Shown: in pieces, positions 1-64,000 of the stretch | How the letters are laid out: each line of letters begins with the position of its first letter | How positions within the stretch are numbered: the first letter of the stretch is position 1 | Source of the DNA: an uncultured Lutibacter sp. | GTDB taxonomy: Bacteria > Bacteroidota > Bacteroidia > Flavobacteriales > Flavobacteriaceae | Assembly (NCBI RefSeq): GCF_947495725.1 | Contig: NZ_CANLZZ010000005.1 | Span: 186,001 to 250,000 of the forward strand | Reading direction: 5' to 3' | DNA length: 64,000 nucleotides | Program-made: the position numbers and the translations under genes | The notes under the pieces: generated by a model | What the model was told of the DNA's origin: nothing | The model's input: the letters and a program-made list of their open reading frames with translations, nothing else | Databases searched by the model: none

Positions 1-164
1 GCAACCAAACCAAGTAATTCTTTAGTTTTAACGTCTAAATGTCCTTCTTTGTATGCGTTGGTATCTAAATTAAAAATTCGTTTAATTATTTTATGATTTC
101 CTACCAATATTTTATCGTTCATTTTTTCACGATAGGCATTAAATTCTTCAACTTGATTAGGCAT
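1..164 (-). CDS. Carboxymuconolactone decarboxylase family protein (partial, N-terminus only)
   Basis: Only the first 54 or so residues lie in the window; the gene runs off the left edge. Reading from the ATG at 164 gives MPNQVEEFNAYREKMNDKIL, followed by ...VKTKELLGLVA. The stretch 'hVKTKELLGLVAS' is the hallmark start of the AhpD/CMD helical domain in small flavobacterial carboxymuconolactone decarboxylase-like proteins, whose catalytic CxxC would lie beyond the edge. The ATG overlaps the end of tatC by 8 nt, so the two genes are probably co-transcribed. The family assignment is from memory of the pattern; the specific substrate is unknown. Confidence 0.7.
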   Translation of the reverse strand, partial: MPNQVEEFNAYREKMNDKILVGNHKIIKRIFNLDTNAYKEGHLDVKTKELLGLV

Positions 165-975
165 TTTCTCTACTTTTTTTAAGTTCTCGTTTAATAACTA
201 CTTTTGAAATGAAGATACTCACTTCATATAATATTAAAATAGGTATAGCAACAATAACCTGACTGATAATATCTGGAGGTGTTATTATGGCTGCTAAAAC
301 CAATACAATTACCAAGGCATGTTTTCGGTATTTTTTTAGAAAATCGGGTGTAATTAATCCCATTTTAGTTAAAAAGAACATAATTATTGGTAACTCAAAT
401 ATTAAACCTGAAGCCAATAAAGATGAACGAACCAAGCTAATATATGAGCCAATTTTAATATTTCGTTCTACAACATCACTTACCGAGTAGTTACCAAGAA
501 AGTTAACAGATAACGGTGTAACTACATAATATCCAAACAACACTCCAATAAAAAATAATATTGATGATATAATTATAAAGGTTTTTGCTCCTTTGCGTTC
601 TTTCTCGTACAATCCTGGACTTATAAATTTCCATACTTCTCTAATAATAAAAGGAAAACCAATTATAAACCCAAATGTTATTGATGTCCAAATATGAACA
701 CTAAATTGTTCGGCCATTGCCAAACTTTGAAATGTAAATGGAATATCTTCAATACACAGTCCTTCGGTTCCAAAAAACCTGGAAACTTTACAAAATACTC
801 TATAAGTTATAAAATCAGCATTTTTAGGAGCAAATAAGATTTTATTAAAAATAAAATCTTTCATTAAAAATGCAATTATTCCGAAAAAAAATATTGCAGC
901 TGTTGATCGTATTAAATGCCATCTTAGTTCTTCAACATGGTCTAAAAACGACATTTCTTTTTCTACTTTGGCCAT
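157..975 (-). CDS. tatC: Sec-independent protein translocase TatC
   Basis: TatC is the polytopic inner-membrane receptor for twin-arginine signal peptides. The 272-aa protein begins with the family signature MSFLDHVEELRWHLIRS (residues 8-24) and has six predicted membrane helices. The conserved 'FPFIIREVWKFISPGLYEKE' block precedes helix 3, and the F-P-E-K residues used in twin-arginine recognition are present. Flavobacterial TatC commonly carries an expanded first periplasmic loop, visible here at about residues 50-85 with two Cys. No tatA gene lies in the window. It sits 1 nt downstream of kdsD and overlaps the CMD-like gene, suggesting one minus-strand operon. Confidence 0.95.
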   Translation of the reverse strand: MAKVEKEMSFLDHVEELRWHLIRSTAAIFFFGIIAFLMKDFIFNKILFAPKNADFITYRVFCKVSRFFGTEGLCIEDIPFTFQSLAMAEQFSVHIWTSITFGFIIGFPFIIREVWKFISPGLYEKERKGAKTFIIISSILFFIGVLFGYYVVTPLSVNFLGNYSVSDVVERNIKIGSYISLVRSSLLASGLIFELPIIMFFLTKMGLITPDFLKKYRKHALVIVLVLAAIITPPDIISQVIVAIPILILYEVSIFISKVVIKRELKKSRENA

Positions 976-976
976 T

Positions 977-1942
977 TTAAAAAATTCCTTCTTTTAATAA
1001 ATCATGCAAATGTACAACTCCTACGTATTTTGTACTATCTTCAACTAATATTTGAGAAATATTATTATTTTCCATTGTTTCTAATGCTTGCACAGCCATT
1101 GCATCAACTGATATTGTTTTAGGGTTTTTACCCATAATATCTTTTGCTATTATTTTGCTAATATCGGGATTGTCCTTAAGCATTCGTCTTAAATCACCAT
1201 CAGTTATAATACCAACTATTTTATCATTTTCAACAACAGCAGTTGTACCTAAACGTTTTTTAGAAATTTCAATTATTACATCCATAATAGGAGTGGATGG
1301 AGCAACTTGAGGTAATTCGTTATTAGAAATTAAATCTTTTACTCTTAAATATAATTTTTTTCCAAGAGCACCTCCAGGATGATATTTTGCAAAATCTTTG
1401 CTAGAAAAATGATTTAGTTCTAACAAACAAACCGCTAAAGCATCTCCAATTACAAGTTGAGCTGTTGTACTTGATGTAGGGGCTAAGTTGTTTGGACAGG
1501 CTTCTTTTTCTACAAAGGAACTTAGAACAAAATCGCAATTTGTACCTAAAAAAGAATTAACATTTCCCGTTATTGCCACAATTTTATTTCCGTAATTTTT
1601 AATTAGTGGTACTAAAACTTTAATTTCAGGAGTATTTCCACTGTTTGAAATACAAATAACAACGTCATTTTTTTGAATATTCCCTAAATCACCGTGTATG
1701 GCATCTGCGGCATGCATAAAAATAGCCGGTGTTCCTGTTGAATTAAAGGTAGCTACAATTTTGGTAGCAATATTTGCACTTTTACCAATACCTGTAACAA
1801 TTACTCTTCCATTTGAAGAAAGAATATAATTTACAGCTTTAGCAAAATCTTCGTTTACAAAATTTATTAAATTCGCAATTGCATTGCTTTCTTCAGTAAT
1901 TGTTTGCTTGGCAATGTCTATAATTGTATTTTTATTTTTCAA
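977..1942 (-). CDS. kdsD: KpsF/GutQ family arabinose-5-phosphate isomerase
   Basis: Interconverts ribulose 5-phosphate and arabinose 5-phosphate, the first step of KDO synthesis for lipopolysaccharide. The protein has an N-terminal SIS domain (about residues 30-170, with GIGKSANIA and the HxGD-type 'HAADAIHGDLG' loop) and two C-terminal CBS domains. The longest open frame starts at 1990 with a TTG, but that codon lies inside a -7-like box (minus strand TATTTTTG, 1988-1995). The TTG at 1942, giving (M)KNKNTIIDIAKQ, matches the usual start of flavobacterial homologues and a normal length of 321 aa. It is divergent from recQ and immediately upstream of tatC. Confidence 0.88.
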   Translation of the reverse strand: MKNKNTIIDIAKQTITEESNAIANLINFVNEDFAKAVNYILSSNGRVIVTGIGKSANIATKIVATFNSTGTPAIFMHAADAIHGDLGNIQKNDVVICISNSGNTPEIKVLVPLIKNYGNKIVAITGNVNSFLGTNCDFVLSSFVEKEACPNNLAPTSSTTAQLVIGDALAVCLLELNHFSSKDFAKYHPGGALGKKLYLRVKDLISNNELPQVAPSTPIMDVIIEISKKRLGTTAVVENDKIVGIITDGDLRRMLKDNPDISKIIAKDIMGKNPKTISVDAMAVQALETMENNNISQILVEDSTKYVGVVHLHDLLKEGIF

Positions 1943-1987
1943 AAGATTGAGTTTTACTATTAAAAAAAGTTTTATCTTTAGTTCAAA

Positions 1988-1995
1988 CAAAAATA
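1988..1995 (-). promoter_or_regulatory. -7 box TATTTTTG upstream of kdsD
   Basis: The minus strand reads TATTTTTG, fitting the Bacteroidota -7 consensus TAnnTTTG. No clear -33 TTG is seen at the expected spacing. Its position argues for the downstream TTG start at 1942 over the longest-frame start at 1990. Confidence 0.45.
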
Positions 1996-2105
1996 TATTT
2001 ATTTAATTAGAAATTGAATAAAGTATTGAAAAAATAAAAATATAGATTGATATATTTCGTTATATTTCGAAAAATATTTTTAAAATTGAAAATTTAAAAT
2101 AAATA

Positions 2106-4304
2106 ATGGGTAGTACAGGTGTTGATATACACAAGGAATTAAAGACTTATTTTGGGTTTAGCAAATTTAAGGGTTTACAAGAAAAAGTTATAGAAAGTAT
2201 TATTGAGGGTAATGACACCTTTGTAATAATGCCAACTGGTGGAGGGAAATCTCTATGTTATCAGTTACCGGCATTAATTAAAGAAGGTACTGCAATTGTG
2301 GTATCTCCATTAATTGCTTTAATGAAAAATCAAGTAGATGCCATTAGAGGAATTTCTTCTAACAGGGGAATTGCACACGTTTTAAATTCATCTTTAAATA
2401 AGTCTGAAATAGCAGAAGTTAAAAGTGATATAGAAAATGGTATCACCAAATTATTATATGTAGCACCAGAATCTTTAATAAAGGAGGAATATGTTGAGTT
2501 TTTGCAAAAACAAACAATTTCATTTGTTGCAATTGATGAAGCGCATTGTATTTCGGAATGGGGACATGACTTTAGACCAGAATATAGAAATTTACGAAAT
2601 ATAATTGGTAAAATAGATAATGTTCCTATTATTGGTTTAACTGCTACGGCAACTGAGAAAGTGCAAGAAGATATTCTTAAAACCTTAGGGATGTCTGATG
2701 CTAAAACTTTTAAAGCTTCATTTAACAGACCAAATTTGTTTTATGATGTGCGTCCTAAAACCAAAAATATAAATGGAGATATTATTCGATTTATTAGATT
2801 ACATTTAAATAAATCGGGAATAATTTATTGTCTTAGTAGAAAGAAAGTTGAAGAAATTGCACAAGTTTTACAAGTAAACGGTATTAAAGCAGTGCCATAT
2901 CATGCAGGTTTAGATGCAAAAACAAGAGCAAAACATCAAGATATGTTTTTAATGGAAGATGTGGATGTTGTAGTGGCTACAATTGCTTTTGGAATGGGAA
3001 TTGACAAGCCCGATGTGCGCTTTGTAATTCATCATGATATACCAAAAAGTTTAGAAAGTTATTATCAAGAAACTGGTAGAGCTGGCCGAGATGGGGGAGA
3101 AGGTTATTGTTTAGCATATTACGCTTATAAAGATATAGAAAAGTTAGAAAAGTTTTTATCAGGTAAACCAATTGCCGAGCAAGAAATAGGAAATGCATTG
3201 TTACAAGAAGTTGTGGGTTATGCCGAAACTTCAATGTCTAGAAGAAAATATTTATTGCATTATTTTGGAGAAGATTTTGACGAAGTAAATGGCCTGGGTG
3301 CAAATATGGACGATAATGTTGTAAACCCAAAGAAAAAGCATGAAGCCAAAGACGATTTAAAATTGTTATTAGAAGTTGTAAATGCTACCAATCAAAAATA
3401 TAAATCTAAGGAAGTAGTAAATACTTTAATTGGTAAGGTTAATGCTTTATTGAAATCTCATAAAACCGATACACAACCATTTTTTGGATCTGGTTCAAAG
3501 CATACAGATAAGTATTGGATGGCACTTATAAGACAAGCATTGGTTGCTGGTTATATTAGGAAAGAGATTGAACAATATGGGGTAGTGAAAATGACGAAAA
3601 AAGGGGATGATTTTATATTAAAACCTGTTTCGTTTATGATGACTGAAGACCATATTTATGAAGAAGGAGACGAAGCAATTGTTGTTACAAAAACAAAAGG
3701 AGGTGGTTCTGCTGCCGATGAAGTATTGGTTAAGCTATTAAAAGAATTACAAAAGTCTGTTGCTAAAAAGAATGGAGTTCCACCTTATGCAGTTTTTCAA
3801 GAAACTTCATTAGATGATATGGCTTTAAAATATCCAATTTCAATTGAAGAATTGAAAAATATTTATGGAGTAGGAGAAGGAAAAGCAAAAAAGTTTGGAA
3901 AACCTTTTGTTGAACTTATTTCTAAATATGTTGAAGAGAATAATATTATTAGACCAGACGACTTTATTGTAAAAAGCACTGGAGTTAATTCTGGATTGAA
4001 ATTATACATCATTCAAAATACAGACCGAAAACTACCTTTAGAAGATATTGCAAAGGCAAAAGGTTTAGAATTTAAGGAGTTAATTGAGGAAATGCAACGC
4101 ATTGTTTACAGCGGAACTAAGATAAATATCGATTATTGTCTTGATGAATTATTAGATGAAGATCAACAAGAAGAAATATTTGAATATTTTATGGAAGCGG
4201 AAAATGATAGTATTCAAAATGCTTTAGATGAATTTGATGGCGATTACGATGAAGATGAATTGCGATTAATGCGTATAAGATTTATAAGTCAGGTCGCAAA
4301 TTAA
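2106..4304 (+). CDS. recQ: ATP-dependent DNA helicase RecQ
   Basis: 3'-5' superfamily 2 DNA helicase used in recombination and replication-fork repair. The 732-aa protein has Walker A (MPTGGGKSLCYQLP, residues about 42-55), the DEAH box (AIDEAHCISEWGHDFRPEY) and motif VI (QETGRAGRDGGEGYCL). A RecQ C-terminal winged-helix region and an HRDC-type domain (about residues 520-610) follow, with an acidic tail. The zinc-binding Cys cluster typical of RecQ is not evident after the helicase core, as in many Bacteroidota RecQ proteins. Single gene closed by a terminator at 4327-4362. Confidence 0.95.
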   Translation: MGSTGVDIHKELKTYFGFSKFKGLQEKVIESIIEGNDTFVIMPTGGGKSLCYQLPALIKEGTAIVVSPLIALMKNQVDAIRGISSNRGIAHVLNSSLNKSEIAEVKSDIENGITKLLYVAPESLIKEEYVEFLQKQTISFVAIDEAHCISEWGHDFRPEYRNLRNIIGKIDNVPIIGLTATATEKVQEDILKTLGMSDAKTFKASFNRPNLFYDVRPKTKNINGDIIRFIRLHLNKSGIIYCLSRKKVEEIAQVLQVNGIKAVPYHAGLDAKTRAKHQDMFLMEDVDVVVATIAFGMGIDKPDVRFVIHHDIPKSLESYYQETGRAGRDGGEGYCLAYYAYKDIEKLEKFLSGKPIAEQEIGNALLQEVVGYAETSMSRRKYLLHYFGEDFDEVNGLGANMDDNVVNPKKKHEAKDDLKLLLEVVNATNQKYKSKEVVNTLIGKVNALLKSHKTDTQPFFGSGSKHTDKYWMALIRQALVAGYIRKEIEQYGVVKMTKKGDDFILKPVSFMMTEDHIYEEGDEAIVVTKTKGGGSAADEVLVKLLKELQKSVAKKNGVPPYAVFQETSLDDMALKYPISIEELKNIYGVGEGKAKKFGKPFVELISKYVEENNIIRPDDFIVKSTGVNSGLKLYIIQNTDRKLPLEDIAKAKGLEFKELIEEMQRIVYSGTKINIDYCLDELLDEDQQEEIFEYFMEAENDSIQNALDEFDGDYDEDELRLMRIRFISQVAN

Positions 4305-4326
4305 TTTGATAAAATACTAATTAAAT

Positions 4327-4362
4327 AAAAGCGGAAATACCTTAAAGTGTATTTCCGCTTTT
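4327..4362. terminator. Bidirectional intrinsic terminator between recQ and the ZIP gene
   Basis: A perfect 14-bp inverted repeat (4327-4340 and 4349-4362, core GCGGAAATAC) with an 8-nt loop and A/T runs on both sides. It lies between convergent genes, so it can serve both directions. Confidence 0.85.
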
Positions 4363-4411
4363 ATTTTTAAAAGGCAACTAACTATATAATTGTTTTTAAA
4401 AATACTTTTTG

Positions 4412-5083
4412 TTAAGCAATGTATGCGACAACCATTCCAACAAGAATGGCTATAAATTTTAACAAATTAAATTTGTGATCTTTAGATGTTTCAAACAAAA
4501 TAATTGTAGAAATGTGTAAAAATATTCCAATAATTATTGCTGTAATTTCTTTTTTATAATCTATTAAAAAAGAAATGTTTTCACCAGCTAAGCTTCCCAT
4601 AGGAGACATTAACGAAAATAATAATAGAAATAAAACAGCATGTATTTTTTTGATTTTTGATTTCACAAAAAATGTAGCCAAAATTATTGCAATAGGTATT
4701 TTATGAATAACTATTGCCCAAAGCAAATGTTCGTGATGATGGTTGTGTGCTAATGGAATCCCTTCCATAAATGCATGAATTCCTAAACTTAAAAATAAAG
4801 ACCAAGGAAAAGCAATATCATCTTGAATATGCATATGTCCGTGTTCTGCACCTTTCGAAAAGAAATCTAAAATAAGTTGTAGCAATAACCCAAGAATAAT
4901 AAATAACCCAATATTTTCATTGTCTCCAATATAAATTTCGGGAAATAAATGTAAAATAGTAATGGATAATAAATATGCACCACTAAATGCTAATAATAAT
5001 TGTACAGATTTATTACTAGGTTTAAAGCCGTAAACTATTACTACACCAATTAAAACTGAAAATATTAATGCTATATATGTCAT
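4412..5083 (-). CDS. ZIP family metal transporter
   Basis: Predicted inner-membrane divalent metal (zinc-type) uptake protein of 223 aa with about eight hydrophobic segments. The metal-binding helix motif is visible as HAFMEGIPLAHNHHHEH (around residues 104-120), and a second conserved helix carries HKIPIAI. The His-rich loop is typical of ZIP proteins. The ATG overlaps the stop of the upstream methyltransferase by 4 nt, so the two are translationally coupled. Substrate specificity cannot be told from sequence. Confidence 0.87.
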   Translation of the reverse strand: MTYIALIFSVLIGVVIVYGFKPSNKSVQLLLAFSGAYLLSITILHLFPEIYIGDNENIGLFIILGLLLQLILDFFSKGAEHGHMHIQDDIAFPWSLFLSLGIHAFMEGIPLAHNHHHEHLLWAIVIHKIPIAIILATFFVKSKIKKIHAVLFLLLFSLMSPMGSLAGENISFLIDYKKEITAIIIGIFLHISTIILFETSKDHKFNLLKFIAILVGMVVAYIA

Positions 5084-5808
5084 TCTAAAACTAAAATTAA
5101 TCGATCTGATGTTTCTTCATTAAACTGCTCTAATTTGTAATTGCCAAATGTATGTTTTATTTTAAATCCAACGGAATTTAAATAAGAATTAATTTTTGCT
5201 AAGTTCAACATTTTAACTTTTTCATAGTAAGTATGGTGTTTGTTATTAGCTTCAAAATTGATTTCTTTTACAATAAAACCATTTTTTATATATCGGGTTA
5301 TATGAAAGTTTATACCATCAATTAATTGAGTTTCTTCAGGAACAAGATTTGATATCACTTTTTTGGAGTTCATAAAATCAATTACAGCCATTCCATACTT
5401 ATTTAAGCCTTTTTTTATATTTTTTAAAACTTTAATATCTTCATTATCGTCTTCAAAAAAACCAAAACTTGTAAATAAATTTAAAATAACATCATAGTTT
5501 TGAGTTAATTTATTTCTCATATCATGCTCAACAAACCTCAGTGAATTATTTTCAAATTGTTTTGCAAAATTAATACTGTTTTTAGATAAATCTGCACCAA
5601 CAACATTGTATCCCAATTTATTAAGGTAAATAGAATGCCTTCCTTTTCCACAAGCTAAATCTAATAAGGTGTCTTTTTTTTCAATTTTTAAAAACGACAC
5701 TAAATTTTGTATAAATTCTTGAGCTTCGGTATCATCACGATGTTTATATAGTATGTGATAGTAGCTGGTGTCAAACCAAGAAGCAAACCATTCTTTTTCT
5801 GTTTCCAT
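5080..5808 (-). CDS. Class I SAM-dependent methyltransferase
   Basis: Rossmann-fold methyltransferase of 242 aa. Motif I is LLDLACGKGRHSIYL (about residues 46-60), followed by the acidic residue after beta-2 (VVGADLS) and a post-I 'HDMR' motif. The substrate is not recognisable; the N-terminal EWFASWFDTSYYH is a conserved start in flavobacterial homologues. Cotranscribed with the ZIP gene through a 4-nt overlap. A -7-like box (minus TATTTTTG, 5825-5832) lies 16 nt upstream of the ATG. Confidence 0.85.
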   Translation of the reverse strand: METEKEWFASWFDTSYYHILYKHRDDTEAQEFIQNLVSFLKIEKKDTLLDLACGKGRHSIYLNKLGYNVVGADLSKNSINFAKQFENNSLRFVEHDMRNKLTQNYDVILNLFTSFGFFEDDNEDIKVLKNIKKGLNKYGMAVIDFMNSKKVISNLVPEETQLIDGINFHITRYIKNGFIVKEINFEANNKHHTYYEKVKMLNLAKINSYLNSVGFKIKHTFGNYKLEQFNEETSDRLILVLE

Positions 5809-5908
5809 ATTTTTTAAGTGGCAACAAAAATAAGGAATTGTTTAAAGTATTAAATCAATATTTTTATTTTTTTGAAAACTTTAAGCATTAGGTAGATTTT
5901 AATTTAAG

Positions 5909-5916
5909 TACTTTTG
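5909..5916 (+). promoter_or_regulatory. -7 box TACTTTTG before the THUMP methyltransferase gene
   Basis: TACTTTTG fits TAnnTTTG and lies 16 nt before the ATG at 5933. No -33 TTG at correct spacing was found. Confidence 0.45.
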
Positions 5917-5932
5917 CACAAATTAAAAGATT

Positions 5933-7126
5933 ATGAGTCATAATTTTAAAATGGTTGCCACTACCATGTTTGGTTTAGAAGAAGTATTGGCAACAGAATT
6001 AAAAAATTTAGGAGCACAGGATGTAGCAGTTGGAGTAAGAAACGTTTCGTTTGTTGGTGATAAAGGTTTTATGTATAAGGCTAATATTGCTTTGCGTACA
6101 GCCATTAGAATTTTAAAACCAATAAAAAGGTTTAAAGTTTTTGATGAAGATGATTTGTACAAAAAAATTCAGCAAATTGAGTGGGAGCGTTTTATGACCG
6201 TAGAAAGTACATTTGCAATTGGAGCAGTTGTAAATTCTAAAAATTTCACCACAAACTCGCATTATATTTCGTTAAAATCGAAAGATGCAATTGCAGATTA
6301 TTTTAGACATAAATATCATAAAAGACCAGATGTTGATGTAAAACATCCAGATTTAAAAATTCATGTGCATATTCAAAAAGATTTATGTTCTATTTCTTTA
6401 GATAGTTCAGGCGATTCTTTGCACAAACGTGGTTATAGAAATTTAACCAATATTGCTCCAATTAATGAAGTATTAGCAGCTGGATTGGTTTTATTATCTG
6501 GATACACTGGAGATTGTAATTTTATAGACCCAATGTGTGGTTCGGGAACTATTTTAATAGAAGCCGCAATGATTGCAAATAACATTCCAGCCAATATTAA
6601 TAGAAAAGAATTTGGTTTTGAAAACTGGGATGACTACGATGAAGATTTATACTTTAAAGTACAAGATTCATTATTAAAAAAAATTAGAAGTTCTCATTTT
6701 AAAATAATGGGATTTGATAAAGCACCTTCGGCAGTTAAAAAGGCAAAAGAAAATATAGAAAATGCCAATTTAAGTGAGTTTATAGGTGTTCATCATATAA
6801 ATTTCTTTAACTCAGCTAAAGAAGTTTTTGGAAAAACAACCATATTATTTAATCCACCTTATGGTGAGCGTTTGGAAATTGATATCAACGAATTTTACAA
6901 AAAAATAGGAGATACTTTAAAACACGGTTATCCAGATTCTACCGTTTGGTTTATAACTTCAAACAAAGAAGCTATAAAACATGTTGGTTTGCGTACTTCA
7001 AGAAGAATTCCATTAAAAAATGGAGATTTAGATTGTGTTTACGTGCGATATGATATTTATGAAGGAAGTAAAAAAGCCAAAAAACTAATTAAAAATAAAG
7101 AAGAATCTGAAGAAACAGATAGTTAA
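5933..7126 (+). CDS. THUMP domain-containing class I RNA methyltransferase (RlmL N-terminal-like)
   Basis: Predicted 23S rRNA guanine-N2 methyltransferase of the RlmL/TrmN family, 397 aa. It has an N-terminal ferredoxin-like and THUMP RNA-binding region (residues about 1-160), then a Rossmann domain. The motifs DPMCGSGTILIEAAMIA (about 200-216) and the catalytic NPPYGERLE (about 308) mark N2-guanine or N6-adenine methyltransferases. The C-terminal second methyltransferase domain of E. coli RlmL is absent, as usual in Bacteroidota. Monocistronic, ended by a hairpin at 7155-7186. Confidence 0.9.
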   Translation: MSHNFKMVATTMFGLEEVLATELKNLGAQDVAVGVRNVSFVGDKGFMYKANIALRTAIRILKPIKRFKVFDEDDLYKKIQQIEWERFMTVESTFAIGAVVNSKNFTTNSHYISLKSKDAIADYFRHKYHKRPDVDVKHPDLKIHVHIQKDLCSISLDSSGDSLHKRGYRNLTNIAPINEVLAAGLVLLSGYTGDCNFIDPMCGSGTILIEAAMIANNIPANINRKEFGFENWDDYDEDLYFKVQDSLLKKIRSSHFKIMGFDKAPSAVKKAKENIENANLSEFIGVHHINFFNSAKEVFGKTTILFNPPYGERLEIDINEFYKKIGDTLKHGYPDSTVWFITSNKEAIKHVGLRTSRRIPLKNGDLDCVYVRYDIYEGSKKAKKLIKNKEESEETDS

Positions 7127-7154
7127 AATAGTATTTTTAATAGATGTTAAAATA

Positions 7155-7186
7155 AAAAAAGCTTTACATTTCTGTAAAGCTTTTTT
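7155..7186. terminator. Intrinsic terminator
   Basis: Inverted repeat AAAAAAGCTTTACA / TGTAAAGCTTTTTT with a 4-nt loop (7169-7172). It lies between convergent genes and can act in both directions. Confidence 0.85.
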
Positions 7187-7203
7187 ACTTAATTCAAATT
7201 AAA

Positions 7204-8463
7204 TTATATTCCTCTTCTTTTTCTTGTATTTCTTGTACTAGATTTTTCTCTAGTTGAAAGTTTTCTGCTCGTTGCTGAACTTGAACTTTTTGATTGTGTT
7301 CTAGATGGAGTTCTAACACTTGTTGGTTTTGAACTTCTTTGAGCAATTGAAGAATTTCTAGTTGATGAACTTGATGTACTTCTTTGTTGCGTACTACTTG
7401 GTCTTCTTGTTGAAGTACTTGTAATGCTTCTTTGTTGCGTTTTGCTCGGACTTTTATAAGTTGAACTATTAGAACTTCTTTGTTGCGTACTACTCGGTCT
7501 TCTAGTTGAAGTACTTGTAGAACTTCTTTGTTGACTATTATTTATAGGACTCCTTTGAGCTGAACTATTAGAACTTCTTTGTTGAGTGCTACTAGGTCTT
7601 CTTGTTGAAGTGCTTGTAGAGTTTCTTTGTTGTGTACTATTTGGACTTCTGTGCTGAATACCTGTAGAACTTCTATTTGTAGAACTTCTATGTGCAGTAG
7701 AATTGTGATTTCTGTTTGAACGAGAACTAGACTGTCCACGTTGTATTACACTATTTCCATTTCGTTTTGGCACTTTATTAGTTGCATATCGATCTCTAGA
7801 ACTATGTCTGTTTAACGTATTATTTCTACTGTAATATCTATTTTTTGTATAATATCTATTTCTAGAGTGATCTGTGTGATATGTATATCTATGTGCTTTA
7901 TAATGACTTCTATACGGTTTGTAACTTACAATTCTAAAATCGAACAACGGTCTAGAAAAATAGTTATGGTATGGGTGGTATACATAACGTCTGTTATAAA
8001 TGTTTATAAAACCAGAGTGATGAGAGTATGAACCATATCTGCTATAATATACATTTAAACCACCAAGCCTAACTAATCGACCATCGTAATAATCTATATC
8101 AACACTTCCAACCCTAGTAACACGCCCATAGTAATCGTAATAAACAGGAATGTTTTCGATTTGAACTATTGCTCCATAATCATCGTACTGAACGTAAGCA
8201 TCGTAATTATAACCAGAATTGTAGCTTATATTTACACCATTACCAAGGTAATTTGCATTAAATCCATTTCTAGGATTTATATAAAAATCGAACTCTCCAT
8301 TTTGAAAAACAGAAAATGTAACGCCTCTTTCAACAAAAGTAAACGATTTTCCATAATCACCGTTGTATGGATATAAAGTTGAATTGGTATTGTTATTGTT
8401 TGAAGCGAATGCTCCTAAACTAACAAACAAAAATGTTGCGATTAAAAATAATTTGTTTTTCAT
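7204..8463 (-). CDS. Secreted Tyr-rich protein with Ser/Arg/Gln-rich repeat tail
   Basis: Hypothetical exported protein, 419 aa from the ATG at 8463, which places a clean signal peptide at the start (MKNKLFLIATFLFVSLGAFA). A Tyr/Gly/Asp-rich N-terminal half contains the conserved flavobacterial motif FVERGVxFxVFQNGEFDFYI and resembles small conserved secreted hypotheticals. The half from about residue 185 is very basic: first Tyr/Arg/His-rich, then low-complexity Ser/Thr/Arg/Gln with three copies of TSTSTRRPSSTQQRS spaced 32-33 residues apart. No T9SS C-terminal domain or lipobox is seen. Function unknown; the basic tail could bind nucleic acid or polyanions, which is only an inference. Confidence 0.75.
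   Translation of the reverse strand: MKNKLFLIATFLFVSLGAFASNNNNTNSTLYPYNGDYGKSFTFVERGVTFSVFQNGEFDFYINPRNGFNANYLGNGVNISYNSGYNYDAYVQYDDYGAIVQIENIPVYYDYYGRVTRVGSVDIDYYDGRLVRLGGLNVYYSRYGSYSHHSGFINIYNRRYVYHPYHNYFSRPLFDFRIVSYKPYRSHYKAHRYTYHTDHSRNRYYTKNRYYSRNNTLNRHSSRDRYATNKVPKRNGNSVIQRGQSSSRSNRNHNSTAHRSSTNRSSTGIQHRSPNSTQQRNSTSTSTRRPSSTQQRSSNSSAQRSPINNSQQRSSTSTSTRRPSSTQQRSSNSSTYKSPSKTQQRSITSTSTRRPSSTQQRSTSSSSTRNSSIAQRSSKPTSVRTPSRTQSKSSSSATSRKLSTREKSSTRNTRKRRGI
7290..7660 (-). repeat. Coding tandem repeat array (about 96-99 bp units)
   Basis: Three imperfect units encode TSTSTRRPSSTQQRS followed by a 17-18-residue spacer. Copy number changes in steps of about 33 codons would keep the frame. It is an in-gene repeat, not a CRISPR array. 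Confidence 0.7.
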
Positions 8464-8635
8464 AATAGTGGGTTTTAATGTTAATACTAAATAATGTTGG
8501 TTAGCATTATACAATTCTTACAATACAAACAGCGTGCCAAAATTCGGTCAGTTAACCTAAGTTGTTGATATTTAAGCGTTAAGGTTAATGTTGTTTAAAA
8601 ACTATAAATATAGCTGATTAGATAAATCAATTATT

Positions 8636-8643
8636 TATTTTTG
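8636..8643 (+). promoter_or_regulatory. -7 box TATTTTTG upstream of priA
   Basis: Fits TAnnTTTG and ends 26 nt before the proposed AUU start at 8670. If used, it places transcription start near 8647, downstream of the in-frame stop at 8619. No -33 TTG at the usual spacing. Confidence 0.4.
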
Positions 8644-8669
8644 TAGCATCATATTTAAATCAAGAAGCT

Positions 8670-11111
8670 ATTTATTATATCAATGTTATATTACCAATAC
8701 CACTTCAAAAGTTATTTACTTATAAAATAACTGAAGCTGAGTCTAGTTTTTTAAAACCAGGAATGAGAGTGGCTGTTGAATTTGGTAAATCAAAAATATT
8801 TACAGCATTGGTTTTTAGTATTCATAAAACAGCACCAGTTGGTTATGAAGCAAAAGATATTCATCAAATTTTAGATGAAACTCCAGTTGTAAATAAAATA
8901 CAATTAAAACATTGGGAATGGATTGCTTCTTATTATATGTGTTCTTTAGGAGAAGTGTTTAGAGCAGCATTGCCTTCAGCTTTTTTATTGGAAAGTGAAA
9001 CAGAAATTCAATTAGTTGCTGGTTTTTCTAATGAAAAGGACCTTAATGATGATGAATTTTTAATTTTTGAAGCTTTACAACATCAATCGCAATTGTCTAT
9101 TTTTAAGGTTATTGAAATTTTAGGTAAGAAATCGGTGTTTTCAGTTATAAAAAATTTAATTGAAAAGGGAGTAATAGTTGTAAAAGAACAAATTTACGAG
9201 CAGTATAAACCAAAATTAATAAAATACATTCGTTTAACTGAAAAGTGGAGTTCAAGCGAAAAACTTACCGAATTATTGGAGTTGTTAAGTCGCGCAAAAA
9301 AACAACGTGAACTTATTTTAACATTTTTCCAACTTCAAAGTTTAAAAAAGCCTATAAAAGTTGAGCAATTAAAAACACAAGCTCAATGCTCATCGGCAGT
9401 TATTAAAGCGTTGGTTGATAAAGAAATATTTGAGTTTTATTTTATTCAAAAAGATAGGATCAACTTTGCCGGAAAAAGTTCTGAGATTAAGCAATTAACA
9501 ACATTTCAGGAAGAAGCTTTTTTAAGTATTAAGAAATCTTATGAACAAAAACAGGTTACACTTTTAAAAGGAATTACAAGTAGCGGTAAAACTGAAATTT
9601 ATGCAAAACTTATAAAAGAAAAACTAGAAGAAGGAAAACAGGTTTTGTATTTATTGCCCGAAATTGCATTAACTACTCAGTTAATTGAAAGACTTCAATT
9701 ATATTTTGGAGCATATTTATCAGTGTTTCATTCTAAGTATTCTATGAATGAACGCGTTGAAGTTTGGAGCAATGTAAATGAAAATAAGAAAAAAGCACAG
9801 TTAATATTAGGTGCACGGTCTTCACTATTTTTACCATTTTCTAACATAGGTCTTATTATTGTTGATGAAGAACATGAGCCTTCATTTAAACAATATGATC
9901 CAGCACCAAGATACCACGCAAGAGATGCAGCAATTGTTTTGGCCAATCTTCATGGTTCTAAAGTTTTATTAGGATCTGCAACTCCGGCAGTTGAAACCTA
10001 TTTTAATGCATCACAAGAAAAATATGGATTAGTTGAACTAAACAGAAGATTTGGAGATGTGCTGCTTCCTGAAATTGAATTGGTTGATATTAAAGAAAAA
10101 CATCGAAAAAAAAGAATGCAAGGGCATTTTTCCGATAGATTAATTGAAATGATTAAAGATGCTTTAGATGAGAAAGAACAAGTAATATTATTTCAAAATA
10201 GAAGAGGGTTTGCTCCGGTTGTTGAATGCGAAACTTGTGGTGTAAGTCCTCAATGTCCTCAATGTGATGTTAGTTTAACATTTCATAGTTACCGAAAAGA
10301 ATTACGCTGTCATTATTGCGGTTATAAACAAGCAATGCCTTATAATTGCGGAGCATGTGGAAGTGAAAAATTAAACACAAAAGGTTTTGGTACGGAGCAA
10401 ATTGAATTAGAGTTGCAACAATTATTTCCAGATTCGAATGTTGGAAGAATGGATTTAGATACCACAAGAGGTAAATATGGTTATCAAAAAATAATAGGAC
10501 AGTTTGAAGCACAAGAAATAGATATTTTAGTTGGAACCCAAATGCTTTCAAAAGGGTTGGATTTTGGAAATGTATCACTAGTTGGTATTATGAATGCGGA
10601 TACAATGCTAAATTTCCCAGATTTTAGGGCTCATGAGCGTAGTTATCAATTAATGGTACAAGTTGCAGGTAGAGCAGGTAGAACTAAAAAAAGAGGTAAG
10701 GTAGCTATACAAACATTTAATCCTTACCATCAAATATTGCAACAGGTTTCAACAAATTCTTATGAAGAAATGTTTAAAGAACAATTAGATGAACGTTGGC
10801 AATATCATTACCCTCCATATTATAGAATTATAAAAATTACGTTACGTCATAAAGATTTTAATAGAGTAGAAGAAGGGGCAAATTGGTTAGGGAAATCTTT
10901 TGCATCAATTTTTAAAGAGAATATTCTTGGCCCAACAACACCAGCAATTTCTAAAATTAGGAATTATTATATTCGTCATATTATAATAAAAATTCCAAAA
11001 AAACAGCATTTACCTGCAACTAAAAATGCTATTTTAAAAGTTAAAAACTCATTTCAGTCTGTAAAAGAGTTTCGATCAATAAAATTTAATATTGATGTAG
11101 ACAATTATTAA
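8670..11111 (+). CDS. priA: Primosomal protein N' (replication restart helicase PriA)
   Basis: Restarts stalled replication forks by recognising forked DNA and loading the replicative helicase. Helicase motifs are present: GITSSGKTEIY (Walker A), VDEEHEPSF (DEEH) and LLGSATPAVETY. Four Cys pairs of the zinc-binding insert follow (CETCGVSPQCPQC, CHYCG, CGACGSEKL), then QVAGRAGR. The first in-frame ATG is at 8763, but the frame upstream from 8673 encodes YYINVILPIPLQKLFTYKIT, the conserved 3'-DNA-binding start of flavobacterial PriA. No ATG, GTG or TTG exists in this frame between the stop at 8619 and that block. An ATT at 8670 is the best-placed start and gives 813 aa, the usual length. Confidence 0.9.
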   Translation: MYYINVILPIPLQKLFTYKITEAESSFLKPGMRVAVEFGKSKIFTALVFSIHKTAPVGYEAKDIHQILDETPVVNKIQLKHWEWIASYYMCSLGEVFRAALPSAFLLESETEIQLVAGFSNEKDLNDDEFLIFEALQHQSQLSIFKVIEILGKKSVFSVIKNLIEKGVIVVKEQIYEQYKPKLIKYIRLTEKWSSSEKLTELLELLSRAKKQRELILTFFQLQSLKKPIKVEQLKTQAQCSSAVIKALVDKEIFEFYFIQKDRINFAGKSSEIKQLTTFQEEAFLSIKKSYEQKQVTLLKGITSSGKTEIYAKLIKEKLEEGKQVLYLLPEIALTTQLIERLQLYFGAYLSVFHSKYSMNERVEVWSNVNENKKKAQLILGARSSLFLPFSNIGLIIVDEEHEPSFKQYDPAPRYHARDAAIVLANLHGSKVLLGSATPAVETYFNASQEKYGLVELNRRFGDVLLPEIELVDIKEKHRKKRMQGHFSDRLIEMIKDALDEKEQVILFQNRRGFAPVVECETCGVSPQCPQCDVSLTFHSYRKELRCHYCGYKQAMPYNCGACGSEKLNTKGFGTEQIELELQQLFPDSNVGRMDLDTTRGKYGYQKIIGQFEAQEIDILVGTQMLSKGLDFGNVSLVGIMNADTMLNFPDFRAHERSYQLMVQVAGRAGRTKKRGKVAIQTFNPYHQILQQVSTNSYEEMFKEQLDERWQYHYPPYYRIIKITLRHKDFNRVEEGANWLGKSFASIFKENILGPTTPAISKIRNYYIRHIIIKIPKKQHLPATKNAILKVKNSFQSVKEFRSIKFNIDVDNY

Positions 11112-11196
11112 AATTGTTGAAAGAGAGAAATTTATGCAGGTTAAAGCTTCAATAGTTTTATGTTTTGTAGTTGAAAATATTAAACATAAATAAATA

Positions 11197-11226
11197 TTGC
11201 TTCTTCATTAAATATTTGTACATTTG
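11197..11226 (+). promoter_or_regulatory. Promoter of the rpsF operon (-33 TTG, -7 TACATTTG)
   Basis: TTG at 11197-11199 is separated by 19 nt from TACATTTG at 11219-11226. This matches the Bacteroidota housekeeping promoter pattern TTG-N17-23-TAnnTTTG. It leaves a leader of about 30 nt before rpsF. Confidence 0.75.
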
Positions 11227-11258
11227 CAGCCTTAAAAATAATTTTAAAATAATAATTT

Positions 11259-11600
11259 ATGAATCATTACGAAACTGTTTTCATTTTGAATCCCGTTTTA
11301 TCTGATACTCAGATAAAGGAAACAGTAAAGAAGTTCGAAGACTATCTTGTTTCCAAAGGTGCCGAAATGATCTCAAAAGAAGATTGGGGGCTAAAAAAAT
11401 TAGCTTACACAATTCAAAACAAAAAAAGTGGATTTTATCACTTATTTGAGTACAAAGTAGATGGACAAACAATTGCTCCTTTTGAACTTGAATTTAGAAG
11501 AGATGATAGCATTATGCGCTATTTAACTGTTGCTTTAGATAAGCACGCTGTAGCTTGGGCTGAAAAGAGAAGATTAAGAAATAACGCATCTAAAAAATAA
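11259..11600 (+). CDS. rpsF: 30S ribosomal protein S6
   Basis: Small-subunit protein that pairs with S18 on the platform of the 30S subunit. The 113-aa protein opens with [18 protein letters not shown] and has the S6 core motif [20 protein letters not shown]; its C-terminal basic tail fits the family. First gene of rpsF-rpsR-rplI with 5-nt and 14-nt gaps to the following genes. Confidence 0.97.
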
Positions 11601-11605
11601 GAGTT

Positions 11606-11899
11606 ATGTCTATAGAACAACAAGCAAAAGGAGGAAAACAAGGTGATGTTCGTTACCTAACTCCATTAGATATTGACACTAAACAGGTAAAAAAATACTG
11701 TCGTTTTAAAAAGAACGGTATCAAATATATTGATTATAAAGATGCTGATTTCTTATTATATTTAGTAAATGAGCAAGGTAAAATTTTACCTCGTCGTTTA
11801 ACTGGTACATCATTAAAATATCAACGTAAAGTTTCTGTTGCAATTAAAAGAGCACGTCACTTAGCTTTAATGCCTTACGTTGGCGATATGTTAAAATAA
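11606..11899 (+). CDS. rpsR: 30S ribosomal protein S18
   Basis: Binds 16S rRNA together with S6. The 97-aa protein contains the conserved [37 protein letters not shown] and [13 protein letters not shown] segments. The N-terminal extension of about 20 residues ([20 protein letters not shown]) is typical for Bacteroidota. No zinc-ribbon Cys pattern is present. Second gene of the operon. Confidence 0.97.
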
Positions 11900-11913
11900 A
11901 ACTGAAAGGAATC

Positions 11914-12363
11914 ATGGAAATTATATTAAAACAAGACGTTGAAAACTTAGGTTTTATTGATGATGTTGTAACTGTAAAAAATGGTTATGGACGTAATTAT
12001 TTAATTCCTCAAGGATATGCAATTTTAGCTACAAGTTCAGCTAAAAAAGTATTAGCCGAAACTTTAAAGCAACGTGCATTTAAAGAAGAGAAATTAATTA
12101 AAGACGCTACTAAAGTTGCTGATGCAATCAAAGAATTAGAAATCAAAATTACTGCTAAAACAGGAGATGGTACTAAATTATTTGGATCAGTAAGTAATGG
12201 TGATGTTGCTGAAGCATTTGCAAAAGCAGGTCAAGAAATTGATAAAAAATTCATTAAAGTTGAAGGTGGAAACATCAAAAGACTTGGAAAATACAATACT
12301 ACTGTAAGATTACACAGAGCTGTTATTGTAGAATTACCTATTGAAGTTATAGCAGAAGCTTAA
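11914..12363 (+). CDS. rplI: 50S ribosomal protein L9
   Basis: Large-subunit protein with two rRNA-binding domains joined by a long helix. The 149-aa protein shows MEIILKQDVENLGFIDDVVTVKNGYGRNYLIP at its start (given here only as the family's recognisable 'VKNGYGRNYLIP' motif, residues 21-32) and the C-terminal TGDGTKLFGSVSNGDVAEA motif. Last gene of the operon; a strong terminator follows at 12397-12425. Confidence 0.97.
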   Translation: MEIILKQDVENLGFIDDVVTVKNGYGRNYLIPQGYAILATSSAKKVLAETLKQRAFKEEKLIKDATKVADAIKELEIKITAKTGDGTKLFGSVSNGDVAEAFAKAGQEIDKKFIKVEGGNIKRLGKYNTTVRLHRAVIVELPIEVIAEA

Positions 12364-12396
12364 TAATTGCAATAGTAATTAGAAAATAATATATTT

Positions 12397-12425
12397 AAAC
12401 CGCCCAATTAGGGCGGTTTTTTTTT
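12397..12425 (+). terminator. Intrinsic terminator of the rpsF-rpsR-rplI operon
   Basis: AAACCGCCC / GGGCGGTTT stem (12397-12405 with 12411-12419), 5-nt loop, then a run of T. The GC-rich stem stands out in this AT-rich DNA. Confidence 0.93.
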
Positions 12426-12433
12426 GATTAATT

Positions 12434-12904
12434 ATGAAATACAGACAACTAACAAAAGAACAATTTTCAGAACTGCATAAAGAGTTTGCTGAATTTTTAG
12501 CAACCCAACAAATTGATGCTAAAGAATGGGAAACCATTAAAACAGACAAACCTTCAATGGCAGAGGAGGAACTAAATATTTTTAGCGATATGGTTTGGGA
12601 AGATGTTTTAACTAAAACCGAATATTTAGAACATATTTCGGAAAATCATTTAAATTTATTTAAATGTACCTCTAAAGAAATTGTGCGTATTTATATTAAA
12701 TGCAACAACATTTCAAGAAGTTTTTTAAAGGATGCCGATTTTAGTTGGTTTTTAAAAAATCCGACTGATGATAGCTTTGACTTTTATAAGGCTTCAAAAA
12801 AATATTCTGAAGAGCGTAATACAGATATTTTTAAATTAATAGAAATGGGAAGTGTAATTTCTAAAGGTGAATTATTTAATGCAATGAGCCAATTAATTCG
12901 TTAA
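12434..12904 (+). CDS. DUF6495 family protein
   Basis: Conserved flavobacterial protein of 156 aa with no assigned function. It starts MKYRQLTKEQFSELHKEFAE and is rich in acidic and aromatic residues, with no signal peptide or membrane segment, so it is probably cytoplasmic. Its location directly after the ribosomal operon is, as I recall, common in this family. Its last 29 nt overlap the end of the convergent sirtuin gene. The DUF number is from memory and was not searched. Confidence 0.7.
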   Translation: MKYRQLTKEQFSELHKEFAEFLATQQIDAKEWETIKTDKPSMAEEELNIFSDMVWEDVLTKTEYLEHISENHLNLFKCTSKEIVRIYIKCNNISRSFLKDADFSWFLKNPTDDSFDFYKASKKYSEERNTDIFKLIEMGSVISKGELFNAMSQLIR

Positions 12905-13568
12905 CAACTTTTTCAACTCCAATAGTTGCTGCTTTATTTATAATTGTTAAATTTTTGTAATAGTTTTTTTGAATATTAGGCTTAGGGTCTATAAAGTAAA
13001 TGGGAACAATTGGCTTTATATAATTTATAAGATTGGCTGCAGGGTAAACTTGCATAGATGTGCCAATAATTAATAAAATATCCGCATGTGAGGTAATTTC
13101 TATAGCCTTATCTAACATTGGTACTTCTTCTCCAAACCAAACAATATGCGGTCTTAGCTGTGAGTTTTTACTACATAGATCTCCAATATTTAAATCCTTT
13201 TTCCATGGATAAACTAAATTAGAATCGCGGGTGCTTCTTACTTTAAGTAATTCTCCATGTAAATGAGTAATGTTTGTATTTCCAGCACGTTCATGTAAAT
13301 CATCAACATTTTGAGTTATTATGGAAACATTGAAATACTTTTCAAGATCAAAAAGTGCTAAATGAGCTTTATTTGGTTTTACATTTAAAAGTTGAGATCT
13401 TCTTTTGTTATAGAAATCTAAAACAAGTTTTTGATTTTTAACCCATCCAAGTGGTGAAGCTACTTCCATAACATCATGGCCTTCCCATAAACCATCTGCA
13501 TCTCTAAAAGTACTAATGCCACTTTCGGCACTAATTCCCGCTCCTGTAAGTACAACTATTCTTTTCAT
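12876..13568 (-). CDS. cobB: NAD-dependent protein deacylase (sirtuin, CobB-like)
   Basis: Removes acyl groups from lysines using NAD+. The 230-aa protein carries the NAD-binding GAGISAESGISTFRDADGLW (residues 9-28), the catalytic TQNVDDLHERAG and HLHGE (His), and the FYNKRRSQ motif, whose Tyr and Arg mark class III deacylases preferring succinyl- or malonyl-lysine. Only one Cys remains in the zinc-ribbon region (GDLCSKNSQLRPHIVWFGE), so structural zinc is probably not bound. Convergent with and overlapping DUF6495 by 29 nt. Confidence 0.92.
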   Translation of the reverse strand: MKRIVVLTGAGISAESGISTFRDADGLWEGHDVMEVASPLGWVKNQKLVLDFYNKRRSQLLNVKPNKAHLALFDLEKYFNVSIITQNVDDLHERAGNTNITHLHGELLKVRSTRDSNLVYPWKKDLNIGDLCSKNSQLRPHIVWFGEEVPMLDKAIEITSHADILLIIGTSMQVYPAANLINYIKPIVPIYFIDPKPNIQKNYYKNLTIINKAATIGVEKVVNELIGSLH

Positions 13569-13585
13569 AATATAAAAGTAAAATT

Positions 13586-13593
13586 TATCTTTG
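13586..13593 (+). promoter_or_regulatory. -7 box TATCTTTG before trmH
   Basis: Fits TAnnTTTG and lies 18 nt before the ATG at 13612; the -33 element is not clear. Confidence 0.45.
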
Positions 13594-13611
13594 AAAAAAA
13601 GACAATTTTAA

Positions 13612-14295
13612 ATGGTAGATGAAAAGTATATTCAATATTTGGAACAATTTGTAACTGAAAAAAGAAGAAATTTATTTAATACGGTATTAAACGAACGAAC
13701 AAGACATTTTACTGTTGCTATAGAAGATATTTTCCAACCTCACAATGCGAGTGCAGTTGTACGAACTTGTGATATTTTCGGAGTTCAGGATATGCATGTA
13801 ATTGAAAGTAAGTATAAGTTTTATGCTTCACGATTAGTTGCTAAAGGAGCCCAAAAATGGATTGACTTTTCTATGTACAATAAAAAAAATACAAATAATA
13901 CATTAGATTGTATTGCTGCTTTAAAAGAAAAGGGGTATAAAATAATTGCAACTACACCTCATAACGAATCGTGTTTGTTACAAGATTTCGATATTACACA
14001 GAAATCGGCTTTCTTTTTTGGTGTGGAGAAAGAAGGACTTTCTAAAGATGTAATGGACAATGCAGATGGTTATTTAAAAATACCAATGGTTGGTTTTACT
14101 GAAAGTTTAAATATTTCGGTTGCAGCAGCAATTATACTTCAAGATTTAAATCAAAAATTAAAACAATCTAATATTGATTGGCGATTGACGGAATTAGAAA
14201 AAAGAGAAAAATATTTAGATTGGATGGAAAAATCGATAAAAAGTATAAAAAAAATAAAAGAAAATTATTTTGAGCAGAAAATTAGAAATACTTAA
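13612..14295 (+). CDS. trmH: tRNA (guanosine-2'-O-)-methyltransferase, SpoU/TrmH family
   Basis: SPOUT-fold enzyme predicted to methylate the 2'-O of G18 in tRNA. The three SpoU motifs are in order: NASAVVRTCDIFGV (about residues 45-58), FFGVEKEGLSKDVM (about 138-151) and IPMVGFTESLNISVAAAI (about 160-177). The knot-forming C-terminus is followed by a basic helical tail, as in TrmH. Length of 227 aa is normal. Monocistronic, ended by the hairpin at 14321-14357. Confidence 0.88.
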   Translation: MVDEKYIQYLEQFVTEKRRNLFNTVLNERTRHFTVAIEDIFQPHNASAVVRTCDIFGVQDMHVIESKYKFYASRLVAKGAQKWIDFSMYNKKNTNNTLDCIAALKEKGYKIIATTPHNESCLLQDFDITQKSAFFFGVEKEGLSKDVMDNADGYLKIPMVGFTESLNISVAAAIILQDLNQKLKQSNIDWRLTELEKREKYLDWMEKSIKSIKKIKENYFEQKIRNT

Positions 14296-14320
14296 CGGCA
14301 ATTTTTTATAAAGTAGTAAG

Positions 14321-14357
14321 ATTAAGTGGTTAACTAGAAGTATATTAACCACTTAAT
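14321..14357. terminator. Hairpin between convergent trmH and the DUF5074 lipoprotein gene
   Basis: Perfect 13-bp inverted repeat (14321-14333 with 14345-14357; ATTAAGTGGTTAA) and an 11-nt loop, followed by T-rich sequence. AT-rich but well placed for bidirectional termination. Confidence 0.65.
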
Positions 14358-14390
14358 TTTACAGTTTAAATTGTTTTTTAAACAGAATTA

Positions 14391-15692
14391 TTAATATAAT
14401 TCTTTATAATTAAAGATAAAATCAGTTGGAGCTGTTCCAACATTTTCAAGTTTTATTATTTCTTCACCTTGTTCATTTAATACTAGCATTATACTATTAC
14501 TCATATCAAAAAAGTCTTTTACTCCTGCTATATAAACTGCTCCCGTTTTAGGATGAACTTTAAGTGCTGTTGTAAAAAGAATACTATTGTTAATTGGTGT
14601 TAAAAACAATTCTTGAGTTTTACTTTCACTATCAAATCGATGAATATTTCCTGTAGATGTTTCTTGCCAATAAAAATATTTTGAACTAGCAGATGTTAAC
14701 ATTCCATTTCGGTATAATTTAATAGAACTACCTAATTTTACGGTTTCGGCAATAGATAAATCATCGTTTAATCGTACAAATGTAGCTTCTTCATTTCTAC
14801 CTTCAGTACCAATCCAAATATTGTTATTAGAATCCTTTACAATTCCAGAAACATTATCGGAAAATGTAAGTATTTCATTAACAGATTCCGTAGTTGTATC
14901 TAATTCTTTAATAGAATTACCATCGGCAATAAGTAATCTATTTTCAATAGCTAACACAGAAGATTGTATAGCTGGGATATCAGACATTCCATCAATTTTA
15001 TTATTAATTGAAGCTTCTGTATAATTTAAATTATAAAGCGATCGGGTTCTGCGGTACGAACTTACAATATAACTTTTGTTATTATTTGCAATAGTTAAAA
15101 ATGCAGGGTTTACAGCCTCTGAAGTTTTTATGGTTTGTTCCAGTTGTAAAGATTCTGAATTTAATATGCTAACAAAATCAGAACCACTTTGCGAAACTAA
15201 AAATAGTTTACCATTAAATATTTGTCCACTTATTAGGTCAGCTCCTAATGTTTTATTGGAATTTTCGAGCTGATAAACTTCTGGAGTAAATTCCAAATTT
15301 TTTAAGAAGCCAATTGTTCCATTATCGTTAGGTGAAGAAGAGCAAACAATAAAAACACCTTCGGCATATTTTCCAAAAACACGCATGTTATAAATTACGG
15401 TTTCTTTACCGGCAGCGTTTTCAACCACCAATTTTAATTCATTTTCACCAATTCTATTAGATAAAAAAGTGTAGGTTGGTTTGGTAGAAACTAGTTCATT
15501 GTTTAAAAACCAGTTGATAGTGGTTTCAGTTAAATTTTCAATTTCAGGAGTTAATAGTATTGATTCTTCAAGATCTAATTGATAGTTTTTTTTATCAACT
15601 AAAATTTTTGGTGCAAATAGTGTATCATCATCAGAACAAGATTCAAATACAAGTGTAAACAGCATTATGCCGAAAATTAATTTAAGTTTCAT
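14391..15692 (-). CDS. DUF5074 (BtuG-like) surface lipoprotein under cobalamin riboswitch control
   Basis: A 433-aa lipoprotein: signal peptide MKLKLIFGIMLFTLVFESC, with acylated Cys19 followed by SDDD, an acidic patch resembling Bacteroidota signals for export to the cell surface. An Ig/PKD-like stretch (about residues 30-110) precedes a repeated beta-rich region with blade-like segments (SGSDFVSILNSESL, GTAPTDFIFNY at the C-terminus) consistent with a beta-propeller. DUF5074 proteins include the cobalamin-binding BtuG proteins of Bacteroides. The upstream cobalamin riboswitch (15809-15978) makes a vitamin B12 capture role likely. Unusually, no btuB, btuF or btuCD lies next to it. The binding function is inferred, not proven. 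Confidence 0.8.
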   Translation of the reverse strand: MKLKLIFGIMLFTLVFESCSDDDTLFAPKILVDKKNYQLDLEESILLTPEIENLTETTINWFLNNELVSTKPTYTFLSNRIGENELKLVVENAAGKETVIYNMRVFGKYAEGVFIVCSSSPNDNGTIGFLKNLEFTPEVYQLENSNKTLGADLISGQIFNGKLFLVSQSGSDFVSILNSESLQLEQTIKTSEAVNPAFLTIANNNKSYIVSSYRRTRSLYNLNYTEASINNKIDGMSDIPAIQSSVLAIENRLLIADGNSIKELDTTTESVNEILTFSDNVSGIVKDSNNNIWIGTEGRNEEATFVRLNDDLSIAETVKLGSSIKLYRNGMLTSASSKYFYWQETSTGNIHRFDSESKTQELFLTPINNSILFTTALKVHPKTGAVYIAGVKDFFDMSNSIMLVLNEQGEEIIKLENVGTAPTDFIFNYKELY

Positions 15693-15808
15693 TTTATTTA
15701 TTTAATTTATGTGATTACAACAAATCAAACCTTAGGTAATAAATATGGTAGCATATAAAAAACGTACCATAAGCTTTTATCCCCGAAAGCTTTGATATTT
15801 AATATGTA

Positions 15809-15978
15809 ATTAGGCAGGTTTCCTGACTCATTTCAGCTTTATTTACCTTCCCATTTTTTTAAAAAACAGTGGTTGTGGTAAAGCCATCTCGGTGAATTAA
15901 CACCAGTGAAATTTACAGTAGCGGGAACTGTTCAGAGTTTTCATCTGATTCCCTTTTAAACTTATAAAGTCACCTAAA
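15809..15978 (-). ncRNA. Cobalamin riboswitch
   Basis: The minus-strand leader holds the diagnostic B12-box GTCAGGAAACCTGCC (about 15813-15828), the upstream 'AAAAGGGAA' and 'CAGTTCCCGCTACTGTAA' elements (about 15915-15960), and a closing P1 helix pairing TTAGG near 15976 with CCTAA near 15812. About 115 nt separate it from the lipoprotein ATG, room for an expression platform: a TATGGTA/TACCATA hairpin lies at 15744-15771. Known members of this class turn expression off when cobalamin is bound. Confidence 0.93.
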
Positions 15979-15985
15979 AACGTGG

Positions 15986-15993
15986 CAAATTTA
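15986..15993 (-). promoter_or_regulatory. -7 box TAAATTTG just upstream of the cobalamin riboswitch
   Basis: Minus strand TAAATTTG fits TAnnTTTG. It would start transcription a few bases before the riboswitch P1 helix, which is where an aptamer leader should begin. Confidence 0.5.
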
Positions 15994-16143
15994 AGTGTTT
16001 TTTTCTGTGATTTTCATTTTATCAAAGAATAAAAAATAAAAAAATAAAGTGTATCTAACAATCAATTAGTTACAAGAAAAAGTGTAATAAAGTACTGGTA
16101 AAAGTATTTTTAAAGTTGGTAAAATTGCTGTTAATTAGAAATA
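15994..16143. other. Intergenic stretch without visible gene
   Basis: Very AT-rich. It holds no open frame, hairpin or repeat that I can support beyond the promoter of the riboswitch transcript. Together with the riboswitch it makes up the 450-nt gap between the DUF5074 and DUF4258 genes. Confidence 0.6.
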
Positions 16144-16518
16144 TTATTGAATCCTTATATTTTCAATTATTGCTGTTGAATCGCAATTAATAACTGTTAA
16201 TTCAATATGTTTTAATTCTTGTTTTCCTTTAATATTGTATTGATACAAACAGCTATCTAATTTAATTTTATTCATTAAATCTACATTTCCTTTTTTAAGA
16301 ATTTGTGAAATAACAGCTGTATCAATTTTTGAAGACGAGTTTAGAATAATTAAAGCATTTTCTGAATAAACTCGCTCTTTGTTTCTTAAGTTTTTTAAAA
16401 CTCTAGAATTTGGACCATAATCAAATGAAGTATTTTTTTTTCCAAAAATGAAAACTACAATAATAATACCTATTGTTAAGCCTCCTAAAAAAAAAGGCAA
16501 TCGTTGTTTAAATGTCAT
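16144..16518 (-). CDS. DUF4258-like small membrane-anchored protein
   Basis: A 124-aa protein with an N-terminal membrane anchor (LPFFLGGLTIGIIIVVFIFG, residues 7-26) and an extracytoplasmic domain. The pattern YGPNSRVLKNLRNKERVYSE followed by IDTAVISQILKKGNVDL recalls DUF4258 proteins that sit beside alanine dehydrogenase in flavobacteria; this is from memory. Its ATG lies 4 nt after a -7 box (16523-16530) that overlaps the ald stop codon, so it may be transcribed separately or together with ald. Function unknown. Confidence 0.65.
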   Translation of the reverse strand: MTFKQRLPFFLGGLTIGIIIVVFIFGKKNTSFDYGPNSRVLKNLRNKERVYSENALIILNSSSKIDTAVISQILKKGNVDLMNKIKLDSCLYQYNIKGKQELKHIELTVINCDSTAIIENIRIQ

Positions 16519-16519
16519 G

Positions 16520-17722
16520 CTACAAAAATAACAAATTTATATCTCTATATGGTAAATTAAACCAATCGGCAACCGTTTTATTTGTTAATATTCCGTGGTA
16601 AAAATACATTCCCTTTTGTAAGCTTTTATCAAATCTAATAGCATTTTCAAAACCACCTTCTTCTGCAATATTTGATAAATAAGGAGTGAAAATGTTACTA
16701 ATTGAAACAGAGGCAGTTCTAGAATATCTAGAAGGTATATTTGGGACACAATAATGAATTACACCATATTTATCAATAGTTGGGTTTTTGTGCGTAGTAA
16801 CCTCTGAAGTTTCAAAACATCCACCTCTATCTATACTAACATCAACAATAACCGATCCCGATTTCATTTGTTCAACCATTCCTTCTGTAACTAAAATGGG
16901 TGATCTGGAAATCCCTCTTACGGCACCAATTGCAATATCACACCTCATTAAGGCTTTTTGTAAGGTTTTTGGTTGAATAGTTGATGTGTAAATTGGTCGT
17001 CCTAATCGATGTTGTATGCTTCTTAATTTGGTTAGGGAATTATCGAATATTTTTACGTTTGCACCTAAACCTAATGCAGATTTTGCAGCAAATTCGGCAA
17101 CCGTACCAGCACCTAAAATAACAACTTCTGTTGGTGGAACACCGCATATATTTCCTAATAATAATCCATTACCATCTTTATCGCCGCTCATCATTTCGGC
17201 GGCAATTAATATGGAGGCAGTTCCGGCAATTTCACTTAACGATTTAACTACCGAATATACACCATGTTCATCTCTAATATAATCAAAAGCAACAGCACTT
17301 ATACGTTTGCTTGCCAAAGCTTCAAAATATTTTTTTGTTTGTGTTTTTAATTGTAACGCAGAAAATAAAATACTTTGAGGATTCATTAAATCAATTTCAT
17401 CAAAAGAAGGTGGCTCTACTTTTAATACAATATTGCATCCAAATACTTCTTTTACATCGTAAGAAATTTTTGCACCTGCTTCGGAGTATTCCTTGTCAGA
17501 AAAATGTGCACCATCACCTGCACCAGTTTCAATAATAAATTTATGACCTTGATTTGTTAATGCTCCCACTGCATCAGGTGTTAAACAAACTCGTTTTTCT
17601 TGATAATGGGTTTCTTTAGGGATACCAATTACCAGTTCTCCTTTTTGTTTGCGAATCTCTAAAGTTTCCTCTTGAGGAATTAATTCGTGCACACTAAATG
17701 GTGAAGATTGTTTTTTACTCAT
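16520..17722 (-). CDS. ald: Alanine dehydrogenase
   Basis: Oxidises L-alanine to pyruvate with NAD+ (or the reverse). The 400-aa protein has the AlaDH/PNT N-terminal domain with IGIPKETHYQEKRVCLTPDA (about residues 32-51) and the NAD-binding VVILGAGTVAEFAAKSALGL (about 200-219). The signature VDVSIDRGGCFETS follows (about 300-313). It has an N-terminal extension of about 25 residues relative to Bacillus Ald, common in Bacteroidota. It overlaps tsaE by 8 nt in the porX-tsaE-ald-DUF4258 cluster. Confidence 0.92.
   Translation of the reverse strand: MSKKQSSPFSVHELIPQEETLEIRKQKGELVIGIPKETHYQEKRVCLTPDAVGALTNQGHKFIIETGAGDGAHFSDKEYSEAGAKISYDVKEVFGCNIVLKVEPPSFDEIDLMNPQSILFSALQLKTQTKKYFEALASKRISAVAFDYIRDEHGVYSVVKSLSEIAGTASILIAAEMMSGDKDGNGLLLGNICGVPPTEVVILGAGTVAEFAAKSALGLGANVKIFDNSLTKLRSIQHRLGRPIYTSTIQPKTLQKALMRCDIAIGAVRGISRSPILVTEGMVEQMKSGSVIVDVSIDRGGCFETSEVTTHKNPTIDKYGVIHYCVPNIPSRYSRTASVSISNIFTPYLSNIAEEGGFENAIRFDKSLQKGMYFYHGILTNKTVADWFNLPYRDINLLFL
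16523..16530 (-). promoter_or_regulatory. -7 box TATTTTTG inside the end of ald, 4 nt before the DUF4258 ATG
   Basis: Minus strand TATTTTTG. With transcription starting about 4 nt after such a box, the mRNA would begin at or next to the AUG (leaderless). Confidence 0.4.
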
Positions 17723-18131
17723 TATTTTTAACTTCTATAGTTCGTTGTTGGTTGTTATCTAAAGTAATTGTAATGTTTACCGATTTTAAAGGTAGTAAAT
17801 TTTCAACTTTATTTGGCCATTCTACCAAACACCAACTATTACTGTAAAAATATTCCTCAATTCCCATGTCTAATGCTTCTTCTTCATCGTTAATTCTATA
17901 AAAATCGAAATGATAAACTTTTTCATTTTCAGAAGTGTGATATTCATTAACAAGTGAGAAAGTAGGGGAACTAACATTGTCTAAAACACCTAGTTGGCGT
18001 ACTATTTCCTTTATTAATGTGGTTTTACCAACTCCCATTTCACCATAAAATAACAACACTTTTTGTTGTGCTGCTTCAATTACATCACTCGCAATTTGAG
18101 GTAATTGTCCTAACGTGTAATTTTTTTTCAT
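17715..18131 (-). CDS. tsaE: tRNA threonylcarbamoyladenosine biosynthesis protein TsaE
   Basis: P-loop ATPase that supports TsaB-TsaD in forming t6A37 on ANN-decoding tRNAs. The 138-aa protein has Walker A GEMGVGKTTLIKEI (about residues 30-43), the following SPTFSLVNEY, HFDFYRI and the C-terminal WPNKVENLLP. All are standard TsaE motifs. Located between porX and ald with an 8-nt overlap into ald. Confidence 0.95.
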   Translation of the reverse strand: MKKNYTLGQLPQIASDVIEAAQQKVLLFYGEMGVGKTTLIKEIVRQLGVLDNVSSPTFSLVNEYHTSENEKVYHFDFYRINDEEEALDMGIEEYFYSNSWCLVEWPNKVENLLPLKSVNITITLDNNQQRTIEVKNNE

Positions 18132-18138
18132 ATAAATT

Positions 18139-18160
18139 GGCTATTTGCTATAGGCTATTT
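18139..18160. repeat. Short direct repeat in the porX-tsaE spacer
   Basis: GGCTATTT occurs twice (18139-18146 and 18153-18160) with a 14-nt period in the 38-nt spacer, followed by CAATAGC. It may be a small dispersed repeat or a slippage product; no function is claimed. Confidence 0.4.
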
Positions 18161-18169
18161 ACCAATAGC

Positions 18170-19720
18170 TTATTTAGGTGCAAATATAGCACAAGGAATT
18201 ATCATTTCCTCTAAAGAAATTCCACCATGTTGGTAAGTATTTCTATAATATTTAACAAAATGATTGTAATTATTGGGATATGCGAAAAAATAATCTTCTT
18301 TTGCAAAAATAAACGAGCTACTCATAGACAATGAAGGAAGCATAATATCTTTTGGATTTTTAACAGCAAATACTTCTTTTTCTTCAAAGGATAAACTTTT
18401 TCCAGTTTTATATCTTAAATTAGAACTTATATTTTTATCTCCAATTACTTTTGATGGCACTTTGGCATTTATAGTTCCGTGGTCTGTTGTAATAATAAGT
18501 TTTAAACCTAAGGTTTGCGCTTTTTGAATCATTTCAAACAATGGCGAATTTATAAACCAGCTATTTGTTAACGATCTATAGGCTTTATCGTCACTTGCCA
18601 ACTCTTTTATTACCTCCATTTCAGTTTTTGCATGAGATAACATATCAACAAAGTTGTATACAATAACCGTTAAGTCATTTTGTTTAACCGAATTAAAATT
18701 ATCGGATAATTGTTTACCCGATTTTAAATTGGTAATTTTTAAGTATTCTGCCTTTATATTTTCCCGTAGCCTGCTTAACTGTGCTTTAAGAAATTCTTCT
18801 TCATAAAGGTTTTTACCACCTTCATCTGGATCGTTTTTCCATAAATTGGGGTGTTTTTGCTCCATTTCTAAAGGCATTAATCCTGAAAATATAGAATTTC
18901 TCGCATATTGTGTTGCAGTAGGTAAAATACTAAAATAAGGTATTTCTTTTATTTTTTTATAATATTTATTTATGCTTTTTTCTACAATACTAAATTGGTC
19001 ATATCTTAAATTATCAATTATAACTAATAGTGTACCCGAAGCATCTTTTACTTCAGGTAATATAATTTTTTTGAATAAGTTATTAGATAAAACTGGCGCA
19101 TTTTCAGGATCATTAATCCAATCTTGATAATTTTTTTTAATGAATTTAAAAAATAATGAATTCGCTTCTTGTTTTTGACTTTCAAGAATCTCTACCATTC
19201 CTGTGTCATTAATATCTTCAAGTTCTAATTCCCAGTAAATTAGTTTTTTGTAAATGTCCACCCAATCTTCATATGAATTAACCATGGCTAAATCCATGGA
19301 GATTTTTCTAAATTCTTGTTGGTAATTTGAAGTAGTTTTTTCGGAAATTAAACGAGAGTGATCTAGATTTTTCTTTAAACTTAAAAGAATTTGATTTGGA
19401 TTAACTGGTTTTATTAAATAATCGGCTATTTTGTTTCCAATAGCATCTTCCATAATATATTCTTCCTCACTTTTTGTAATCATTACAATAGGAAGATTTG
19501 CTTTTTTACTTTTAATTTCACTAAGAGTTTCCAAGCCGCTTAAGCCCGGCATATTTTCGTCTAAAAAAACAATGTCGTAATTATTTTCTTCACATAAATC
19601 TATTGCATCGGCACCATTATTACATTTGGTAACGGTGTATCCTTTCTTTTCTAAAAAAAGAATGTGCGGTTTTAATAAATCTATTTCATCATCAACCCAT
19701 AAAATGCTTATTCCACCCAT
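18170..19720 (-). CDS. porX: PorX, two-component response regulator with PglZ-type phosphatase domain
   Basis: Response regulator of the type IX secretion system. The 516-aa protein has an N-terminal receiver domain: ILWVDDEIDLLKPH with the acidic pair, the phospho-acceptor Asp54 in VFLDENMPG, and Lys in DYLIKPVNP. A helical linker and a C-terminal alkaline-phosphatase-superfamily (PglZ) domain follow, with LLVIIDNLRYDQF, TTDHGTINA and QHGGISLEEMIIP carrying metal-binding Asp and His. This architecture is specific to PorX of T9SS-bearing Bacteroidota. The partner histidine kinase PorY is not in the window. First gene of the cluster with tsaE and ald. Confidence 0.94.
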   Translation of the reverse strand: MGGISILWVDDEIDLLKPHILFLEKKGYTVTKCNNGADAIDLCEENNYDIVFLDENMPGLSGLETLSEIKSKKANLPIVMITKSEEEYIMEDAIGNKIADYLIKPVNPNQILLSLKKNLDHSRLISEKTTSNYQQEFRKISMDLAMVNSYEDWVDIYKKLIYWELELEDINDTGMVEILESQKQEANSLFFKFIKKNYQDWINDPENAPVLSNNLFKKIILPEVKDASGTLLVIIDNLRYDQFSIVEKSINKYYKKIKEIPYFSILPTATQYARNSIFSGLMPLEMEQKHPNLWKNDPDEGGKNLYEEEFLKAQLSRLRENIKAEYLKITNLKSGKQLSDNFNSVKQNDLTVIVYNFVDMLSHAKTEMEVIKELASDDKAYRSLTNSWFINSPLFEMIQKAQTLGLKLIITTDHGTINAKVPSKVIGDKNISSNLRYKTGKSLSFEEKEVFAVKNPKDIMLPSLSMSSSFIFAKEDYFFAYPNNYNHFVKYYRNTYQHGGISLEEMIIPCAIFAPK

Positions 19721-19725
19721 ATTGT

Positions 19726-19733
19726 TATCTTTG
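19726..19733 (+). promoter_or_regulatory. -7 box TATCTTTG before the HD-domain gene
   Basis: Fits TAnnTTTG, 25 nt before the TTG start at 19759. It lies in the divergent spacer with porX. Confidence 0.4.
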
Positions 19734-19758
19734 CATTATTATTAATAAATAATTTATT

Positions 19759-20985
19759 TTGAACGATAAAATAACGAACAAACTTAAAATACTTAACGAC
19801 CCAATTTACGGCTTTATTGTTATTCCTAACCCATTAATCTTCGATTTAATTCAACATTCTTATTTTCAGCGTTTAAGAAGAATTACTCAAATGGGATTAT
19901 CGCATTTAGTGTATCCAGGAGCACATCATACGCGGTTTCATCATGCTATTGGCTGTATGCATTTAATGCAAAAAGCAGTAAGTGTTTTAAGATTTAAAGG
20001 AGTCGAAATATCAGAAGAAGAAGCAAATGCAGTTTACATTGCAATTTTATTACACGATATAGGTCACGGTCCGTTTTCACACGCATTAGAGCAAAGTATT
20101 GTTACAGGTATACATCATGAGTCTATTTCATTAAAATTTATGGAAGCACTTAATGATGAGTTTGATGGAAAGCTATCTTTAGCTATTACAATTTTTAAAG
20201 GAAATTACCATCGTAAATTTTTATATCAATTAATTTCTAGTCAGTTAGATACAGATAGATTGGATTATTTAAAACGAGATAGTTTTTATACCGGTGTTGC
20301 CGAAGGAAATATCAATGCCGAACGTTTAATTACAATGTTAAATGTAAAAGAAGACAATTTAGTTGTTGAAGAAAAAGGAATATATTCAGTAGAAAAATTT
20401 ATTGTAGCCAGAAGGTTAATGTATTGGCAGGTTTATTTGCATAAAACAGGATTGGTTGCAGAAAAATTATTAGAAAAAATATTAAAAAGAGCTAATGAGT
20501 TGGCTCTTTCGGGAAAAGAATTACCAGCAAGTAAAGCTTTTACTTATTTTTTAAAGCATCAAATTGATGAAAATAATTTTGATTTTAAAACACTTAAAAC
20601 CTTCTCTAGATTAGATGATTATGATGTTTTATCGGCAATTAAAGATTGGATATCTAATGAAGATAGTATTATTTCAAAATTATCAGAAAGTTTAATAAAT
20701 AGAAGATTACCAAAAGTTATTTTACAAAATAAACCTTTTACTAATAGTCAAAAAGAAGAAGTTAGAAATGGTGTAATGAAAACTTTTGGGTATACAAAAA
20801 ATGAGGTAGATTACTTTGTTTACACAGGTGAAATCTCCAATCAAGCATATAATGCTACGGAAAATACAATTAAACTCTTATATAAAAATGGAGAAATTAA
20901 AGATGTTGTGGAAGCATCGGACCATTTAAATATCCAAGCACTTTCAAAGCCAGTTTATAAGTATTACATGTGTTATCCAAAGTAA
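19759..20985 (+). CDS. HD domain-containing phosphohydrolase (dGTPase-like)
   Basis: Predicted metal-dependent phosphohydrolase of the dNTPase/SAMHD1-like group, 408 aa. HD residues are visible as [12 protein letters not shown] (first His), [15 protein letters not shown] (HD pair) and the later [14 protein letters not shown]sp. The start is a TTG directly followed by [18 protein letters not shown], which matches the usual N-terminus of this family in flavobacteria. The natural substrate is not deducible. It lies just upstream of the lipid A genes but has the separate lpxD promoter after it. Confidence 0.85.
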
Positions 20986-21008
20986 TAGGTATAGTTATTC
21001 TTTTTTTT

Positions 21009-21016
21009 TACTTTTG
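21009..21016 (+). promoter_or_regulatory. -7 box TACTTTTG, 6 nt before lpxD
   Basis: Fits TAnnTTTG immediately upstream of the ATG at 21023, predicting an almost leaderless transcript for the lipid A operon. The upstream TTG at 21014 that would lengthen LpxD lies within this box. Confidence 0.5.
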
Positions 21017-21022
21017 TCGTTA

Positions 21023-22066
21023 ATGAAATTTACAGCAAATCAAATAGCAGAAATTTTAGGTGGAGAAATAATAGGTGATGCTAGTGTTGAGGTTTTTAAA
21101 CTTTCTAAAATAGAAGAAGGTGATAGCGGATCACTCACGTTTTTATCGAATCCTAAATATGAGCAACATATATATTCTACAAAAGCTACAATAGCTATTG
21201 TAAATAAAGACTTTTTACCCAAAGAGAAACTTAAAACTACCTTAATTTTGGTAGATGACGCACGTATAAGTTTTTCAACCTTATTAGAGTATTATAGCCA
21301 AGTAAAACTACATAAATCGGGTATTGAAACACCATCATTTATAAGTGATTCGGCATCTATAGGTAGTGAAATTTATTTGGGAGCATTCGCATATATTGGA
21401 AATGATGTAAAAATTGGAGACAATGTAAAAATTTATCCAAATAGCTACATTGGAAATAATGTTACAATTCGAGATAATACCACTATTTTTTCGGGAGTTA
21501 AGATATATTCTGAAACAATAATTGGAAATAATTGTGTAATTCATTCAAACTCCGTTATTGGATCAGATGGATTTGGATTTGCTCCAAATGATGATGGTAA
21601 TTATTCTAAGATACCACATATTGGAAATGTAATAATTGAAGATAACGTTGAAATAGGTGCTTCAACTACAATTGATAGAGCAACATTAGGTTCTACAATT
21701 ATTAAAGCAGGTGTTAAATTAGACAATCAAATTCAAATAGCACATAACGTAGAGATTGGATCTAATACTGTAATTGCCGCTCAAACAGGTATTGCGGGTT
21801 CTACTAAAATTGGAGAGAATTGCATGATAGGTGGACAAGTAGGAATTGTAGGTCATATGAATATTGGAAATAATGTTCGCATTCAAGCTCAAACAGGAGT
21901 TGCGCGACATATTAAAGATAATGAGGTAATACAAGGAACACCAGCATTTGGATATAACGATTTTAATAAGTCGTACGTTTATTTTAAAAAATTACCCGAT
22001 TTGGTTTCAAATATAAATATGTTAGAAAAGGAAATTAAAGCTTTAAAGGAGAAATATGAGTATTAA
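21023..22066 (+). CDS. lpxD: UDP-3-O-acylglucosamine N-acyltransferase LpxD
   Basis: Adds the second 3-hydroxyacyl chain in lipid A synthesis. The 347-aa protein starts [19 protein letters not shown], has a uridine-binding N-terminal domain and a left-handed beta-helix of hexapeptide repeats (about residues 100-310). The catalytic His region [13 protein letters not shown] and the second conserved His in [12 protein letters not shown] are both present. The longest frame begins at a TTG at 21014 inside the -7 box, so the ATG at 21023 is preferred. It overlaps lpxC-fabZ by 11 nt. Confidence 0.95.
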
Positions 22067-23453
22067 ACAAAAAACAATTAAGAATGAGGTAACACTCTCT
22101 GGTGTAGGATTACATACCGGAAATAAAGTTACCATGACTTTTAAACCTGCACCAATTAATAACGGGTATGCTTTTGTTAGAATAGATTTAGAAGGTGAGC
22201 CCATTATTGAAGCAAGTGCAGAATATGTAGTAAACACCCAAAGAGGAACAAACTTAGAAAAAAGAGGAGTTACCGTAAATACATCAGAACACGTTTTAGC
22301 TGCAGTTGTTGCCTTAGGAATTGACAACATTATAATTGAAATAAATGCTCCCGAACCTCCTATTATGGACGGCTCATCAAAACATTTTGTTGAAGCTTTG
22401 GAAAAAGCTGGAATTCTTGAGCAAGATGCAGAAGTTGAAGAATATGTAGTTAAAGAAATTATTTCTTACAAGGATGAAGCAACAGGAAGTGAGCTTATTT
22501 TAATGCCATCCGATCAATATCAAATTACTACAATGGTTGATTTTGGAACCAAAGTTTTAGGTACACAAAATGCAACCTTAAATTCTTTATCCGAATTTAA
22601 AAAAGAAATTTCTGACGCGCGAACATTTAGCTTTTTACATGAACTTGAAATGTTGCTAGATAATGACTTAATTAAAGGAGGTGATTTGAATAATGCAATT
22701 GTTTACGTAGATAAGGAAATTTCTGAAGCAACAAAAAACAAATTAAAAAAAGCGTTTAATAAAGATTCTTTAACTGTAAAGCCAAATGGTATTTTAGATA
22801 ATTTAACTTTGAGATGGGCAAATGAAGCTGCTCGTCATAAATTATTAGATGTTATTGGTGATTTAGCCCTTGTAGGAACAAGAATAAAAGGAAAAGTAAT
22901 TGCAAATAAACCAGGTCACCTAGTAAATACTGTGTTTGCAAAAAAGTTACAGAAAATTATTAAACAAGAAAAAAGAAATTACGTTCCAAAATACGATTTA
23001 AATCAACCACCTCTAATGGATATCCATAAAATTATGGATATTCTTCCGCATAGACCACCTTTTTTATTAATTGATAGAATTATTGAACTATCTGATAGAC
23101 ATGTGGTTGGAATGAAAAACGTTACAATGAATGAAGGATTTTTTGTAGGACATTTTCCAGGAGCTCCAGTTATGCCAGGTGTTTTACAAGTAGAGGCTAT
23201 GGCACAATGCGGTGGTGTTTTAGTTTTAAGTACCGTTCCTGATCCAGAAAATTACTTAACTTATTTCATGAAAATGGATAATGTTAAGTTTAAACAAAAA
23301 GTATTACCAGGAGATACATTAATATTTAAAGCAGAATTAATAACACCAATAAGACGTGGAATATGCCATATGCAATCCTACGGATATGCTAACGGAAAAT
23401 TAGTTGTTGAGGCAGAGTTAATGGCGCAAATAGCAAAAAAACCAAAAGAATAA
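22056..23453 (+). CDS. lpxC-fabZ: Bifunctional LpxC deacetylase / FabZ dehydratase
   Basis: Fusion of UDP-3-O-acyl-GlcNAc deacetylase (committed lipid A step) with 3-hydroxyacyl-ACP dehydratase (fatty acid elongation). LpxC spans about residues 1-305 with zinc ligand His79 in TSEHVLAA and the [17 protein letters not shown] block (second His and Asp). FabZ occupies about 315-465 with [13 protein letters not shown], the catalytic His in [11 protein letters not shown] and Glu in VEAMAQ. This fusion is standard in Bacteroidota. It overlaps lpxD (11 nt) and lpxA (1 nt). Confidence 0.97.
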
Positions 23454-24235
23454 TGAACCAACCATTAGCATATATACATCCGGGTGCAAAAATTGCTAGG
23501 AATGTAGTAGTAGAACCTTTCACAACAATTCATAACAATGTAGAAATAGGTTCGGGAACTTGGATAGGGTCTAATGTTACAATCATGGAAGGCGCTAGGA
23601 TAGGAGAAAATTGTAGAATTTTTCCAGGAGCAGTAATTTCAGCAATTCCTCAAGATTTAAAATTTGACGGAGAGGATTCATTAGCAATTATTGGAAATAA
23701 TACCACAATTAGAGAATGTGTAACTGTTAACCGAGGTACTAAAGCTTTGGGTAAAACACAAATTGGAAATAACTGCTTAATAATGGCAACTTCACATATT
23801 GCACATGATTGCATTATTGGTGATAATTGTATTTTAGCAAATGGATCAGTTATTGCGGGTCATGTTACAGTAGGAGACTTTGCTATATTAAGTGGCTTGG
23901 TTGCTGTTCACCAATTTATTCACATCGGTGAACATGCAATGGTTTCTGGAGGTTCTTTAGTTAGAAAAGATGTTCCTCCTTTTACAAAAGCCGGAAAAGA
24001 GCCATTATCTTATGTAGGAATTAACTCAATTGGATTGAGAAGAAGAGGTTTCGACACAGAAAAAATTAGAGAGATTCAGAATATTTATAGATTTTTATAT
24101 CAGAAAAACTACAATAATACACAGGCGTTAGAAATTATTGAAGCTGATATGGAAGCAACAAAAGAAAGAGATCAAATAATTCTTTTCATAAAAAATTCTC
24201 AGAGAGGAATAATGAAAGGTTATACAGGAAGTTAA
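23453..24235 (+). CDS. lpxA: UDP-N-acetylglucosamine acyltransferase LpxA
   Basis: First enzyme of lipid A synthesis, transferring a 3-hydroxyacyl chain from ACP to UDP-GlcNAc. The 260-aa left-handed beta-helix protein starts NQPLAYIHPGAKIARNVVVE and has the catalytic-His region HIAHDCIIGDNC, HVTVGDFA and the helical C-terminus. Length equals that of E. coli LpxA. Third gene of the lipid A operon, joined to lpxC-fabZ by TAATG. Confidence 0.96.
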   Translation: MNQPLAYIHPGAKIARNVVVEPFTTIHNNVEIGSGTWIGSNVTIMEGARIGENCRIFPGAVISAIPQDLKFDGEDSLAIIGNNTTIRECVTVNRGTKALGKTQIGNNCLIMATSHIAHDCIIGDNCILANGSVIAGHVTVGDFAILSGLVAVHQFIHIGEHAMVSGGSLVRKDVPPFTKAGKEPLSYVGINSIGLRRRGFDTEKIREIQNIYRFLYQKNYNNTQALEIIEADMEATKERDQIILFIKNSQRGIMKGYTGS

Positions 24236-24252
24236 AAAAACCAAAATAAATT

Positions 24253-24819
24253 ATGGCAACAACATCAGATATTAGAAATGGATTATGTATCAAACATAAC
24301 AATGATATATATAAAATAGTAGAATTTTTACACGTAAAACCAGGAAAAGGACCTGCTTTTGTTAGAACAAAATTAAAAAGTCTATCATCAGGTAAGGTAT
24401 TAGATAATACATTTCCAGCAGGTAGAAAAATTGAAGATATAAGAGTAGAAACAAGAAAATATCAATTCTTATATCCGGAAGGAAATAGCTACCATTTTAT
24501 GAATACGGAAGATTACAATCAAATTACATTAGAGCGAGAAACTCTTGATGCTCCAGAACTTTTAAAAGAAGGTGAAATTGTAACTGTAATTTTTAATACA
24601 GAAGACGATATGCCATTATCAGTTGATATGCCAGCAAGTGTAATTTTAGAAATTACACATACAGAGCCAGGTGTTAAAGGAAATACAGCAACAAATGCTA
24701 CAAAACCAGCTACAGTTGAAACAGGAGCACAAGTTAATGTACCTTTATTTATTAATGAAGGAGATAAGGTGAAAATTGATACCGCTAAAGGGGCATATTT
24801 AGAGCGTGTTAAAGAATAA
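24253..24819 (+). CDS. efp: Translation elongation factor P
   Basis: Relieves ribosome stalling at polyproline. The 188-aa protein has the three OB/KOW domains. Domain I carries the modification loop VKPGKGPAFVRTKLKSL with the exposed Lys, and the C-terminal signature is INEGDKVKIDTAKGAYLERV. It sits between lpxA and the second lpxD-like gene with gaps of 17 and 11 nt, so it is transcribed with lipid A genes. Confidence 0.96.
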   Translation: MATTSDIRNGLCIKHNNDIYKIVEFLHVKPGKGPAFVRTKLKSLSSGKVLDNTFPAGRKIEDIRVETRKYQFLYPEGNSYHFMNTEDYNQITLERETLDAPELLKEGEIVTVIFNTEDDMPLSVDMPASVILEITHTEPGVKGNTATNATKPATVETGAQVNVPLFINEGDKVKIDTAKGAYLERVKE

Positions 24820-24830
24820 AATAAATAGCT

Positions 24831-25754
24831 ATGAAATTCCCACGCAGCTATAGTTTAGAGGAAATAGCCGAATTGTTAAAAGTTGAATATGTTGGGCCAA
24901 AACATTTTCCTATTTTTGGAATTAACGAAATTCATGTTGTTGAGAAAGGAGATATTGTTTTTGTTGACCATCCAAAATATTACAATAAAGCTTTAGAATC
25001 TAAAGCAACGGTAGTATTAATAAATAAAAAGGTAGAATGTCCAAAAGGTAAAGCGTTATTAATTTCAAAAGATCCTTTTGCAGATTTTAACAAACTTACG
25101 CTTCATTTTAATTCATTTAGATCTTCAAATTTATTAATTTCTGAGTCGGCTAAAATAGGTTTAAACACCATAATTCAGCCAAATGTGTTTATAGGAAACA
25201 ATGTTAAAATTGGTGATAATTGCCTAATTCATCCTAATGTTACTATTTACGATAATTGTATTATTGGAAATAATGTTACAATTCATGCAGGAACTGTTAT
25301 AGGAGCCGATGCATTTTATTATAAAAATAGACCAACAGGGTATGATAAATTAATATCAGGAGGAACTGTTGATATTAAGGATAATGTTGATATTGGTGCT
25401 CTTTGTACAATAGATCGCGGTGTTTCAGGTACAACAACTATTCACAAAGGAACAAAGATTGATAATCAGGTTCAAATAGGACATGATACCATAATTGGAG
25501 AAAAATGTTTAATTGCATCACAATCTGGTATTGCTGGTTGCGTAATTGTGGAAAATGAAGTTACTATTTGGGGGCAGGTTGGTACAAATAGCGGAATTAC
25601 AATAGGTGAAAAAGCTGTTATTTTAGGTCAAACAGGAGTAACTAAATCTGTAAAAGGAGGAAAAACTTATTTTGGAACTCCAGTTGAAGAATCGCGAAAA
25701 AAATTGATAGAAATGGCAAAAATTAAGGAGTTAATTAAATTGCAAAAAAAGTAA
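24831..25754 (+). CDS. LpxD-like UDP-3-O-acylglucosamine N-acyltransferase paralogue
   Basis: A second LpxD-family protein, 307 aa, with an N-terminal LpxD-type domain (MKFPRSYSLEEIAELLKVEY) and hexapeptide repeats. The first conserved His is kept in DNQVQIGHDTIIG, but the second His found in LpxD at 21023 (GIVGHMNIG) is replaced by GTNSGITIG. It is about 40 residues shorter and lacks the C-terminal helix. The role may differ from canonical LpxD, for example another acyl-chain length or a nonclassical nucleotide sugar; this is inference. Gap of 75 nt to sucD. Confidence 0.82.
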   Translation: MKFPRSYSLEEIAELLKVEYVGPKHFPIFGINEIHVVEKGDIVFVDHPKYYNKALESKATVVLINKKVECPKGKALLISKDPFADFNKLTLHFNSFRSSNLLISESAKIGLNTIIQPNVFIGNNVKIGDNCLIHPNVTIYDNCIIGNNVTIHAGTVIGADAFYYKNRPTGYDKLISGGTVDIKDNVDIGALCTIDRGVSGTTTIHKGTKIDNQVQIGHDTIIGEKCLIASQSGIAGCVIVENEVTIWGQVGTNSGITIGEKAVILGQTGVTKSVKGGKTYFGTPVEESRKKLIEMAKIKELIKLQKK

Positions 25755-25829
25755 TATTTCTACTCAACTTATAGAATAAAAAATTAAATTTGTTATAAAA
25801 TCACATTTTCACTTAAAAATTACAGTTAA

Positions 25830-26702
25830 ATGAGCGTTTTAGTTAATAAAAATTCAAATATAATAGTTCAAGGATTTACAGGAGGTGAAGGTACTTTTCA
25901 TGCTACACAAATGATTGAATACGGTACAAATGTAGTTGGTGGAGTTACTCCAGGAAAAGGAGGTCAAACTCATCTTGGTAAACCAGTTTTTAACACCGTT
26001 CAAGAAGCAGTGGATAAAGTTGGTGCAGATACTTCAATTATTTTTGTTCCACCAGCTTTTGCAGCAGATGCTATCATGGAAGCTGCTTCGGCAGGGATTA
26101 AAGTGATAATTTGTATAACAGAAGGCATTCCTGTTGCTGATATGGTAAAAGTAAAAGCTTATATAGATAATAAAGATTGTAGATTGGTAGGTCCAAATTG
26201 CCCAGGTGTTATTACTCCAGGAGAAGCTAAGGTTGGAATTATGCCAGGTTTTATTTTTAGAAAAGGAAATGTTGGAATTGTTTCAAAATCAGGAACATTA
26301 ACTTACGAGGCGGCTGACCAGGTTGTTAAAAAGGGTTATGGAATTACAACTGCAATAGGAATAGGCGGAGATCCAATTATTGGAACAACTACTAAAGAAG
26401 CTGTTGAATTATTGATGAATGATGACGATACAGAATGTATTGTTATGATTGGTGAAATTGGAGGCCAGCTTGAAGCAGAAGCCGCTCAATGGGTGAAAGC
26501 AACAGGGAATAAAAAACCAGTTGTTGGTTTTATTGCTGGGCAAACCGCACCAAAAGGTAGAACTATGGGACACGCAGGAGCAATTGTTGGTGGTAAAGAT
26601 GATACTGCACAAGCAAAAATGGAAATATTAAGGGCTAACGGAATTTATGTGGTTGATTCTCCAGCAAAAATTGGTGAAAAGGTTGCAGAAGTTTTAGGCT
26701 AA
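25830..26702 (+). CDS. sucD: Succinate-CoA ligase, alpha subunit
   Basis: Catalyses substrate-level phosphorylation in the TCA cycle as the alpha subunit of succinyl-CoA synthetase. The 290-aa protein has the CoA-binding [15 protein letters not shown] and [30 protein letters not shown], and the phosphorylated His in [12 protein letters not shown] (about residue 247). The beta subunit sucC is not nearby, which is usual in flavobacteria. Ended by a strong terminator. Confidence 0.96.
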
Positions 26703-26724
26703 GAATTAAATAATATATAGAATT

Positions 26725-26755
26725 AAAAAAACCTTTGAATTTCAAAGGTTTTTTT
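26725..26755 (+). terminator. Intrinsic terminator after sucD
   Basis: AAAAAAACCTTTGA / TCAAAGGTTTTTTT stem with a 3-nt loop and T run. Confidence 0.88.
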
Positions 26756-26810
26756 TGTTAAAATTGTAAGTAAACTGGGATTGTGTCCACTAACAAAAAA
26801 ATTATTAATT

Positions 26811-27365
26811 ATGAACTTTAGGATAAACAGAAAGTCAATTTCAAATATTGTATTTGCCTTGGTGGTTTTAATGTTATTATATTCACCTTCTAGAGAATGG
26901 TTCATGCGTCAAATGGCATTTGCACCAACTTCAAATATTGAAAGTACAAATAATATAGGCTCTTATAATTGGAATTTAAATGGACTTAACACAAAAAATT
27001 TAAACTTTGAAACACTTGAAGATAAAGTGATTTTTGTAAACTTTTGGGCTACATGGTGTCCTCCTTGTAGAGCCGAAATGCCAATGATTCAAGAGTTGTA
27101 TAATGATTATAAAGATAAAGTTGCTTTTGTATTTGTAACAAATGAAAGTTGGCCAACTGTAAATAAATTTTTTCAAAAAAATGGTTACAGTTTACCAGTA
27201 TTTAATTCCGCAAGTTCACCTCCAAAAAAGTTGACTGAAACAAATAGTATACCTGCAAGTTATTTAATCGATAAAAAAGGAAATATTATTATTGATAAAG
27301 TTGGAGCAGCAAATTGGAGCAGTAATAAAGTTAGAAATACAATAGATAAACTTTTATTAGAATAA
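26811..27365 (+). CDS. TlpA-like membrane-anchored thiol-disulfide protein
   Basis: A 184-aa thioredoxin-fold protein anchored by an N-terminal membrane helix (residues about 12-24) and facing the periplasm. The redox motif is FWATWCPPCRAEMP with Cys83 and Cys86, and the cis-Pro loop is NSIPASYLIDKKG. It resembles TlpA/ResA proteins that reduce apo-cytochromes or other periplasmic thiols. The ATG at 26811 is preferred over a TTG at 26781, which would add ten residues before the anchor. It stands alone before the ECF island. Confidence 0.85.
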   Translation: MNFRINRKSISNIVFALVVLMLLYSPSREWFMRQMAFAPTSNIESTNNIGSYNWNLNGLNTKNLNFETLEDKVIFVNFWATWCPPCRAEMPMIQELYNDYKDKVAFVFVTNESWPTVNKFFQKNGYSLPVFNSASSPPKKLTETNSIPASYLIDKKGNIIIDKVGAANWSSNKVRNTIDKLLLE

Positions 27366-27377
27366 AGCAAAAATTGG

Positions 27378-27404
27378 TGTAGCGTTTTTAAGAATTTGAA
27401 CGTA
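27378..27404 (+). promoter_or_regulatory. Candidate ECF sigma promoter, copy 1
   Basis: TGTAGCGTTTT (27378-27388), 11 nt, then ACGTA (27400-27404). The same words at the same spacing recur at 30419-30445 before the second transcription unit of the island. It lies 60 nt before the first lipoprotein ATG. Identification as an ECF promoter is inference from the repeat and its context. Confidence 0.55.
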
Positions 27405-27463
27405 TAGGTTTTATATGTTGAAATTTATTTTTCAATAATTTAATCAGTTTAAATTTATATAAA

Positions 27464-27904
27464 ATGAAACAAATAATTACATTGTTAGTACTTGTATTAA
27501 CATTAAATTCCTGTGACCTTAATGACGATTGTGGTGAATGCTTCACTCCGCCACCAGAATTTAATTTTAAATTTGTAGATAAAGTTACAGGAGAAGATTT
27601 AATTTATAATGGAACTGTTAGTTTAGACAACATTGAAATTAAGGATGAAGAAGATAAAATAATAGATTTTGAAAAACACCTTATAAACGATGAGTTTATA
27701 ATTTCTGTTTATTCAATTGGATGGGAATTAGATGCTAAAACATATACAATTTATTTAAGTGACACGATTAATGTAGTTTTTGATTTAGATATGGATACAG
27801 TAAGTGAAGATTGTTGTACTTTTTTCGAGGTTAAAAATTTTGATGTTCTTGATTATGAGTACGAAGTTGATAATTACAGAGGTGTTATAGTTGTTAAAAT
27901 TTAA
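27464..27904 (+). CDS. Hypothetical lipoprotein, first gene of the ECF island
   Basis: 146 aa. Signal peptide and lipobox MKQIITLLVLVLTLNSC place the acylated Cys at 17, and Cys-rich sequence follows (DLNDDCGECF and a later DCC). The rest is acidic and beta-rich with no recognised domain. The closely spaced Cys residues could form disulfides in the periplasm. Directly followed by another lipoprotein gene; function unknown. Confidence 0.72.
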   Translation: MKQIITLLVLVLTLNSCDLNDDCGECFTPPPEFNFKFVDKVTGEDLIYNGTVSLDNIEIKDEEDKIIDFEKHLINDEFIISVYSIGWELDAKTYTIYLSDTINVVFDLDMDTVSEDCCTFFEVKNFDVLDYEYEVDNYRGVIVVKI

Positions 27905-27908
27905 TTAT

Positions 27909-28463
27909 ATGAAAAGAAGGTTGTACACCATTATAATAAGTTGCTTTACGTTGTTTTTTAGTTATTCATGTAGCTCGGATGGAGATTCTGAGTCTGTAGA
28001 TTCGATATATTTAGATTATTCGAGTAATAATGATATTAAGGCAGATGGAGACTCAGAAGAGTTTTTAAGAGCTAAACTTCGAATAAACAAAGATGTTTTT
28101 AACGATTTAAATGAAAAACGAATTAAAAACATTTCAAAAGGTGATACTTACTCTATTAATTATGTTAAAAGAGAAGGAGATTTTATTCAAGTAAATTTGT
28201 CGTATAGCGGGGGCTGTAAAAATCACGATTTTGAAGTAATTTGGGATGGTGTTGTTTATACAGATGAACCTTGTCATATGAATTTAATGTTGGTTCACGA
28301 TGCCAATGACGATCTATGTGAAGCATATATTACAGAAACTATTGTAATTAATTTAGAAGCACTTATTGGAGACGTAGACTATAAAGATACTTGTTCGTAT
28401 AATATTTTTAGCACTTACAACTCGGGAGAAAATGCTGATGCCATAGTTAAAGGAATGAATTAA
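27909..28463 (+). CDS. Hypothetical lipoprotein, second gene of the ECF island
   Basis: 184 aa from the ATG at 27909; an upstream in-frame TTG at 27891 would overlap the previous gene and spoil the signal peptide. The lipobox is LFFSYSC with Cys19, followed by SSDGDSESVDS. Several Cys and an acidic beta-rich body (SGGCKNHDFEVIWDGVVY) are visible. No known domain recognised. It lies 37 nt upstream of the ECF sigma gene. Confidence 0.72.
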   Translation: MKRRLYTIIISCFTLFFSYSCSSDGDSESVDSIYLDYSSNNDIKADGDSEEFLRAKLRINKDVFNDLNEKRIKNISKGDTYSINYVKREGDFIQVNLSYSGGCKNHDFEVIWDGVVYTDEPCHMNLMLVHDANDDLCEAYITETIVINLEALIGDVDYKDTCSYNIFSTYNSGENADAIVKGMN

Positions 28464-28500
28464 ATCTAATATAGAAAACTTAGTATTTAATTAAAATAAT

Positions 28501-29055
28501 TTGGAGCAGGACATAGATAGAAATATATTTTTAGATAATATCCTTGCAGAATGTAAAAGGGGAAATGTATTGCATCAAGAAATGTTATACAAACACTTTT
28601 ATGGATATGCTTTAAGTATTTGTCGTTTATACACTTACTCTAATGATGAGGCTGTTTCAATTTTGAATGATAGTTTTTTAAAGGTATTTTCATCAATTGA
28701 AAAGAAAGGGTATAACAACTCAATTCCTTTTAAAAATTGGTTAAGGCGAGTTTTAATTAATACTGCTATTGATAATTATCGAAAGAACTCTAAACATTAT
28801 TATCATTCTGATGTAGATGAAGCAGAAAGTGTTAAAGCTGACATAAATATTATAGAAGATTTAACGGTTGAGGATATTTTAAAACTATTAGATCAGTTGC
28901 CCGAAATACATAGAATAGTATTTAATATGTTCGAAATTCAGGGCTATAGTCATAAAGAAATTTCGGAAAAATTAAGCATAGGTGAAAGCACATCGAGAGT
29001 TTTTTTAACACGTGCAAAAAAAAAATTGAGAGTTTTAATTGGAAAAAACTTTTAA
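28501..29055 (+). CDS. ECF-type RNA polymerase sigma factor
   Basis: Group IV sigma-70 family protein, 184 aa, starting at a TTG. Region 2 spans about residues 25-95, with YGYALSICRLYTYSNDEAV and FKNWLRRVLINTAIDNYRK for -10 binding. Region 4 (about 125-180) has LPEIHRIVFNMFEIQGYSHKEISE and the recognition helix IGESTSRVFLTRAKKKLR for -35 binding. No region 3. It is followed 4 nt later by a membrane protein that is probably its regulator. The shared motif before both transcription units suggests autoregulation. Confidence 0.9.
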   Translation: MEQDIDRNIFLDNILAECKRGNVLHQEMLYKHFYGYALSICRLYTYSNDEAVSILNDSFLKVFSSIEKKGYNNSIPFKNWLRRVLINTAIDNYRKNSKHYYHSDVDEAESVKADINIIEDLTVEDILKLLDQLPEIHRIVFNMFEIQGYSHKEISEKLSIGESTSRVFLTRAKKKLRVLIGKNF

Positions 29056-29059
29056 ATAA

Positions 29060-30409
29060 ATGGAAGATAAGTTTGATAAAATATTAAGTAACAAAATTAG
29101 AGAACTCTCAGATAATATTGAGATTCCTTATAATCCAGAGCATTGGAATATGTTGCTTTCGAAAAAAAATAAAAAGAAAAAACGCATATTCCTTTATTGG
29201 AAATATGCCGCTGTTATTTTAATGGCTTTATTTGCTGGAGGATTGGGGAACTATTTTTATAAGAGTTCAATTTCAAATGAAAATATGAAACCCAAAATTA
29301 TATTTGATAAAACAAATGATTCATTGCGTTTGGATACATTAAAGAAAAATCCAAATGTAATAATTTCATCAATAAATGTTGATAGTTTGATTAACATCAA
29401 TTCAAAAATTGTTGTAAAGGATAGTACAAATAAAATAATTCCGCATATTAGTAAAAAAAGAGGGTTTAAAGCTATTAATACTAAGGTTGCTAAAAATAAT
29501 ACTAAGTTAAAAAACGCATCAAATAATAAGGTTGAAATTGATTCTATAATTCTTAAAAAGAGTGATTTAATTAACAAAATTGAAAATGATTTTATTGTGC
29601 AATCTGTATCTGACACACTCAAAGATGTAGCATTAATAAAAGAAGAAATTGTTTTAAAAGAAAAAGAAGTTACAAAGGATAGTTTAATAGAAAAAGAGAA
29701 TTTAATTGCGTTGGTTGAGGAAGAAAAAACTAAATTAGAAAACAGCAAAAGGGCCGTTAAAGTAGGTTTAAGTTTGTCACCTATTTTAGATTCGTATCAA
29801 GAAAACGAAAATTCTAATATTGGTTTTTCTGGTGGAGTTATGATCGAAATTCCATTGTTTAAAAATTTCCATATTAATTCTGGAGTTTACTATGCAGATC
29901 AAAAATTAGATTTAAATAAACCGTCAAATTATTTAGTTGATGGAGTTAGCGCTAAAGAATCGAAACAAATTGTTAATAAAGAAGCCGTAATAAAGGGTAT
30001 TGAAATTCCATTAAATATTAAATACAATTTTAATGTAAATAAAAAAAACGTATTTGTATCGGCTGGATTTTCCTCAACTTCTTATATAACTGAAAATATT
30101 GAATCTGAATATTTAGTTAATAATAGAACAGAATTAAGTACACAAGATTCATTTGGTAATAATATTGTTCAATACAATTTAGTTCAATTATCAGAAAAGG
30201 TAATAACAGAAAACAAGTCAAATGCTTTTAATTTAGCCAATGCTTTAAACTTTTCTTTGGGAATTGAATTACCAGTTAATAAACAACATCAGTCTATTGT
30301 TATAGAACCTTATTTTAAATACTCACTTCAGTCAGTTACTCAGCAAAAAATAGATTTTAATAGTGCGGGAGTTCATTTACGCTATAATTTTAGTTTTCAA
30401 AAAAAATAA
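29060..30409 (+). CDS. Membrane-anchored sigma partner with C-terminal outer-membrane beta-barrel-like domain
   Basis: 449 aa, 4 nt after the sigma gene. A short cytoplasmic head of about 47 residues contains EIPYNPEHWNML, a motif I associate with proteins encoded after ECF sigma genes in this phylum. One membrane helix follows (about residues 49-66), then a long Lys/Asp/Ser-rich linker (about 70-225). The C-terminal 220 residues have alternating hydrophobic strands and end in aromatic YNFSFQKK, like porin-family beta-barrels. This layout would join inner and outer membranes. The anti-sigma role is inferred from position and topology. Confidence 0.75.
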   Translation: MEDKFDKILSNKIRELSDNIEIPYNPEHWNMLLSKKNKKKKRIFLYWKYAAVILMALFAGGLGNYFYKSSISNENMKPKIIFDKTNDSLRLDTLKKNPNVIISSINVDSLININSKIVVKDSTNKIIPHISKKRGFKAINTKVAKNNTKLKNASNNKVEIDSIILKKSDLINKIENDFIVQSVSDTLKDVALIKEEIVLKEKEVTKDSLIEKENLIALVEEEKTKLENSKRAVKVGLSLSPILDSYQENENSNIGFSGGVMIEIPLFKNFHINSGVYYADQKLDLNKPSNYLVDGVSAKESKQIVNKEAVIKGIEIPLNIKYNFNVNKKNVFVSAGFSSTSYITENIESEYLVNNRTELSTQDSFGNNIVQYNLVQLSEKVITENKSNAFNLANALNFSLGIELPVNKQHQSIVIEPYFKYSLQSVTQQKIDFNSAGVHLRYNFSFQKK

Positions 30410-30418
30410 TTAATTTTT

Positions 30419-30445
30419 TGTAGCGTTTTGTAACTTCAATACGTA
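30419..30445 (+). promoter_or_regulatory. Candidate ECF sigma promoter, copy 2
   Basis: TGTAGCGTTTT (30419-30429), 11 nt, then ACGTA (30441-30445), identical in words and spacing to 27378-27404. It stands 108 nt before the VWA lipoprotein gene and defines the second transcription unit of the island. Confidence 0.55.
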
Positions 30446-30552
30446 CTGTAATTAATAGGTTAAAAATTTAATTTTACAATTAATTACAAAAATTATAGAA
30501 TCTCAATGCTTGCTTTATAGGCAAGCTGAGGTTTTATATAAAAAAGAAAAAG

Positions 30553-31761
30553 ATGGTTTCAAAAATTTTAAAGAAAATTGCATTTAGTTTAGTAGCATTG
30601 GTATTTTTATTATTTTCAGCTTGTAATGAAGATGGTTTAAGCGAAACAATTGATGGGGATTATTCGGGAGACATTAAATTAAGTTCGGAAGGATCTGGTG
30701 TTGAAACTCCAGGAGGATCGGATCAAGGTAATGGGAATAATACAGGATTGATAACAGCAGGAGAGTGGAATGATCTTGAAAATTGGAATTTTTGGAAGAA
30801 TATTTTAAATGAAAACGAATACTTTAAAAATGTAAGTTACTGGGAGTTTTATACCCTAAAAAGAATTTCTGTTCAAGTTAAAAATAACGCAACACCAATT
30901 ATTAATTCAAAAGTTGAATTAAAATTAAATAATGAGTTGGTTTGGCAAAGTATGACAGATAATTTTGGGAAAACAGAACTTTTTGTCGATTTATTTAAAG
31001 ACTCTAATATTAGTAATTTTAATGGATTTAAATTGTTTATTAATGGTATAGAAAATACCACTCCTTTAAAATTTGTTGAAGATGGAATTGTAGAAGTTGA
31101 GTTAAATTCAGCTCAAAACAATAGTTCAAATAAAGTTGAAATTGCATTTATTGTGGACGCAACTGGATCTATGGGTGATGAATTAGAATTTTTAAAGGAT
31201 GATTTAAAAGACGTTATTCAACGTTCCGAGCAAAGTAATTCGGAGTTAGATATTTTTACAGGAACTGTTTTTTACAGAGATAGAGATGATGATTATTTAG
31301 TAAAAAGTTCTGGTTTTACAAACAATATAAGTTCAACTTTAAATTTTATAAACCAGCAAAGTGCTAATGGTGGTGGAGATTTTCCCGAAGCGGTTGATTC
31401 AGCATTAGATGAAGCTTTAACAGAATTGCAGTGGTCTTTAAATTCTAGAACCCGAATTGCATTTTTATTATTGGATGCACCACCACATTACAATGTTCAA
31501 ATTTTAGATAAATTACACAGTTTAATTACTAAATACGCAGAAAAAGGTATTAAACTTATCCCAATAACAGCTAGTGGAATTGATAAAGAAACAGAGTTTT
31601 TAATGCGATTTTTTGCAGTTAGTACAAATGGAACCTATGTTTTTATAACTAACGATAGTGGTATTGGAAATGAACATTTAGAGGCAAGTGTTGGAGATTA
31701 TCAGGTTGAAAATTTAAATAATTTATTGGTAAGACTCATTGACAAGTACTCTACAAATTAA
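30553..31761 (+). CDS. VWA domain-containing lipoprotein
   Basis: 402 aa. Lipobox LLFSAC with Cys24, a Gly/Ser/Asn-rich spacer, a beta-sandwich region about residues 95-190 resembling a carboxypeptidase-regulatory or Ig-like fold, then a von Willebrand A domain from about 195. The metal-ion-dependent adhesion site is intact: Asp202-Ala-Thr-Gly-Ser206, then a conserved GGGDFPEAVDSAL and LLLDAPPH. Such domains bind protein ligands through a divalent metal. Lead gene of the second unit, with its own copy of the shared promoter-like motif. Confidence 0.85.
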   Translation: MVSKILKKIAFSLVALVFLLFSACNEDGLSETIDGDYSGDIKLSSEGSGVETPGGSDQGNGNNTGLITAGEWNDLENWNFWKNILNENEYFKNVSYWEFYTLKRISVQVKNNATPIINSKVELKLNNELVWQSMTDNFGKTELFVDLFKDSNISNFNGFKLFINGIENTTPLKFVEDGIVEVELNSAQNNSSNKVEIAFIVDATGSMGDELEFLKDDLKDVIQRSEQSNSELDIFTGTVFYRDRDDDYLVKSSGFTNNISSTLNFINQQSANGGGDFPEAVDSALDEALTELQWSLNSRTRIAFLLLDAPPHYNVQILDKLHSLITKYAEKGIKLIPITASGIDKETEFLMRFFAVSTNGTYVFITNDSGIGNEHLEASVGDYQVENLNNLLVRLIDKYSTN

Positions 31762-31795
31762 TTATTAAATTAGATGTTAGAATAAAAAAAGACTG

Positions 31796-32602
31796 ATGAA
31801 AAAGTATTTACTATTTATACTGGCAGTTTATACATTAAGTTGTAATTCTGATGATGAACTATCAAGTAATTCTGAATTCTCAGAGTTTATTTCAGAAAAT
31901 AAAATAGACTCTGACATTAATTTTATGCCAGTTGAAATATATAATACTAATGAGTTGCAAGAACCAATACTAAAATTAAAGTTAGTTACTTCTAAAATTT
32001 ACCCTTGTATAAATTTTTCTTTGTCAACTACTGAATTTATAAAAAACAACGAATTAATTATAAGGTTTGAAGGAATAATTGAATCGGAAATTTGCCTTAC
32101 AGCAATTGGCCCTGCAATGTCTTACGTTGATTTACCTAAAACTATAAATAAAATAACCTTTATAAATGGTAATAGTATTGATACATATTCTATAGAAATT
32201 AATCAAAACAAAATTTCTATTTCACCTATCGAAAACAGATTTACTAATTCATTATACAACGAAACTTTTAGAATTCCAGAAAATTCATTTGCATATGTAT
32301 GTGGAACAAATACAAACAATACAAATATTTATTCCGATTTTTTAGCAATACTATCCGAAAATCCAAGCTTTGAGGAATTTGAATTTGAAGGAGAGGGGAG
32401 AATTCCTTATCCTTTAAGCTCAGATGGAAATTGGGTTAATCACCCTTCGCGGTATTTCACCTATTCTAATTTTGAAAAATTTAAAGATTTAGGTAACATT
32501 TTAAATGAATATTCTATTGAAAATATTGAAGAAAATTCAGGAGTAACAATTGCAATTTATAGTTGGAATAATATTAATTATTACAGTTGGATTGATAATT
32601 AA
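31796..32602 (+). CDS. Hypothetical lipoprotein of the ECF island
   Basis: 268 aa with lipobox LAVYTLSC (Cys16) followed by NSDDELSSNSE, an acidic patch compatible with surface export. The body is rich in Asn, Ile and Glu, with four Cys. No known domain recognised. 34 nt after the VWA gene. Confidence 0.72.
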   Translation: MKKYLLFILAVYTLSCNSDDELSSNSEFSEFISENKIDSDINFMPVEIYNTNELQEPILKLKLVTSKIYPCINFSLSTTEFIKNNELIIRFEGIIESEICLTAIGPAMSYVDLPKTINKITFINGNSIDTYSIEINQNKISISPIENRFTNSLYNETFRIPENSFAYVCGTNTNNTNIYSDFLAILSENPSFEEFEFEGEGRIPYPLSSDGNWVNHPSRYFTYSNFEKFKDLGNILNEYSIENIEENSGVTIAIYSWNNINYYSWIDN

Positions 32603-32614
32603 AAGAATTATTTT

Positions 32615-33049
32615 ATGAAAAACCACTTTTTAATTGGACTATTTGTTTGTTTATTTATTTCGTGCAGTCGAAATGAAGAATTAACCAATAATGGTGAGTA
32701 CTATGCGTTAATAAAAATGAGTGGAAGTATTGCAGGTTCTGAAACCACTGGTGAAGATATGGAATGGCAAGAAACAATTTGTCTTTATTCAAATAACACA
32801 TTTACAAAAATTCGTTTTACTGAAGATGAAAAAATTGAAGCTTTTGGATCCTATTCTAAAAAGATAATTGAATCTGAAGAATTTGTAGAACTTGTTTATG
32901 ATATTGATAATTCGCTTATTGCAAATTATACGGGCAATTTAATTGAACATCTTATTGTTTTGGATGATTATAGTTTACAAGGCACTTGGAGTTATTGCGA
33001 TGGACCAGTTTTAGAATATTCTAAGGCAATCTTATGTGGTACTATTTAA
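32615..33049 (+). CDS. Hypothetical small lipoprotein of the ECF island
   Basis: 144 aa with lipobox LFVCLFISC and SRNEELTNN following. The remainder looks like a small lipocalin- or META-like beta-barrel (ETICLYSNNTFTKIRFTEDE, LQGTWSYCDG) as seen in many Bacteroidota lipoproteins, but this is only a fold impression. Last gene of the island, 12 nt after the previous gene and followed by a terminator. Confidence 0.72.
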   Translation: MKNHFLIGLFVCLFISCSRNEELTNNGEYYALIKMSGSIAGSETTGEDMEWQETICLYSNNTFTKIRFTEDEKIEAFGSYSKKIIESEEFVELVYDIDNSLIANYTGNLIEHLIVLDDYSLQGTWSYCDGPVLEYSKAILCGTI

Positions 33050-33068
33050 TTGTTTATTATTAGAAAAA

Positions 33069-33096
33069 AAAACCTATAAAAATATTTATAGGTTTT
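33069..33096. terminator. Intrinsic terminator of the ECF island
   Basis: AACCTATAAA / TTTATAGGTT stem (33071-33080 with 33085-33094), 4-nt loop, flanked by A and T runs. It could also stop the minus-strand small gene at 33130-33258. Confidence 0.8.
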
Positions 33097-33129
33097 GATT
33101 AAGTATTCATAGTAAAAAATTAAGTTAAT

Positions 33130-33258
33130 TTATGAAGCATATAATCCGTATCTTCTAAAACGATCCCATTGTAATCTTTTTGTTCGGCTAAAATTTACAA
33201 TTAGTACTTTTTTCTTTTTACTTTTTTCTTCGGTTTTGTTTAAGTTTAAAGTTTTCAT
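33130..33258 (-). CDS. Candidate 42-residue basic small protein
   Basis: An ATG at 33258 opens a 42-codon frame ending in TAA at 33130. The peptide starts MKTLNLNKTEEKSKKKKVLI and ends with LQWDRFRRYGLYAS. It is strongly basic (Lys and Arg cluster) with a hydrophobic VLIVNF core and an aromatic C-terminus, unlike random translation of AT-rich DNA. It fills the 359-nt gap between convergent lipoprotein and aminotransferase genes and has a terminator directly downstream. No family recognised; it might be a small regulatory or nucleic acid-binding peptide. Other bases of this gap hold only the inverted repeat at 33284-33309 and the terminator. Confidence 0.45.
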   Translation of the reverse strand: MKTLNLNKTEEKSKKKKVLIVNFSRTKRLQWDRFRRYGLYAS

Positions 33259-33283
33259 AATAGTAGTTTTTAATTGTTATTGT

Positions 33284-33309
33284 ACTTAAATGACGTTTAT
33301 TATTTAAGT
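33284..33309. repeat. Inverted repeat upstream of the candidate small gene
   Basis: ACTTAAAT (33284-33291) and ATTTAAGT (33302-33309) separated by 10 nt. An imperfect second dyad ATGT-ATA-ACAT lies near 33324-33334. Possible operator sites; AT-rich dyads also occur by chance. Confidence 0.3.
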
Positions 33310-33408
33310 TTGTTACTCTATTATGTATAACATAGTACTTTATTAACAATAATTTAACTAAAATATTGTGACTTAACAAGTTGGGTGTTTAATGGATTAA
33401 CTTAAGGA

Positions 33409-34596
33409 TTAATAATCGGCTAAAATTTCATTTAAAGCCTCAATAATTATATTACAACCTATATAAATTTCTTCTTCACTAATTGTAAGAGGAGGCGTAA
33501 TTCTAATGGCTTTACCTTCAAATAAAAGCCAAAATAAGAGTAGGCCTTTATCTAAACATTTTAAAATTATTTTTGAAGCCATTTCGGGAGTTTCAACTAT
33601 AGCAGCAAGCATTAATCCTTTTCCTCTAATTTCAGATATAAGAGGATGAATTAATATTTTTCGAATTAATTTTTCTTTTTCTAAGGTTTGCTCAATAAGA
33701 TTAGAATTAAATAATTCTTGAAGAGTAGCATTTGCCGCTGCCGCAATAACTGGATGCCCACCAAAAGTTGTAATATGTCCTAATTTTGGATGTTGTTTTA
33801 AGCAACTCATTATTTCTTTCGAAGAAATAAATGCTCCAATTGGCATTCCTCCACCTAATCCTTTTCCTGTAACAATTATATGTGGAATTACATTGTAGTT
33901 TTCAAATCCAAAAAATTTGCCAGTTCTACCAATTCCTGATTGAATTTCATCTAAAATTAATAAAGCGCCAACTTCTTCGCATTTTTCTTTAACTTTTTTT
34001 AAATAGTCATTTATTGGTTGAATAAATCCAGCACCACCTTGTATAGTTTCTAAAATTACTCCAGCTGTTTTCGATGTAATTTTTTCAATATCAATTGGGT
34101 TATTAAACTCTATAAATCTAATACCTGGAATTAAAGGCCTAAACGCACTATTTTGTTGTTCAGCACCACAAACACTCATAGCACCTTGTGTATTGCCGTG
34201 ATATCCATTTTTGGCGGCTATAATTTCACTTTTACCTGTAAATCTTTTTGCCAGTTTAATTGCACCCTCAGTAGCTTCCGTACCGGAATTGGTAATATAA
34301 ACTGTTTCAAAATAAGTAGGTAAATGATTAATAAGATTTTTACAAAGATCTAATTGAGGTTTTTGAATAAAATCTCCATATACCATAACATGTGTATAAT
34401 GGTCAACCTGATCTTTTATTGCCTTTGAAATTATAGGATGGCAATGTCCTAATGTATTGGCACTTACTCCAGCAATAAAATCTAAATATTCTTTATTTTT
34501 TGTGTCATATACATATGAGCCATTAGCTCGTAAAACTTCTAAAGCTAGTGGGTAAGGACTAGTTTGTGCTTGATAATTAAAGAAATCTTCTTTCAA
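33409..34596 (-). CDS. Aspartate aminotransferase family protein (class III, PLP-dependent)
   Basis: Class III aminotransferase of 395 aa, the family of acetylornithine and 4-aminobutyrate aminotransferases. Visible motifs are YVYDTKNKEYLDFIAGVSAN near the start, ITNSGTEATEGAIKLA for phosphate binding, LILDEIQSGIGRTGKFFG with the Asp contacting PLP, and the PLP-Lys in VTGKGLGGGMPIGAF. The exact amino donor is uncertain. It lies 20 nt downstream of the OstA-like gene. Confidence 0.87.
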   Translation of the reverse strand: MKEDFFNYQAQTSPYPLALEVLRANGSYVYDTKNKEYLDFIAGVSANTLGHCHPIISKAIKDQVDHYTHVMVYGDFIQKPQLDLCKNLINHLPTYFETVYITNSGTEATEGAIKLAKRFTGKSEIIAAKNGYHGNTQGAMSVCGAEQQNSAFRPLIPGIRFIEFNNPIDIEKITSKTAGVILETIQGGAGFIQPINDYLKKVKEKCEEVGALLILDEIQSGIGRTGKFFGFENYNVIPHIIVTGKGLGGGMPIGAFISSKEIMSCLKQHPKLGHITTFGGHPVIAAAANATLQELFNSNLIEQTLEKEKLIRKILIHPLISEIRGKGLMLAAIVETPEMASKIILKCLDKGLLLFWLLFEGKAIRITPPLTISEEEIYIGCNIIIEALNEILADY

Positions 34597-34615
34597 AGTA
34601 ATTAATTTATTTAAT

Positions 34616-36313
34616 CTAATTTTCCTTTATCTCTAAATTTTCACCTTCAACTTTTTTCTTAGCAATAGGCTTATTTTTAGTTAACTCTTCTTCTGTATCT
34701 TTTATAGTATTGTTATCTTTTTTCTTTTCAGTTGCTTTTTTTTCTACAGTATTTAAATCAATTTTGTCTGAAGGTTTTTTTTGTGCTATTTTATCCATTT
34801 CCTTTAACGGCTCGTCTTTTATAAAAATATCATCTTTAGTTAAAGGCCGTTCATTTTCTCTCCAAACAAATCCTTTTAACAATTTTTCTTCTTCTTTTAA
34901 TTCTTTAAATTCGGAAGGAGGATAGGTATAACCTTTTATTGTTTGGTAATAATCAATACTTTTTACATCGTTATTTTCTAGAAGTATTAAAATATTTTGA
35001 CTGCACTGTTTTTTATCTATTCCAAAAAGCTCACCAGTTTCGCTTCTTAAAAAAAAGAGTGTTTCGCTATTTCCAACTGCATCTAAGGATATTAATTTGT
35101 TATCTTTAAATTTACCAAACATATTTTTACCCTTTAACTGACTATATCCTGCCGAATCTTTTTGAACCATTAACCCATTATTTTTAATTTTTAATGAATC
35201 TAATTGTTCTGTTTTTTGATTAGAAATAAATTGGATAGTATCACCGGTAATTTGATTTTCTTCAGCCCAAAGAACAGGATTGGTAAATAGTTTTGTGAGA
35301 CCTGTTTTTTCTTCAGAAACTAAAGAATCGCATTTCCCTTGTAAATTAGATTTAAATAGTTTTACACGATAGAAAGCTTTTACTATCCGCTCATCAACCT
35401 TTCCGGTAACCATTAATTTATCTCCATGAATATATAGAGAGTCGTTTTCCAAAACTGATATTGCCACAGCTTTATCTGTTATATATACAGAGTCTTTAGC
35501 CTTAAAATATTCGGCATAGCCACCTTTTATAATAGATGCATTTGCAGTATCCAAAACTATAATATTACCTGTTGCAGATGCATAATCTATATTTTTATTG
35601 TAATATAAACTATCACCTTCAATAGTTCTATCGCCATAAAATATTTTTGAATTGTCTAAAAAGTGAGAAATATTAGTTTTTGAATTATGATGACCTTTTT
35701 CGGTATATATAGAGTTTTCCGCACTTGTAATTGTTGACGGTCCATAAATTTCAGCAATTCCGGTACTGGTAAAATAATCCAATCGTTCCGAAATTAATTT
35801 ACTGTCCTTATTAGTAACATCAACCCTGTTAAAAGCCTGAAATTTATTTGTTCTTAAATAATAACTACCTATTTCACTTTTAAGAAGATTGGTTGTGTCT
35901 CTAATTGTTCCTCCAGTATTATAATATAAATGTTGTTTTTGTCTATCGAAAAATAATGTATCTGTTTTAAGGGTCATTAATTCGTCTTTAAGCAAAACAT
36001 CGCCCCATGAAGTTGCTAGTTTTTTTTCTCCATCATAATCGACATATTTGCTATATTGAGTAATTGTATCACCTTGATTTATAATTACATTACCCATAGC
36101 CTTTATAATTTTAGTGTCTTGGTAAATATATGCTTTATCGCAACGTAGAGTTGCACCTTCATGTTCAACAAAAACATTTCCAAGTGATATAATAGCGCCC
36201 GGATATTTTGGGTCTACCATTGTATTATCGGCTTTTAAAATTTTAATTTTTTTCGATTGTGAAAATCCAGTAAAACTTAAAAAAGCTAATAGTATTATAA
36301 AAAGATGTTTCAA
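34616..36313 (-). CDS. OstA/LptA-like organic solvent tolerance family protein
   Basis: Predicted periplasmic protein of the OstA/LptA/LptD-N family, which shuttles lipopolysaccharide to the outer membrane. The 565-aa protein has a signal peptide (KHLFIILLAFLSFTGFS) and the family core GNVFVEHEGATLRCDKAYIY and GDTITQYSKYVDYDG, with repeated beta-jellyroll segments, and a Lys/Glu-rich C-terminal tail. The longest frame begins at 36343, upstream of a -7 box (36332-36339); the TTG at 36313 gives a proper signal peptide and is preferred. It may be the LPS bridge component of this phylum, but that is not established here. Confidence 0.85.
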   Translation of the reverse strand: MKHLFIILLAFLSFTGFSQSKKIKILKADNTMVDPKYPGAIISLGNVFVEHEGATLRCDKAYIYQDTKIIKAMGNVIINQGDTITQYSKYVDYDGEKKLATSWGDVLLKDELMTLKTDTLFFDRQKQHLYYNTGGTIRDTTNLLKSEIGSYYLRTNKFQAFNRVDVTNKDSKLISERLDYFTSTGIAEIYGPSTITSAENSIYTEKGHHNSKTNISHFLDNSKIFYGDRTIEGDSLYYNKNIDYASATGNIIVLDTANASIIKGGYAEYFKAKDSVYITDKAVAISVLENDSLYIHGDKLMVTGKVDERIVKAFYRVKLFKSNLQGKCDSLVSEEKTGLTKLFTNPVLWAEENQITGDTIQFISNQKTEQLDSLKIKNNGLMVQKDSAGYSQLKGKNMFGKFKDNKLISLDAVGNSETLFFLRSETGELFGIDKKQCSQNILILLENNDVKSIDYYQTIKGYTYPPSEFKELKEEEKLLKGFVWRENERPLTKDDIFIKDEPLKEMDKIAQKKPSDKIDLNTVEKKATEKKKDNNTIKDTEEELTKNKPIAKKKVEGENLEIKEN

Positions 36314-36331
36314 GATTCTAAAATTTAAACA

Positions 36332-36339
36332 CAAAACTA
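36332..36339 (-). promoter_or_regulatory. -7 box TAGTTTTG before the OstA-like gene
   Basis: Minus strand TAGTTTTG fits TAnnTTTG, 18 nt before the preferred TTG start at 36313, and it argues against the longer frame. Confidence 0.45.
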
Positions 36340-36374
36340 ACAAAAAAGTAGTTTGTATATTGTAATACTGTGTT

Positions 36375-36408
36375 AAAAAAAAAGCTTCAATAGTTGAAGC
36401 TTTTTTTT
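36375..36408 (-). terminator. Intrinsic terminator after purA
   Basis: AAAAAAAGCTTCAA / TTGAAGCTTTTTTT hairpin with a 3-nt loop (36391-36393), just past the purA stop. Confidence 0.88.
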
Positions 36409-36409
36409 A

Positions 36410-37681
36410 TTATCTCATTATTGTTTGTTTCCTATCAGGACCTACTGAAACTATTTTAACAGGTACTTCAACAAAATCTTCTATAAACTTAATGTAGTCC
36501 ATTAATTCTTTTGGTAAAGTATCTACAGAAGTCATTGAAGTTAAATCTTCTTTCCAACCTTTAAATTCAGTATAGTTTGGTGTTACGTTATGCTCTTCAA
36601 TATTGTAAGGTAGGTGTTTAACTTCGGTACCTTTATAATTGTAAGAAGTACAAACTTTTAAGGTATCGAAACCAGATAGTACGTCACCTTTCATCATCAT
36701 TAGTTGAGTTACACCGTTAATTTCAACAGCGTATTTTAGAGCAATTAAATCTAACCATCCACATCTTCGTGGTCGTCCTGTTGTTGCACCAAATTCGTGA
36801 CCAACTCTAGACATTGTTTCTCCATCTTCATCAAATAATTCTGTTGGGAATGGTCCTGAACCAACACGAGTGGTATATGCCTTAAAAATTCCAAAAACCT
36901 CACCAATTTTGTTTGGTGCAACACCTAAACCAGTACAGGCACCTGCAGCAGTTGTATTAGAAGAGGTTACAAATGGATATGTTCCAAAGTCAACATCTAA
37001 TAATGATCCTTGTGCTCCTTCTGCTAAAACGGTTTTACCAGCTTTCATTGCAGCACTTAAATATTCTTCACTGTCAACAAAAGGAATTTGCTTTAAAAAG
37101 TCTAATGCAGCAAAAAATTCTTCCTCAAGTTCTTCTAAATTATAATCTAATTGAATACCATAATAATCAATCATTTTAATATGCTTTTGCACTAAAGCTT
37201 GATATCTTTCTTTGAAATCTTCCAGTTCAGTATCACCAATTCTAATACCATTTCTACCAGTTTTATCCATGTAAGTTGGACCAATTCCTTTAAGAGTAGA
37301 GCCAATTTTAGCTTTACCTTTAGAAGCTTCACTAGCAGCATCTAATAATCTGTGCGTTGGTAGAATTATATGTGCTTTTCGAGATATTACAAGTTTAGAA
37401 GCAAAATCAATATTATGTTTTGAAAGATTATCTAATTCTTTTTTAAAAATAACAGGGTCAATAACAACACCGTTTCCTACAACATTCATTGCTTTGTCAT
37501 GAAATATTCCTGAAGGTATTGTATGTAATACGTGTTTTTGTCCATCAAAAATTAATGTATGCCCAGCGTTTGGTCCTCCTTGAAAACGAGCAATAATATC
37601 ATAATTAGAGGTAAGGACATCTACAATTTTCCCTTTACCTTCATCTCCCCATTGTAATCCTAGTAATAAATTTACAGCCAT
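36410..37681 (-). CDS. purA: Adenylosuccinate synthase
   Basis: GTP-dependent ligation of IMP and aspartate to adenylosuccinate in AMP synthesis. The 423-aa protein has the N-terminal P-loop LLGLQWGDEGKGKIVDVL (residues 6-23), GGPNAGHT, GIGPTYMDK, and EGAQGSLLDVDFGTYPFVT. The C-terminal GATTGRPRRCGWLDLIALK and SVGPDRKQTI complete the set. Encoded 25 nt after the Fur-family gene. Confidence 0.97.
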   Translation of the reverse strand: MAVNLLLGLQWGDEGKGKIVDVLTSNYDIIARFQGGPNAGHTLIFDGQKHVLHTIPSGIFHDKAMNVVGNGVVIDPVIFKKELDNLSKHNIDFASKLVISRKAHIILPTHRLLDAASEASKGKAKIGSTLKGIGPTYMDKTGRNGIRIGDTELEDFKERYQALVQKHIKMIDYYGIQLDYNLEELEEEFFAALDFLKQIPFVDSEEYLSAAMKAGKTVLAEGAQGSLLDVDFGTYPFVTSSNTTAAGACTGLGVAPNKIGEVFGIFKAYTTRVGSGPFPTELFDEDGETMSRVGHEFGATTGRPRRCGWLDLIALKYAVEINGVTQLMMMKGDVLSGFDTLKVCTSYNYKGTEVKHLPYNIEEHNVTPNYTEFKGWKEDLTSMTSVDTLPKELMDYIKFIEDFVEVPVKIVSVGPDRKQTIMR

Positions 37682-37705
37682 GATGCTTTTTAAAATGTTA
37701 GTATG

Positions 37706-38149
37706 TTAGTTGTTTTTTTGTTTTTTTGTTCCGTAGAAATAGAGTGAATGATTGTGGATATCAATATTAAAAGTTTCTTCAATCGCTTTTTTTATTGTTT
37801 GCACTCGTGGGTCGCAAAACTCAATAACTTCACCAGTATCTGTTAAAATTACATGGTCGTGTTGTTTATCGAAATATGATTTCTCATAATGCGCTTGGTT
37901 TTGGCCAAATTGGTGTTTTCTAACTAGTCCACATTCTAAAAGTAATTCAATTGTATTATAGAGAGTTGCTCTACTTACTCTATAATTTTTATTTTTCATT
38001 TGGATATATAGAGATTCTATATCGAAATGATCGTTTAAATCATAGATTTCTTGAAGAATTGCAAATCGTTCGGGTGTTTTTCTGTGATTATTTGTTTCAA
38101 GAAATTTCACAAAAACGCTTTTTACAATTTTTTGATTTTCATTACTCAT
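37706..38149 (-). CDS. Fur family transcriptional regulator
   Basis: Metal-sensing repressor family, 147 aa. The winged helix is about residues 15-85 with [20 protein letters not shown] as recognition segment. The dimerisation domain begins [20 protein letters not shown] with the His/Asp metal-binding set. The C-terminal CxxC structural zinc motifs of many Fur proteins are missing; only EFCDPRV remains. Whether it senses iron, zinc, manganese or peroxide cannot be decided. It lies upstream of purA. Confidence 0.88.
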
Positions 38150-38179
38150 AAAAATGATTTTTTATTGAAAACTAAACGA

Positions 38180-38187
38180 CAAAGTTA
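38180..38187 (-). promoter_or_regulatory. -7 box TAACTTTG before the fur-like gene
   Basis: Minus strand TAACTTTG fits TAnnTTTG, 30 nt before the ATG at 38149. No -33 TTG at the usual distance. Confidence 0.45.
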
Positions 38188-38249
38188 ACTCTATTTTTTT
38201 TAAAAAAAACTTGATATCGCTATATTTATTAACTTTTATTGTGAATAAA

Positions 38250-40469
38250 TTATAGTTTATAGATTCGTTCTACTTTATCTACTCCTTCAATTTTTTTAAT
38301 ACTATCACTAATTTTTTGAAGTTGGGTTTTATTTTTTACACTAACGGTTATTTTTCCTTCAAAAACTCCATCAGAACTCGATATGTTTAAGTTGTGGATA
38401 TTAATATTCATATTTGTAGAAATAACCTTGGTTATTTCATTTGCCATTCCTTGGTGATCTACTCCATGAATTTTTATAATTGCTCTAAATTCTTGTTTGG
38501 TTGAGTCTATCCATTTAGCATTTATAATTCTATAAGCATAGTTGGCTTGCAAACTAATAGCATTAGGACAATCTTTTTTATGAACTTTAATTCCGTCGTT
38601 AATTGTTATAAAACCAAATACTTTATCACCAGGAATTGGGTTACAGCATTGAGACATTTTATAATCTAAATGCTCTTCTTCTTTTCCAAATACTAAAGAA
38701 TCATAATTATCAACAACTTCATTTTTATCAATTGTATCAGCAACACTTTTAGATCTTTTAATTCGGTTTTTAAAGAAATTTACAATAGAGCTATTTCTAG
38801 ATGAAATAAATTCTTTTAGTTGATTGTTATCTATGGAACCATTCCCCATACGGTAGAATAAATCCAAACTTGTTTTTAGTTTAAAAAACACAACAAGTTC
38901 ATTAACAACTTTTTCGGTTAAATTTATTTTTAGGTGTCGTAGCTTTCTTGTTAGTATTTCTTTTCCTTCTTCGGCAATTTTCTTTTGGTCTTCATTAAGA
39001 GCATTTTTAATTCTAGTACGTGCTCTTGCGGTAACTACAAAATCTAGCCAACCAACATTTGGTTTTTGACTTTTTGCAGTTATAATTTCAACCTGATCAC
39101 CACTTTTTAATTGGTGACTTATTGGTTTTAATTTTCCATTTACTTTGGCTCCTCTACAATTCATACCAACTTGGGTATGAATAGAAAAAGCAAAATCTAA
39201 AGCAGTTGCATTTTTTGGCAATGCTTTTAAATCTCCATTTGGTGTAAAAACAAATATTTCTTTTGAATACAGATTTAACTTAAAATCTTCTACAAAATCA
39301 ACAGCATTGCTGTTTGGATTTTCTAATGAGTCTTTAATTTTATTAAGCCAATCGTCTAGTCCTGTTTCTCCTTCATTTTTGTTTTTGTATTTATAATGTG
39401 CGGCATATCCTTTTTCGGCAATTTCATCCATTCTTTCAGATCTAATTTGAACTTCAACCCAACGTCCCATAGGTCCCATTACAGTAATATGCAAGGATTC
39501 ATATCCGGTTGATTTTGGCTGGCTAATCCAATCTCTTAATCTAATAGGATTGGGTCTAAAATGATCTGTTACAATTGAATAGATTTTCCACGCATCAAAT
39601 TTTTCTTTTTTAATGGTTGATTTATATATAATTCGAATCGCAAATTTATCGTAAATTTCATCATAGGAAACTCCTTGTGAAAGCATTTTTTTACGAATGG
39701 AATAAATAGATTTTCTTCGCCCTTTAATAGTATATTCAAAACCTTCATTATCTAACGTAGATTTTAAGATATTTGAAAAAGATTCAATGTATTTTTTATG
39801 TTCTTCTGTACTTTGTGTGATTCTATTCGAAATATCCTTGTAAACATCAGGTTCTGTGTATTTTAACCCTAGATTTTCAAGTTCAGATTTTATGTTGTAT
39901 AAACCTAATCTATGCGCTAAAGGAGCATAAATATAGAGCGTTTCGGAAGATATTTTTAGTTGCTTATCTGGAGGCATTGCATCCATTGTTTGCATATTAT
40001 GCAATCTGTCTGCAATTTTTATTAAAATAACCCTAACATCATCATTTAAGGTTAATAACATTTTTCTAAAATTCTCTGCTTGTACAGATGCATCTTGATC
40101 TTTCTTTAAATGCGATATTTTAGTGAGCCCATTTACAATACGCGCTACATTTTCACCAAATAAACGTTCAATATCTTCTAAAGTATAATCGGTATCTTCA
40201 ACTACATCGTGTAAAAGCGCGGCTACAATTGAAGTAGTATCTAAACCAATTTCATAGGCAACAATTTTTGCAACTGCAATTGGATGAAAAATATATGGTT
40301 CTCCAGTTTTTCTTCTCTGATCTTTATGAGCTTCTAATGCTATATCAAATGCTTTTCTAATTTCTTTTTTGTCAGCGTCAGTAAATGATTGATATGCACC
40401 TTTTAGCAAATCTTTGTATCGTTTTGCTATTTCTTTATTTTCTTCTTCTATGCTTAAGTTGTAACTCAT
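38250..40469 (-). CDS. spoT: Bifunctional (p)ppGpp synthetase/hydrolase (RelA/SpoT)
   Basis: Makes and degrades the stringent-response alarmone. The 739-aa protein has an HD hydrolase domain (HPIAVAKIVAYEIGLD and ALLHDVVEDTDYT, intact HD pair), the synthetase domain (IKGRRKSIYSIRKKM, YESLHITVMGPMG), a TGS domain (about residues 400-460, FVFTPNGDLKALPKNATALD) and a C-terminal ACT domain. Both active sites look intact, so it is a SpoT/Rel-type long RSH. Upstream of the fur-like gene on the same strand. Confidence 0.95.
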   Translation of the reverse strand: MSYNLSIEEENKEIAKRYKDLLKGAYQSFTDADKKEIRKAFDIALEAHKDQRRKTGEPYIFHPIAVAKIVAYEIGLDTTSIVAALLHDVVEDTDYTLEDIERLFGENVARIVNGLTKISHLKKDQDASVQAENFRKMLLTLNDDVRVILIKIADRLHNMQTMDAMPPDKQLKISSETLYIYAPLAHRLGLYNIKSELENLGLKYTEPDVYKDISNRITQSTEEHKKYIESFSNILKSTLDNEGFEYTIKGRRKSIYSIRKKMLSQGVSYDEIYDKFAIRIIYKSTIKKEKFDAWKIYSIVTDHFRPNPIRLRDWISQPKSTGYESLHITVMGPMGRWVEVQIRSERMDEIAEKGYAAHYKYKNKNEGETGLDDWLNKIKDSLENPNSNAVDFVEDFKLNLYSKEIFVFTPNGDLKALPKNATALDFAFSIHTQVGMNCRGAKVNGKLKPISHQLKSGDQVEIITAKSQKPNVGWLDFVVTARARTRIKNALNEDQKKIAEEGKEILTRKLRHLKINLTEKVVNELVVFFKLKTSLDLFYRMGNGSIDNNQLKEFISSRNSSIVNFFKNRIKRSKSVADTIDKNEVVDNYDSLVFGKEEEHLDYKMSQCCNPIPGDKVFGFITINDGIKVHKKDCPNAISLQANYAYRIINAKWIDSTKQEFRAIIKIHGVDHQGMANEITKVISTNMNINIHNLNISSSDGVFEGKITVSVKNKTQLQKISDSIKKIEGVDKVERIYKL

Positions 40470-40514
40470 CGCCTAAAAATAGAATTTTTTTATTGAGTAA
40501 ACAATGGTAAAAGT

Positions 40515-41747
40515 TTATTTTTTTAAGTTAGAAATACGAGAGAGTAATGTAGGATGTGAATAATGAATTTTGACATATAATTTGCTAGGCGTTAAGTTGC
40601 TTAAACTATTTTTTGAAAGCTTTTTTAAAGCTGAAATTAATGATTCAGAATTGTAATTATTTTTAGCATAATCGTCGGCTTGATATTCAAATTTACGAGA
40701 TAAAATATTCATTAACAGTCCAGTAATTTCTGAAATAGGACTGTATAATATAGCAAAGGCAATTAAACCAATATGAAAGCTCGAGTTTTCAACTCCTAAA
40801 GCTTGCGCAAGCATTTCATTTCCTACAAGTAAAGACAATATATAAAATGTGAAGCCTGTTAAAAGCAATGATAAAATTAGATTGTAAATAATATGTTTTT
40901 TCTTGTAATGACCAATTTCGTGGGCTAAAACAGCAACTATTTCATTGGTTTCCAAATCATTAATTAAGGTGTCGTAAAGAGTTACTCTTTTTTGAGATCC
41001 AAATCCAGAAAAGTAAGCATTTGCTTTTGTAGATCTTTTTGAACCATCAATTACAAAAATATTATCCAATTTAAAACCTACTTTTTTTCCAAAATTATTT
41101 ATTTCTGTTTTTAATGGTCCTTCTTCTAAAGGTGTTTGTTTATTAAATATTGGAACAATTAATTTAGAATAAAACAAGTTCATAAAAATGGTAAATATTG
41201 CAATTAAACCCCAAGCATATAACCAAAAATTTGTAGTTGTTATTTGATAAAACCAAGTTAACAAAGCTAAAATTCCACCACCTAAAATCACCATCATTAA
41301 CCAACCTTTAATTTTATCAAAAATAAATGTTTTTATGGTGGATTTATTAAATCCATATTTTTCCTCAATTACAAAAGTTTTATAATATGAAAAGGGTGTT
41401 GTAATAACATCACTGGCAAATAAGATAATTCCAAAGAAAATTAGTGTAATAATTATAGTATTATTAGAAATAGTTCTAGCTAAATTGTCTACAATTGCAA
41501 ATCCATCTAAAAAGAAGAATAGTAGAGTAGTAATTATAGAAAAAGTACTTGTTATACTAGAAAATTTATAGTTTTCCTTTTTATACTCTTGAGATTTTAA
41601 GTATTCTTTTTCATTATAAATTCCTTCAAGTGGCTGAGGAATTTTATCATTAAAATGCTTTGCGTTATTGGCATCGATTAAAGTATCAAATATAAATTTG
41701 GCTAAAATTATTCCAATTAAGATATAAAAAAGTAGTTGAGGTGTCAT
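40515..41747 (-). CDS. M48 family metallopeptidase (Ste24/HtpX-like)
   Basis: Integral membrane zinc protease of 410 aa with about seven membrane segments. The zinc motif is AVLAHEIGHYKKKHIIYN (HExxH, about residues 273-290), and the third ligand is the Glu in SRKFEYQADDYA. The N-terminal CAAX-protease extension (YPxxYxTFVIEEKYGFNKST) matches Ste24-like M48A. Prenylation is not expected in bacteria, so it more likely handles membrane protein quality control. Follows the rRNA methyltransferase gene by 17 nt. Confidence 0.9.
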   Translation of the reverse strand: MTPQLLFYILIGIILAKFIFDTLIDANNAKHFNDKIPQPLEGIYNEKEYLKSQEYKKENYKFSSITSTFSIITTLLFFFLDGFAIVDNLARTISNNTIIITLIFFGIILFASDVITTPFSYYKTFVIEEKYGFNKSTIKTFIFDKIKGWLMMVILGGGILALLTWFYQITTTNFWLYAWGLIAIFTIFMNLFYSKLIVPIFNKQTPLEEGPLKTEINNFGKKVGFKLDNIFVIDGSKRSTKANAYFSGFGSQKRVTLYDTLINDLETNEIVAVLAHEIGHYKKKHIIYNLILSLLLTGFTFYILSLLVGNEMLAQALGVENSSFHIGLIAFAILYSPISEITGLLMNILSRKFEYQADDYAKNNYNSESLISALKKLSKNSLSNLTPSKLYVKIHYSHPTLLSRISNLKK

Positions 41748-41764
41748 TAATAGTTGTTTTAAAA

Positions 41765-42568
41765 TTAAGCTAAACGTTGGCGTACGGCTTCAAAAAGGAT
41801 AATTGCTGCACTTACGGAAACATTCATAGAATCTATTGCGCCTCTCATAGGAATAATAATATTTTGTGTAGTATTATTTAACCATTCATCGGTTAGGCCA
41901 GTTGCTTCTGTTCCAACAATAATTGCAGAAGGATTTGTAAAGTTTATAGTTTGGTATTCAACAGAAGCGGTTAATGCAGCTCCATACATTTCAATATTTT
42001 TGTCCTTTAAAAATTTAATAATTTCAGAAGTAGATCCTGTAGCAATATTTGTTGTAAATAAACACCCTACACTAGATCTTATAATGTTTGGGTTGTACAT
42101 ATCCGTTTTTGGATTTGCAATAAAAACGGCATCAATCCCTGCTGCATCAACAGTTCTTAATAATGCACCAATATTACCTGGTTTTTCGGGAGCTTCGGCT
42201 ACCAGAATAAGAGGATTGCTATTTTTAAATTTAATGTTTGAAAGTGATAAATCTTTACTTTTGGCAACTGCAACAATACCTTCTGTGGTTGTTCTCATTG
42301 CAATTTTTTGATACACATCATTCGAAATTTCAATAATATCAATATTAGTTTTTATAGTTTCAACTAAATTATTAAATGCAATTTTATTAAAAATGGAAAA
42401 ATCAACAAGCAACGTTTTTATTTCATAATTACCTAATACAGCTAATGAAATTTCACGAGCACCTTCAATTAAAAAGGAGTTTGTTTTTTTTCTTAATCGC
42501 GATTTATCCTTAAGCTGTACAAGTTCTTTAATTAGCGAATTACTTGTACTTGAAATTTGTTTGTGCAT
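41765..42568 (-). CDS. TrmH/SpoU family RNA 2'-O-methyltransferase
   Basis: SPOUT methyltransferase of 267 aa with an N-terminal substrate-binding domain (SNSLIKELVQLKDKSRLRKK, residues 8-27). SpoU motifs are APEKPGNIGALLRTVDAAG, IIVGTEATGLTDEW and IPMRGAIDSMNVSVSAAI. It resembles TsnR/RlmB-like 23S rRNA enzymes; the exact nucleotide is unknown. A -7 box 4 nt upstream of the ATG predicts a leaderless mRNA. Confidence 0.88.
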   Translation of the reverse strand: MHKQISSTSNSLIKELVQLKDKSRLRKKTNSFLIEGAREISLAVLGNYEIKTLLVDFSIFNKIAFNNLVETIKTNIDIIEISNDVYQKIAMRTTTEGIVAVAKSKDLSLSNIKFKNSNPLILVAEAPEKPGNIGALLRTVDAAGIDAVFIANPKTDMYNPNIIRSSVGCLFTTNIATGSTSEIIKFLKDKNIEMYGAALTASVEYQTINFTNPSAIIVGTEATGLTDEWLNNTTQNIIIPMRGAIDSMNVSVSAAIILFEAVRQRLA

Positions 42569-42572
42569 ATTG

Positions 42573-42580
42573 CAAAAATA
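42573..42580 (-). promoter_or_regulatory. -7 box TATTTTTG, 4 nt before the rRNA methyltransferase ATG
   Basis: Minus strand TATTTTTG. The 4-nt gap to the ATG at 42568 is the same as for the DUF3810 and DUF4258 genes and suggests leaderless transcription. Confidence 0.45.
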
Positions 42581-42592
42581 ATAGAATAATAT

Positions 42593-43660
42593 CTATAATT
42601 CTTTTGTTTTATAGTAATTTATTAATAATGTAACCATTTTACTATAACCTACAATTCCGTCTTTTTGTTTGTTGGCTTTAAGGTAATTATCGTAAAACGA
42701 TTTAAAGTATTTCTCGGTCCAATTATTATAACTTTCCCAAAATTCTTGACTTTGCTTTAAATCTTTTAAAATACCTTTACTAATTAGTAATTTTAATTCT
42801 TCAAAACTGTTAGGGTCTTTTCGGTAAACTTCAGAAATACAATAACGCAGAGCCATTAAATAGCCCGAATAATTAAAATAATCTTCTCTTGAATGTGTAG
42901 CCGCTAAATAACCAATAAAATTAGCCTCACTTTCAGAAGCATATCCAACCTGATGAGCAATTTCGTGGCAAACTGTTGCTGGGTAATTATTTTTTGGAAT
43001 CAATGAATTAACCTGTGCTTCATTAGTTAACGGATTTAAATAGCCAGCAAATCCCATATAAGTTAAAGGAATACTAAAAAGCGAATGTTTAACAGTTGAG
43101 TTTTTATAAGCAAATTGAACATATTTTTTTTCTAAATCTTCGTACGCAGTTGGAGCAATTGCTTTAATTTTATTTTTTGAAAGAGAATTTTCATAAAGTA
43201 AAGTGTCATTTTTAACTAAATGTTTATGAACCTTATTAGTTTTTATAATTAATCTTTTGGTAAAATCAATTAAATCTTCATTGGAATAATTTGAAATTGA
43301 AATATTTAAAGTTTCACTTATAGGTTGTCTAAAATAATTCAAGGCCCAATTCAAATGAAAAAAGAAAAATATAACAGAAAGTGTTCCAGTAATTTTAAAC
43401 AAGCTATTTTTTATATCTTTAAATTTAAATAGGTTAATAATTAATTTAGCAATAATAAAAATTAAAAAAATATAAAGTAAATCACCAACAGAAAAAGAAA
43501 CCCAACCAAATAAAACTCTATAAAAACGTGAAATATATAAGTAAACTCCATTTGAATAATACGTTTCAATAAATGAATGATTTAGGGCAATTAACTGTAT
43601 AAAAGCCCATTGCATTACTAAAAGAGCCGTTAAAATTTTATATACCTTGTTAGCGTTCAT
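42593..43660 (-). CDS. DUF3810 family membrane protein with HExxH motif
   Basis: 355 aa. Three hydrophobic segments in the first 110 residues are followed by a soluble domain. This domain contains PATVCHEIAHQVGYASESEANFIGY (zinc-binding HExxH with a downstream ExxxN Glu), the pattern of a gluzincin metallopeptidase. DUF3810 is widespread in Bacteroidota. Protease activity is likely from the motif but not demonstrated to my knowledge. It is the first gene of the minus-strand run and is divergent from dnaB. Confidence 0.85.
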   Translation of the reverse strand: MNANKVYKILTALLVMQWAFIQLIALNHSFIETYYSNGVYLYISRFYRVLFGWVSFSVGDLLYIFLIFIIAKLIINLFKFKDIKNSLFKITGTLSVIFFFFHLNWALNYFRQPISETLNISISNYSNEDLIDFTKRLIIKTNKVHKHLVKNDTLLYENSLSKNKIKAIAPTAYEDLEKKYVQFAYKNSTVKHSLFSIPLTYMGFAGYLNPLTNEAQVNSLIPKNNYPATVCHEIAHQVGYASESEANFIGYLAATHSREDYFNYSGYLMALRYCISEVYRKDPNSFEELKLLISKGILKDLKQSQEFWESYNNWTEKYFKSFYDNYLKANKQKDGIVGYSKMVTLLINYYKTKEL

Positions 43661-43664
43661 TTTT

Positions 43665-43672
43665 CAAAAATA
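43665..43672 (-). promoter_or_regulatory. -7 box TATTTTTG, 4 nt before the DUF3810 ATG
   Basis: Minus strand TATTTTTG. The ATG follows after four T, predicting transcription start at or next to the start codon. Confidence 0.45.
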
Positions 43673-43786
43673 GGAAATTATATTTCACTAAATTTTATAA
43701 TTATAGTTATTAACAAAAAAGGTACTTGTTAACAAAAAATGTGCAAATAATTTTTTTAATTGAGGCTAATTTGAGTATTAAAAATT

Positions 43787-43794
43787 TACATTTG
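43787..43794 (+). promoter_or_regulatory. -7 box TACATTTG upstream of dnaB
   Basis: TACATTTG with a TTG at 43760-43762 (24-nt spacing, just beyond the usual 17-23). It gives a leader of about 100 nt, long for this genome. Confidence 0.5.
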
Positions 43795-43900
43795 TGCAAC
43801 TTAAAAAATAATGGTTTATATTATTTTTATGAGTAGATAAAATTGCACACAATTTTTTTACTAAAAAAAGAGTTTTACTAATATATATATTCAATTAAGA

Positions 43901-45421
43901 GTGAAAAATTTACAACCTGTACCGGCTAAAAAGTTTAATAAGAAAAGTACTGTAATAAACCTGGAGAAAGGTAAATTACCGCCTCAAGCTGTTGAGTTAG
44001 AGGAAGCTGTGTTAGGTGCAATGATGATTGATAAAAAAGGTGTTGATGACGTAATTGATATTTTACATTCTGAAGTTTTTTACAAAGAATCACATCAACA
44101 TATTTATGAGGCTATTTATACATTGTTTCAAAATTCGGAACCAACGGATTTATTAACCGTTGCGAATCAGTTAAAAAAATCGGGAAAATTAGAACTAATT
44201 GGAGGAGATTTTTACTTAATTGGTTTAACTCAAAAAGTAGCTTCATCGGCACATATTGAATTTCACGCACGTATTATTCTTCAAAAATACATTCAACGTA
44301 AATTAATTTCAATTTCTGCTGAAATTATTGAAGAAGCTTACGATGAAACTGTAGATGTATTTGACTTATTAGATGATGCTGAAACAAAATTATTTGAAGT
44401 TACGCAGGGGAATTTAAAGAAAGGTTCTGAAGATGCACAAGGTCTTGTTAATCAGGCAATCAAGAAGATTCAGGAGATTTCAAATAAACAGGGAATGAGT
44501 GGTGTTGCCACTGGTTTTACACGTTTGGATGAATTAACATCGGGTTGGCAACCTTCGGATTTAGTAATTTTAGCTGCACGTCCTGGTATGGGAAAAACAG
44601 CATTTGTAATGTCAATGGCAAAAAATATGGCCATTGATTTTGGAACTCCTGCCGCCATATTTTCATTAGAGATGTCTTCTGTACAGTTAATTACTCGTAT
44701 GATATCAAGTGAAACAGGAATTTCTTCAGGAAAATTAAGAAAAGGGAATTTAGAGCCACATGAATGGGAACAATTAAACGTTAAAGTTAAAAATTTATCG
44801 AAAGCTCCTATATTTATTGATGATACACCATCCTTATCTATTTTTGATTTACGTGCAAAAGCTCGTCGTTTAGCATCGCAACACGGAATTAAAATAATTA
44901 TTATTGATTATTTACAGTTAATGACCGCAGGAAGTTCATCTAACGGAAATCGAGAACAAGAAATTTCAACAATATCTAGAAATCTAAAAGCATTAGCAAA
45001 AGAATTGGCAATTCCTGTAATAGCATTATCTCAGTTATCACGTGCTGTTGAAACACGTGGAGGAAGTAAGCGTCCGTTATTATCCGATTTACGTGAATCT
45101 GGAGCAATTGAACAAGATGCCGATATTGTTTCCTTTATTTTTAGACCAGAATATTATGGTTTAACAGAGTGGGATGATGAAGAAAGAACACCTTGCGAAG
45201 GACAAGCAGAGTTTATTGTTGCAAAACACAGAAACGGTGGTTTAGAAAATATTAGATTAAAATTTACTGGGCATTTAGCTCAATTTAGCAATTTAGATGA
45301 AGATTTTGGAAATGAGTTTCATTCAAAAATGAATAGTGAAATTTCAACAAGTAATTTTACAAGTCCTGAAGATGCATTTGGAGCTCCAGATAGCTTAGAT
45401 GATGGTGATGTTCCATTTTAA
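43901..45421 (+). CDS. dnaB: Replicative DNA helicase DnaB
   Basis: Hexameric 5'-3' helicase of the replication fork. The 506-aa protein starts at GTG. The N-terminal primase-interaction domain begins PPQAVELEEAVLGAMMIDKK; the RecA-like C-terminal domain has Walker A AARPGMGKTAFVMSMA (about residues 225-240), IFSLEMSSVQL, IIIDYLQLM and DLRESGAIEQDADIV. No intein or insertion is present. It is divergent from the DUF3810 gene. Confidence 0.97.
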   Translation: MKNLQPVPAKKFNKKSTVINLEKGKLPPQAVELEEAVLGAMMIDKKGVDDVIDILHSEVFYKESHQHIYEAIYTLFQNSEPTDLLTVANQLKKSGKLELIGGDFYLIGLTQKVASSAHIEFHARIILQKYIQRKLISISAEIIEEAYDETVDVFDLLDDAETKLFEVTQGNLKKGSEDAQGLVNQAIKKIQEISNKQGMSGVATGFTRLDELTSGWQPSDLVILAARPGMGKTAFVMSMAKNMAIDFGTPAAIFSLEMSSVQLITRMISSETGISSGKLRKGNLEPHEWEQLNVKVKNLSKAPIFIDDTPSLSIFDLRAKARRLASQHGIKIIIIDYLQLMTAGSSSNGNREQEISTISRNLKALAKELAIPVIALSQLSRAVETRGGSKRPLLSDLRESGAIEQDADIVSFIFRPEYYGLTEWDDEERTPCEGQAEFIVAKHRNGGLENIRLKFTGHLAQFSNLDEDFGNEFHSKMNSEISTSNFTSPEDAFGAPDSLDDGDVPF

Positions 45422-45425
45422 AAGT

Positions 45426-46712
45426 ATGAATTTATATAAAAGCCTATTATTATTTAAAAAAGCACTGCTTATATTGGTATTGCTTTTTTCGCATTCAATA
45501 TATGCATCATTCGTTTTAATTCCGATGGATGATGTTACCCAAACCAATCATTTAAAAGCTTATGGAATAACCTATTGGTCATTAAATAATGGAAATAAGG
45601 CTAAATGGTTATTAAATTATAAAGGTGGTTCGTTTTTGTTAGAAGACAACGAAGCAACAAGAAATGAATGTAAAATAAGAGGGGTTTATTTTGAAGTGAT
45701 TTCAAATACTGAAGCAGCAAATATTTTACAAGATATTAGCAGTCCATCGAAAAACATGGAGGCAGTTTTATTAGAAAAAGCGCCAAAAATAGCCGTGTAT
45801 TCACCTAAAAATAAAATGCCTTGGGATGATGCGGTAACTATGGTTTTAACCTATGCCGAAATTCCTTTTGATGTAGTGTATGATGAAGAAGTTTTGGAAG
45901 AAAAACTTTTGTTATATGAATGGCTGCACTTACATCATGAAGATTTTACGGGACAATTTGGAAAGTTTTATGGAGCTTATAGAGCAGCACCGTGGTATAT
46001 TGAACAAAAAAAGTCGGCAGAAGAATTAGCCACAAAATTGGGATATTCGAAGGTATCTCAAGAAAAATTAGCGGTTTCATTAAAAATTCGAGATTTTGTT
46101 ATTGGAGGTGGATTTATGTTTGCAATGTGTTCTGCTACAGATAGTTTTGATATAGCATTATCTGCAGAAGGAATTGATATTTGTGAAAGTATGTTTGATG
46201 GAGATCCTTCAGAAATAGATTATCAAGATAAAATTGATTACAATAAAACTTTTGCATTTAAAGATTTTTCCTTAGTTAAAAATCCTACTGAATATGAGTT
46301 TTCATCTATCGATATGACGCGTAAAAGGCAAAATATAAAACGAACTGCAGATTATTTTGAATTAAAGGAATATTCAGCAAAATGGGATCCTGTACCAACA
46401 ATGTTATGTCAAAACCATACTACTTTGGTAAAAGGATTTATGGGACAAACTACTTCGTTTGATAGAAGCGCCATAAAATCCAATATTTTAGTAATGGGTG
46501 AAATTAAACTAAATCAAGAAGCTCGTTATATACATGGTGTTAAAGGAAAAGGAATGTTTACTTTTTATGGTGGTCACGATCCTGAAGACTATCAGCATAG
46601 AGTTGGAGATCCTAAAACGGAGCTAGATTTACATCCAAACTCTCCGGGTTATAGACTAATTCTAAACAACGTATTATTTCCAGCTGCAAAAAAGAAAAAG
46701 CAAAAAACATAG
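45426..46712 (+). CDS. Secreted asparagine synthetase B-like (GATase1-like) protein
   Basis: 428 aa from the ATG at 45426 (the longest frame starts inside dnaB). A signal peptide (about residues 1-29, LLILVLLFSHSIYA) directs export. The body has KIAVYSPKNKMPWDDAVTMV and GGGFMFAMCSATDSFDIAL, a nucleophile-elbow-like segment with Cys suggestive of a class I glutamine-amidotransferase-like fold. Homologues in Bacteroidota are, as I recall, named asparagine synthetase B, but the Cys2 Ntn-type domain and the ATP-binding domain of AsnB are absent. The true function is unknown. 4 nt after dnaB. Confidence 0.65.
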   Translation: MNLYKSLLLFKKALLILVLLFSHSIYASFVLIPMDDVTQTNHLKAYGITYWSLNNGNKAKWLLNYKGGSFLLEDNEATRNECKIRGVYFEVISNTEAANILQDISSPSKNMEAVLLEKAPKIAVYSPKNKMPWDDAVTMVLTYAEIPFDVVYDEEVLEEKLLLYEWLHLHHEDFTGQFGKFYGAYRAAPWYIEQKKSAEELATKLGYSKVSQEKLAVSLKIRDFVIGGGFMFAMCSATDSFDIALSAEGIDICESMFDGDPSEIDYQDKIDYNKTFAFKDFSLVKNPTEYEFSSIDMTRKRQNIKRTADYFELKEYSAKWDPVPTMLCQNHTTLVKGFMGQTTSFDRSAIKSNILVMGEIKLNQEARYIHGVKGKGMFTFYGGHDPEDYQHRVGDPKTELDLHPNSPGYRLILNNVLFPAAKKKKQKT

Positions 46713-46751
46713 GTGTTAATAACAACATTAAAAGTTTATTAACAAAAATCG

Positions 46752-46781
46752 TTGCCTCATAATTCTAAAATACTATTTTTG
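46752..46781 (+). promoter_or_regulatory. Promoter of the transketolase half gene (-33 TTG, -7 TATTTTTG)
   Basis: TTG at 46752-46754, 19 nt, then TATTTTTG at 46774-46781; a close match to TTG-N17-23-TAnnTTTG. The ATG follows 23 nt later. Confidence 0.7.
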
Positions 46782-46804
46782 CGACATTATTTAAAAATAT
46801 ATAA

Positions 46805-47650
46805 ATGTCAACTACAAAAGAACTGCAAAATTTTGCTCAACAAGTAAGAAGAGATATTGTTAGAATGGTACATGCTGTTAAATCTGGTCATCCAGGTGGA
46901 TCGTTAGGCTGTAATGAATTTTTGACTGTTTTATATCAAGATGTAATGGATTATTCTACTGAATTTTCTATGGATGGTAAAAATGAGGATATTTTCTTTT
47001 TGTCAAACGGGCATATTTCTCCGTTATTTTACAGTGTTTTATCTAGAAGTGGTTTTTTTCCAGTTGAAGAATTAGCAACTTTTAGATTGTTAAACTCACG
47101 TTTACAAGGACACCCAACTACGCATGATGGATTACCAGGTGTTAGAATGGCTTCGGGTTCATTAGGTCAAGGAATGAGTGTTGCAATTGGAGCAGCTCAA
47201 GCTAAAAAACTAAATGGAGATAATAAGTTAATTTATTCTTTGCACGGCGATGGTGAATTGCAAGAAGGTCAAAATTGGGAAGCAATAATGTATGCAGCAG
47301 GTAAAAATGTTGATAATTACATTGCCACAATAGACTACAATGGACAGCAAATTGATGGTTCAACAGATCAGGTTTTACCATTGGGAGATTTAAAAGCAAA
47401 ATTTGAAGCTTTTGGTTGGATTGTTTTAGAAGAAAAAAAAGGAAACGATATTGACAGTATTAAAAAGGTACTAGCGGAAGCTAAATCATTGACAGGTAAT
47501 GGAAAACCAGTTTGCATATTGTTAAAAACTGAAATGGGTAATGGAATTGATTTTATGATGCACACACATGCTTGGCATGGAAAAGCACCAAGTGATGCTC
47601 AATTAGAAGATGCATTAAATCAAAACCCACAAACTTTAGGAGATTACTAA
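46805..47650 (+). CDS. Transketolase, N-terminal subunit
   Basis: Thiamine diphosphate-binding half of a split transketolase (pentose phosphate pathway), 281 aa. It starts with the pyrophosphate-binding domain: VHAVKSGHPGGSLGCNEFL, SNGHISPLFYSVL, ASGSLGQGMSVAIGAA and the ThDP motif GDGELQEGQNWEAIMYA ending in NGQQIDG. The catalytic-centre half (pyrimidine-binding and C-terminal domains) is normally encoded by the next gene. Here a terminator follows, and no partner is in the window. Confidence 0.92.
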   Translation: MSTTKELQNFAQQVRRDIVRMVHAVKSGHPGGSLGCNEFLTVLYQDVMDYSTEFSMDGKNEDIFFLSNGHISPLFYSVLSRSGFFPVEELATFRLLNSRLQGHPTTHDGLPGVRMASGSLGQGMSVAIGAAQAKKLNGDNKLIYSLHGDGELQEGQNWEAIMYAAGKNVDNYIATIDYNGQQIDGSTDQVLPLGDLKAKFEAFGWIVLEEKKGNDIDSIKKVLAEAKSLTGNGKPVCILLKTEMGNGIDFMMHTHAWHGKAPSDAQLEDALNQNPQTLGDY

Positions 47651-47687
47651 ACATATTATTTTTTAGGTAAAATAATTATATAAAAAG

Positions 47688-47718
47688 AACCCTTTCATTA
47701 ATTTGAAAGGGTTTTTTT
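47688..47718 (+). terminator. Intrinsic terminator after the transketolase half gene
   Basis: AACCCTTTCA / TGAAAGGGTT stem (47688-47697 with 47704-47713), 6-nt loop and T run. Confidence 0.92.
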
Positions 47719-47841
47719 ATGATTTTTTTATAAAATTAGTTCAGTTTAATTGTAAGTTTCCTTATATATTTACAACTCTTAAAAAAATAATTTTAATTAA
47801 AATTTTCAAATTGATAATCTTTCAATTTTAAATAAACATTT

Positions 47842-48975
47842 ATGAAAATAGGAATAGTATGTTATCCAACTTTTGGAGGAAGTGGAGTAGTAGCAACTGA
47901 ATTAGGTATGGCTTTAGCACAAAAAGGACATCACGTTCATTTTATTACTTATAAACAGCCCGTTAGGTTGGATTTTATTTCAAACGATATACATTTTCAT
48001 GAAGTTTTTGTAGAAGAGTATCCACTATTTCAATTTCAACCCTATGAGTTGGCTTTATCGAGCAAAATGGTTGAAGTTGTGAGAATGTATGATTTAGAAA
48101 TTTTGCATGTTCACTATGCAATTCCACACGCATATGCAGCATACATGGCAAAGCAAATGCTAAAGGAAAAAGGAATTGATATAAAAGTTGTTACAACTTT
48201 ACATGGTACAGATATTACATTAGTTGGAAGTCACCCTAATTATAAAACAGCTGTGGAATTTAGTATTAATAATTCTGATGCTGTAACAACAGTTTCTGAA
48301 AGTTTAAAAAATGATACTTTAAGACTATTTAATATTACAAAAGAAATTTATGTAATAAATAATTTTATAGACTTTGAAAAATATCCAGAAATTGGTTCCG
48401 AGGAATGTCAAAGACATACAATTGCAAAAGAAAATGAAAGAATTATAACACATATAAGTAATTTAAGACCTGTTAAAAGAGCTTGGGATGTTATTGATGT
48501 ATTTTATAAAATTCAAAAGGAAGTGCCGTCTAAATTATTGTTAGTTGGAGAAGGGCCAGACCGAGAACGTATAGAATGCCAAGCAAAAGATTTAGGAATT
48601 TTAGATAAAATACTTTTCTTGGGAAATAGTAATGAGGTAAATAAATTATTGTGTTATTCCGATTTATTTCTACTTCCTTCAGAAACTGAAAGTTTTGGAT
48701 TGGCCGCGCTTGAAGCAATGGCAGCAAGAACGCCAGTAATTTCAACTAATTCGGGAGGATTGCCAGAGGTTAATATAAATGGTGTTACGGGTTACTTAAG
48801 TAATGTAGGAGATACTGATGATATGGCAATGAACGGAATCTCTATATTAAAAAATGACCAAACATTACAGCAATTTAAAGAAAATGCTTTGATGCAGGCA
48901 AAAAGGTTTAGTCTTCAAAATGTACTTCCAGGTTATAAAGAAGTATATAGAGAAGTAATTGCTAATTGCTGTTAA
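47842..48975 (+). CDS. bshA: N-acetyl-alpha-D-glucosaminyl L-malate synthase BshA
   Basis: First enzyme of bacillithiol synthesis, joining GlcNAc from UDP-GlcNAc to L-malate. The 377-aa GT4-fold glycosyltransferase starts KIGIVCYPTFGGSGVVATEL and has HYAIPHAYAAYMAKQM, TTLHGTDITLVG, and the nucleotide-binding PSETESFGLAALEAMA. The combination is specific for BshA among GT4 enzymes. Other bsh genes are not nearby. Its end overlaps the convergent aroB by 4 nt. Confidence 0.93.
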   Translation: MKIGIVCYPTFGGSGVVATELGMALAQKGHHVHFITYKQPVRLDFISNDIHFHEVFVEEYPLFQFQPYELALSSKMVEVVRMYDLEILHVHYAIPHAYAAYMAKQMLKEKGIDIKVVTTLHGTDITLVGSHPNYKTAVEFSINNSDAVTTVSESLKNDTLRLFNITKEIYVINNFIDFEKYPEIGSEECQRHTIAKENERIITHISNLRPVKRAWDVIDVFYKIQKEVPSKLLLVGEGPDRERIECQAKDLGILDKILFLGNSNEVNKLLCYSDLFLLPSETESFGLAALEAMAARTPVISTNSGGLPEVNINGVTGYLSNVGDTDDMAMNGISILKNDQTLQQFKENALMQAKRFSLQNVLPGYKEVYREVIANCC

Positions 48976-50039
48976 GAATTATAATAGTTTAAGGCTTCAA
49001 TTAATAAGCTTTTTTCAACTTTACAATTAAACTTATATTTTTCTAAATCTGTTAGAAGAACAAAATTTACTTGGCCGCTTACATTCTTTTTATCATGTAT
49101 TAAAAGTTCAATAATACCATCATAATCGGAAGTTTCTATAATAACTTTCCCATATTTAGCAATTATAGATTTTTTTATGTCTTCTAATGTTTTAGTAGGA
49201 AAGTTTAGTAATTTTTCAGATAAATAAGCTTCAGTAATCATTCCAATAGCAATAGCTTCTCCGTGGGTAAGGTTTTCTTTATTTTCAGAATCTAAGAAAT
49301 AAGATTCAATAGCATGGCCTAATGTATGTCCATAGTTTAAAATTTTTCTAATTCCATGTTCCTTTGGGTCTTCTGTAACAACCTCATTCTTAATTTCGAT
49401 AGAACGATGTATTAAGGAGCTAATGTTTTCAACAGACAATTCACTAAAATTATTAATTTTATCCCAAATTTTAACATCGTATGTTAATCCATATTTAATA
49501 ATTTCTGCCAACCCCGATCTAATTTCTCGTTCTATAACAGTATTTAAAAATCGTGTATCAATTAGTACCATTTGTGGGTCAGAAAACAACCCAATTTGAT
49601 TTTTTAACACTCCTAAATCAACACCTGTTTTTCCACCCACAGAAGCATCTACCATACTTAATAAAGTTGTAGGGATATTTATAAAACTAATTCCTCTTTT
49701 AAAACAAGAAGCTACAAAACCACCTAAATCAGTAATAACACCTCCACCCAAATTAATAAGTAAACTTTTTCTATCGGCACCTAATTCTGTTAAAGCATGC
49801 CAAACGCCTGTACAAGTGTCTAAATTTTTGTTTTCTTCACCAGCTTCAATCTCAATAATTTCAATTTCAGAATTGGTTTTAAGTTCATCCAATAAAATTG
49901 GTAAGCAATTTTCGTTTGTATTTTCGTCCACCAAAATAAACAATTTAGAAGGCGGATTTTCAGCTAAATAGGAATTTAATTTTAGGTAAGCATCCTCTTG
50001 AAAGTTTACAAAGTAATTATTGGATAATATTGGTGTCAT
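48972..50039 (-). CDS. aroB: 3-dehydroquinate synthase
   Basis: Second step of the shikimate pathway, NAD- and zinc-dependent. The 355-aa protein has GGGVITDLGGFVASCFKRG (about residues 97-115), PTTLLSMVDASVGGKTGVD, and zinc-ligand motifs including NYGHTLGHAIESY with two His. Length is normal. It converges on bshA with a 4-nt overlap. Confidence 0.96.
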   Translation of the reverse strand: MTPILSNNYFVNFQEDAYLKLNSYLAENPPSKLFILVDENTNENCLPILLDELKTNSEIEIIEIEAGEENKNLDTCTGVWHALTELGADRKSLLINLGGGVITDLGGFVASCFKRGISFINIPTTLLSMVDASVGGKTGVDLGVLKNQIGLFSDPQMVLIDTRFLNTVIEREIRSGLAEIIKYGLTYDVKIWDKINNFSELSVENISSLIHRSIEIKNEVVTEDPKEHGIRKILNYGHTLGHAIESYFLDSENKENLTHGEAIAIGMITEAYLSEKLLNFPTKTLEDIKKSIIAKYGKVIIETSDYDGIIELLIHDKKNVSGQVNFVLLTDLEKYKFNCKVEKSLLIEALNYYNS

Positions 50040-50100
50040 TTTGGATAATATTTTAGTGCAAATTAAAGGTAAAAAAACGAAAAAATAAACTGTTTGTAAT

Positions 50101-50108
50101 TATCTTTG
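50101..50108 (+). promoter_or_regulatory. -7 box TATCTTTG before the proline dehydrogenase gene
   Basis: TATCTTTG fits TAnnTTTG, 17 nt before the ATG; no -33 TTG at the right distance. Confidence 0.45.
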
Positions 50109-50125
50109 ATTAAATACATAATATA

Positions 50126-51292
50126 ATGAATAATTTATTTGAAAACACTGAAGTAGCTTTTGAAATTAAAACCAATTCAGAGCTAGATAGAGCTTATTAT
50201 TTATTTGAAATGATCAAACGCGAACCATTGGTTAAAATTGGTACAGCGGTAACTAAATTTGCTCTTAAAACACATTTACCAGTTGAAGGAATTATTAGAG
50301 CTACTGTATTTGATCACTTTTGTGGAGGTGTTACAGAACAAGACTGTATGCCTACTATTGATAAAATGTATACAAAAAAAGTGCATTCTGTTTTAGATTA
50401 TTCTGCAGAAGGAAAAGAAGATGAAGTTCAGTTTGATTTAACAATGCAGAAAACACTGGGTAATATAAAATTTGGAAAAGAATTAGATAGTGTACCGTTT
50501 GCTGTTTTTAAACCTTCTGGATTTGGAAAGTTAGAAATTTATAGAAAAATTACTGAAAATGAACCTTTAAGCGCGCATGAGGAAGTAGAATGGAGAAGAG
50601 TTAAAGAAAGATATGAAATAGTATGTAAAGCAGCTTACGAAATGGATGTTCCTCTATTAATTGATGCCGAAGAAACTTGGATGCAAGATGCGGCAGATGA
50701 TTTAATAGAAGAAATGATGAAAAAATACAACAAACAAAAAGTTGTAATTTTTGGAACATTACAATTGTATAGATGGGATAGATTAGATTATTTAAAAAAG
50801 CTGCATAAAAGAGCTAAGGATCAAGGCTTTAAAATTGGAATGAAATTAGTTCGTGGTGCCTATATGGAGAAAGAAAGAGAAAGAGCAGAAGAAATGGGTT
50901 ATAAAGATCCTATTTGTGAAAATAAGGCGGCAACAGATAAAATGTTTAACGATGTTTTAAAATATATGTTTGAAAACATAGATGATATGGCCATTTTTGC
51001 TGGAACTCATAACGAAGATAGCTCCTATTTATTAATGGATTTATTGGCAAAATCAAACATTAAAAAAGAAGATCGAAGAGTATGGTTTGGTCAACTTTAT
51101 GGAATGAGTGATCATATTAGTTACAATTTGGCTAATAATAATTACAATGTTGCTAAATATTTACCTTACGGACCAGTTAGAGATGTGATGCCTTATTTAA
51201 TAAGAAGAGCAGAAGAAAACACATCGGTTGCAGGACAAACAAGTAGAGAGCTTAGACTTTTAAAAGAAGAACGCGAAAGAAGAAAAATTTAA
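50126..51292 (+). CDS. Proline dehydrogenase
   Basis: Flavin-dependent oxidation of proline to pyrroline-5-carboxylate. The 388-aa monofunctional protein has the PRODH (beta/alpha)8 domain with LLIDAEETWMQDA, GMKLVRGAYMEKERERAEEM, ATHNEDS-like 'AGTHNEDSSYL' and the C-terminal YLPYGPVRDVMPYLIRRAEEN region (substrate Arg pair). No DNA-binding or P5C dehydrogenase domain, so not PutA. Divergent from aroB. Confidence 0.94.
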   Translation: MNNLFENTEVAFEIKTNSELDRAYYLFEMIKREPLVKIGTAVTKFALKTHLPVEGIIRATVFDHFCGGVTEQDCMPTIDKMYTKKVHSVLDYSAEGKEDEVQFDLTMQKTLGNIKFGKELDSVPFAVFKPSGFGKLEIYRKITENEPLSAHEEVEWRRVKERYEIVCKAAYEMDVPLLIDAEETWMQDAADDLIEEMMKKYNKQKVVIFGTLQLYRWDRLDYLKKLHKRAKDQGFKIGMKLVRGAYMEKERERAEEMGYKDPICENKAATDKMFNDVLKYMFENIDDMAIFAGTHNEDSSYLLMDLLAKSNIKKEDRRVWFGQLYGMSDHISYNLANNNYNVAKYLPYGPVRDVMPYLIRRAEENTSVAGQTSRELRLLKEERERRKI

Positions 51293-51311
51293 TAAAACAT
51301 ATAGATTTTTT

Positions 51312-53546
51312 TTATTTTATTGATTTAGAGGTTAATGTATTAACAAAAAGAATGTTTCCAATATTGTCATAACCTTCAAAAATCTCCAAGCTATTTTCTG
51401 TGTTCATCATTCCTTCATGAAAGCCAATTAAAGTTAAATCAGCATCTGAAGAGTTTTCGTTAATTAATTCTATTCTGCTTTTATTGTCATCAATTGGTAA
51501 AACACGAATGTTATTTGCAGATATAGGCAAACGGCCAGAAGAAGTTAATTCAATTAAATTTTGTTCTTCTTGGGCAATATTTTCTTTAGCAAAAGTTGCA
51601 AAAATTTTAATTTCACCTTGTTGCCAGTCCGGATGACCTAAAATTATATAGGATAACAAAATCATTAAATTAGCATTCTCATAATCTTGTTTGTTTATCC
51701 ATACGTGAATATCTTTTTTATAACCAAAACCTTTATCGGAAGATGCTAAAATACATAAATCGTACTGTGCACTTTTTAATACACTAAAGTTATCCAAAAT
51801 AGTAGTTAACCATTCACTTTCACCTTTTTTATATTCAAAAAGCATCATGTTATTTGGTTGTCCGGAAATTCCAGGTTGTTGAATTGCTTGAATAATTGCC
51901 GCAGTATTGGAAGGAGATATTAATGTTTCAACAAAAACATTATTTCTACTAGAGGATGCTGTTTTAATTAATTTTTCAAGTTTAATTTCGGCATTTTTTT
52001 TAGATTCTTTGGAAAAATATGCTTTTTCAAAATGTATATAGGTACCAAAGCCATATCTATGCGAAATCCATTTCATCATTTCCATTGCACCATATCTTTT
52101 AAAACTATCTTTTGATAAACATATAACTGCTGGTCTCCAGGCTTCTTCTGTTTTTTCTTTTTCAGTTTTTTGAAGAAATACCTGCATAGTTCTACTAAAT
52201 TGATGAATTACACCTTGAAAAATAGTTGCCATACCTTTTTTATGATCACTTTTCATGGTAATATAAAAGTAGATTGCCACCATTAAAGCAATTGCTGAAA
52301 TAGCATAAGGTGTATTAATTTTAAACATTAAAAACACACACATTACAGCACCTAAAAGAGATAAATACCATTTAGATTTAAATGAGGGTCTATAAGATGG
52401 ATCTGCAGCAAAATGTTGCATAAAAGAGATTAAACAAAGTGATCCATAAGTAACCATAAAAAACATAGAGATAATTTCAGCAACGGCGTTTACATCACCC
52501 ATTAAAACAAAAATTAACGCAATTGCACTTGTTAATATAGTAGCGTTTCTTGGTTCATTATTCTTTTCGGTTCCTTTTGCAACAAAATTATTTAGCATTT
52601 TGTTTGGAAAAACTTGGTCTCCTCCAATAGCTTGTAAAGTACGCGGAGCAACCATAAAAGAGCCTAAAGCAGATGAAATAGTTGCTGCTGCTAAGCCTAT
52701 AGGAATAATTGGTCCCCATAACGCAATTTTACTCATTATTAGTTGATCGTTAATTAAATCACTAGCACTAGCAGAAGCGGTTAATTTATAGGCTATAAAA
52801 ACATAAATAACCATTCCAATAAGTGTTGCAGAAAGGGTGCCCATTGGAATAGATTTTTTTGGGTCTTTTAGGTCTCCAGATAATCCAACCCCTGCGGTCA
52901 TACCAGTAAATGCAGGGAAAATAATAGCAAAAACGTAAAAGAAACCGTTTTCTGGAGTTATATTATTGAACAACTGACTGCTATCAAAAACCGTTGAATG
53001 TTCCGTTGAACCCAAAAAGAAAAGAATTAATGAAATGGCTAAAATTGTTACAACCACATATAATGCTTTCATTCCCAAATCTGCACCTTTAGTAACCATT
53101 AACCAAATTAAAAGTAATAATGCAGGAATACTAAATAATCGGTTGTCGTATATTTCATAACCAAATTTAGTTTCTATCCAAGGTTTTATTGCTTCAAAGG
53201 ATTCTGCAAATGCTATAACGTAAAAGGCAACACTAATAGCTTGTGATAGGTATAGTGTTATTCCAATTGCAGCTCCAATATTTACACCAAATGAACGTGA
53301 AATAATAAAGTATTCACCACCACCTTCAACTTTTTGATTGGTAGCAATTTCAGCTAAAGCCATTGCAGTTGGGATGGTTACTAAATGACCTATAAATATT
53401 ATAGCTAATGTTCCTACAAAGCCTACAGAGCCTACCGCAAAACCAAATCTTAAAAACATCACTGCTCCAAGAATTGTTGAAATTGCAGTTAAAAAAACAG
53501 GCAGAGTACCAAAATTTGCTTTAGCAGATGAAAGTGTCTTATTCAT
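51312..53546 (-). CDS. Cation-chloride cotransporter-like APC permease
   Basis: 744-aa membrane protein of the amino acid-polyamine-organocation superfamily, resembling SLC12-type Na-K-Cl cotransporters. About twelve membrane helices fill residues 15-430; TM1 contains TAISTILGAVMFLRFGFAVG, and TM6 carries IIFPAFTGMTAGVGLSGDLKDPK as in SLC12 proteins. The C-terminal 310-residue cytoplasmic domain (with WRPAVICLSKDSFKRYG and universal-stress-like folds) also matches that family. The ion substrate in this bacterium is unknown. Divergent from the secreted dikinase-like gene. Confidence 0.85.
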   Translation of the reverse strand: MNKTLSSAKANFGTLPVFLTAISTILGAVMFLRFGFAVGSVGFVGTLAIIFIGHLVTIPTAMALAEIATNQKVEGGGEYFIISRSFGVNIGAAIGITLYLSQAISVAFYVIAFAESFEAIKPWIETKFGYEIYDNRLFSIPALLLLIWLMVTKGADLGMKALYVVVTILAISLILFFLGSTEHSTVFDSSQLFNNITPENGFFYVFAIIFPAFTGMTAGVGLSGDLKDPKKSIPMGTLSATLIGMVIYVFIAYKLTASASASDLINDQLIMSKIALWGPIIPIGLAAATISSALGSFMVAPRTLQAIGGDQVFPNKMLNNFVAKGTEKNNEPRNATILTSAIALIFVLMGDVNAVAEIISMFFMVTYGSLCLISFMQHFAADPSYRPSFKSKWYLSLLGAVMCVFLMFKINTPYAISAIALMVAIYFYITMKSDHKKGMATIFQGVIHQFSRTMQVFLQKTEKEKTEEAWRPAVICLSKDSFKRYGAMEMMKWISHRYGFGTYIHFEKAYFSKESKKNAEIKLEKLIKTASSSRNNVFVETLISPSNTAAIIQAIQQPGISGQPNNMMLFEYKKGESEWLTTILDNFSVLKSAQYDLCILASSDKGFGYKKDIHVWINKQDYENANLMILLSYIILGHPDWQQGEIKIFATFAKENIAQEEQNLIELTSSGRLPISANNIRVLPIDDNKSRIELINENSSDADLTLIGFHEGMMNTENSLEIFEGYDNIGNILFVNTLTSKSIK

Positions 53547-53719
53547 TTAAAAAAATACTAATTATTATTTGTTAAACGATCATTTAAAAATCGCTAGTGT
53601 TATATTAAAAGTAATCAAATAATCATTTCAAAATTCAAAATTTAAAATAAAAATATTTCCGTAAAGATTTATTGGTTTGATAAAAAAAATAATTATCTTA
53701 ATTTCAAATGTAATGGCAT

Positions 53720-53727
53720 TATATTTG
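53720..53727 (+). promoter_or_regulatory. -7 box TATATTTG before the dikinase-like gene
   Basis: TATATTTG fits TAnnTTTG, 35 nt before the ATG at 53763. The rest of the 216-nt divergent spacer (53547-53762) shows only AT-rich sequence. Confidence 0.45.
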
Positions 53728-53762
53728 ACTTTAAATACAGTGTTTTAAAACCTAATTAAATA

Positions 53763-56669
53763 ATGAAAAAACAAATTTTTGTTAGCTTACTGGTATGTTT
53801 GTTTTCGCTTGTAACTTTTTCTCAAAATTTAAGTAATCAATATATAAAAGAACAAATTTCCGAATTTAAAAATGATATTAGAGGTCCTTATAAGGATATT
53901 AGATGGTTTTGTAAAGATGGAAGTGTGCGCCAACCAAAAGATCCTTGCCCACAAGAAATTGGACCTGGAGTACAACATGCGCGTTATAAGGATGTTGTTG
54001 AGAATATAGGAAAGAGAAATCATGTTTTTTTAGGGCAAATATTAGCATATACAACAAACCAAGAATTTTGGGATTCTCAAAATCACAATTCACGTATTAA
54101 ACAATATCAATTAGATAAGTATTTAAGAAGTGTAGATGATGGGTGGATTTTGCAAAAAGCACAATATTATAGAGGAGCTGTGCAAGTTGAAGATGAAGAA
54201 GCTTGGGGAGTCGACTTCTACAAGTGGTTATTAACTGGAGATACAAGTATTACTAAAAACTTTTATTTAATTCGTCAATCTTTAAATGATATTCCGCATA
54301 AAGGAGATGATAATGTAGCGCAATTAATGCGCAGCCAATCTAAAGTAATTTCTGATTTATTTCCTCAATTTATGGATTTACGTGTAAAAATTCACGGACA
54401 GCCAGAATTTGTTGATATAGAAAAAGTAAAACAATTTAAAGTAAAAAATGCTTCAAAATTAACTGCTACATTAAATTTAAAATTTGATGAGTTATTGGTA
54501 ACAATGGCTAATTTTTACAAGCCAATTGATATTCAGGCATTACCTAACAAAACTAGTTTGGTTAAAAATACACCTATTGGAAACTTAATTAAAGACTTTT
54601 CAATAAAAAATGGCATTGAAACAAAACCAGCTAATTTAGTTACTGAATCTGCTAACTTATTGTTAGAAATTAGAAAAGCAGTTTTAGTTGAAAAACGTGC
54701 CCAAGCAAGAGTTCAATTGTTAGATGCCTCTTTAAAATTAGAGGAAATTGTTTTTAAAAATGCCTCACAGTGGCAACCAATAACCATAATGGAATTATTG
54801 AATAAAACATATTATATAGCAATGGCAACTGTAGGTGCTGGTTATATTGAACTATGGGAGTGGAATGAAATTGAACCAATTTTAAAACCAAAAAACGCAA
54901 CTTCTCTTACTTTAAATGAATTAACAACCATTTTACAATCGGCTAGGAGTGTGGTAGAGTGGAGTTCATCTATGGTGAAAGCAACCTATGAAGATATTGT
55001 TGATATTTATACTGGTTTTGAGTCAAAATCGTATGGTTTTATTGATGATAAAATCAGAAGTTCTGTGACATTACATTTAGGCAAAACTGTGGGTGATTTG
55101 GGTGATTTTATTGCAACAGAATCTTCTTTAACCAATAAAGTATTTAATATTTCAAATCAAAGTTCGGTTCGTGGATTAAATCCAGGGTATGCTTTTGGAG
55201 AATTGGTAGTTATTGATGGTTCACCAGAAGGTGTTGAGGTTTCTTCAAACAAAATTTATATTTTTCAAAAACCACCTTCCGATTTAAAACCTGTTGGAGG
55301 AATTGCCACTGTAGCTGAAGGAAATTTAGTTTCACACGTACAATTATTGGCGCGTAATTTAGGAATTCCAAATGCGGCAATGTCGGATGATAATCTTCAA
55401 AATTTGAAAAAAATCAATGGCCAAAAAGTATTTTATGCAGTTTCAAATAAAGGAAATGTTATTATGAAATTAGAAAAAGATATGACTGCTGAAGAAAAAG
55501 GATTGTTTTCAAAAACAGTACGAAATGATGCTAAAATAGCGGTTCCTGTTGCAGATATTCGTTTAGATGTGAACAGCATTTTAAATATGAGAAAAGTTGA
55601 TGCGAAGGATTCTGGGAAATTATGCGGACCTAAAGCAGCTAATTTGGGGCAATTGAAAAAAATGTTTCCAGATAAAGTAGTGGAAGGCGTTGTTATTCCG
55701 TTTGGAATTTTTAAATCACATATGAATCAACCAATGCCAGAGCAAAATGTGTCCTATTGGAAATTTTTAACTAATATGTTTTTGGAAGCCGATAAGCAAC
55801 GTTCAAATAATATTTCGGAAGCTGAAGTGGAGAAATTTCAATTAAAACAATTAGAAATTTTACGAGAAGCAATTAAAAAAATGCCGATTCAAGCAAGTTT
55901 TATTTCACAATTAGAAAGTGAATTTGTAGCTGTTTTAGGGAAAAAGTTAGGTGAAGTACCGGTCTTTTTAAGAAGTGATACCAATATGGAAGATTTAAAA
56001 GATTTTTCGGGCGCTGGTTTAAATTTAACCTTGTTTAATGTAGTTGCAAAAGATAAAATTATTCAAGGAATTAAAGATGTTTGGGCATCGCCTTATACAG
56101 AACGTAGTTTTAAATGGCGTCAAAAATATTTATTGAATCCAGAAAATGTGTTTCCTTCAATTTTAGTAATTCCTAGTGTAGATGTAGATTATTCTGGAGT
56201 TATGATTACAACCGGAATAAACTCTGGAAATTCGAAAGATTTAACCATTGCTTTTAGCAGAGGTGCTGGTGGTGCCGTTGACGGGCAATCGGCAGAAGCC
56301 TATGAATTAGGTGTTGATGGAACTACTAAGTTAATTGCGCCGGCAAGAGAATCGGATTATAATAGTTTGCCAACTTCAGGTGGGACTGCTAAAAAATCTG
56401 CAACATTTGAAAGTTCTATTCTCAACCAACAAAATATGAAAGAGATTAGAGAATTGGCAGAAAATGTTCGTGTAAAAATGGCGAAAGAAGTAAATGCTGA
56501 ATATAAAGGTGCTTATGATGTGGAGCTTGGTTTTAAAAATAATAAACTGTGGTTGTTTCAAATAAGACCGTTTGTAGAAAATAAAAAAGCGTTAAGTTCT
56601 GGTTATTTAGAATCCATTACTCCAAAAATTGATAAAAACAAAGTAGTTATACTTTCAAAAAAAATATAA
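53763..56669 (+). CDS. Secreted PEP/pyruvate-binding, glucan dikinase-like protein
   Basis: 968 aa with a clear signal peptide (KKQIFVSLLVCLFSLVTFS, cut near residue 20). About 450 largely helical residues are followed by a phosphohistidine mobile domain (EGNLVSHVQLLARNLGIPN, His525). The PPDK-N ATP-binding domain follows, with GPKAANLGQL (622 on), VFLRSDTNMEDLKDFSGAG (Arg737, Asp739), IKDVWASPYTERSF and the terminal LWLFQIRPF. The His domain before the ATP domain is the order of plant glucan water and phosphoglucan dikinases, and the reverse of PEP synthase. Export of an ATP-dependent enzyme is unusual; the substrate is unknown. 1 nt before a serine hydrolase gene, so an operon. Confidence 0.85.
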   Translation: MKKQIFVSLLVCLFSLVTFSQNLSNQYIKEQISEFKNDIRGPYKDIRWFCKDGSVRQPKDPCPQEIGPGVQHARYKDVVENIGKRNHVFLGQILAYTTNQEFWDSQNHNSRIKQYQLDKYLRSVDDGWILQKAQYYRGAVQVEDEEAWGVDFYKWLLTGDTSITKNFYLIRQSLNDIPHKGDDNVAQLMRSQSKVISDLFPQFMDLRVKIHGQPEFVDIEKVKQFKVKNASKLTATLNLKFDELLVTMANFYKPIDIQALPNKTSLVKNTPIGNLIKDFSIKNGIETKPANLVTESANLLLEIRKAVLVEKRAQARVQLLDASLKLEEIVFKNASQWQPITIMELLNKTYYIAMATVGAGYIELWEWNEIEPILKPKNATSLTLNELTTILQSARSVVEWSSSMVKATYEDIVDIYTGFESKSYGFIDDKIRSSVTLHLGKTVGDLGDFIATESSLTNKVFNISNQSSVRGLNPGYAFGELVVIDGSPEGVEVSSNKIYIFQKPPSDLKPVGGIATVAEGNLVSHVQLLARNLGIPNAAMSDDNLQNLKKINGQKVFYAVSNKGNVIMKLEKDMTAEEKGLFSKTVRNDAKIAVPVADIRLDVNSILNMRKVDAKDSGKLCGPKAANLGQLKKMFPDKVVEGVVIPFGIFKSHMNQPMPEQNVSYWKFLTNMFLEADKQRSNNISEAEVEKFQLKQLEILREAIKKMPIQASFISQLESEFVAVLGKKLGEVPVFLRSDTNMEDLKDFSGAGLNLTLFNVVAKDKIIQGIKDVWASPYTERSFKWRQKYLLNPENVFPSILVIPSVDVDYSGVMITTGINSGNSKDLTIAFSRGAGGAVDGQSAEAYELGVDGTTKLIAPARESDYNSLPTSGGTAKKSATFESSILNQQNMKEIRELAENVRVKMAKEVNAEYKGAYDVELGFKNNKLWLFQIRPFVENKKALSSGYLESITPKIDKNKVVILSKKI

Positions 56670-56670
56670 A

Positions 56671-57930
56671 ATGAAGCATTATTTAAAAATTGCAGTTGTT
56701 GTAGTATTAAGTTGGACGTTTGTTGGAATGAATCCGTATCCAATAGATGGGTATTCTAGAACAGGAATAAAACGTTTGTTAAGATTGGAGCGCATAAAAA
56801 GCGGTGTAATAAAGGAGAATTTAAATTTACCTTCGGGTGCATTAAAATCTTACAGCGAAATTGCATTAAGTTTAACTTCAAAAAAGAAAGATAGTACAGC
56901 ACAATTTTTAGTTAAAAATGAAAAATTTAACAAGGAAATCAATGGCTTATTTTATGGTTTAGATAAAAGTTATTCATTGTCTGTTTTAGATATTTCTGAC
57001 GTAAATAATATTAGATATGCTGCACGGAACGAATCTGCGGGTTATCAACCAGGAAGCGTAGGGAAAATTGCAGTTTTAGTTGGTTTATTTACGCAATTGG
57101 CAAAAATTTATCCAGATTCTTTTGAAAAAAGAATTGAATTATTAAGAACAAAATCGGTAAAAGCAGGTTTATGGGGATTAACAGATGAGCATACTGTTCC
57201 AATTTTTAATATAGAAACTAATAAATTAATAAAAAGACAAGTGATAGAAAGTGATGTTTTTACATTATTTGAATGGGCGGATCATATGATGTCCGTTAGT
57301 AATAATGGTGCTGCAAGTATTGTTTGGAGGGAAACGTTGTTAATGGCTGCTTTTGGTAAAGATTACCCAACCTTAACTCAAGAAGGAGCAGATGCTTATT
57401 TTAAAAATACTCCTAAGAAAGATTTAACAAATTTAGGAAATGATGTAGTAAATTTACCTTTAAGAAAATTGGGGATTACATTTGAAGAATGGCGTTTAGG
57501 AACTTTTTTTACACGTGGGTCTAATAATTTTATTGGTAGTAAAGATGGAAGTATTGGAAGCCCTATTGGTTTAATGAAGTTTTTAGTGCAATTGGAACAA
57601 GGTAAAGTGGTTGATGAAAAATCTAGTTTAGAAATGAAACGCTTGATGTACATGACAGACCGCAGAATACGTTATGCACAAGCACCAGCATTAAAAGATG
57701 CCGCTGTTTACTTTAAATCGGGCAGTTTATATAAATGCGATAGAAGTAAAGGGGAAGCTTGTGGAAAATATATGGGAAATGTTCAAAATTTTATGAATTC
57801 TGTAGCAATTATAGAGCATCCAAATGGTAAAAAATATATAGTTGCATTAATGACCAATGTTTTACGAAAAAACTCTGCAAGTGACCATATGTATTTGGCC
57901 GGTAGTATTGATAAGCTGATTAATATTTAA
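56671..57930 (+). CDS. Exported class A beta-lactamase-fold serine hydrolase
   Basis: 419 aa with an N-terminal hydrophobic export segment. The penicillin-recognising fold is shown by the SxxK motif in PGSVGKIAVLVG (Ser-Val-Gly-Lys), SNN in MSVSNNGAAS, and KSG in VYFKSGSLYKCD. A Cys pair near the third motif (CDRSKGEAC) may form a disulfide. A true beta-lactamase is doubtful: the protein is longer than class A enzymes, with an extra about 100-residue N-terminal region. It is translated 1 nt after the secreted dikinase-like gene. Confidence 0.82.
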   Translation: MKHYLKIAVVVVLSWTFVGMNPYPIDGYSRTGIKRLLRLERIKSGVIKENLNLPSGALKSYSEIALSLTSKKKDSTAQFLVKNEKFNKEINGLFYGLDKSYSLSVLDISDVNNIRYAARNESAGYQPGSVGKIAVLVGLFTQLAKIYPDSFEKRIELLRTKSVKAGLWGLTDEHTVPIFNIETNKLIKRQVIESDVFTLFEWADHMMSVSNNGAASIVWRETLLMAAFGKDYPTLTQEGADAYFKNTPKKDLTNLGNDVVNLPLRKLGITFEEWRLGTFFTRGSNNFIGSKDGSIGSPIGLMKFLVQLEQGKVVDEKSSLEMKRLMYMTDRRIRYAQAPALKDAAVYFKSGSLYKCDRSKGEACGKYMGNVQNFMNSVAIIEHPNGKKYIVALMTNVLRKNSASDHMYLAGSIDKLINI

Positions 57931-57931
57931 A

Positions 57932-60757
57932 CTAAATTTTATTTAAAATTTCAAGTGCCTTATTTCTAATATTTTTATTAGCATCATTTAAAACTAACTC
58001 AACTAACGGTTTAAATTTTGAATCGTTGGTTTTTTCTATTAAATACAATACAGCAAGTTTTAATTTACTGTCTTTTCTTTCTAATAAAGTTCGGTAACAT
58101 TCGGTTTCACTAAGCATTTTTAGGTTCAGTTTTTTTATTTTCTCTTCTGAACGAGCATCTACTACTATAGATTCGGCAATTGGAATTAATTCTTTCTTTA
58201 ATTGAATATCTAAAATATTATCTAAAAATTCAATAGCGTGTATTCGTTGTTCTTCCTTTCCTGTTAAAATAATATGCAATATTGGTTCAACATCATTTGG
58301 AGGATACTTAAGTCCTAAAAACTTAAACATACGCTGTAATTGTCGGTCTAAACGTTGTTCTAACAATTGAATTAAACCATTTCGAGCTTTAGTTATTTCA
58401 TTAGTGTTTTCAGAAATAACCATATTTTTGTGTTGAATTACAATTTGAGAATGAATTACAGAAAGTGTATTTTGATATAAAAAACATTCATCTAAAATTT
58501 TGTCAACTATAAACCTATCTTTAATATGTAAATTGGGGAATTTCCATTTTAACCTTTTTAAAGCTTCAATAGCTTCTATTTTTACTGAATGCTCCGTACC
58601 ATTTGTCAATTTTATAAGTCCACCAATTGCTTTTTGTGAGGCAAATTTTTCAATAACTGCAATTGTATATGCAGTATCTTCCAAGTCAACAATCTCATTA
58701 AGAATTTCACTAACTAAAATATCGATAATTGGTTCGCCGTAACTATAAAGTGCCTCAATGGCAGTTTTTCTGGTGTCTTTATTTGATAATTGGTCAATAA
58801 TTAAATTAATAAATTGAGGCTCCAATGTTTTAGCTGCACTTAGAATAGCTGTATTTTTTAATTCTAAATTTTGAGATACCAATTGTTCTTTTAAAATAGT
58901 ATAAAATTTTTCGGATTTTGAATTTCCAATGGCTTCTAAAATTGCCATCATTTTATTTGATTTTTCATCTTCAGATTTTATAAATTCCCATTGGTTTAAA
59001 GCTTTATTTAATCTGTTTTCTAAATTAAAGCGTTCTTGTAATAAGCTATTGTTTCTTAATTCGAGCGATAGCCCAATTAATGCTGCATTTGCTATTGTTT
59101 CATCGTTTATATTCAAATATTTATTAAAAAGTTCAATAGGATTTTTGTCATAATGTTTTAACAAGTATCTAAACGCATTTGTAGTTACCTGTTGATTGTC
59201 ATCGTAAATCATTGATTCTATTTGATTGCAAAGATTTTCCGTTTTTAATAAAAATAAATTTTCAATTGCTGCAGCTCTTATTTTTGATGATGGATGATTT
59301 AAGAGTGCTTTAATTGAGTAAAAAAAACGTTCATCTTTTACTTCTAATGCTTTTTGAAGCATATGAGTAATTTGTCCTTCAGAACCATTTTCAAAAACTC
59401 TTTTAACGGTGTCGATAATTGAAGTAATTGGAATCTCTGTTTTTATTGTTTTTTCTTTTTTTGAATTTGAAGTTTCTAGTAATTTTTTAAATGAAATAAT
59501 ATATTCTTTTCTAAGGTGATATATAAAATATATCCAAATAGAAATTAGTGTGATTATGATTATACTAATAGATATTGCCGAAATTTTTAATCCGTTAACA
59601 AAAAATATAAGAATAAAACCTGCCAAACCTGTTGCAATACTATCTACAACCACATCTGTAAATGTTTTGGTTTTCTTTTTAATTTCAATTGGTATTGGAA
59701 TAGAAAGTAGCTCTGTTGCTGCCTTGTTAACCGATTGTTTTAAACTACCATCTATAACTTTAATTACTATTATTACCCATAATTGTGGAAGGAAAAGTAA
59801 TAATATTGATCCAATTAATATTCCTGAAGGAAGCCATAATAATGATTTTCCCACACCAAATGTACCAACAACTCGCTGGGTTAAAAATAATTGAACTACT
59901 AATGAAATAACGCTTAATGTTGAAAACCAGAAACCAAAAAAGGAAGTTAATTCTTCTTGATCTTCAATTAGTTTTGAAGCATAATCACTGTATTGATAAT
60001 CTACTAATTTGGCAACCAAAACACTTACACCAAAAACAATAGCAATTAAACTTAATAGTTTAGATTGTTTTATTAGTTTAAAAGGAGATTCTCCTTTTGG
60101 ATTGGATCTAAAAGATACCTGAAAAGTGTTTAATTTAACCACCTCATTATTCCAAATGTATTTTGTAATTGGTAAACAACTTGCAATTAAAATTGCGGCA
60201 ACAAAAAATAATATTTCCGTATTTATAAAAGAAGTTAATACAGAGGTAAGGTATCCTCCAAAAATACCTCCGGCAATTGCGCCAGCACCAATAAATCCAA
60301 AAACACGTTTTGCTTCCCTAACGTTATAAACTAAATTTGCTAAAATCCAGAATTGAGAAGTTGTTAAAAGGCCAAAAATAGCAATCCAAACATATGGAAT
60401 GTATACAAGTAATCCATTTGCAATATTAAATGTAAATGCAATTCCAAAAATAATTAAAGAAATTACCGAGCCAATTAATGTTCCTTCTATTATTTTATTT
60501 AATGATTTTCTTTCTAAAATTTTATCATAAAAATAAGAACCAACCACAGCTGTAATTGCGGTTAATACATAACCTAGAGGCAAGGCGGCCGAAGTAAGTT
60601 CCGATAAAAAAAGAGAATTTATAGTTGGTTTAACAATAAGTAAGGTAGAAATTAGTAAAAATACGTTTAATTGAAGTAGTAAGGTTTTTAACAGTTCATC
60701 CTCCTTTAAATCAAAAGCTTTTAGAAAGTATTTTTTTAGAGAAATTTTGTTAAACAT
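57932..60757 (-). CDS. ATP/ADP translocase-like (Npt1/Npt2 family) protein fused to HEAT repeats
   Basis: 941 aa. The first about 420 residues form about twelve membrane helices; FWILANLVYNVREAKRVFGF and GAGAIAGGIFGG recall the plastid and parasite nucleotide transporter (Tlc/NTT) family, here in a free-living bacterium. From about residue 440 to the end there are alpha-helical HEAT-type repeats (for example NHPSSKIRAAAIENLFLL and DANKNIRNKALEILNKI), a cytoplasmic scaffold found in several such Bacteroidota proteins. The transported compound is unproven; nucleotide transport is inferred. Convergent with the hydrolase gene, 1 nt apart. Confidence 0.8.
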   Translation of the reverse strand: MFNKISLKKYFLKAFDLKEDELLKTLLLQLNVFLLISTLLIVKPTINSLFLSELTSAALPLGYVLTAITAVVGSYFYDKILERKSLNKIIEGTLIGSVISLIIFGIAFTFNIANGLLVYIPYVWIAIFGLLTTSQFWILANLVYNVREAKRVFGFIGAGAIAGGIFGGYLTSVLTSFINTEILFFVAAILIASCLPITKYIWNNEVVKLNTFQVSFRSNPKGESPFKLIKQSKLLSLIAIVFGVSVLVAKLVDYQYSDYASKLIEDQEELTSFFGFWFSTLSVISLVVQLFLTQRVVGTFGVGKSLLWLPSGILIGSILLLFLPQLWVIIVIKVIDGSLKQSVNKAATELLSIPIPIEIKKKTKTFTDVVVDSIATGLAGFILIFFVNGLKISAISISIIIITLISIWIYFIYHLRKEYIISFKKLLETSNSKKEKTIKTEIPITSIIDTVKRVFENGSEGQITHMLQKALEVKDERFFYSIKALLNHPSSKIRAAAIENLFLLKTENLCNQIESMIYDDNQQVTTNAFRYLLKHYDKNPIELFNKYLNINDETIANAALIGLSLELRNNSLLQERFNLENRLNKALNQWEFIKSEDEKSNKMMAILEAIGNSKSEKFYTILKEQLVSQNLELKNTAILSAAKTLEPQFINLIIDQLSNKDTRKTAIEALYSYGEPIIDILVSEILNEIVDLEDTAYTIAVIEKFASQKAIGGLIKLTNGTEHSVKIEAIEALKRLKWKFPNLHIKDRFIVDKILDECFLYQNTLSVIHSQIVIQHKNMVISENTNEITKARNGLIQLLEQRLDRQLQRMFKFLGLKYPPNDVEPILHIILTGKEEQRIHAIEFLDNILDIQLKKELIPIAESIVVDARSEEKIKKLNLKMLSETECYRTLLERKDSKLKLAVLYLIEKTNDSKFKPLVELVLNDANKNIRNKALEILNKI

Positions 60758-60874
60758 ATAAATAAATTACTTGGTTTTACACTTTACGTTAGTACTTTGT
60801 TTTAGATGGATATTAAATAATTAATAGATAAATTTTATGTCAGTTTTATATGTATTGAAAAAAGCTTTTTAATA

Positions 60875-61774
60875 TTAATAATTTTTTAAAACTTTTTCAA
60901 TAGGTTTTACCAAATTTCTAATTATTCTTTCCCCATAAGCATCATCAACTAATGCGACCAAAATATAACGTCTTTTGGGATCTTTTCCCCAAACTAAAAT
61001 AGAATCTGAATGGAAATTTTTCCAAGAACCTGATTTTCTAAATAAACGAGCATTTGGAGCAATTTGATCGAGAGTGTTTACAAACTTATGATGTAATGCT
61101 GGATTTTCAAGAATATCTAACATTTGTTTAGATCTTTTGTAGTTTACTAATTTTCCATTGGCTAGTAAATAATAAAATCTACAAACTTGATTAACAGTAG
61201 CAGCATGACTTAAATTTTTAAGGGGTTCTCTATTGGTATTGCCCGTTCCTCCGTAACGCTTTCCAACCCATAAACCACCGCCATGTTCTTCATCATACAG
61301 TTGGTATTTTTCATCGGTTAAAACGCCTTCAATTTTGTCAAACCCCAACTTGTCAATCATTTTTGTTGCTGCTTGGTTGCTAGATTTGCTAATCATTAAT
61401 TTCATGTCATTTTTAACTTCAGGAGTTTCTTTTAGTTCTCCTTTATCTATAGCGTCCATTGCAGCCAATAAAATGGCAATTTTAGGCAAACTAGCGGCAT
61501 ACATCATATGGTTTCCATTAATTCTAGCATATTCGATATTACTTTGATCACTTAAATCAATAACTCCAACGGCTAATTTATTTTGTTGAATTAAATTTCT
61601 CCATTTTGGGTTGTTATTTAACTCTAATTCTAAACCTTTTTGAAGATCTTTATTAAAAAGGGTTCCTAAAGGTTTTATTGTAGAATTATTAGCATTAATT
61701 GGTAATTCATTTTGTGCAAAAAGAGAAAATGAAAAGATAAATAATGAAAAAATAAATAATTGATTTGTTTTCAT
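60875..61774 (-). CDS. Exported class A beta-lactamase-fold serine hydrolase, second copy
   Basis: 299 aa with a signal peptide (LFIFSLFIFSFSLFA). SxxK is in MYAASLPKIAILL (Ser-Leu-Pro-Lys), SSN in ISKSSNQAATKM, and KSG in LFRKSGSWKNFHSD. It is nearer in length to true class A enzymes than the gene at 56671, with the fold PYAASLPK, GLWVGKRYGGT and a C-terminal RRYILVALVDD strand. Activity on beta-lactams or on peptidoglycan peptides cannot be told apart. Upstream of the translocase-like gene by 117 nt on the same strand. Confidence 0.83.
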   Translation of the reverse strand: MKTNQLFIFSLFIFSFSLFAQNELPINANNSTIKPLGTLFNKDLQKGLELELNNNPKWRNLIQQNKLAVGVIDLSDQSNIEYARINGNHMMYAASLPKIAILLAAMDAIDKGELKETPEVKNDMKLMISKSSNQAATKMIDKLGFDKIEGVLTDEKYQLYDEEHGGGLWVGKRYGGTGNTNREPLKNLSHAATVNQVCRFYYLLANGKLVNYKRSKQMLDILENPALHHKFVNTLDQIAPNARLFRKSGSWKNFHSDSILVWGKDPKRRYILVALVDDAYGERIIRNLVKPIEKVLKNY

Positions 61775-61883
61775 TTAAATTTTTAAAAGTTTAAAATTAT
61801 TTATTAAAGATATTTATTTTTTTAATATACGAAATGTTAAAATTTTATTGAAATTAAACATTTTTAGAAATAAAATTATGTAT

Positions 61884-61914
61884 AAAAAAAAGCGGTCATA
61901 GACCGCTTTTTTTT
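61884..61914 (-). terminator. Intrinsic terminator after the DEAD-box helicase gene
   Basis: AGCGGTC / GACCGCT stem (61891-61897 with 61901-61907), 3-nt loop, flanked by A and T runs; it can end the minus-strand helicase transcript. Confidence 0.88.
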
Positions 61915-61928
61915 ATATTAAATAAGAT

Positions 61929-63758
61929 TTATCCTTTTCTTCTACGAGAATTTTTATTAGCTCCAAAATCTCCTGGGTTTGATCTTTTTCTACCAAATCC
62001 ACTAGAGTTTCCACCACCTTCTTTTCTGTCTTTGCTTCTTCTTCGACCTCCGCCGCTTCTTCCACCAGAATTATTTCCACCTCCATCACCGCTATTTCTG
62101 CGTCTTGGGCCTCCGCCACCTCTTCCGGTGCGTTTCTTTTCGGTAATTTCAACATTAACTCCTCTTCCTTCAAAGCTAACATCGTTTTGTTGAAAGTTTG
62201 AAATGGTTTCTTCAGTGTAATTTTTATCTAATTCAAAAAATGAAAATGTATCTAATATTTCAATTTGACCAATTTCTATATTTTTTGCAATTTGTTGATC
62301 ATTAATTAAGCCAATTAATCTTGCAGGATTTAATTTATCTTTACGACCAATATTAATAAAGAAACGAGTCATATTTTCATCATCTCTTCGTTTTCCTCTA
62401 GAATCATTATCACGACCGCTTCTCATTTGATCACTGTCGTTTAAATCGGGTGCATTTTCGTAATATGAAAGAAATGAGTTAAACTCTATTGAAACAAATC
62501 TTTTTATCAATTCTTCTCTATCTAAACCTTCCAATTTTTCATATATAGAAGGTAAAAATTCGCTAATTTCAGTTTCATTAACTTTTATGTCGTGTACTTT
62601 ATCAATTAATTTTAATAATTGATTTTGACAAATTTCTTTTCCAGTTGGAACAGGAGTACTCACAAACTTTTTACCAATAATTCTTTCAATAGGTCTAAGT
62701 TTACCTTTTTCTCTTGCTGTTACAATTGCAATTGAAATTCCTTCTTTTCCTGCACGTCCAGTTCTACCACTTCTGTGTGTATACGATTCAATTTGGTCTG
62801 GTAATTTATGGTTAATTACGTGCGTTAAATCATTTACGTCTAAACCACGTGCAGCAACATCAGTTGCTACTAGTAATTGAAGGTGTTTTTTGCGGAATTT
62901 TTCCATAACACTATCACGTTGAGCTTGAGATAAATCTCCATGAAGTGCATCGGCGTTATATCCATCTTTAATTAATTTATCAGCAATTTCTTGTGTTTCT
63001 CTTCTTGTTCTACAAAAAACGATACTATAAATATCTGTATTTACATCGGCAATTCTCTTTAATGCTGCATATCTGTTTCTTTCTGAAACTACATAATATT
63101 GATGCGAAACTTGGTCCGATCCTTTATTTTTTTCACCTGAAGTAAGTTCAATAGGTTTGTGCATATAATTTTTAGCAATACTTTCCACTTCTCGAGGGAA
63201 AGTTGCCGAAAATAATAATGTTTGTTTTTCTTCTGGAGTAACTTCTAAAATTTTATCTAATTCATCTTTGAAACCCATGTTTAGCATTTCATCAGCTTCA
63301 TCTAAAACTAACCATTGAAGATTATTTAATTTCAATTGTCTTCTGTTAATTAAATCAACAGTTCTACCTGGCGTACCAACAACAATATGAACTCCTTTTC
63401 TAAGTTTTCTTATTTGTTCGTCGATATTTGCTCCACCATAAACGGCTGCAACTCTTAGTCCTTTAATGTATTTTGAAAATTCCTCAATGTTTTTAGCAAT
63501 TTGTAAAGCTAATTCACGAGTTGGTGATAAAATAATAGCTTGTGTATCGTTGCTATTAGTATCAATTTGCTCTATAATTGGCAAACCAAATGCAGCTGTT
63601 TTACCAGTTCCTGTTTGCGCAAAAGCTTTTAAATCTTGTTTTGATGCAATAACTTGTGGTATTGCTTTTTCTTGAATTTCTGTTGGGTTTTCATAGCCCA
63701 AATCGGTAAGGGCCTTAATGATATTTTCATTAAGTCCTAGGTCTTTAAATGTTGTCAT
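61929..63758 (-). CDS. DEAD/DEAH box RNA helicase with DbpA-like RNA-binding domain
   Basis: ATP-dependent RNA helicase, 609 aa, probably in ribosome assembly or mRNA turnover. Motifs are Q-motif FKDLGLNENIIKALTDLGY, Walker A AQTGTGKTAAFGLP, DEAD in LDEADEMLNMGF, SAT, and HRSGRTGRAGKEG (motif VI). A DbpA-type RNA-binding fold follows (about residues 465-545, MTRFFINIGRKDKLNPARLI), then a Gly/Arg/Ser-rich tail of about 60 residues. The leader is about 50 nt from the -7 box at 63814-63821. Confidence 0.93.
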   Translation of the reverse strand: MTTFKDLGLNENIIKALTDLGYENPTEIQEKAIPQVIASKQDLKAFAQTGTGKTAAFGLPIIEQIDTNSNDTQAIILSPTRELALQIAKNIEEFSKYIKGLRVAAVYGGANIDEQIRKLRKGVHIVVGTPGRTVDLINRRQLKLNNLQWLVLDEADEMLNMGFKDELDKILEVTPEEKQTLLFSATFPREVESIAKNYMHKPIELTSGEKNKGSDQVSHQYYVVSERNRYAALKRIADVNTDIYSIVFCRTRRETQEIADKLIKDGYNADALHGDLSQAQRDSVMEKFRKKHLQLLVATDVAARGLDVNDLTHVINHKLPDQIESYTHRSGRTGRAGKEGISIAIVTAREKGKLRPIERIIGKKFVSTPVPTGKEICQNQLLKLIDKVHDIKVNETEISEFLPSIYEKLEGLDREELIKRFVSIEFNSFLSYYENAPDLNDSDQMRSGRDNDSRGKRRDDENMTRFFINIGRKDKLNPARLIGLINDQQIAKNIEIGQIEILDTFSFFELDKNYTEETISNFQQNDVSFEGRGVNVEITEKKRTGRGGGGPRRRNSGDGGGNNSGGRSGGGRRRSKDRKEGGGNSSGFGRKRSNPGDFGANKNSRRRKG

Positions 63759-63813
63759 TCTGTATAAATTATTGATTTACAGATGCCCATCTATAAACCG
63801 GTTAAAAAACGTG

Positions 63814-63821
63814 CAAAGGTA
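63814..63821 (-). promoter_or_regulatory. -7 box TACCTTTG before the DEAD-box helicase gene
   Basis: Minus strand TACCTTTG fits TAnnTTTG. The predicted leader of about 50 nt is longer than at most genes here, as often seen for cold-shock-type RNA helicases. Confidence 0.45.
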
Positions 63822-63850
63822 CACTTAAAATAATGGTTTGGGCTATAAAA

Positions 63851-64000
63851 CTATTTTTTTTCTAGTTTATTTAATTCGGAATTAAATTTTTTAGAATCTA
63901 AATGTGTAAAACCATTTGTAACTATTCCAAAATTATCAATCATAATTGTACGTGGATAGTTGCTGGTTAAGTACTTTCGAGCGTAACTATCTTCGGGAAG
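63851..64000 (-). CDS. Thioredoxin-like (TlpA/redoxin) protein, C-terminal part
   Basis: The last 49 residues and stop of a minus-strand gene that runs off the right edge. They contain YPRTIMIDNFGIVTNGFTHL, the C-terminal strand pair of the thioredoxin fold following the cis-Pro loop, as in TlpA-type proteins. The CxxC lies outside the window. Ends 30 nt before the -7 box of the helicase gene. Confidence 0.6.
   Translation of the reverse strand, partial: LPEDSYARKYLTSNYPRTIMIDNFGIVTNGFTHLDSKKFNSELNKLEKK

Follow-up and report, generated by a model that had tools for sequence, protein, structure and literature searches.

Within the 64,000-nt stretch of Lutibacter DNA analysed here (the window), an island of genes on the forward strand opens with the promoter-like motif TGTAGCGTTTT-N11-ACGTA (promoter 1, an exact match at 27378..27404). 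It is followed by the gene of lipoprotein LP1 (146 aa, 27464..27904; lipobox LNSC), which has orthologs in syntenic islands, matched no Pfam family and bears no real similarity to the lipoprotein encoded behind the motif in L296. The next gene encodes lipoprotein LP2 (184 aa, 27909..28463), which from its sequence may be called at most NigD-like: its matches to NF051862 (NigD1/NigD2, E 0.0011) and PF17415 (E 0.027) are both below cut-off, with a score against the curated NigD model of 18.8 bits where 60 are required. The best of the LP2 orthologs tried, that of G006, reached 29.4 bits (NF051862, E 6.4e-7), likewise below cut-off, and no NigD match was obtained for the ortholog of G034 or for the genes in G154 and G249. 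An ECF sigma factor (184 aa, 28501..29055, TTG start called; PF08281, E 3.2e-14, and PF04542, E 3.6e-7) and a predicted Dma-type partner (449 aa, 29060..30409) are encoded next, after which promoter 2 (30419..30445) repeats the words and spacing of promoter 1 as an exact match. Behind it lie a candidate sigma-driven small RNA (30455..30537), composed of AUAGGUU at the 5' end, an AU-rich region and a 3' hairpin, and the genes of a VWA-domain lipoprotein (402 aa, 30553..31761; PF25106, E 1.5e-10, and PF00092, E 1.9e-5; no sequence relatives in the PDB), of LP4 (268 aa, 31796..32602; orthologs in G026 and G027) and of LP5 (144 aa, 32615..33049; orthologs in G001, G003, G006, G026, G027, G030 and G034), neither LP4 nor LP5 matching a Pfam family. 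The gene content is that given by the first-pass annotation, namely an ECF sigma factor, its partner and five lipobox-bearing ORFs (lipobox recognised by eye), one of them with a VWA domain.

Both copies of the motif were confirmed with the words and spacing originally reported, and they are the only exact copies in the whole 4.24 Mb Lutibacter-type genome, for which the base composition of the window predicts 0.003 (4e-5 per window). The N11 spacers of the two copies are unlike one another, and the promoter layout is ECF-like, with a -35 TGTAGC and a -10 CGTA 17 nt apart. No further copy had been noticed by eye, which holds for the window, where none with two or fewer mismatches exists elsewhere, but not beyond it: the genome-wide search with one or two mismatches that the first-pass annotation had proposed returned a single extra site (one mismatch, C4:192128-192154; none with two mismatches), which precedes the gene of a distant LVIVD beta-propeller lipoprotein. 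Three mismatches gave 34 further genomic matches; a reversed control pattern gave 64 at up to three mismatches, so that three-mismatch matches represent noise, and they were rejected as regulon members because the reversed control is commoner and 26 of the 27 checked (of 34) overlap an ORF of at least 70 aa. Within the window, four sites were found at up to three mismatches against a shuffle mean of 0.61 (0/100 shuffles held as many as four), the remaining two carrying three mismatches each and overlapping reading frames (L029 and L030).

The comparison of regions upstream of orthologous islands, which had also been proposed, was performed in 38 genomes of the genus, where 15 of 16 partner-bearing genomes contain TGTAGCGTT-N14-CGTA and none of the 22 partner-less genomes does (Fisher, 1e-9, relatedness ignored). 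In 15 of the 16 partner-bearing genomes it precedes the sigma operon, standing ahead of extra upstream genes in G030 and G034 and directly 5' of the sigma gene in G019; G017, a remote member of the genus, has the sigma/partner pair and no TGTAGCGTT site. None of the 41 sites in the 15 genomes lies inside an ORF of at least 100 aa, and the next ORF has a lipobox in 35 cases. Promoter 2 in its TGTAGCGTT form stands directly after dma in nine genus genomes, with variants in G006, G030 and G034. In the family outside the genus, the motif occurs at the island in both genomes with a partner match (G145 and G154) versus 11 of 294 genomes without one (Fisher, 0.0018). At more distant sigma loci it was detected at zero or one mismatch within 1300 nt upstream of the sigma gene in 10 of 64, these ten holding 11 matches versus none on the opposite strand and 0.4 in mononucleotide shuffles, although Dyadobacter accounts for three of these loci, which are hence not independent. 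The other 54 of 64 have no motif at zero or one mismatch upstream of the sigma gene, which suggests that the promoter has diverged or is placed elsewhere there. Wide pattern searches returned 8 versus 4 and 9 versus 4 matches (reversed control), and since these counts are only about twofold, the weight rests on where the sites stand.

In a different order of the same class (by the kinship that the tool assigned), the motif precedes the gene of an LVIVD lipoprotein 36% identical to that of Lutibacter, and the motif targets of relatives additionally include YfbK-type VWA and FKBP lipoproteins. The earlier description of the island as self-contained therefore fails on the third site before the LVIVD lipoprotein gene and on the further targets in relatives; a sigma regulon is well supported and, judged from the sites, would reach beyond the island. 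The first-pass annotation also saw the sigma factor as the driver of two units, its own operon and a surface operon. Its action on both through the motif is strongly supported by the way in which the motif tracks the pair across genomes, but 'surface operon' falls short as a description of the second unit: what is conserved downstream of promoter 2 is an RNA hairpin, while the lipoprotein genes differ between species or are absent.

The predicted architecture of the partner comprises N-terminal helices, a membrane helix at approximately residues 47-66 (by eye), a tether (69-228) and a barrel (233-446). The AlphaFold2 model places helices at residues 2-19 and from 26 on; these helices are conserved across 56 homologs, and partner-like N-termini were recognised by eye beside sigma genes in other orders. 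The single transmembrane helix is represented by a hydrophobic stretch, identified by eye, inside the model helix 26-70, and the tether by residues with a pLDDT below 50 that are gapped and poorly conserved in the alignment. An outer-membrane beta-barrel at the C-terminus is indicated by PF13568 (E 3.4e-8) and by nine strands listed in the model, for which the best Foldseek match was OmpA (E 1.4e-7; TM-score 0.58 by target and 0.26 by query; rmsd 9.5); the partner has no sequence relatives in the PDB. Genes of Dma proteins adjoin sigma genes of the ECF21 group; in the islands read, an ECF sigma gene adjoins the partner gene, and a match to TIGR02985 lies below its cut-off. This predicted layout may be likened to that given for Dma proteins in the available part of PMC13088901, namely an N-terminal anti-sigma region, a membrane helix, a disordered tether and a C-terminal barrel.

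The interval from promoter 2 to the VWA gene holds a conserved RNA element of approximately 83 nt that went unnoticed in the first-pass annotation. Its 3' hairpin (30494-30538) ends in UUUUAU and folds with a z of -5.2; only four U follow the stem, and a terminator scan did not call it. A model of this RNA matched strongly in 10 of the 38 genus genomes (E at most 1.2e-7, one strong copy each), all of which have the island, with the RNA directly 3' of promoter 2 in its TGTAGCGTT form (eight genomes) or its TGTAGCTAT form (G030 and G034), while 6 of 16 island genomes gave no strong match. Across the ten aligned copies AUAGGUU is invariant near the expected 5' end, and the distance from the end of CGTA to ATAGGTT is 6-10 nt (9 in seven copies). 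The ten sequences covary, with 96.7% of cells paired and both-side changes in 8 of 18 pairs. The structure was itself built from these ten sequences, and of five measures one, that of further pair types, was unexceptional, 48 of 500 shuffles scoring as high. The structured RNA is conserved independently of a downstream gene in G004 and G008, where no ORF of at least 90 aa begins within about 390 nt downstream. No Rfam family reached its gathering threshold near the RNA, the six matches listed below an E of 10 being at chance level (0.32 for the best). Of 18 weaker matches in the genus (E 0.04-0.95), four were opposite-strand echoes and the 14 elsewhere were treated as chance; the 299 family genomes gave a single weak match (G102, E 7e-4, with 15 candidates scored per genome), and this genome lacks any TGTAGCGTT site. 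The position and conservation of the element suggest that it is probably a sigma-driven small RNA.

A possible target was sought in five genomes with a 12-mer complementary to AUAGGUUAAUAA; it had 27 sites, five of which are the RNA gene itself, and the reversed control had 26. Common to three genomes was a site 48-53 nt before the ORF of an alanine-rich 'SCIDNEVSP' lipoprotein, orthologs of which occur in 19 of the 38 genus genomes. Excluding the ortholog of G010, which has no readable start, AACCTAT is present in the 5'UTR of this lipoprotein in all nine RNA-bearing genomes having the ortholog, and also in five of nine readable RNA-less genomes, the remaining four having GACCTAT. In G007 and G023 the RNA-UTR duplex was stronger than 198 of 200 shuffled UTRs, and in the seven other genomes it was stronger than all 200; own pairs averaged -19.6 versus -18.6 for swapped pairs, 339 of 5000 permutations being equally good. 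Compared with windows of the same genome (eight genomes, G030 left out), the target ranked best in G003, G004 and G034 (the RNA's antisense aside) and second in G000, and windows as low as the target, own antisense included, numbered 23 in G001, 13 in G023, 69 in G008 and 124 in G007. As genomes lacking the RNA conserve the 5'UTR as well, the alanine-rich lipoprotein mRNA stays only a lead, and a weak one.

The two copies in the window could in principle be an accident or a recent, functionless duplication. Nothing was found in favour of this explanation. Against it stand the very low number of exact copies expected per genome, the differing spacers and the placement of all 41 sites outside ORFs of at least 100 aa, and it is considered extremely improbable. 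It may also be argued that another sigma factor or a DNA-binding regulator reads the motif and that the adjacent sigma factor is merely a member of that regulon, given that such genomes encode several ECF sigma factors (seven in F. psychrophilum, according to the available text of PMC9723704). However, the motif follows the presence of the sigma/partner pair in genus and family and is also found ahead of related sigma genes from other orders, and its word and spacing are ECF-like, a -10 CGT box being described for F. psychrophilum ECF-type promoters in the same text (PMC9723704). We consider this alternative unlikely.

Rather than encoding a trans-acting RNA, the element behind promoter 2 might belong to the lipoprotein operon as its 5' leader or attenuator, or might simply terminate the sigma-dma operon; this is a serious possibility, if not the reading that we favour. 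A lipoprotein gene does lie behind the RNA in 8 of 10 RNA-bearing genomes, yet promoter and RNA remain constant while the downstream gene varies (VWA, LP5, another lipoprotein, or none in G004 and G008). Similarly, the stem-loop is compatible with a terminator, but a terminator would not need an invariant AUAGGUU close to the expected 5' end.

Taken with the predicted layout of the partner, the distribution of the motif makes it likely, in our estimation, that the island encodes a Das/Dma-type envelope-sensing sigma system that drives its own operon, a small RNA and distant lipoprotein genes. The cytosolic N-terminus of the partner would bind the ECF sigma factor, inhibiting it and keeping it at the inner membrane, while the C-terminal barrel in the outer membrane would report the state of that membrane via the disordered tether; release of the sigma factor would then direct RNA polymerase to TGTAGCGTTTT-N12-CGTA promoters. 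Transcription of the sigma factor's own operon, including the NigD-like lipoprotein, would provide positive feedback with a co-made inhibitor. The second output would be the small RNA of about 83 nt just downstream, presumably acting in trans, with partial read-through into accessory surface lipoproteins, and the third would consist of distant envelope lipoprotein genes, here that of the LVIVD beta-propeller lipoprotein. A more far-reaching version can be put forward only tentatively: an ECF sigma factor held by a dual-membrane anti-sigma factor, whose small RNA curbs a major lipoprotein via its 5'UTR, may form an independently evolved counterpart of sigmaE-MicA/RybB, with the TGTAGCGTTTT-N12-CGTA code and its lipoprotein/PPIase targets shared across orders of Bacteroidota.

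Enterobacterial sigmaE is controlled by RseA/DegS, to which the control of the Lutibacter sigma factor would be unrelated; the two systems are alike in that an envelope-stress sigma regulon contains short RNAs (here a candidate), the likeness of the RNAs themselves being checked via Rfam only. In the enterobacterial regulon, MicA and RybB lower outer-membrane protein synthesis (PMC1804206, available part), and outside the Proteobacteria a sigmaE-dependent sRNA, FoxJ, is described in the accessible text on Fusobacterium nucleatum (PMC11005410), which differs in phylum and sigma system. The closest likeness is to Das1/Dma1/NigD1 and Das2/Dma2 of Bacteroides thetaiotaomicron, where an ECF sigma factor stands beside a partner of the layout predicted for that of Lutibacter; according to the part of the source available, the dma1 phenotype requires NigD1, and on loss of dma2 its own operon is among the most induced genes (PMC13088901). 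In contrast to that description, the motif targets here include an RNA as well as lipoproteins of the LVIVD, VWA and FKBP types; neither an RNA tied to the sigma factor nor a promoter motif was found in the accessible text of PMC13088901, and a motif for Das-type sigma factors was absent from the accessible passages of PMC12596196 and PMC7366714. SM6 (sigma-ECF) of F. psychrophilum likewise represents ECF-type promoters of flavobacteria whose -10 box is CGT; the SM6 genes, in the excerpt available, comprise one sigma/anti-sigma pair and, unlike the Lutibacter regulon, several type IX secretion components (PMC9723704). The B. thetaiotaomicron sRNA BTnc353 is proposed, in the available part of PMC10861873, to regulate the BT_4720/21 sigma/anti-sigma pair post-transcriptionally, whereas the Lutibacter RNA is encoded behind the pair, under the pair's promoter type. 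Das/Dma systems are already known from Bacteroides, while no paper on this promoter code, regulon or sigma-linked RNA in Lutibacter was recognised among the open-licence papers listed.

Dma anti-sigma factors are a recent discovery, and the promoter word would render their regulons predictable in those Bacteroidota genomes that keep it. Through it the system is linked to lipoproteins of the envelope (NigD-like, LVIVD and VWA) and to folding factors (FKBP) and, if the RNA is real, Bacteroidota would gain an sRNA arm of the envelope-stress response.

The bipartite promoter-like motif (word-N11-ACGTA) that the first-pass annotation had placed before both transcription units of the island was recovered exactly at 27378-27404 (promoter 1, ahead of the sigma operon) and at 30419-30445 (promoter 2, directly after the partner gene dma), and a search of the 4.24 Mb genome (G000) identified these two exact copies plus a third site that differs at one position; no site had two mismatches. 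The first-pass annotation had noticed no other copy by eye; the one-mismatch copy lies outside the window (C4:192128-192154), 65 nt ahead of an ORF with a lipobox and an LVIVD repeat (PF08309, 1.8e-9), flanked by what we take to be miaB-like and topA-like genes. At three mismatches 34 more matches were obtained; however, the reversed control pattern yields 64 at up to three mismatches, and thus only the first three sites are considered credible. Pfam analysis agreed with the proposed gene content: ECF sigma regions were identified, the partner contains the outer-membrane barrel PF13568, and the lipoprotein that opens the second unit has a VWA domain. The second lipoprotein of the sigma operon is no more than weakly NigD-like. 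Elsewhere in the window, a cobalamin riboswitch (RF00174, 95.5 bits, E 1.7e-22) is present at 15796-15992 (-).

The motif upstream of orthologous islands tracks the partner across the genus. The partner was detected in 16 of 38 genus genomes (E up to 1e-5), and TGTAGC-N17-CGTA was searched in all 38; TGTAGCGTT, counted from the resulting matches, occurs in 15 of the 16 partner-bearing genomes versus 0 of the 22 others (Fisher 1e-9, a value that is too optimistic because the genomes are related), and the one exception, G017, is the most remote of the 16. When 41 TGTAGCGTT-N14-CGTA sites were scored by script over retrieved genus stretches, none lay inside an ORF of at least 100 aa, and the next ORF (at least 90 aa, within about 390 nt) carries a lipobox in 35 cases. 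Six sites lack such a neighbour. In G004 and G008 this is promoter 2, behind which there is no ORF; in G019 and G030 it is promoter 1, which stands straight ahead of sigma in the former and ahead of a barrel-like protein in the latter; G026 and G027 each contribute a noncoding site. The sigma protein has close relatives in L. citreus (82%), L. oceani, L. litoralis, L. flavus and L. maritimus, as fits a Lutibacter-type genome (Flavobacteriaceae) for the window; the promoter words of L. flavus are those of G004. A TTG start codon is assigned to the sigma ORF at 28501 and to its island orthologues (L082-L096; 15 copies read, G023 excepted), which may hold sigma below its partner.

Of the 41 sites, 15 precede the sigma operon (15 genomes) and nine directly follow dma, not counting variants of the latter site in G030 and G034 (TGTAGCTAT) and G006 (TGAAGC). 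This pattern supports the proposal of a sigma regulon comprising both units, although targets also lie elsewhere, namely LVIVD lipoproteins (nine sites), YfbK-type VWA lipoproteins (G004, G026, G027) and FKBP lipoproteins (G006, G019), families that Pfam assigned in 2/9, 1/3 and 1/2 cases, respectively, the remainder being assigned from sequence reading. A small lipoprotein (G003) and two noncoding sites (G026, G027) complete this set.

The region between promoter 2 and the VWA lipoprotein gene at 30553 (30450-30545) folds with z = -5.2 and contains a candidate RNA element (30455-30537) present in ten genomes. There, 6-10 variable bases separate the -10 box from an ATAGGTT that is identical in all copies; AU-rich sequence follows and leads into a hairpin. 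The hairpin is paired in 96.7% of 180 cells, as opposed to 47.8% at most in slid versions; both-side changes affect 8 of 18 pairs (equalled by 2/500 shuffles), and the covariation score was reached by 0/500 shuffles. A covariance model retrieved from the 38 genus genomes the ten copies from which it was built (E up to 1.2e-7) and no other match below E 0.03, and RNA and partner co-occur (Fisher 1.7e-5). In the wider family the best additional match was weak (G102, E 7e-4), and 82 searched loci contained no new copy, their nine strong matches being copies of the model's own sequences.

Such an element could represent the leader of the following mRNA or an sRNA. Two genomes, G004 and G008, lack any ORF of at least 90 aa behind it, and their only start-to-stop stretches of at least 20 aa open with TTG or GTG at a distance of roughly 290 nt or greater; the genes behind the RNA differ among the remaining genomes; for these reasons an sRNA is favoured over a leader. 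The short U-run, the lack of a call in a terminator scan and the six island genomes without a strong RNA match argue in the opposite direction. On balance, the element is probably the sRNA arm of the sigma regulon. Sigma-dependent envelope sRNAs are described for enterobacteria (PMC1804206) and Fusobacterium (PMC11005410); no sRNA under a Das-type sigma (the ECF sigma of a sigma/Dma pair) in Bacteroidota was found in the literature searched. Behind the TGAAGC promoter of G006 (L085 7838) the hairpin appears decayed by eye, and this element is likely a degenerating RNA copy. In G026 and G027, which have no strong RNA match behind dma, a perfect TGTAGCGTTTT-N12-CGTA precedes a noncoding stretch (L108 2740 and L111 2700) that is possibly another RNA; about 460 nt beyond lies an ORF presumed to be UpxY/NusG-like.

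As a lead from sequence complementarity, the RNA may target the mRNA of an alanine-rich lipoprotein, whose 5'UTR, in the nine genomes that have both the RNA and an ortholog of this gene, could pair with the invariant 5' end of the RNA and, in part, with another segment of it. This 5'UTR is also conserved where the RNA is absent, and pairing statistics were mixed. Across these genes (L275-L293) the 5'UTR is highly conserved with or without the sRNA, and displays an apparent hairpin by eye, with arms varying between species.

Beyond the genus, the partner was identified in 5 of 299 family genomes (best five candidates per genome scored), three of the genus plus G145 and G154, and the motif in 16, including both of the latter at the island. 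The G145 copy stands ahead of sigma and of a lipoprotein with weak NigD similarity (PF17415 E 0.023); G154 has one copy before sigma and a second before the post-dma lipobox gene. Immediately in front of the G145 motif and lipoprotein/sigma/partner operon (L227) lies an FKBP lipoprotein gene, of the PPIase type that G006 and G019 have as a motif target in its own right. Among 11 other non-genus genomes with a match, nine matches fall within ORFs, that of G073 is ambiguous and that of G249 precedes a lipobox ORF of no known family.

Named loci with related sigma factors (best 80 of 157) comprised 16 of the close Lutibacter-type set and 64 others, including one remote Lutibacter, in which 1300 nt upstream of sigma were scanned. 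The motif occurs at 0-1 mismatch in 10 of these 64 loci (11 hits versus 0 on the opposite strand and 0.4 in mononucleotide shuffles), while two mismatches gave 11 versus 2 and 6.9, respectively. Gene order, read in ten of the 64 (six motif-bearing), is sigma followed by a partner-like ORF in all ten, with a lipobox-like ORF in front in eight (exceptions L163 and L181). Exact TGTAGCGT-N15-CGTA was present in 4 of 10 genomes of distant sigma loci (8 sites versus 4 for the reversed control): two sites at islands (L241, L244), one 231 nt ahead of an FKBP ORF (L242; Pfam 3.6e-6) and overlapped by a long ORF that may well not be coding, three before further lipobox-like ORFs (L243, L245, L248), and two ambiguous. 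With the stricter word, 9 sites were obtained from 7 of 392 phylum genomes (reversed control 4), three in G000, one in G145 and five others, of which three (one other family, another order) precede lipoprotein genes, including an LVIVD lipoprotein that shares 36% identity with its Lutibacter counterpart across 418 columns; of the remaining two, one is ambiguous and the other, at 159 nt from a sigma/partner pair, faces away from it.

The AlphaFold2 model of the partner (29060..30409; alignment of 56 sequences) predicts N-terminal helices, a long helix with a membrane segment, a region with pLDDT <50 (residues 69-228) and a barrel from residue 233 onward, with a mean pLDDT of 64.5, lowest in the tether, and a pTM of 0.46. 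Foldseek matches to the barrel include OmpA, NspA, OprF and OmpX at modest TM-scores. This predicted four-part layout would be the one described for the Dma (dual membrane-spanning anti-sigma) proteins in PMC13088901. According to the same paper, Das/Dma control vesiculation in B. thetaiotaomicron, where loss of dma2 induces its own operon and the dma1 phenotype requires NigD1. In our assessment the island belongs to a well-supported sigma regulon of a type that has been described only recently; its promoter code is new, and an RNA arm is probable.
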